Shown here: positions 1-21,023 of the stretch, piece by piece
How the letters are laid out: each line of letters starts with the position of its first letter
Position numbering within the stretch: position 1 is the stretch's first letter
From: a virus
DNA: 21,023 bases
Virus record (IMG/VR): IMGVR_UViG_3300000405_000074
Location: 1-21,023 of that record
Direction: 5' to 3' (one strand)
Translations under genes and position numbers: made by a program
Notes under the pieces: generated by a model
The model's input: only the letters and a program-made list of their open reading frames with translations
What the model was told of the DNA's origin: nothing
The model's database searches: none

Positions 1-1
1 G

Positions 2-253
2 TGCTGCCAGGGGCATGTAAACTATCTGCCCGAATACTGGGGAAAGGATCTACACGAGTACACGAGACAAGCCATAAAATGGATGTTTGAAAACACGGAT
101 TTTATAAAAATAGTGGCACTTATTCCCGACTATTACGCCGTTGTTTTGAAGCACGCAATCGCAGCCGGGATGAAGAAGGAAGGCTATCTGACCAACGCGG
201 TAATATCCAATGGCAAAGTTGATAACATGACGCTGGTGGGGATTGAAAAGTGA
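2..253 (+). CDS. C-terminal part of a GNAT-like acetyltransferase (5' end outside window)
   Basis: The frame is open from the left edge and ends at TGA 251-253, leaving 83 visible residues. The visible part has the shape of the second half of a GNAT acyltransferase: a helix holding WMFENT, a strand KIVALIP, then AVVLKHAIAAGMKKEG, where an alanine-rich helix is followed by 'GMKKEG', and a last strand ending in MTLVGIEK. In this family that helix-turn-strand closes the acetyl-CoA fold. GNAT-like proteins do occur in podovirus virion gene clusters, often without a known substrate. The acetyl-CoA-binding Q/RxxGxG/A segment would lie upstream and cannot be seen. The stop overlaps the GTG start of the next gene (GTGA), which suggests translational coupling. 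The fold call is by pattern only. Confidence 0.6.
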   Translation, partial: CCQGHVNYLPEYWGKDLHEYTRQAIKWMFENTDFIKIVALIPDYYAVVLKHAIAAGMKKEGYLTNAVISNGKVDNMTLVGIEK

Positions 254-885
254 TTGACGATGCAATGGTCACGTTTATTCGAATACCAAAAAATGCCAGC
301 ACGTCCCTTTATGCGTTTTTTGGCAAGGCAAACACTGTCAGAAACGAATACCTGAGTGCAGACAACCCTAAGCACCTGAACATATTTGAGTCGTCGCACC
401 AGAGCATATCGGAGCTACAGGAAAACCTTGGCAGTCACGTATTGGAAAAGCCCGTGCTGGCCGTGGTCAGAAACCCGTTTGAACGACTGGTGTCCATGTA
501 TTTCTTTGCTCAGAAGCATGACTTGGGGAAAATATACGACATAGACACTGGAAGTTTCCTCAGTTTCGCCAGGGGATTTTACCGCTTGAGCAAAGACAAA
601 AACTTTTTCCACGCAATGCCGCAGGTCAAATTTATAGAACATGACCAAAGCTATTGGTTCACAGTGGTAAAGTTTGAGAATCTGAAAGAAGGGATCAAGG
701 GCTTCATAGAAGAAAACGGGTTCAATGATTGTTTCGACGCGGAGAAGCTGGAAACCCTCAACACTACGGACCATCTTCACTATAGCGACTATTATGATGA
801 CGAGACAAAACAGATAGTTAAGAATATGTGGGAGTGTGATTTAGACGCTTTTTCGTATTCTTTTGACGACAGCGGACATAGGTGA
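250..885 (+). CDS. Sulfotransferase family protein (PAPS-dependent type)
   Basis: This 211-residue protein carries the two PAPS-binding signatures of sulfotransferases. The 5'-phosphosulfate loop is IPKNASTS at residues 12-19, close to the N-terminus. The 3'-phosphate-binding segment is VVRNPFERL at residues 72-80 with Arg74, followed by a helix VSMYFFAQ. The length is short but fits the carbohydrate sulfotransferase (family 2-like) core. Such enzymes move sulfate from PAPS to a hydroxyl or amine; the substrate here is unknown. The GTG at 250 overlaps the upstream stop by 4 bp; an ATG at 265 is a possible alternative start that keeps both motifs. The gene lies between a GNAT-like gene and the ejection-protein genes, so it belongs by position to the virion cassette. 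It could modify a virion protein, host surface glycan or metabolite. The family call is firm from motifs; the role is inference. Confidence 0.85.
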   Translation: MIDDAMVTFIRIPKNASTSLYAFFGKANTVRNEYLSADNPKHLNIFESSHQSISELQENLGSHVLEKPVLAVVRNPFERLVSMYFFAQKHDLGKIYDIDTGSFLSFARGFYRLSKDKNFFHAMPQVKFIEHDQSYWFTVVKFENLKEGIKGFIEENGFNDCFDAEKLETLNTTDHLHYSDYYDDETKQIVKNMWECDLDAFSYSFDDSGHR

Positions 886-888
886 CTT

Positions 889-1710
889 ATGGGTGTTGGA
901 GCAGCAATAGTAGGAAGTGCGGTTGTTGGTGGAGTTGTAGCCAGCAGATCCGCAAGCAAACAAGCCGATGCTGCAAAAGATGCGTCTGAAGCGCAGGCAG
1001 GTGCAGCCAAGACGGCGTCAGAAGCAGAAGTTCAAGCTAACCGAGAAAACATTGCTTTCCAGAAAGAGGTATTTCAACAGCAGCGTGAGGATAACGCGCC
1101 GTGGCGTGAAATTGGTGCTGAATCTCTCAAGAGGCTTGGACAAGGTATCGAGTCTGGCGATTATGATCCGGGAAAATTGAACCTTAAAGAATTCAAATTT
1201 GATTTTGAAGCAGACCCTGGCTACCAATTTAGAAAACAAGAAGGCATTGACGCACTGGATGCCAGCGCATCGGCAAGGGGCCGGCTGCAATCTGGAGCGC
1301 AATCCAGAGCGGTGTCACGTTATGGTTCTGACTTGGCCAGCCAAGAATACGGAAACGCTTTTAACCGCAGCTTGGCGGAATACCAAAACGAAACCAGCCG
1401 AACAATGGCTGAATACAGAAGTGGCGCAAATCGCAAACAAGGAAACTTTAATCGACTGGCATCTTTGTCCAATGTTGGGCAGGCGGCCAATAGTGCAGAC
1501 CAAGCGGCACGAAGCGACATGGCCTCAAGCGTCGGGGCCAGTACAGCCGCCAGCGGTAACGCATTATCCCGTGGTGCTACCGCCAGCGGTAACGCATTGG
1601 CTCGGGGGGCTATCAATCAAGGCAACGCACGGGCCAGTGCTTACCAGGGCATTGGGCAATCAATTAACCAGGGTACGCAAAACTACCTGCTTTATGACTC
1701 ACTGGGATAG
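889..1710 (+). CDS. DNA ejection (DNA transfer) protein, P22 gp7-like type
   Basis: This 273-residue protein opens with a glycine/alanine/valine-rich hydrophobic stretch (residues 2-19) that could insert in a membrane. A long alanine- and glutamine-rich helical region follows. The middle holds the segment 'DPGYQFRKQEGIDALDASASARG' (about residues 108-130), split here as DPGYQFRKQEG then IDALDASASARG. This block and the following S/A/N/Q-rich tail are typical of proteins annotated as phage 'DNA transfer protein', related in style to P22 gp7. Such proteins leave the virion early and help form the channel for DNA entry. The C-terminal part has two 11-residue repeats, ASGNALSRGAT and ASGNALARGAI. 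The start has AGGTGA a few bases upstream, overlapping the previous stop. The next ejection gene starts 8 bp after its stop. Confidence 0.75.
   Translation: MGVGAAIVGSAVVGGVVASRSASKQADAAKDASEAQAGAAKTASEAEVQANRENIAFQKEVFQQQREDNAPWREIGAESLKRLGQGIESGDYDPGKLNLKEFKFDFEADPGYQFRKQEGIDALDASASARGRLQSGAQSRAVSRYGSDLASQEYGNAFNRSLAEYQNETSRTMAEYRSGANRKQGNFNRLASLSNVGQAANSADQAARSDMASSVGASTAASGNALSRGATASGNALARGAINQGNARASAYQGIGQSINQGTQNYLLYDSLG
1547..1612 (+). repeat. 33-bp tandem repeat inside the ejection-protein gene
   Basis: Two adjacent 33-bp units (1547-1579 and 1580-1612) share an identical first 19 bases, CCGCCAGCGGTAACGCATT, and diverge in the second half. They encode two 11-residue repeats in the low-complexity C-terminal part of the ejection protein. 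This looks like a simple in-frame duplication; no separate function is suggested. Confidence 0.8.
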
Positions 1711-1718
1711 GGGCTGAT

Positions 1719-2603
1719 ATGGCTAACCAATTTGGTATTGATCTGGGCCAGATGTACCGCACTTCCGAAGCTATAAAGGGTTCCCGGCAGACTCGAAAAA
1801 GCAATGAGCTGACAATGCAGCTGGAAAAAAAGGACAGGGAAAGCGCTCGCCAAAGAGGCCAAACGCTTAACCAGTTGCGCTCCCGCGTAGCCGCAGGTGG
1901 TGACGATGGGGAAACCGCAGAGCGTGAGCTTATTGCTTTTGCACCAGAAGAAGCCACCAAGTTGCAGGAAGCGTTTAAAAACATGGACGATCGACAGCGC
2001 ACAGAAATGGAAGACAAGGTGGAAACCCTGGGCCGTATTGCCGCGTTTGTCATGGACGGAGGAACGCCGGAGGAACAAAACCAGCGTTACCAGCGTGCGC
2101 GGACAAACATGAGCCCGGAAATTGCCGCCAATATGCCAGAAGAATACGATCCCAACTTTGTGCAAATGGGGCTGGCCCGCGCGCGTGAGCTGGACGACAT
2201 GCTGAAAAACCCGGAGAAGATCACTTTTGGAGGTAAAGATCGCCTGTATAAAGATGGCAATATGCTGGAATCAACCACCAGTAATGCTTTTTTGAAAGGC
2301 CAAGCTGGCGGATCTGGCAGCGATTTCAAATCATCCGATGAAAGCCTCATGTTCCGCCAAGCCGGGGAATTATTGGGCGGTATCTTCGATCAACAGGGCA
2401 ACCTGCAAAACCTGGACCCGGACCAACGCTCAAAAGTACAGGCCATTACCACCAGGGCCGCGCAGCTTTTCCGTGATGGCGAGACAGGCACACGCTCACA
2501 ATCAGTAACTGAGGCCGCCAGACAGCTGGGCATAAGCGTGCAGAACCTTCAGGGTGGCGGTAGTATGGATCGCAACCAATTACTCGATATGTACAGCCAG
2601 TGA
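1719..2603 (+). CDS. Probable phage DNA ejection / internal virion protein
   Basis: This 294-residue hydrophilic protein is mostly predicted helix by eye. It is rich in Q, E, R and K, with many short stretches of LxxxxRARELDD type, and a more flexible G/S-rich segment near residues 190-205 (QAGGSGSDFKSSDES). The motif 'MSPEIAANMPEEYDPNFVQMGL' (about residues 127-148) and the terminal GGSMDRNQLLDMYSQ are in the style of the second and third ejection proteins of P22-like phages, which assist passage of DNA through the envelope. There is no signal peptide or clear membrane span. It follows the gp7-like gene by 8 bp and precedes the giant gene by 7 bp, so the three form one translational unit. 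I recognise the type from composition and position rather than from a diagnostic motif. Confidence 0.6.
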   Translation: MANQFGIDLGQMYRTSEAIKGSRQTRKSNELTMQLEKKDRESARQRGQTLNQLRSRVAAGGDDGETAERELIAFAPEEATKLQEAFKNMDDRQRTEMEDKVETLGRIAAFVMDGGTPEEQNQRYQRARTNMSPEIAANMPEEYDPNFVQMGLARARELDDMLKNPEKITFGGKDRLYKDGNMLESTTSNAFLKGQAGGSGSDFKSSDESLMFRQAGELLGGIFDQQGNLQNLDPDQRSKVQAITTRAAQLFRDGETGTRSQSVTEAARQLGISVQNLQGGGSMDRNQLLDMYSQ

Positions 2604-2610
2604 GGTAGTA

Positions 2611-5600
2611 ATGAGCGAAAACCAGCAGCCTTCCAAGGATCAGTTACTGAATGCGCTTGAGAGGGCGCACCTTGCGGGTGACACCGAAGGAGCAAAGGAG
2701 CTGGCCCGCTGGCACAACGAGATTTACCAGCCACAACCGGAGCCAGAGGTAGCGCAGGAAGGTCCGGGGATGCCGCCGCTAAACCTTCAGCCTGATACTG
2801 GAAGCAAGATTGCCGATGCTGGTCGCCGTGGTTCAGATTCTTCTATCGGTCCCGCAAACGATCCCGGAACTGGCCTGACAGCCGAAGAAATGGCCGCAAC
2901 GCCGCAACCGTCAGATCAATCAACTGTGGCGAATACTTCAGAGCAAGTAGCGCTGAACAGGAACCTGCTAAAAGAACAGTTCCCTGAACAATACGAATCG
3001 CCTTCAGCAAGCCCGGCAAGATCGACTCCTGGAAAGCCAGAGCAGGAATCACCGTCATTTAATGCTGCCCGTGGCGCAGTAGAGCGATCAGGTGATCTTG
3101 CGGCCGGTTTAGGCACAAGCATAAACACCGCGGCACAGGCCGCAGAAGATAAATTCGGAGTGGGTGGACTGGTGTGGGATGGCGAAGGCCTGATCCCAAA
3201 GTACCTCAATGCACAAGACTACTCTGACTTTTTGGCAGAAGGCGGATCAGACCTTGGGGCCGTTGCGACAGATAATCTGAAAAATATTGATGCCGGTTAT
3301 GTTCCCGAAAACACTTGGGAGTCTGTTAAGGCAGAGTTTTCGGAAGGTGGCGTTTTTAGCGCAAGCGCCTATGGGGAGGTTTTAGCCTACGGATTTGAGC
3401 AGGGAATAAAATCTGTCCCTGATATGGTTGCCGTCACTTTGTCGCTTCCCGCTTATGTGATTGCACGATCTGGTGAAATTGGTGAAACCCGAGCCCAAAA
3501 CAAGGGCAAAGAAAAAGCCGAATTGACTGACATAGTTGAAGCAGCGCCCTTTGCGCTTGGCTCCGCCATATTGGAAAGAATTGGCGCAAGAGGAATAACC
3601 CAAGCCGGGGCCGAAGCGTTTGGCGCAGCAGCCTTAAAGCGTGGAGTCAAGGCAGCTGCAAAGCGTATCGCAGCAGCCGGGGGCTCCGCGACACTGCGAG
3701 AGTCAGGAACAGAGTTTGTTCAGGAGGGCATACTTGAATATCTTGGTGAGCGATTCGGAACCGATGCAAAACTCGATGTTGCCGAAGCGTTTGACCGAGG
3801 CCTTGCGGGCCTAGTTGCTGGTGGAACCTTTGGTGGTGCAGTGGGCACCAGTGTTGCAACTGGTAGAGAGATCGCCCGGCCATCCCAAGCGGCAGAGTTA
3901 GGACAAGCGCTAAACGAGGGTGTCGATAACGCCGATTTTGTGCCGGCAGACCAGGCTGTTACGGATAGTTTAGACCCTTCCCGCGCGCAGGTGGAACAAA
4001 CACAGGCATCGCAGCGCCCGAGCATGGCCGAGCTTGTGTCACAAAAGATGAAAGAGCGTGGTTTTGACTTTACGCCGCGACCAGGGCAAATGCCGCCGGG
4101 CATTAATGTGCCTTTTCAGCCTGCGCAGTCACAGCAACAAGAACAAACAGTTCCTGTAGAAACTGAACGCCAACAAAATACAGAACAGCGTGAAAAAGAA
4201 ATTGTGCCAGAAGAATCGCAAACCCTGGACGTTTACGCAGAAGTTCAATCAAACGGATCTTACACTGTGCTTACTACGCCAGCCGGGCAACCGTTGGACG
4301 TAAGCCCTGCGCAGAATGCGCGCATTGAGCCCGTAGCCACAAGTGTTCCTATTGAGGCGCACCGTTCACTAAAAACCAACGCAGGTCGTGAGTCTGTAAA
4401 AACACTGAAACGCAGCTACAAGAACGCTGCAGTGTCTGGCCAGCCTGTAACCGGTAACAAAGATCGTTCAAGCAAAATTACTGAGCAAAAAAAGGATGCA
4501 GAAAAAGGAAAGGTTGGCGGAACTGTTGGCAGTGGTGAAGTAAAACTGACTGCAACGGGCAGAAAAACCACACCAGTACCAAAGATAAAAACGGACACGC
4601 CCAGAAAATCAACAAGCTCCGTTAAGAATATTGAAAAATGGCTTATAGAAAACGCTGTGGAAGAAGCCAAAGCAAGAGGTGACAATTTCAACCTTCGCCA
4701 ATTTGAAGGAATAGACCTTAAAAACTTGAGCCAGGCAGACAAAGATTCCGCTGAACAATACCTGTTTGGCGATAATCAGCCGCCTGTAATACCGTCAATT
4801 TTGAAAGATATTGGAAGCGAGGCGCAGCAAAATGCACCTACAGAAGTGGATAGCAGCAAGGACTTCAGAGCCCTGCAAAGCCGGATTGATAATATCAACA
4901 AGGAAATTGACGCCGAAAGAATTCGCGTTAAGTCCGAATCAGTAACCAGAGCAATCAATAACAGCCAACTAAACGACCAGCAAAAGCAGGAATTGTTACG
5001 CCAGCTGCCAGAGGAAAGCACCAATGAACCTACAGAACTGGATCAACAAGGCCAGGATCCACTGGCAGGAGAACCGGCCAAAGTTTTACCAGAGCCTGAA
5101 GACACAGAGGACACTGGAACCGATGCTGAAACAGGCAGCGGAACAAACGTACCAGCAGGTGGACGAGCTGGAACAAGCCGGGTTCCAGCCGGACGAGGCG
5201 TACCAGATGGTACGGGAGAAATACCTGTTTCCCCCGGGCGAACCGGAGAGCGAGCAGATGGACAGCAACGGGCCGGCGATCCTGAACAGCGCCCTGCAGA
5301 CAATGAGCCGGACACTGGAAGTGGAGAACCCGCAACCCGAGGATCAGAGGCAAACGTAGATGCGACAGAAAAAGCGGCAAAAGAAGCGCCAACGCCAAAG
5401 GGCGCAACAACGCAAAGATCAAAGCCAGCAGGTGAGCGCCCGGACAAGTACTTCACGCTAACGCCTGAAATGAACATTGGCGCTGGCGGGGCCAAGACCA
5501 AGTTTAAGAACAACCTGCAAGCCATACAGACACTAAAGCAGTTGATCGAAGAAGGGCGTCAGGCTACGCCGGAGCAGCAGCGGACCCTTGCCGGCTACGT

Positions 5601-8600
5601 TGGGTTTGGTGGTATCCCGCAGGCGTTTGTCGGTGATGGTGGCAAAATTACCAAGGGCTGGGAGAAAGAGGTAAAGCAACTGCAGGAGGCATTGACCGAT
5701 GCAGAATATGACGCGGCTCGACGCAGCACTCAGGATGCTCACTACACTAGCCCTGAAATTGTGTCCGAAATATGGAATGCCGTTAAGAATATGGGATTCC
5801 AGGGTGGCCGCGTGCTGGAGCCTTCTGTGGGAACGGGAAACTTCCTGGGCCTTATGCCTGGTGGCGTGCGATCAAAAAGCAGCATTGCCGGGGTGGAGCT
5901 GGATCATATCACCGGGGGCATTGCCCAAAAACTCTATCCCGGAGCCAACATACAGGCGCCATTAGGCTTCCAAGAGTTCACCATGCCGGACAATTACTTC
6001 GATCTGGCCATTGGTAACCCGCCGTTTGGCAGTCAGAAACTGTATGACGGCAAGCGCAAAGCCTTGTCGAAAATGAGCATCCACAACTACTTCTTTGCCA
6101 AGTCGATGGCGGGGCTCAAGCCCAATGGCGTGCTGGCCATGGTGGTATCTAGCCGCCTGATGGATGGCAGCAACAAGATGGCGCGCGATTACCTGGCTGA
6201 ACGTGGGGATCTATTGGGCGCCGTGAGACTGCCCAACAATGCTTTCCTGAAAAATGCCGGTACCCAAGTCACCACTGACATTATTTTCATGCGCAAGCGT
6301 GCGGAAGGTGAGCAGGCAACGGGTAATTCGTGGTCCGTGGTGAACACGATTAAGGACGCCAAGGGCATTGATGTTCCGCTGAATGAATACTTCGACCGCA
6401 ATCCGTCGATGATGCTTGGCGAATGGGGCGCCTACGGCTCGATGTACGGGCAAAACGAACCTGCACTGGTAGCGAGGGAGGGGCAAGACACCAACGCCTT
6501 GCTACGCGAAGCACTGGCCAGCTTGCCAAAAGACTTTATGACCAAGGCAGAGACTGACGCTGTATCTGAAGAAGTGCAGCTGCCAACCAGCATTGAGAAC
6601 GTGAAAGTGGGCAGCATGTTCCTCGATGGCGATCAGATCAGCATTCGCCTTGAAAGCGAGATGGGCAAAGAGCGATCGGAGCCCGTGGATATGCCGAGCA
6701 AGAAAGCGGAAGACCGAGTGCGCGGGCTGATTAAAGTTCGTGACGTGTTCGCAGATCTACGCAAGGCGCAGCTTACTGACAACGTGAAGGACGAGTCGCT
6801 GGCGGTATTACGTGACCGCTTAAATCGCACCTATGACCAGTTTGTGAGCAAGAACGGGCCAATAAACCTGGATGCAAACAAGCGACTGTTCCGGGATGAC
6901 CCAACGTGGCCGCAGCTGGCGGCACTGGAAGAATCATTCGACAAAGGCATAAGCGCAACCGTTTCAAAGAAAACCGGGGAAACCGCACGCAACCCAAGCG
7001 CCAAAAAGGCCGCTATCTTCCGTACTCGCACGCAGCAGCCTTACAAGGCGCCGGACAAAGCCAGTACAGCGAAGGACTCATTAACCGCCAGCCTGTCGGA
7101 GAAAGGCCGGGTGGATATGGCTTACATGAGCCAGCTGTACGGTAAGACCGAGAGCGCTATTGTTGCCGAGCTGGGTGATTTGGTTTTTGAGAGCACGCCT
7201 AACAACTGGGAATCCCGTGACGAATACCTGTCTGGCAACGTCAAAGGCAAGCTGGCCATGGCCGAGCGCATGGCCAAAGACACGCCGCGGTACCAGCGCA
7301 ACGTCGACGCACTGAAAGATGTGCAGCCAGAGGACATTGAAGCCGTCGATATCCGCGTGAAGACAGGGGCTCACTGGTTGCCGCCAGAGGTGGTGACCGC
7401 CTTTGTTAACCACATTCTGGGTAACGAAACCGGAAAAGCTGTTTACAACCCTGTATTGGCCAAGTGGTCAATTAGTGGTGGGGCACGTGATGCGGCCGCA
7501 ACGCAATACGGTACCGACCGCTCAACTGTTAAAGACGTTTTGAATGCAGCGGTAAACGAAAAGAGCATTGCTATTCGAGATCCCATTGGCAACAAAGAAA
7601 CAGTGCTCAATGAATCCGCGACCAACGCCGCAAACGAGAAAGTAAACCGGGTGAAGGCAGAGTTCCGCCGCTGGGTATGGTCAGACGATACCCGCCGGGA
7701 AATGTTGACCAGGCTCTATAACGACACGTTCAATACGGATCGGGTGCGCGAGTATGACGGCTCACACCTGACATTTCCGGGCAAGGTAGGCGACGACATT
7801 CTAAAGTTGAAACCGCACCAGGCTAATGCCGCGTGGCGCATTGTTCAAAGCGGTACCACGTTGTTGGATCACGTTGTTGGATCGGGTAAAACCTTCACTA
7901 TGATTGCCGGTTCTATGGAGCTCCGCCGCACCGGACGCGCCAAGAAGCCTATGTTTGTGGTACCCAACCATCTTGTGGGCCAGTGGGCTGAGGACTTTAC
8001 CAAGCTGTACCCAAACGCCAACATTCTGGCCGCCACCAAAAGAGACTTTGAGAAAGGCAACCGTAAGCGCTTGTTTGCCCGCATTGCTACCGGGGACTGG
8101 GACGCCGTTATTGTGGCGCATTCGTCGTTTGGAAAAGTTGAAATGGACGCCGAGTTCCAGGAGCGTTTCATCAACCAGCAAATCCGCGACATCGATACAG
8201 CCATAGCCACCATCCGGGATCAGGAGGGCAAAAGTTCACGCTCAGTCAAAGACAGCGAAAAGCAAAAAGAACGCCTACAGGAGCGATTGAAGCGCTTATT
8301 TGATTCGGAAAACAAAGACGACAACCTGACGTTTAACGAACTGGGTGTGGATGCGCTGTTTTTGGATGAAGCGCACGAGTTTAAAAACCTGGGGTTTGCC
8401 ACCGGCATGACCCGCGTGGCTGGCCTGGGAGATCCAAAGGGAAGCCAGAAAGCCGCTGACATGTTTATGAAGGTGCAATCAATCATGGAGCGCACTGGCG
8501 GCAACAATGTGATCTTTGCCACCGGCACGCCTATCAGCAACACCATGGCCGAGATGTACACGGTTCAGCGCTTCCTGGACTACCAGACCCTGCAAGACCA

Positions 8601-11600
8601 GGGCATTGCGCACTTTGATGCTTGGGCAAAAATGTACGGGGAAGTGGTCACGGATTGGGAGCTATCACCCACGGGCAGCTACAAGCTGAACAGCCGGTTC
8701 AGCAAGTTTGTGAATTTGCCTGAGCTGATGCAGCGGTACCTGACGTTTGCCGACGTAATAAACCGCGATGATATTAAGAGCCTGCCGGTACCCAAGATAA
8801 AAGGCGGAAAGCCGAACAACATTATTGTTGAGCGCAGTGAAGACCAGGCGGAGTACATTGGTGTAGCCGTGAAAGACGAGCGCGGCAACGAAGTGTATCC
8901 GAAAGATTCACTGGTCTATCGTGCTGAAAACCTGCCAAAGAAGCCGGAAAAAGGCCAGGACAACATGCTCAAGATTATGAGCGATGCGCGTAAGGCCGCA
9001 TTGGATATGCGCCTGATTGACCCGGTACTGTATGGCGACAATCCCGATAGCAAGATCAACGAGGCCGCTGGCCGAATCAAAACCCTTTACGACAAGTGGA
9101 ATGACGACAAGGGCGCACAGCTGGTATTCATTGACCTAAGCACGCCCAAGGGCGCAAAAACACGGGAAGCTAACCGCATACGCGATTTGGTACAGCGCTC
9201 AGAGAACGGTGAAGATGCCGCAACTTTGCAGCTGGATAACATGAGCCCTGACGAGTTCGAAGCGATTGACGGTGATTTCAGCGTGTATGACGACTTGCGC
9301 CAGAAGCTGATTAACCTGGGTATTGCAGAATCTGAAATAGCGTTTATTCACGACGCCAACACCGATATGCAAAAAGCAGAACTGTTTGCCAAGGTGCGCA
9401 CGGGCCGCATCCGGGTAATGCTGGGATCTACCGCAAAGATGGGCGCCGGCATGAACGTACAGACCCGACTGGTGGCATTGCACCACATGGATGCGCCGTG
9501 GCGCCCTTCGGACCTTGAGCAGCGTGAAGGCCGCATAATCCGCCAGGGTAACGTGCTGTATGACCGTGACCCGAAAGGCTTTGAAATCGTGATTAACCGC
9601 TACGCGACCAAGCAAACGCTGGACAGTCGTATGTGGCAGACGATAGAAACCAAGGCCCGGTTTATTGAGCAGGTGCGCAAAGGCAACACCAGTACCCGCG
9701 AGGTTGAAGACCTTGGCATTGAGTCATCTAACGCCGCAGAAATGAAAGCCGCATCCAGCGGTAACCCGCTTGTTCTGGAAGAAATGGACCTTCGCCAGAA
9801 AGTGAGAAAACTGGAACAGGCAGAAGAAGAACACGATCGCGAGCAGTTTCGGGTGCGTGACGCTATTCGCCGGGAAAAAAGCATTGTTGAGCGTGGCAAG
9901 GATCGTTTGCTGAAGTTTGCGCAGGACGTGAAGAAAGCGAACGCCGCGCCGAAAGATTTCACCATGACCGTGAACGGCAAGAAGTTCGACAAACACAAGA
10001 ATGCCGGGCAAGAGATATTGGCCGAGGCTGTGAAAATGGCAAAATCCGGTACCGAATCCAGAGTCATTGGCAGCTATGCCGGCTTTGATGTGTCGCTTGA
10101 AAACATCGACGGTACCCGGTTTGTGATATCGATCGACGGCGCACTGGAGCACCAGGTTGATATTCAAGATTTGGACAAGGCAGACGCCACCGGTACCGCG
10201 CGCCGTGTCACCAACACTGTATCGGCCATTGACGGGCAGGCAAAACAGGCCGCCGCCAGGGTAAGGCTGGCAGAAAAAGACTTGCCGCAGCTGGAAGCGC
10301 AGGTGAAGGAGTGGGAACAAGCCGAGGAGCTGGCCAAAGCGAAAAGCAGGCACCAGCTGGTTATTGCCGAGTTGCAGCCGAAGAAAAAAGAGTCACAAGA
10401 GGGCGAGGTAGACAGCGACATAAGTTCTATGGCCACTCCCATAGATTCGCCAATGCCGCAATGGCGGGCCACATACCGGATACTGGGAGTAAGCCCAAGG
10501 CGCCCAGAGTCCGGAGTCATAACGGTAGGTGATCGAAATGTACGCCTTAAGCAAGAGGATGCGCCTACGCGCCGTGAAGGCATCCGAACCATGGTAATAG
10601 ACCTTATTGGCACAAGGCTTTATCAGCAAAAAATAAAAGGAAAATCAAAACTTGGGTTCTATCGTAAATCCAATAGCGAAGTAAGAATTGCAAACTTCGA
10701 TGATGTTGAAGTGATGGCGCACGAGCTGGCGCACTTTCTGGACATGCACTATTCGTTCAACGAGCGCTTTACCCGGGCCTACCGTGATCCGAGATACCTC
10801 GAAGAAGTTCAGGCCCTGTCCTACACCAGCAAGGATAAGCTAAAGACAACAGAGGGATTTGCCGAGTTCGTGCGCCTGTGGTTGACGCAGTACAGCGAGG
10901 CCAAGTCCCGGGCGCCGTTGTTCACTCAGAAGTTTGAAACGGTCCTGTCCAACGACAAGCCGCTGCAAAAGAAGCTGACCAACATGCAGGAAGAAATGCA
11001 CCGATGGTTTGGCCAGGGCGAATTGGCGCAACTGTATGCCGCTACAAGCGGCAACCAGTATACAAAAGCACAACAGCTTTCATTGATGATTTCCCGGCGC
11101 CCGGGACAGATGTGGCGGCAGCAGTATGTTGACAAGATCCACGCCGCCAAGGTCATGGGCCGCACTATAAACGGTGACATGCGCACCGCCAGCGAAGACG
11201 CTTACAAGCAACTTCAGCTGCTAAACGGCATTGAGGGCATAAGCCAGGAGTCGTTCAAGCACGGCGCTATAGTCATAAATGAGAATGGAGATATCACGTT
11301 CAAGGGCCCATCTCTACGTGATGTTTGGTCAAAGTCTTTGAAGTCGGGACCGAAAGTAGTGCGCGAGCAGGAACTGTATTGGGCCGCACGCCGCGCCAAG
11401 GAGCTCGCCGGCCAAGGCCGCGAGAACCGGATCAGCAAGGGAATGATTGACGAGGGCCTGGCCCTGGCGCGAAAGCACCCTCATTTTGTGCAGGCGTTCA
11501 GTGACTACCAGGAATACCGTAAGAACATGATGGAATTTTACGTGGATTCCGGCTATGTGACGCCCGATGCAGCTAAGGCAATGCTTAATCGTAACCGCAA

Positions 11601-13791
11601 CTACGTCCCTTTCCATCGTGTGGTTGAGAGCGTCAACGACACCTACACCGCAGGTTCTGGCTTTCAGCGCCTCAAGGGCGGGCAGCAAAACATAAAGCCA
11701 ATATTCGACAACACGATGATGCAGGAACAGCGGCATATGTATGCCGCACTCAAGGCCAGGGCCCTGCGAACGCTGTACGAGGACGCCTTGAACAGCCAGG
11801 ACAACGTGTTCCTTTCAAAGATTGGGCCAGACAGCAAACCGGTAAGAGCAGCGCTTGACCAGATGGTGTCAAAGACAGCCGGCGCCATGGCAGACCTGGG
11901 GATTACCATTTCAGAAGATGGAGTGTTCACAGGTGACGGTGAAACGATTGTCGACAAGGCAGATATTGAAGCCTACTACGAAAAAAACTCAGAAGAATTG
12001 ATGTTCTGGACGTTCGGACACAAGCCAAAGACCAGCGAAACGATGGTCGATAGCTTTATAGACCGACGCGGCAAGCGAGTATGGATTGAGATCCAGAAGG
12101 AAAACGAATTGTTGGTCGACATGCTTGACGGCATGGATAACGTGGCGATTCCAGAAGGATCCCTTGGCACAGCTGTTAAGTTTGCCATGGCCGTGAAGAA
12201 GTTTCAGACACTGACCATTACCAGCATGGCTCAATTTGCCGGGCCAAACGCAATACGTGACGCACAGCAGGCCTTCGTGCTGTCTGGTGGTAAGTTCGTT
12301 CCTGTGTGGGACACCATGAAAGGATTTGGAGCACAGCTTCACGCCTTGGTCAGCTCAAAAAGTGCATTGTCAGAGATGAGAGCGCAAGGCGGTCCCGTGG
12401 CCGGACGTGTAGGGACGTTTTATAACGACAACTGGGGGCTGGCGTCAGATTCGCCCGCTGCCCCACGCACGCCATTCTTCTACCCGACTCAATGGGCGAG
12501 CTCAGTGCTCGACATTTACATGGCTATTGTCGATTCGTTTGAGATCGCAACCCGTGTTGGATTCTATCTCAGGATGCGGCCGATTGTTGGCGCCAGGGAA
12601 GCTGCATGGCAGGCCAGGGAGATCAGCACCGACTTCCGTAAGCACGGAACCTACGCCCCGTGGGTGCTACTGCAACGGACAGTGCCATTCCTTGGCGCCT
12701 ATGTGCAGTCGGTCGATCGAGACATCAGGGCCCTGGCCGAGAACAAAGGGGAGATGACGCTGGCCAACCTGGTTAAAACCGAAAGCGGGCGGGCAACCTT
12801 GGCCGATATCAAGGTGCGAGTCTGGCTGGCCGGCAGCCTGATAATCACCATAACCGCCGTTCTAGCACTGTTGAACGACGATGAGGAGCGGTACCGGGCA
12901 CTGACACCGGACCAGAAGGTACGCTTCTACCATTTCTTCATTGGTGGACGTCACTACACTTTGCCGAAAGGCCACGGGTTTATTCAGCTTATTGGCCAGG
13001 GCACAGAATCGGCAATCGATGTTATAGGCCAACAGGAATCCAAAGCCGCTCAGAAGACCATGGCGTTCGCCGTTGCCTATCACTTTGGAATGGACGCTAC
13101 GCCAGGCATTATCAACCCTGTGGCAGAGATCCTACTGAACCGCACGTTCACAGGGGCGCCAGTGGTGTCTCGCTATGCAAAGGACCGGGAGCCGCGCTAT
13201 CAGTACGACGATCGCACGCCGCTGATCTACGTCAACGTGGGCCGGGAGCTGAACATCAGTCCGGACAAGGCTCACCACCTTATGCGGGGCTACACTGGCT
13301 ACCTGAGCGACTTCGTAGACGAGGCCAGTGAAAACCTGCTGTGGGACAACACTGCCTGGGGTGAACGACCCTTTGTCCGCGACTTTGCGAAGATGGCGGG
13401 TAAGCAGTTTAATCCGCGTGAGGTTCCGTATAGGACCAAGTGGACCGTTGGCTACTACGAGCTTCGGCAGCGGGCCTCGACAGCCCAGGCAAACCTTTCG
13501 TTTTTGGGCAAAGCACAGGCAATTCGTGACCAGCAGCCGCTTAAAAATTTCGCGTCAAATGAAGTCAATGCTTCCCTGGTGGCTATCAACAAAGTGTTTT
13601 CACAAATTGATTCTGCGTTCTCAAATCAAGGCGAGGTAATCGCCAGCATAAAATACAACCCAGAGCTGTCCGCCAAAGAAAAGGAGCGGGATATTGAATC
13701 CTGGTACGCGCAAAAGAACGAGGTTATGAAAGACGTGTATCAGCAAGTTGTTAAAGAAATTGAAAAAGTGGAAGCCAAGGTTTCACAATAA
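2611..13791 (+). CDS. Giant polyvalent virion protein: ejection-like N-terminus, DNA N6-adenine methyltransferase, SNF2-type helicase, zincin-like segment, LPD38-like C-terminus
   Basis: The protein has 3726 residues from ATG 2611, preceded by GAGGTAG at 2602-2608; the frame is open from further upstream but lacks a comparable ribosome site. Regions in order: residues 1-60 resemble ejection-protein N-termini (ALERAHLAGDTEGAKELA). Residues about 155-420 are a Gly/Ala-rich, partly hydrophobic helical region ending in GLAGLVAGGTFGGAVG. Residues about 420-945 are a low-complexity linker. From about 950 a methyltransferase has motif I EPSVGTGNF (from 1070) and catalytic NPPF (1136-1139), the N6-adenine class. 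The SNF2-type helicase has Walker A GSGKT (1757-1761), DEAH (1919-1922), TGTPISN (1971-1977) and motif VI QREGRIIRQGN (2304-2314). A charged coiled coil follows near 2390-2440. An HELAH zinc-binding motif (2704-2708) has a possible third ligand Glu2752. The C-terminus holds a hydrophobic span near 3404-3420 within a region like LPD38 of phage polyvalent proteins. P1 DarB, a virion methylase-helicase, protects injected DNA from type I restriction, so a similar in-virion defence role is inferred. Over residues about 806-916 the frame overlaps a second ORF and its codon use becomes abnormal. Confidence 0.9.
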   Translation: MSENQQPSKDQLLNALERAHLAGDTEGAKELARWHNEIYQPQPEPEVAQEGPGMPPLNLQPDTGSKIADAGRRGSDSSIGPANDPGTGLTAEEMAATPQPSDQSTVANTSEQVALNRNLLKEQFPEQYESPSASPARSTPGKPEQESPSFNAARGAVERSGDLAAGLGTSINTAAQAAEDKFGVGGLVWDGEGLIPKYLNAQDYSDFLAEGGSDLGAVATDNLKNIDAGYVPENTWESVKAEFSEGGVFSASAYGEVLAYGFEQGIKSVPDMVAVTLSLPAYVIARSGEIGETRAQNKGKEKAELTDIVEAAPFALGSAILERIGARGITQAGAEAFGAAALKRGVKAAAKRIAAAGGSATLRESGTEFVQEGILEYLGERFGTDAKLDVAEAFDRGLAGLVAGGTFGGAVGTSVATGREIARPSQAAELGQALNEGVDNADFVPADQAVTDSLDPSRAQVEQTQASQRPSMAELVSQKMKERGFDFTPRPGQMPPGINVPFQPAQSQQQEQTVPVETERQQNTEQREKEIVPEESQTLDVYAEVQSNGSYTVLTTPAGQPLDVSPAQNARIEPVATSVPIEAHRSLKTNAGRESVKTLKRSYKNAAVSGQPVTGNKDRSSKITEQKKDAEKGKVGGTVGSGEVKLTATGRKTTPVPKIKTDTPRKSTSSVKNIEKWLIENAVEEAKARGDNFNLRQFEGIDLKNLSQADKDSAEQYLFGDNQPPVIPSILKDIGSEAQQNAPTEVDSSKDFRALQSRIDNINKEIDAERIRVKSESVTRAINNSQLNDQQKQELLRQLPEESTNEPTELDQQGQDPLAGEPAKVLPEPEDTEDTGTDAETGSGTNVPAGGRAGTSRVPAGRGVPDGTGEIPVSPGRTGERADGQQRAGDPEQRPADNEPDTGSGEPATRGSEANVDATEKAAKEAPTPKGATTQRSKPAGERPDKYFTLTPEMNIGAGGAKTKFKNNLQAIQTLKQLIEEGRQATPEQQRTLAGYVGFGGIPQAFVGDGGKITKGWEKEVKQLQEALTDAEYDAARRSTQDAHYTSPEIVSEIWNAVKNMGFQGGRVLEPSVGTGNFLGLMPGGVRSKSSIAGVELDHITGGIAQKLYPGANIQAPLGFQEFTMPDNYFDLAIGNPPFGSQKLYDGKRKALSKMSIHNYFFAKSMAGLKPNGVLAMVVSSRLMDGSNKMARDYLAERGDLLGAVRLPNNAFLKNAGTQVTTDIIFMRKRAEGEQATGNSWSVVNTIKDAKGIDVPLNEYFDRNPSMMLGEWGAYGSMYGQNEPALVAREGQDTNALLREALASLPKDFMTKAETDAVSEEVQLPTSIENVKVGSMFLDGDQISIRLESEMGKERSEPVDMPSKKAEDRVRGLIKVRDVFADLRKAQLTDNVKDESLAVLRDRLNRTYDQFVSKNGPINLDANKRLFRDDPTWPQLAALEESFDKGISATVSKKTGETARNPSAKKAAIFRTRTQQPYKAPDKASTAKDSLTASLSEKGRVDMAYMSQLYGKTESAIVAELGDLVFESTPNNWESRDEYLSGNVKGKLAMAERMAKDTPRYQRNVDALKDVQPEDIEAVDIRVKTGAHWLPPEVVTAFVNHILGNETGKAVYNPVLAKWSISGGARDAAATQYGTDRSTVKDVLNAAVNEKSIAIRDPIGNKETVLNESATNAANEKVNRVKAEFRRWVWSDDTRREMLTRLYNDTFNTDRVREYDGSHLTFPGKVGDDILKLKPHQANAAWRIVQSGTTLLDHVVGSGKTFTMIAGSMELRRTGRAKKPMFVVPNHLVGQWAEDFTKLYPNANILAATKRDFEKGNRKRLFARIATGDWDAVIVAHSSFGKVEMDAEFQERFINQQIRDIDTAIATIRDQEGKSSRSVKDSEKQKERLQERLKRLFDSENKDDNLTFNELGVDALFLDEAHEFKNLGFATGMTRVAGLGDPKGSQKAADMFMKVQSIMERTGGNNVIFATGTPISNTMAEMYTVQRFLDYQTLQDQGIAHFDAWAKMYGEVVTDWELSPTGSYKLNSRFSKFVNLPELMQRYLTFADVINRDDIKSLPVPKIKGGKPNNIIVERSEDQAEYIGVAVKDERGNEVYPKDSLVYRAENLPKKPEKGQDNMLKIMSDARKAALDMRLIDPVLYGDNPDSKINEAAGRIKTLYDKWNDDKGAQLVFIDLSTPKGAKTREANRIRDLVQRSENGEDAATLQLDNMSPDEFEAIDGDFSVYDDLRQKLINLGIAESEIAFIHDANTDMQKAELFAKVRTGRIRVMLGSTAKMGAGMNVQTRLVALHHMDAPWRPSDLEQREGRIIRQGNVLYDRDPKGFEIVINRYATKQTLDSRMWQTIETKARFIEQVRKGNTSTREVEDLGIESSNAAEMKAASSGNPLVLEEMDLRQKVRKLEQAEEEHDREQFRVRDAIRREKSIVERGKDRLLKFAQDVKKANAAPKDFTMTVNGKKFDKHKNAGQEILAEAVKMAKSGTESRVIGSYAGFDVSLENIDGTRFVISIDGALEHQVDIQDLDKADATGTARRVTNTVSAIDGQAKQAAARVRLAEKDLPQLEAQVKEWEQAEELAKAKSRHQLVIAELQPKKKESQEGEVDSDISSMATPIDSPMPQWRATYRILGVSPRRPESGVITVGDRNVRLKQEDAPTRREGIRTMVIDLIGTRLYQQKIKGKSKLGFYRKSNSEVRIANFDDVEVMAHELAHFLDMHYSFNERFTRAYRDPRYLEEVQALSYTSKDKLKTTEGFAEFVRLWLTQYSEAKSRAPLFTQKFETVLSNDKPLQKKLTNMQEEMHRWFGQGELAQLYAATSGNQYTKAQQLSLMISRRPGQMWRQQYVDKIHAAKVMGRTINGDMRTASEDAYKQLQLLNGIEGISQESFKHGAIVINENGDITFKGPSLRDVWSKSLKSGPKVVREQELYWAARRAKELAGQGRENRISKGMIDEGLALARKHPHFVQAFSDYQEYRKNMMEFYVDSGYVTPDAAKAMLNRNRNYVPFHRVVESVNDTYTAGSGFQRLKGGQQNIKPIFDNTMMQEQRHMYAALKARALRTLYEDALNSQDNVFLSKIGPDSKPVRAALDQMVSKTAGAMADLGITISEDGVFTGDGETIVDKADIEAYYEKNSEELMFWTFGHKPKTSETMVDSFIDRRGKRVWIEIQKENELLVDMLDGMDNVAIPEGSLGTAVKFAMAVKKFQTLTITSMAQFAGPNAIRDAQQAFVLSGGKFVPVWDTMKGFGAQLHALVSSKSALSEMRAQGGPVAGRVGTFYNDNWGLASDSPAAPRTPFFYPTQWASSVLDIYMAIVDSFEIATRVGFYLRMRPIVGAREAAWQAREISTDFRKHGTYAPWVLLQRTVPFLGAYVQSVDRDIRALAENKGEMTLANLVKTESGRATLADIKVRVWLAGSLIITITAVLALLNDDEERYRALTPDQKVRFYHFFIGGRHYTLPKGHGFIQLIGQGTESAIDVIGQQESKAAQKTMAFAVAYHFGMDATPGIINPVAEILLNRTFTGAPVVSRYAKDREPRYQYDDRTPLIYVNVGRELNISPDKAHHLMRGYTGYLSDFVDEASENLLWDNTAWGERPFVRDFAKMAGKQFNPREVPYRTKWTVGYYELRQRASTAQANLSFLGKAQAIRDQQPLKNFASNEVNASLVAINKVFSQIDSAFSNQGEVIASIKYNPELSAKEKERDIESWYAQKNEVMKDVYQQVVKEIEKVEAKVSQ
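5024..5359 (+). CDS. Candidate overlapping gene nested out of frame in the giant gene
   Basis: This 111-residue ORF lies in the +2 frame relative to position 1, wholly inside the giant gene. Its ATG follows AGAGGAAAG (5010-5018), leaving 5 bases before the start and 9 after the GAGG core. The peptide looks like a normal small soluble protein: an amphipathic helical part with HWQENRPKFYQSLKTQ, then ELEQAGFQPDEAYQMVREKY and LFPPGEPE, and a hydrophilic tail. By hand count, G/C at third codon positions is 89 of 111 in this frame, but only 38 of 110 in the giant gene's frame over the same bases; a sample of the giant gene elsewhere (6001-6060) gave 12 of 20. The giant protein there is a P/G/T/E/R-rich linker using GGA, CGA, CCA and ACA codons. 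Protein-like sequence begins exactly at the ATG. I do not recognise a named family with certainty. Confidence 0.7.
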   Translation: MNLQNWINKARIHWQENRPKFYQSLKTQRTLEPMLKQAAEQTYQQVDELEQAGFQPDEAYQMVREKYLFPPGEPESEQMDSNGPAILNSALQTMSRTLEVENPQPEDQRQT

Positions 13792-13800
13792 CCAAAATGC

Positions 13801-13854
13801 GCATGGCGAAATGCCATAGGCTATAATCAGCCAAAGACAACCAGGGGAAAGATC
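13801..13854 (+). promoter_or_regulatory. Candidate promoter and ribosome site for the tailspike gene
   Basis: The 63-bp gap after the giant gene holds a perfect -10 hexamer TATAAT at 13822-13827. A small hairpin ATGGC-GAAAT-GCCAT lies just upstream (13803-13817). No good -35 box stands 17 bp away (GCGCAT), and there is no TGn extension, so the promoter is weak or factor-dependent if real. AGGGGAAAG at 13843-13851 is a good ribosome site for the ATG at 13855. A separate tailspike promoter would allow the spike to be made in larger amounts than the ejection proteins. Confidence 0.4.
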
Positions 13855-16284
13855 ATGGCAGTATCAATTATTGGCCCAAAATTCTACGCATTCGACAACG
13901 AAACCGGTAACCCGTTGGCTTTCGGCAAGGTCTACACCTACCAGGCAGGCACCAACACGCCAAAGGCCACGTTTCAGAGCGAGGATGCTGTAACCGAAAA
14001 CACCAATCCGGTTGTCCTGAATGGCGCCGGGTACGCTGACATCTACCTCATTGGCAGCTACAAGATCGTTGTAAAGGACGCAGACGGTGTTGATGTCTGG
14101 ACAGCGGACCCCGTAAGCGATCCGTCCGGGCTTCAGAAAGAATGGCAGAGTGAGCGAGCCGCAACGCAGGTGTCGCCGACCAGCTTCACATTGGTGGGCA
14201 ATTACACCGATGTTTACCAGGCCGGTAAAGCGGTGAAGATGGACGACGCAACCATCATTTACGGCCATATCGACAGTGTTCAATACCTGAACGGGAATAC
14301 TGTTGTTGAAGTTACGGCGGATTCGTCACTGACTTCAGACCTTAGCCGGGCTTGGGTTAGCCTTTTGACAAGGAGAGGCTTGCCAGAGTCTGTAGGAAGG
14401 TTTATCACTGCGACAAGCATTGCAGAAATTGCAGCCTACTCCGCGCCGGTTGGCTATGTTTTTAGCCTTAATGCTGGCGGGCGATCTGGTGTTTTTGACG
14501 TTGTTGCTGGTGACTTCTCCACTGAGCTGGCTGCGGATACTTTAAACGGTGTTTATGTTGGCTTGGCGGATAATCCAACGGGCACCAATAAAGTGGCAAA
14601 GCGCCGGGGAAGCACGGCTTTTAACGTCAATTGGTTTGGGGCTATTGGTAACGGATCTTACGATAACTCAGATTCTTTTCAGGCGTGTGCAAACCTTGCG
14701 TCTGCTTCTTCTATTGCGTTAAACCAAGTTGTTACGGTAAATGTTCCGGCTGGCGATTACAGACTATCTAGCCGGGCTGTTTTTGATGTTTCTTTAGGGG
14801 CGGGAGCTAGGGGTATAGTCCTTAACGGTGCAGGAATGCACTCTACAAGGCTGGTTGCTGATGAGTCGAATACTGATGGATGTATTAAAATGACATCAGA
14901 CGGCAACATTGAACTTTTTGAAGTTAATGAGATTTCATTTGTTAGTACGTTAAATTATGATTCAGCAACAAGCAACGGAGTAGCACTACTTATACAATCT
15001 ACGCTGACACTCGGTGATGGCGGCTGGGGAGAGCAAGTTAATAGAACTGTTTATATTAACAAGGTTTTTATAGGGCCATATGGAGACACTATTTTAAAAA
15101 TAAATGGTGGAGAAGTTGGCAACTTTTCAAAAGGCATTGAAATACGAAACAAATGGTGGCCCGTAATTCAAGACAGTTTTTTACTTGGAAGCGATGAACA
15201 GTTACTAGAAAATATGACAGGCCGTAAACATGCAATTCACTGCTATAAGTGCTACTCCCCAGAGTTTATTCACAATCAAATTGTTAAGTTTTGGGAGAAC
15301 GGAATATTTTGCGAACAAAACGAAGACGAAGATTTTAGGTTACAAGATTCCTTCTTAGTTGGCCAGTATAAGGGTTTTGTCCTAATTCATCCTCAAAGTA
15401 GTAAAGATAATTTATATGAACCCGGTGGAGCAATTTCTAATAACCACATATATTCTCACAAAGCCGGTTTGCATATTAGGTATCACAGACAAGTTTTAAT
15501 AAACAATAACTACTTTTACGTTCCTAGAGGGAATGAGTTAAACCAAGGTCAGACAGGGCTGCCTTCTAGTATTTGGTTGGAAGGCACTGCGGATATAACT
15601 ATAAATGACAATCAATTTTTAGAACCTGGATTTTATGTTGATGAGGGTAATAGCTCAGTTGGTATAAAATGTACATATAGGGCAATCGGCGTAAATATTC
15701 TTGACAATCATTTTAATTCCGGAGGGACAGGGGTTTATCTTTCATCAGATATATTAGATTCTGTTATTATTGAGGGTAACAACTTTGGAGGAATGACAGT
15801 ATGGGGTAGTATTGTAAAAAAGGTTAATGACAAATCTGAGGTTGCAATATTTTCAAACACTTGGTTTGTGCCAGGCTTTGGGAGTGCAACAAGAACAACA
15901 GAAAGCATGCGAGCTCCAAGCAACGGTGCGGCAATAGCTGATATTATTTCATCAACACGCTCAGATTATGCAACTAAATCAGACGCTAAAATACTTGACA
16001 GATCAGTTTATGGTACTCTTTCTGATGGATCATCTCAGGGTATTACCGAGGCTTTTGGGTTTGACGACAACACAGAAGCTGCTCCTAAACTTTACAAAAA
16101 GATATTTTTTAAGACTTCTGAAGGTATTACTGCAACACTTAAAATTACACCCCCTGATGTAGCTGGAGAAACTTGTTTAACTCTTTTATGGTTTAATGGC
16201 ACAAGTTTAATTATTAAACCTGTTCTAGTTGGGGATGCTGATAGCGGAGGAACTGGCTATAGAGCTTTAATTATAGGAAATTAA
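13855..16284 (+). CDS. Tailspike protein with beta-helix receptor-binding domain
   Basis: This is an 809-residue protein. Residues 1 to about 110 form a small beta-rich virion anchor (FYAFDNETGNPLAFGKVYTY, then ATFQSEDAVTENTNPVVL), of the kind found at the N-terminus of many podovirus tail fibres and spikes. A linker runs to about residue 255. At 258-275, NWFGAIGNGSYDNSDSFQ matches the entry turn of pectate-lyase-3 type right-handed beta-helices. Further on come many short repeats such as ISNNHIYSHKAGLHI, VLINNNYFYV and VNILDNHF, the rung pattern of a parallel beta-helix. Such spikes bind, and often cut, surface polysaccharide; catalytic residues cannot be assigned by eye. The base composition changes inside the gene: 14101-14160 is 62% GC while 15121-15180 and 15661-15720 are 35% and 32%, so the receptor-binding part was probably acquired separately from the anchor. 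Confidence 0.9.
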   Translation: MAVSIIGPKFYAFDNETGNPLAFGKVYTYQAGTNTPKATFQSEDAVTENTNPVVLNGAGYADIYLIGSYKIVVKDADGVDVWTADPVSDPSGLQKEWQSERAATQVSPTSFTLVGNYTDVYQAGKAVKMDDATIIYGHIDSVQYLNGNTVVEVTADSSLTSDLSRAWVSLLTRRGLPESVGRFITATSIAEIAAYSAPVGYVFSLNAGGRSGVFDVVAGDFSTELAADTLNGVYVGLADNPTGTNKVAKRRGSTAFNVNWFGAIGNGSYDNSDSFQACANLASASSIALNQVVTVNVPAGDYRLSSRAVFDVSLGAGARGIVLNGAGMHSTRLVADESNTDGCIKMTSDGNIELFEVNEISFVSTLNYDSATSNGVALLIQSTLTLGDGGWGEQVNRTVYINKVFIGPYGDTILKINGGEVGNFSKGIEIRNKWWPVIQDSFLLGSDEQLLENMTGRKHAIHCYKCYSPEFIHNQIVKFWENGIFCEQNEDEDFRLQDSFLVGQYKGFVLIHPQSSKDNLYEPGGAISNNHIYSHKAGLHIRYHRQVLINNNYFYVPRGNELNQGQTGLPSSIWLEGTADITINDNQFLEPGFYVDEGNSSVGIKCTYRAIGVNILDNHFNSGGTGVYLSSDILDSVIIEGNNFGGMTVWGSIVKKVNDKSEVAIFSNTWFVPGFGSATRTTESMRAPSNGAAIADIISSTRSDYATKSDAKILDRSVYGTLSDGSSQGITEAFGFDDNTEAAPKLYKKIFFKTSEGITATLKITPPDVAGETCLTLLWFNGTSLIIKPVLVGDADSGGTGYRALIIGN

Positions 16285-16339
16285 TATCAGTAATTAATTT
16301 TTTATTTAAACCAGAAAAAACTTATTCGAGGCTAAAATC

Positions 16340-16423
16340 ATGATATACGCACAATACTTTAGCCAAGAAGAATTCCGCGAATGGGCCGAAGACATGAGCC
16401 CGCGCCTAGTAAAGCGGAATTAA
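16340..16423 (+). CDS. Short ORF, probable 5' remnant of a truncated gene
   Basis: This 27-codon ORF begins at ATG 16340 with CGAGG at 16327-16331, eight bases upstream, which is a very good ribosome site. It encodes MIYAQYFSQEEFREWAEDMS followed by PRLVKRN and TAA. The sequence reads like the start of a longer protein: YFSxxEFREW...MSPRL resembles the opening of phage peptidoglycan-active or M15-peptidase-like enzymes (from memory, unverified). It stops abruptly where the opposite-strand operon ends. Its TAA (16421-16423) shares the TTAA palindrome with the stop of the convergent DUF1367-like gene. It may be a relic cut by recombination, or a true tiny gene. The 55 bp between the tailspike stop and this ATG are AT-rich and show no clear hairpin terminator. 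Confidence 0.45.
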   Translation: MIYAQYFSQEEFREWAEDMSPRLVKRN

Positions 16424-17022
16424 CCAAAAGCCAAAAGCTGATTAATCGCGTTATCAGCCTGTCCTTCACTTTCAAACGTGCGGGACAGGATAAATTGCCA
16501 GCACACGCTGAACGCGGCCTTGTAGAAATCATTGAACTGGTCCTGATTCATAGAATTAAAATTTATGGACAGGGCTTTTTTCGTGACGCCGTTCGGTGTC
16601 ATGGCGTATTCAAAATGACCCGCCTCGATCTTGATCCATTCGTGCAGCGCCTCACGAGACTTGTGGGGGGCCTCAATGCGTGACCCGCGCGAATCCCTCA
16701 GTTCATCGAGAAAAGCACAGCACGCCCTGCGAACCGAGCCAGAATTGCCGCCCTTGCGATCCAGCCAGTCTGCAAACCGGTTTAGCGTGCTGACTTCGCC
16801 TGACGACACCAGCCCGCCGGTGGGCTCCCAATAGTCCATGGTCAGTTCAATGAGCCCGCCCCAGTACAGCCTGTGGTGCTGAAGCGATCGGGATTTTATC
16901 TGTGTGACCGACACGCGCACAGCCTGGCCAGTCTTAAACTTGGCCATGTGCTCCTGGTCCGTGGCTGATGCGGGCCGCAGCGCGCCGTCCTGGCCTTTCA
17001 CCAGCATGACTTCAATCGGCAT
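16420..17022 (-). CDS. DUF1367-like phage protein of the replication region
   Basis: This 200-residue protein starts at ATG 17022 with GGAG about seven bases upstream. The N-terminus MPIEVMLVKGQDGALRPAS leads to an MAKFKTGQAVRVSVTQIKS segment and then HHRLYWGGLIELTMDYWEP (about residues 49-67). This order, a short beta start, a 'K-G-x-x-V-x-V' stretch and an N/HxR-F/YWxLL...YWEP helix, is that of the DUF1367 family, which lies near replication genes in lambdoid phages and has no established function. The rest is helical, with a Cys pair in RRACCAF. It is last in the minus-strand early operon, 24 bp after the P-like gene. Its stop overlaps the stop of the short plus-strand ORF, and no terminator hairpin is visible between the two converging units. 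Confidence 0.7.
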   Translation of the reverse strand: MPIEVMLVKGQDGALRPASATDQEHMAKFKTGQAVRVSVTQIKSRSLQHHRLYWGGLIELTMDYWEPTGGLVSSGEVSTLNRFADWLDRKGGNSGSVRRACCAFLDELRDSRGSRIEAPHKSREALHEWIKIEAGHFEYAMTPNGVTKKALSINFNSMNQDQFNDFYKAAFSVCWQFILSRTFESEGQADNAINQLLAFG

Positions 17023-17046
17023 CCCTGTTCTCCAATTGTTTGGTTT

Positions 17047-17757
17047 TCATTTGATCCCTTTTAGCAAATCAGAAATCTTCTTTTTGCCTTCTTGGCGCAT
17101 TTCGTCGGTCAAAGGCCCTCGCTTTTTGTGCTCCACCGAAAAAGGAGGTGGCTGTGCAAATGGTTTTCCTTCCTGGACGTGCTTGGCCAGCTCATCGTAT
17201 GCGTCACCTAAAATCTGTTCAGCCTTCTCGTGCCGGGCCTGGTTGTAAGAAAACCAATCCACAAACCTGCTCATCTGATACATTGCCGGTTCCAACTGGA
17301 CTGCGCGCCCGCTCCTGCGACGATTGTGGTTGAGGGTAAGGATTCGTATAGCCTCATCCTTTGATGGCACTCCAGCGCCTCTCAGGCCGATCTGTGAGCC
17401 TAGAGCCAATATCTTGGCCACGTCTGGAAACTTGAAATCAGGATCACCCGCTGACATTCGCTCTTTGAGAAGAAACAGGATTTCTTCGATCTGGTCATGG
17501 CTGTACTTTCCGATCTGGCTTGCCCACTCACGGCGCATGAGCTTTAGCTGCTCGTCTGAACTGTCCCAAAGCGTCTTTGCGCGACCGGTACCGTAGATCG
17601 TTATCAGCCTGGCAAAAAACGTCACGGATCTTTCAGCGTGCTCAAGACTGAAGCCTGAAGTGGTGGATGCCTCAGAAGTTTTTGACCGCGTAGTCGAAGT
17701 CTGTGAGCTGTCGCTCAAGTTCAGATCCTTTATAATCCGATTTATTTCTTTGGCCAT
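17047..17757 (-). CDS. Lambda-P-like helicase loader
   Basis: This 236-residue protein has a flexible S/T-rich N-terminus (residues about 14-36) and then a helical core: RSVTFFARLITIYGTGRAKTL, W-x-SQIGKYSHDQIEEILFLL, DPDFKFPDVAKILAL. That is the pattern of the phage replication P family, in which a 'FF/IFxxL...YG' helix is followed by W..xL......I..G...L.......P..P.F. The C-terminal half is basic, ending in KKKISDLLKGIK. P proteins bring the host DnaB helicase to the O-bound origin. The start ATG 17757 has GGGAGT about eight bases upstream and lies 86 bp inside the end of the O-like gene, the usual tight O-P arrangement. The function is assigned from pattern plus position. Confidence 0.7.
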   Translation of the reverse strand: MAKEINRIIKDLNLSDSSQTSTTRSKTSEASTTSGFSLEHAERSVTFFARLITIYGTGRAKTLWDSSDEQLKLMRREWASQIGKYSHDQIEEILFLLKERMSAGDPDFKFPDVAKILALGSQIGLRGAGVPSKDEAIRILTLNHNRRRSGRAVQLEPAMYQMSRFVDWFSYNQARHEKAEQILGDAYDELAKHVQEGKPFAQPPPFSVEHKKRGPLTDEMRQEGKKKISDLLKGIK

Positions 17758-18490
17758 TGGTGCTTACTCCCGCTGAATTTTTTACCCACTCTGCTTTCAT
17801 TCCTGACCATCCGTTTGTGATTGCGATCTTCAGGCAGTCGTCCACTGAGAACCCTAAGTCTTTGGCCAGGTTTAGTTGCTTCCCAAACTGATCCACAACG
17901 GTTTGAGTTATTGGCGCTCTTTTGGTTTTCCTCAAAGCCTTCCAGTCCTCGTAGACTTGAGGGCTGGGTTTCTCTGGCCAGCTTGAGTAATCAATTGCCG
18001 GCTTCTTTTTTGCCGGAGCCGTAGGCGACGAGTCTTTATCTTTAATTCTTTCCTTCTTTTCATTCTTACATTCTTGTTTGTGTACCGTCTGGTGTTCGTC
18101 TGGTGTACCGCCTGCTGTATCGTTTGCTGTATCGTTTGCTGTACTGTCTGCTGTACTGTCCGACTGGTAAACCTCGTAATTACAGATACTTATGATGCTT
18201 GTTAGGTTGTTGTTCTGTTGTACTATCATCTGTTTCGTTTTTAGCGTTCCCAGGTAGCGCCGGACTTTGCCCCGACTCCACTGCCAGCGCTTCGCCATGG
18301 TCAATTCTGACCAGGATATTTGCCCTCGCTCGACCCGTATTTCTATGCCTCTAACCCACGTTGAACATGCCTTGTGGTTTGCGTTTCCGATGAGGTCTAT
18401 CCATGCCTGGCCCTTGGTAAATGGCTCCGCATTCCATAAATCGTTATCGAATATGGACCGGTGTAGCTTTATCCAGCCTTTATTGGACAT
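17672..18490 (-). CDS. Lambda-O-like replication initiator (replisome organiser)
   Basis: This 272-residue protein has an N-terminal winged-helix DNA-binding domain of the phage replisome-organiser type: GWIKLHRSIFDNDLWN, GQAWIDLIGNANHK, RGQISWSELTMAKRWQWSRG, KVRRYLGTLKTKQMI, ISICNYEVYQ (residues about 5-108). Next is a low-complexity spacer (residues about 109-160) with S/T-T-A-D/N repeats and a charged K/E run. The C-terminal domain (about 165-235) has DYSSWPEKPSPQVYEDWKAL, KRAPITQTVVDQFGKQL and ITNGWSGMKAEW, typical of O-like proteins. These proteins bind iterons and recruit the P/DnaB complex. The spacer repeats are encoded by a 12-bp tandem array that probably is the origin itself. The start ATG 18490 has GAGG just upstream and lies 9 bp after the Cro-like gene. 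Confidence 0.8.
   Translation of the reverse strand: MSNKGWIKLHRSIFDNDLWNAEPFTKGQAWIDLIGNANHKACSTWVRGIEIRVERGQISWSELTMAKRWQWSRGKVRRYLGTLKTKQMIVQQNNNLTSIISICNYEVYQSDSTADSTANDTANDTAGGTPDEHQTVHKQECKNEKKERIKDKDSSPTAPAKKKPAIDYSSWPEKPSPQVYEDWKALRKTKRAPITQTVVDQFGKQLNLAKDLGFSVDDCLKIAITNGWSGMKAEWVKNSAGVSTNGQRNKSDYKGSELERQLTDFDYAVKNF
18025..18161 (-). other. Putative replication origin (lambda ori-like)
   Basis: Read in the direction of the O-like gene, the iteron array comes first and is followed at once by an AT-rich, strand-biased stretch (about 18031-18080). That stretch is almost purely T/C on the plus strand except for scattered A, so it is purine-rich on the gene's sense strand. In lambda the same order, iterons then an AT-rich melting region inside O, makes up ori. 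This assignment rests on arrangement and gene context, not on a match to any known iteron sequence. Confidence 0.6.
18079..18161 (-). repeat. 12-bp tandem iterons inside the O-like gene
   Basis: Seven consecutive units lie at 18079-18090, 18091-18101 (11 bp), 18102-18113, 18114-18125, 18126-18137, 18138-18149 and 18150-18161. On the plus strand the shared core is G(C/G)TGTAYYGTYT. The units at 18114 and 18126 are identical, GCTGTATCGTTT, and those at 18138 and 18150 differ from each other by one base. They encode the S/T-T-A-D/N repeats of the O-like protein. A period close to one helical turn, and the position in the middle of the initiator gene, fit initiator-binding iterons. Confidence 0.75.
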
Positions 18491-18499
18491 GCCGCCTCG

Positions 18500-18721
18500 C
18501 TATTCAGTCTCTTGTTCAAACTCACCAAGCGCCACATACGCGGATAGTGAAAGCCCAAAAAGATCCGCCAGTTGTACCAGTGTGGCTTGGGATGATTGCT
18601 CCTTCCCGACTATGGAGCTTACTCGCTGTGGTGTGACCCGCAGCTGTTCCGCCAGCCAGCGATGACTTCTGCCACGTTGTGCCAAGGCTACCTTCGCAGC
18701 CCGTCCAGCATTAAATCTCAT
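18500..18721 (-). CDS. Cro-like HTH (XRE-type) transcription regulator
   Basis: The protein has 73 residues from ATG 18721. An in-frame ATG at 18733 would add four residues but has no ribosome site, whereas GGGGA lies about six bases before 18721. The sequence has a helix-turn-helix: GRAAKVALAQRGRSHRWLAE, QLRVTPQRVSSIV, then ATLVQLADLFGLSLSAYVAL. The 'SHRWLAEQLRVTPQRVSSIV' segment holds the two helices, with TPQRVSSI as the likely recognition helix. As first gene of the leftward operon, 9 bp before the O-like gene, it stands where Cro (or CII) stands in lambda. It probably binds the divergent control region just upstream, where a 20-bp-spaced direct repeat is found. No separate cI-type repressor gene is present beside it. 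Confidence 0.8.
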   Translation of the reverse strand: MRFNAGRAAKVALAQRGRSHRWLAEQLRVTPQRVSSIVGKEQSSQATLVQLADLFGLSLSAYVALGEFEQETE

Positions 18722-18743
18722 AGGAATCCCCATGTCAGTGTGT

Positions 18744-18772
18744 GAATGAAGATGTTAAACCGAGAATGAAGA
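18744..18772. repeat. Direct repeat GAATGAAGA, candidate operator half-sites
   Basis: The nonamer GAATGAAGA occurs at 18744-18752 and again at 18764-18772, exactly 20 bp apart, so both copies face the same side of the helix. The pair brackets the -10 box of the candidate leftward promoter. It is a natural candidate for the binding site of the adjacent Cro-like regulator. Confidence 0.4.
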
Positions 18773-18780
18773 AAAAACAA
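18752..18780 (-). promoter_or_regulatory. Candidate leftward early promoter
   Basis: On the minus strand TTGTTT (18775-18780) and TAACAT (18752-18757) are spaced by 17 bp, a moderate sigma-70-type match (3/6 and 4/6). Transcription would start near 18745, giving a leader of about 24 bases before ATG 18721. It would drive the Cro-like, O-like, P-like and DUF1367-like genes. Confidence 0.4.
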
Positions 18781-18788
18781 CCGGGCGC

Positions 18789-18815
18789 TTGATTATTTGA
18801 AAATCGTGGTATAGA
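18789..18815 (+). promoter_or_regulatory. Candidate rightward early promoter with extended -10
   Basis: TGGTATAGA at 18807-18815 is an extended -10 (TGn plus TATAGA, one mismatch to TATAAT). TTGATT at 18789-18794 is a possible -35 at a short 15-bp spacing, which an extended -10 can tolerate. It would drive the recombination-type operon beginning at 18843. GGAGG at 18833-18837 is the ribosome site of the first gene. Confidence 0.45.
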
Positions 18816-18842
18816 GTTTGGGGTGTCGAAACGGAGGTGGGC

Positions 18843-19019
18843 ATGACAAAACGCAAAGCAATCCTGATAGCAACAGTCGTTTTAATCGTTGGTCTGGTTG
18901 GGAAAGCCGACTACGAGGACGAGCTAAAAGCGCAAGAGCACTACTGCAACATGGTCGAAGAAGGCACCTGGCCAGCATTCAACCCCAAAACCAACTGCGA
19001 TATGGAGTATGGCAAATGA
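18843..19019 (+). CDS. Small membrane-anchored or secreted protein of unknown function
   Basis: The protein has 58 residues from ATG 18843, five bases after GGAGG; a GTG at 18837 lies within that ribosome site and is not the likely start. A basic N-terminus (MTKRK) precedes one hydrophobic span, AILIATVVLIVGLVG (residues 6-20). A short hydrophilic domain with two Cys follows: EHYCNMVEEGTWPAFNPKTNC. That layout, a single span plus HYCxMV...WP...C, is seen in small early proteins of Pseudomonas-type phages and would place the C-terminal part in the periplasm. The function is unknown. It is first in the rightward operon, and its TGA overlaps the next ATG (ATGA). Confidence 0.7.
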   Translation: MTKRKAILIATVVLIVGLVGKADYEDELKAQEHYCNMVEEGTWPAFNPKTNCDMEYGK

Positions 19020-19315
19020 AAAGCACCATTCCTGAAACCGTCAAAGTCACTTTGCACATCCACCATTCCTCCTACGATAACGAGCCATACGTGTCAACCA
19101 GTGACATGAGTGAGTACGGCTACATTCTCCTGGGTACCGACACCGTTACTATCACGATCCCTGACGTTGATATTGTTCAGGCGGAAATCGACATGCTGAA
19201 CCGCCAGACCGTGAAGGTGCGTGAGGAATTTGGCAGGCAGCTTGCGATTCTTGATCGCCGAATCAGCGAGCTGACCGCACTGGAGTACAAGCCGGAGGAA
19301 AGCGACAGTGAGTAA
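19016..19315 (+). CDS. Small early phage protein of unknown function
   Basis: The protein has 99 residues. The frame is open further upstream, but the real start is ATG 19016, which overlaps the previous stop by 4 bp and has GGAG about nine bases upstream. The N-terminal half is beta-rich with alternating residues (VKVTLHIHHSS, YGYILLGTDTVTITIPD). The second half is a helix likely to form a coiled coil (VQAEIDMLNRQTVKVREEFG, then QLAILDRRISELTALE). I recall similar small proteins beside phage recombination genes but know no function. Its end overlaps the GTG start of the next gene by 8 bp, so the three genes are translationally coupled. Confidence 0.75.
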   Translation: MKSTIPETVKVTLHIHHSSYDNEPYVSTSDMSEYGYILLGTDTVTITIPDVDIVQAEIDMLNRQTVKVREEFGRQLAILDRRISELTALEYKPEESDSE

Positions 19316-20159
19316 TTTGGACCTGTGGAAATCCGTCGAAGAAACCGCGCCAGGCTACACCAAGACTGGTGACCTGGACGGCCGTAAGGTCACCAGCATC
19401 AACGGCACTTACATGGTGAAGCGCGCAACAGAGGCGTTTGGGCCAATCGGTAAGGGCTGGGGCTATGAGATCGAGGACGAGTCATTCCAGCCGGGCGCCA
19501 CGATTAAGCACGGCGGCGAAGATATCGGTACCGCGATCATGCACACGCTCAAGGTGCGGCTGTGGTACATGCAGGGTGACCAGAAATGTGAGGTGGTTCA
19601 CTTTGGCCACACGCCCTATATCCGGGGCACGCACTACGGCGCCATGACCGACTTTGACGCTCCCAAGAAATCCCTGACGGACGCTGTGAAGAAGTGCCTG
19701 TCCATGCTTGGATTCAGCGCTGATGTGTTCCTGGGCATGTATGACGATACCAATTACGTCGAAGCCGCGAAGATCAAAGAGAACGTGCGCAACGCCGACG
19801 ATGCCGAAGAAGAAATGGTCAAGGCGCGTACAGAGTTCAGCGAGTGGCTGAAGCGGGAAACCGAAACCTATGCCATGGTACCGAACGCGGCACCTCTACG
19901 GCTGATGTATCAGGGCCATCTAAGAAAAGCCGATCGCCAGTGTGCAGTGCTGGGTGTGGACTTTGAGAAGGTGAAAGCCCGGATTACAGAAGCGTACAAA
20001 GCGCAATACGACAAGCTGGTACCGGACGTTGATCTGGTTTGTCACGAGTGTGGAACCCCGGGCACTGGCAAGCCTCACAGCAAGTGCCCGGATTGTGGAA
20101 ACGCAAAAAGAAGCCCGGCAGAACCGGGCGAAAATGCACAACAAAAGGAAGGAAAATAA
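19308..20159 (+). CDS. Candidate single-strand-annealing recombination protein with C-terminal zinc ribbon
   Basis: This 283-residue protein starts at GTG 19308 with GGAGG ten bases upstream. The N-terminal domain holds INGTYMVKRATEAFGPIGKG, WGYEIEDESF, then a central beta region and FDAPKKSLTDAVKKCLSMLG, FSADVFLG. A 'FGPxGxGWxyE' entry followed by a late 'D-A-xKKCLSxLGFSADVFLG' helix is the layout of phage annealing proteins of the Rad52/Sak/ERF kind. The exact family is uncertain. Residues about 244-263 hold CHECGTPGTGKPHSKCPDCG, a four-Cys zinc ribbon, which is an unusual addition to that fold. Its place in an early operon next to a long coiled-coil protein fits a recombination or replication-repair role. 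An unrelated phage-specific family cannot be excluded. Confidence 0.65.
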   Translation: MSNLDLWKSVEETAPGYTKTGDLDGRKVTSINGTYMVKRATEAFGPIGKGWGYEIEDESFQPGATIKHGGEDIGTAIMHTLKVRLWYMQGDQKCEVVHFGHTPYIRGTHYGAMTDFDAPKKSLTDAVKKCLSMLGFSADVFLGMYDDTNYVEAAKIKENVRNADDAEEEMVKARTEFSEWLKRETETYAMVPNAAPLRLMYQGHLRKADRQCAVLGVDFEKVKARITEAYKAQYDKLVPDVDLVCHECGTPGTGKPHSKCPDCGNAKRSPAEPGENAQQKEGK

Positions 20160-21023
20160 TGACTGATCTAAGCCAAGTGGATATTGAGCAGGGAAAAGTG
20201 AACGTTGAAGTGTTTAATCAAACAGACGCCGCCTTATCTGTGCTCACGGAGAAGTATAGCAGCATCCCTGACGTAACCACGAAGGACGGTTACGAGTATG
20301 TGAAAGCTGGCGTGAAAGAGCTGACAGGGTACCGCACCAACCTGGACGCCGAGCGTAAGCGGATCAAACAGCCCTACCTGGAGGCTGGGCGCATCATTGA
20401 CGCCGAGGCCAAGCGCATCACCGAAAAGCTGGTGGTGCTTGAAGACCCAATGAAGGTCGAGAAAAAGAAGATCGACGACCAGAAGAAGCGCCAGGAAGAA
20501 GAACGCTTGCACCGGCTGGCGGAAAAGGTGCAGATCATTTACTCAATGGTCACCATGGCGCGAAACGAGCCAAGCGCTGCAATCGCTAAAATGATCGACG
20601 AATTGGACGCAATCGACACCAAGCGGGACTACTACGATCTGACCCGTGAAGCGATCAAGGCGCAGCAGGTCGTGTTGCAGGATCTGTCCGAAATGTACGG
20701 CCAGCAACTCAAGTACGAACAGGCCCAGATAGAGCAGGAGCGGTTTCGCAAGGAGCAAGCCATCGAGCAAGAGACGCGCCGGATCAGCGACAAAGTGAAC
20801 CAGATGCGCATGATCCCGGCGAATTTGATGGGGCGCCCTTCCAGTGAGATTGAGGGCAACTTGAAGAACCTGCAAACCTACGACATCCCGCGTGACGAGT
20901 TTGGCGACCAGTACGATGAAGGCCAGGCCGCACGGCAGAAAGCCATGGAGCAGCTGGAAGGCATGCTGAAACAGCAGCTCATGGTCGAGGAGGCCCAAGC
21001 CGCAATTCAACGGCAGGCGAAGA
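20159..21023 (+). CDS. Coiled-coil early protein, DUF1351-like style (3' end outside window)
   Basis: ATG 20159 overlaps the upstream TAA (TAATG), and AAGGAAGG stands just before it. At least 288 residues are visible and the frame is still open at the window edge. The protein is highly charged and almost all helical. Early on it reads YSSIPDVTTKDGYEYVKAGV, KELTGYRTNLDAERKRIKQP, then YLEAGRIIDAEAKRITEKL, with long E/K/Q/R-rich segments after that (QKKRQEEERLHRLAEKV; EQERFRKEQAIEQETRRISD). The 'K-D-GY..VK...KEL...R..L..ERK.IK.PYLE' start is typical of accessory proteins next to phage recombinases, some named DUF1351. The function is unknown; partnership with the upstream annealing candidate is inferred from coupling. 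Confidence 0.75.
   Translation, partial: MTDLSQVDIEQGKVNVEVFNQTDAALSVLTEKYSSIPDVTTKDGYEYVKAGVKELTGYRTNLDAERKRIKQPYLEAGRIIDAEAKRITEKLVVLEDPMKVEKKKIDDQKKRQEEERLHRLAEKVQIIYSMVTMARNEPSAAIAKMIDELDAIDTKRDYYDLTREAIKAQQVVLQDLSEMYGQQLKYEQAQIEQERFRKEQAIEQETRRISDKVNQMRMIPANLMGRPSSEIEGNLKNLQTYDIPRDEFGDQYDEGQAARQKAMEQLEGMLKQQLMVEEAQAAIQRQAK

Follow-up and report, generated by a model that had tools for sequence, protein, structure and literature searches.

A conserved gene nested out of frame within DarB-like methylase-helicase genes, with a putative TnpV-like product

An ORF of 111 codons that lies out of frame inside the gene for a giant phage methylase-helicase is very probably a real gene. It occupies positions 5024..5359 (plus strand) of the stretch of viral DNA analysed here, a 21,023-nucleotide portion of IMG/VR record IMGVR_UViG_3300000405_000074 that is referred to below as the window. 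It is well supported that the ORF codes for protein and that the gene is conserved in the same frame and at the same place over distant mobile elements. As judged from sequence profiles, its product is a TnpV-like (PF14198) protein, for which four helices are predicted. Over the overlap, the annotated protein is not the protected one; in many phages, and in some plasmids and bacterial chromosomes, evolution protects the protein in the hidden frame. The first-pass annotation, which had proposed the gene from the window alone, understated the case, as the arrangement recurs in methylase-helicase genes of phages, plasmids and chromosomes.

To our knowledge, long same-strand nested genes in prokaryotes and phages have rarely been proven, and those cases are usually shallow. 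The gene described here is conserved from phages of Gammaproteobacteria to chromosomes of Verrucomicrobia, in one frame and in one place. No paper describing it was found in a literature search that did not cover subscription papers. What is new is an overlapping gene pair of unusual breadth and the involvement of a TnpV-like family.

The nested gene and its host gene

The host gene belongs to a plus-strand open frame of 3745 aa at 2554..13791. The ATG at 2611 (MSENQQPSKDQ...) is a likelier start than the GTG at 2554, because the preceding ORF ends at 2603 and the GTG start would overlap it; the gene is consequently taken as 2611..13791. It is placed among the DarB-like polyvalent proteins (Iyer et al. 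2017, PMC5512222) on the grounds that an Eco57I-type methylase, an SNF2 helicase and an LPD domain are all on one polypeptide. All of the following features are on the plus strand. A linker rich in E, T, G and P (5023..5442) spans the nested gene and a short stretch after it. The methylase module has a conserved start (YFTLTPEMNIGAGGAKTKFKNN...GYVGFGGIPQAF; 5443..6582), which comes directly after the nested gene, and the Eco57I-type adenine methylase domain is at 5974..6210 (PF07669, 3e-10). SNF2/ResIII helicase and Helicase_C domains are at 7801..9549, and the large polyvalent protein domain LPD38 is at 12883..13332 (PF18857, 2e-27). Enzymes of the DarB-like class are thought to shield incoming DNA from restriction.

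Two other genes in the window were noted in passing. One at 250-885 is sulfotransferase-like (PF03567, 7e-10) and adjoins a phage DNA ejection gene. The other, at 19308-20159, encodes a Rad52-like protein (PF04098, barely above the cut-off) whose C-terminus weakly matches a zinc ribbon.

The nested ORF starts with ATG, encodes a protein of 111 aa (MNLQNWINKARIHWQENRPKFYQSLK...REKYLFPPGE) and lies entirely within the giant open frame, offset by one base; its coordinates, start and register were re-derived and are those originally given. The strong and well-spaced Shine-Dalgarno sequence that had been claimed corresponds to a Shine-Dalgarno-like AGAGGA at 5010..5015 (plus strand), which ends 8 nt before the ATG. 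A recount of third-position G/C agrees with the reported contrast, with 89 of 111 in the nested frame and 38 of 111 at the giant third positions over the same bases. Outside the overlap, the GC3 of the giant frame is 0.59.

Taken alone, the length of the ORF and the fact that its frame is open are weak evidence. When the giant protein of this window was synonymously recoded, the nested frame was open in 48% of the trials. About two dozen minus-strand ORFs of 90-209 aa, apart from the nested ORF, are present in the window, and the giant gene has many ORFs of similar length in its other frames, as would be expected if this one were a chance open frame without a product. The nested ORF stands above chance because it is conserved in 21 phage records and because its pN/pS among relatives is 0.33 versus 1.6 in the giant frame. 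The pN/pS, codon-position and conservation results all contradict a chance origin, and conservation of the protein across phyla refutes it; we see practically no room left for it.

Selection on the two frames

Selection in both frames among relatives, one of the checks suggested in the first-pass annotation, was measured on 26 non-overlapping pairs with 68-97.5% DNA identity. In addition to the values for the nested and giant frames just given, pN/pS was 1.2 in the third frame, and the nested value was below the giant value in 25 of the 26 pairs. The counts are uncorrected, and pairs drawn from one clade are not fully independent of each other. Substitutions at the first, second and third positions of the nested codons numbered 253, 219 and 469, with third positions the highest. 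The pS of the giant frame drops from 0.46 upstream to 0.09 across the ORF and returns to 0.42 over the next 300 nt, a collapse that is limited to the ORF. These measurements bear out the claim that selection at the protein level acts on the nested frame and that the giant protein is merely linker there.

Simulations agree with this reading. When only the nested frame was under purifying selection (w 0.3), the values were 0.32 for the nested frame and 1.21 for the giant frame, whereas selection on the giant frame only gave 1.0-1.5 for the nested frame and did not reproduce the observed pattern.

The residues of the giant frame across the overlap behave as unselected, yet the frame stays open. 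When the nested proteins were written with random synonymous codons, the joint probability of an open giant frame was about 1e-57 over 36 clusters of nested sequences, with the probability floored at 0.0005 per cluster. The giant frame is open far beyond chance under recoding, and therefore readthrough is also selected.

Distribution of the nested gene

Another suggested check, a search of the 111-residue protein against viral sequences, was run with tblastn and matched 21 phage records at 40-53% identity, with E values down to 4e-26. The records represent 11 distinct named phages, LASTA and SJM3 being counted as one since they are identical over the nested region. Their hosts are Vibrio, Agrobacterium, Sinorhizobium, Erwinia, Klebsiella, Pseudomonas, Ochrobactrum and Microcystis. 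In all 11 phages, the homologue is inside a DarB-like giant gene in the same relative frame (giant +1), starts with ATG and is preceded by a Shine-Dalgarno-like sequence; the N-terminus is MNL in 10 of them. None of the 21 records annotates the nested gene separately. In Pseudomonas phage Itty13, the plus-strand open frame that holds the nested gene exceeds 4100 codons (4905-16163), and the record annotates three large minus-strand hypothetical proteins in its place, apparently on the wrong strand.

Alignment-based scans added 62 viral loci and 33 genome loci. In 94 of the resulting 107 loci, which include the window, the gene is nested in a frame of more than 1000 codons, and the relative frame is always the same. 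The 94 loci comprise 79 distinct DNA sequences in the 36 clusters mentioned above. The start is ATG in 74 of the 79 and GTG in five, and an SD-like core lies upstream of 74. That the nested gene has its own conserved initiation signals is well supported. A lack of any stand-alone homologue, together with a broken frame in relatives, would have refuted the gene; free-standing homologues exist and the frame is intact in related phages.

These initiation signals bear on the possibility that the nested frame is no separate gene and instead forms the C-terminal end of a +1 frameshift product that begins in the N-terminal part of the giant protein. In Sinorhizobium phage PBC5, an upstream ORF of 2197 codons shares the frame of the domain, and the profile phrog_938 ends in the domain, as this possibility would predict. 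However, an in-frame stop lies just two codons before the ATG in several members, and therefore no upstream frame can read into those members. The initiator Met and the SD-like core are conserved, and PBC5 is the sole case of its kind that was seen. We consider a frameshift product very unlikely. The PBC5 fusion itself (record positions about 8955-9309), in which the giant gene switches frame about 45 nt before the nested ATG and orf33 continues in frame into the small domain, may be real, a local split or a sequencing error; the last two are considered because no second case was seen and because the switch is so close to the ATG. The PHROG 938 profile, which ends in the small nested domain, is labelled as an endolysin.

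The search was also made through the methylase alone. The start of the methylase just downstream of the nested gene was aligned and used as the sole query, and the best 80 of 275 loci were returned, all of them viral. The small gene is nested at the same place and in the same frame in 76 of these best 80 of 275, about 0-570 nt upstream of the methylase domain. The other four (L215, L216, L241 and L246) have no profile match, yet each has a frame+1 ORF at the same place. Those of L215 and L216 have the selection signature of the nested family (0.38 vs 1.34) and look like divergent members. The 80 loci are not 80 independent events because phages of the earlier search recur among the records. 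The divergence of the small protein tracks that of the methylase (Mantel r 0.58; the highest of 500 permutations was 0.20).

The nearest published parallel is the HNH endonuclease hidden in the ShiLan domain (PMC11855218), an out-of-frame protein within a phage DNA methylase gene whose own frame remains open. The same logic could make the present gene a selfish homing insertion concealed out of frame, with the host frame reading through. This explanation is disfavoured, and we regard it as highly improbable. The ShiLan HNH is a patchy homing element without a Shine-Dalgarno sequence, whereas the gene described here has an SD-like sequence, is present in almost all of the nearby methylase loci in the set just described and diverges along with the methylase. 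Domain and profile searches with the nested protein gave no match to an endonuclease family.

Outside the phages, chromosomes of Verrucomicrobia encode methylase-helicases of 1.7 kaa that are without the phage N-terminal part. Their N-terminus is short and has a QL[DSE]LF-like motif, and the same small gene, again in the same frame, lies nested between it and the start of the methylase. In the methylase-helicases of L137-L142, this motif is directly upstream of the nested gene and resembles a sliding-clamp-binding peptide; comparable motifs (QFSLF, LDLF, QLNLF) occur in the plasmid-type enzymes. A relaxase-like gene, recognised by eye from sequence only, is near some of the Verrucomicrobia loci.

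In several plasmids, the arrangement recurs with divergent ORFs. A plasmid search with the window protein gave no matches, and one with a Verrucomicrobia member gave a single weak match, nested in a Streptomyces phage-plasmid. A related pair of frame+1 ORFs occurs on Burkholderia and Enterobacter plasmids, where the signature is weaker (0.65 vs 1.73). An Arthrobacter plasmid has a frame+1 ORF before the methylase-helicase that PGAP names 'TnpV protein', and the start of the helicase is annotated downstream of it. Annotation overlooks a gene that almost all near relatives carry and sometimes trims the start of the big gene because of it. A further type of frame+1 ORF is present in three Pseudomonadota loci (L263, with the ORF at 1235-1456, L264 and L289), where the values are 0.21-0.30 vs 1.6-2.2. 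Together with those of L253/L254, L215/L216, L257 and L157/L158, these small ORFs are mutually divergent, are at the same place and in the same frame before the methylase, and most have a coding signature; they are possibly further nested families. A frame+1 ORF was looked for and was absent in the plasmid-type loci L256, L259 and L260 and in the genome loci L265, L266 and L268, and therefore a nested ORF is not universal in methylase-helicases.

One candidate was excluded. In Streptococcus phage phi-SsuZKB4, a TnpV gene is beside an SNF2 gene; it is at the 3' end of that gene, at what looks like the junction of an inserted element.

The product and its possible role

The tie to TnpV (PF14198) rests on profile comparisons. 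Matches to PF14198 were obtained for 60 of 90 members (E <= 0.1), the best at 1e-8. A Fibrobacter member (L099) passes the curated cut-off (38.8 vs 27 bits), but the window protein, at 15.8 bits, is below it. A profile-profile comparison with TnpV by hhalign gave a probability of 76% and an E of 2e-5 over 49 columns. Like the TnpV of Tn4451-type mobilizable transposons, the nested proteins are about 110 aa long, reside on mobile elements and have a similar N-terminal half (W..A..HWKE..P..Y..L...G.L...L); unlike the classical TnpV genes encountered, which are free-standing, the nested family is inside a giant gene. In the AlphaFold2 model, residues 1-70 form four helices with high confidence (pLDDT about 92), and the tail is only weakly predicted. 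A fold search of the PDB found no match at E <= 0.001, one of a viral library found only the PBC5 protein itself, and a profile search of solved structures found only a designed helical repeat (E 0.025). PADLOC and NCBIfam gave no convincing match to the small proteins.

We lean somewhat towards the view that the small protein, made from its own start, is a partner of the methylase-SNF2 module. The role is inferred, as there are no expression, binding or mutant data. According to this proposal, ribosomes would initiate inside the giant mRNA, at the small gene that lies out of register by one base in the linker immediately before the methylase-SNF2 helicase module, and make a protein of ~110 aa with four predicted helices and a flexible acidic tail. 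The protein may be a cognate accessory factor of the methylase-helicase, e.g., a chaperone, inhibitor or subunit, which would hold the giant enzyme in a soluble or inactive state up to its packaging with the DNA and their joint entry into the cell. With one gene inside the other, the dose and inheritance of the partner would be coupled to its own enzyme. The co-occurrence and co-divergence described above fit this role but are no proof of a physical partner because physical linkage alone predicts both. The methylase-helicases that have no such ORF count against the role.

The main rival is that the nested gene is real and translated and that its function is unrelated to the methylase-helicase. 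The product would then be an independent mobile-element factor like TnpV acting, for example, in excision, anti-defence or DNA binding, and its gene would be in the linker for compactness or for protection from loss. The TnpV matches are in line with this, and the TnpV of Tn4451-type elements is a free-standing, postulated excision helper; that role is postulated only, from its similarity to lambda Xis (PMC3158075). Seven relatives (L084, L088, L090, L092, L095, L104 and L106) are free-standing, with no methylase within the fetched flanks, and therefore the small protein can exist alone. These copies, and one member that adjoins McrBC, suggest that the giant protein is not required for the function. 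However, the gene stays directly before the methylase in phages, in Verrucomicrobia chromosomal loci and in plasmids, and few of the loci selected through the methylase are without it. An independent factor is a serious possibility, though we think it probably not the right explanation.

If the small protein is a partner, as we prefer to think, it gives the DarB-like proteins a directly testable partner or regulator, and in either case the uncharacterised Pfam family TnpV gains a recurrent genetic context. A broader generalisation is more tentative, and we would not yet bet on it. The methylase-SNF2 'DNA-entry' enzymes of phages, plasmids and integrated elements may very widely carry an internal gene, always at +1, for a cognate small partner, with a pairing that predates the split of these elements and with several divergent families (TnpV-like, the L253/L254 plasmid type, the L263/L264/L289 type and the L215/L216 type). 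If true, few nested gene pairs known in prokaryotes would be as widespread or as old, and annotation would have missed this one systematically.

The small gene's frame is probably older than the giant frame over the overlap. This inference is based on the free-standing relatives and the unselected linker, with no rooted tree. Presumably, the giant frame was opened through the small gene when neighbouring coding regions were joined. As in overprinted viral genes (reviewed in PMC8227390), the overlap is on the same strand and one frame is loosened where the other is constrained; in those genes, however, the new frame is usually born inside the older gene, whereas here the small, independently known frame would be the older one. 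The account of the DarB-like proteins in PMC5512222 has neither an 'overlapping' gene nor TnpV in its text, and the nested gene is not described there.

In the Pseudidiomarina loci (L097 5974-6762 and L096 5974-6762), the nested protein has a relative with a hydrophobic, membrane-like C-terminal part fused to it, directly followed by an McrB-like AAA gene and McrC; the L096 copy has an in-frame stop.
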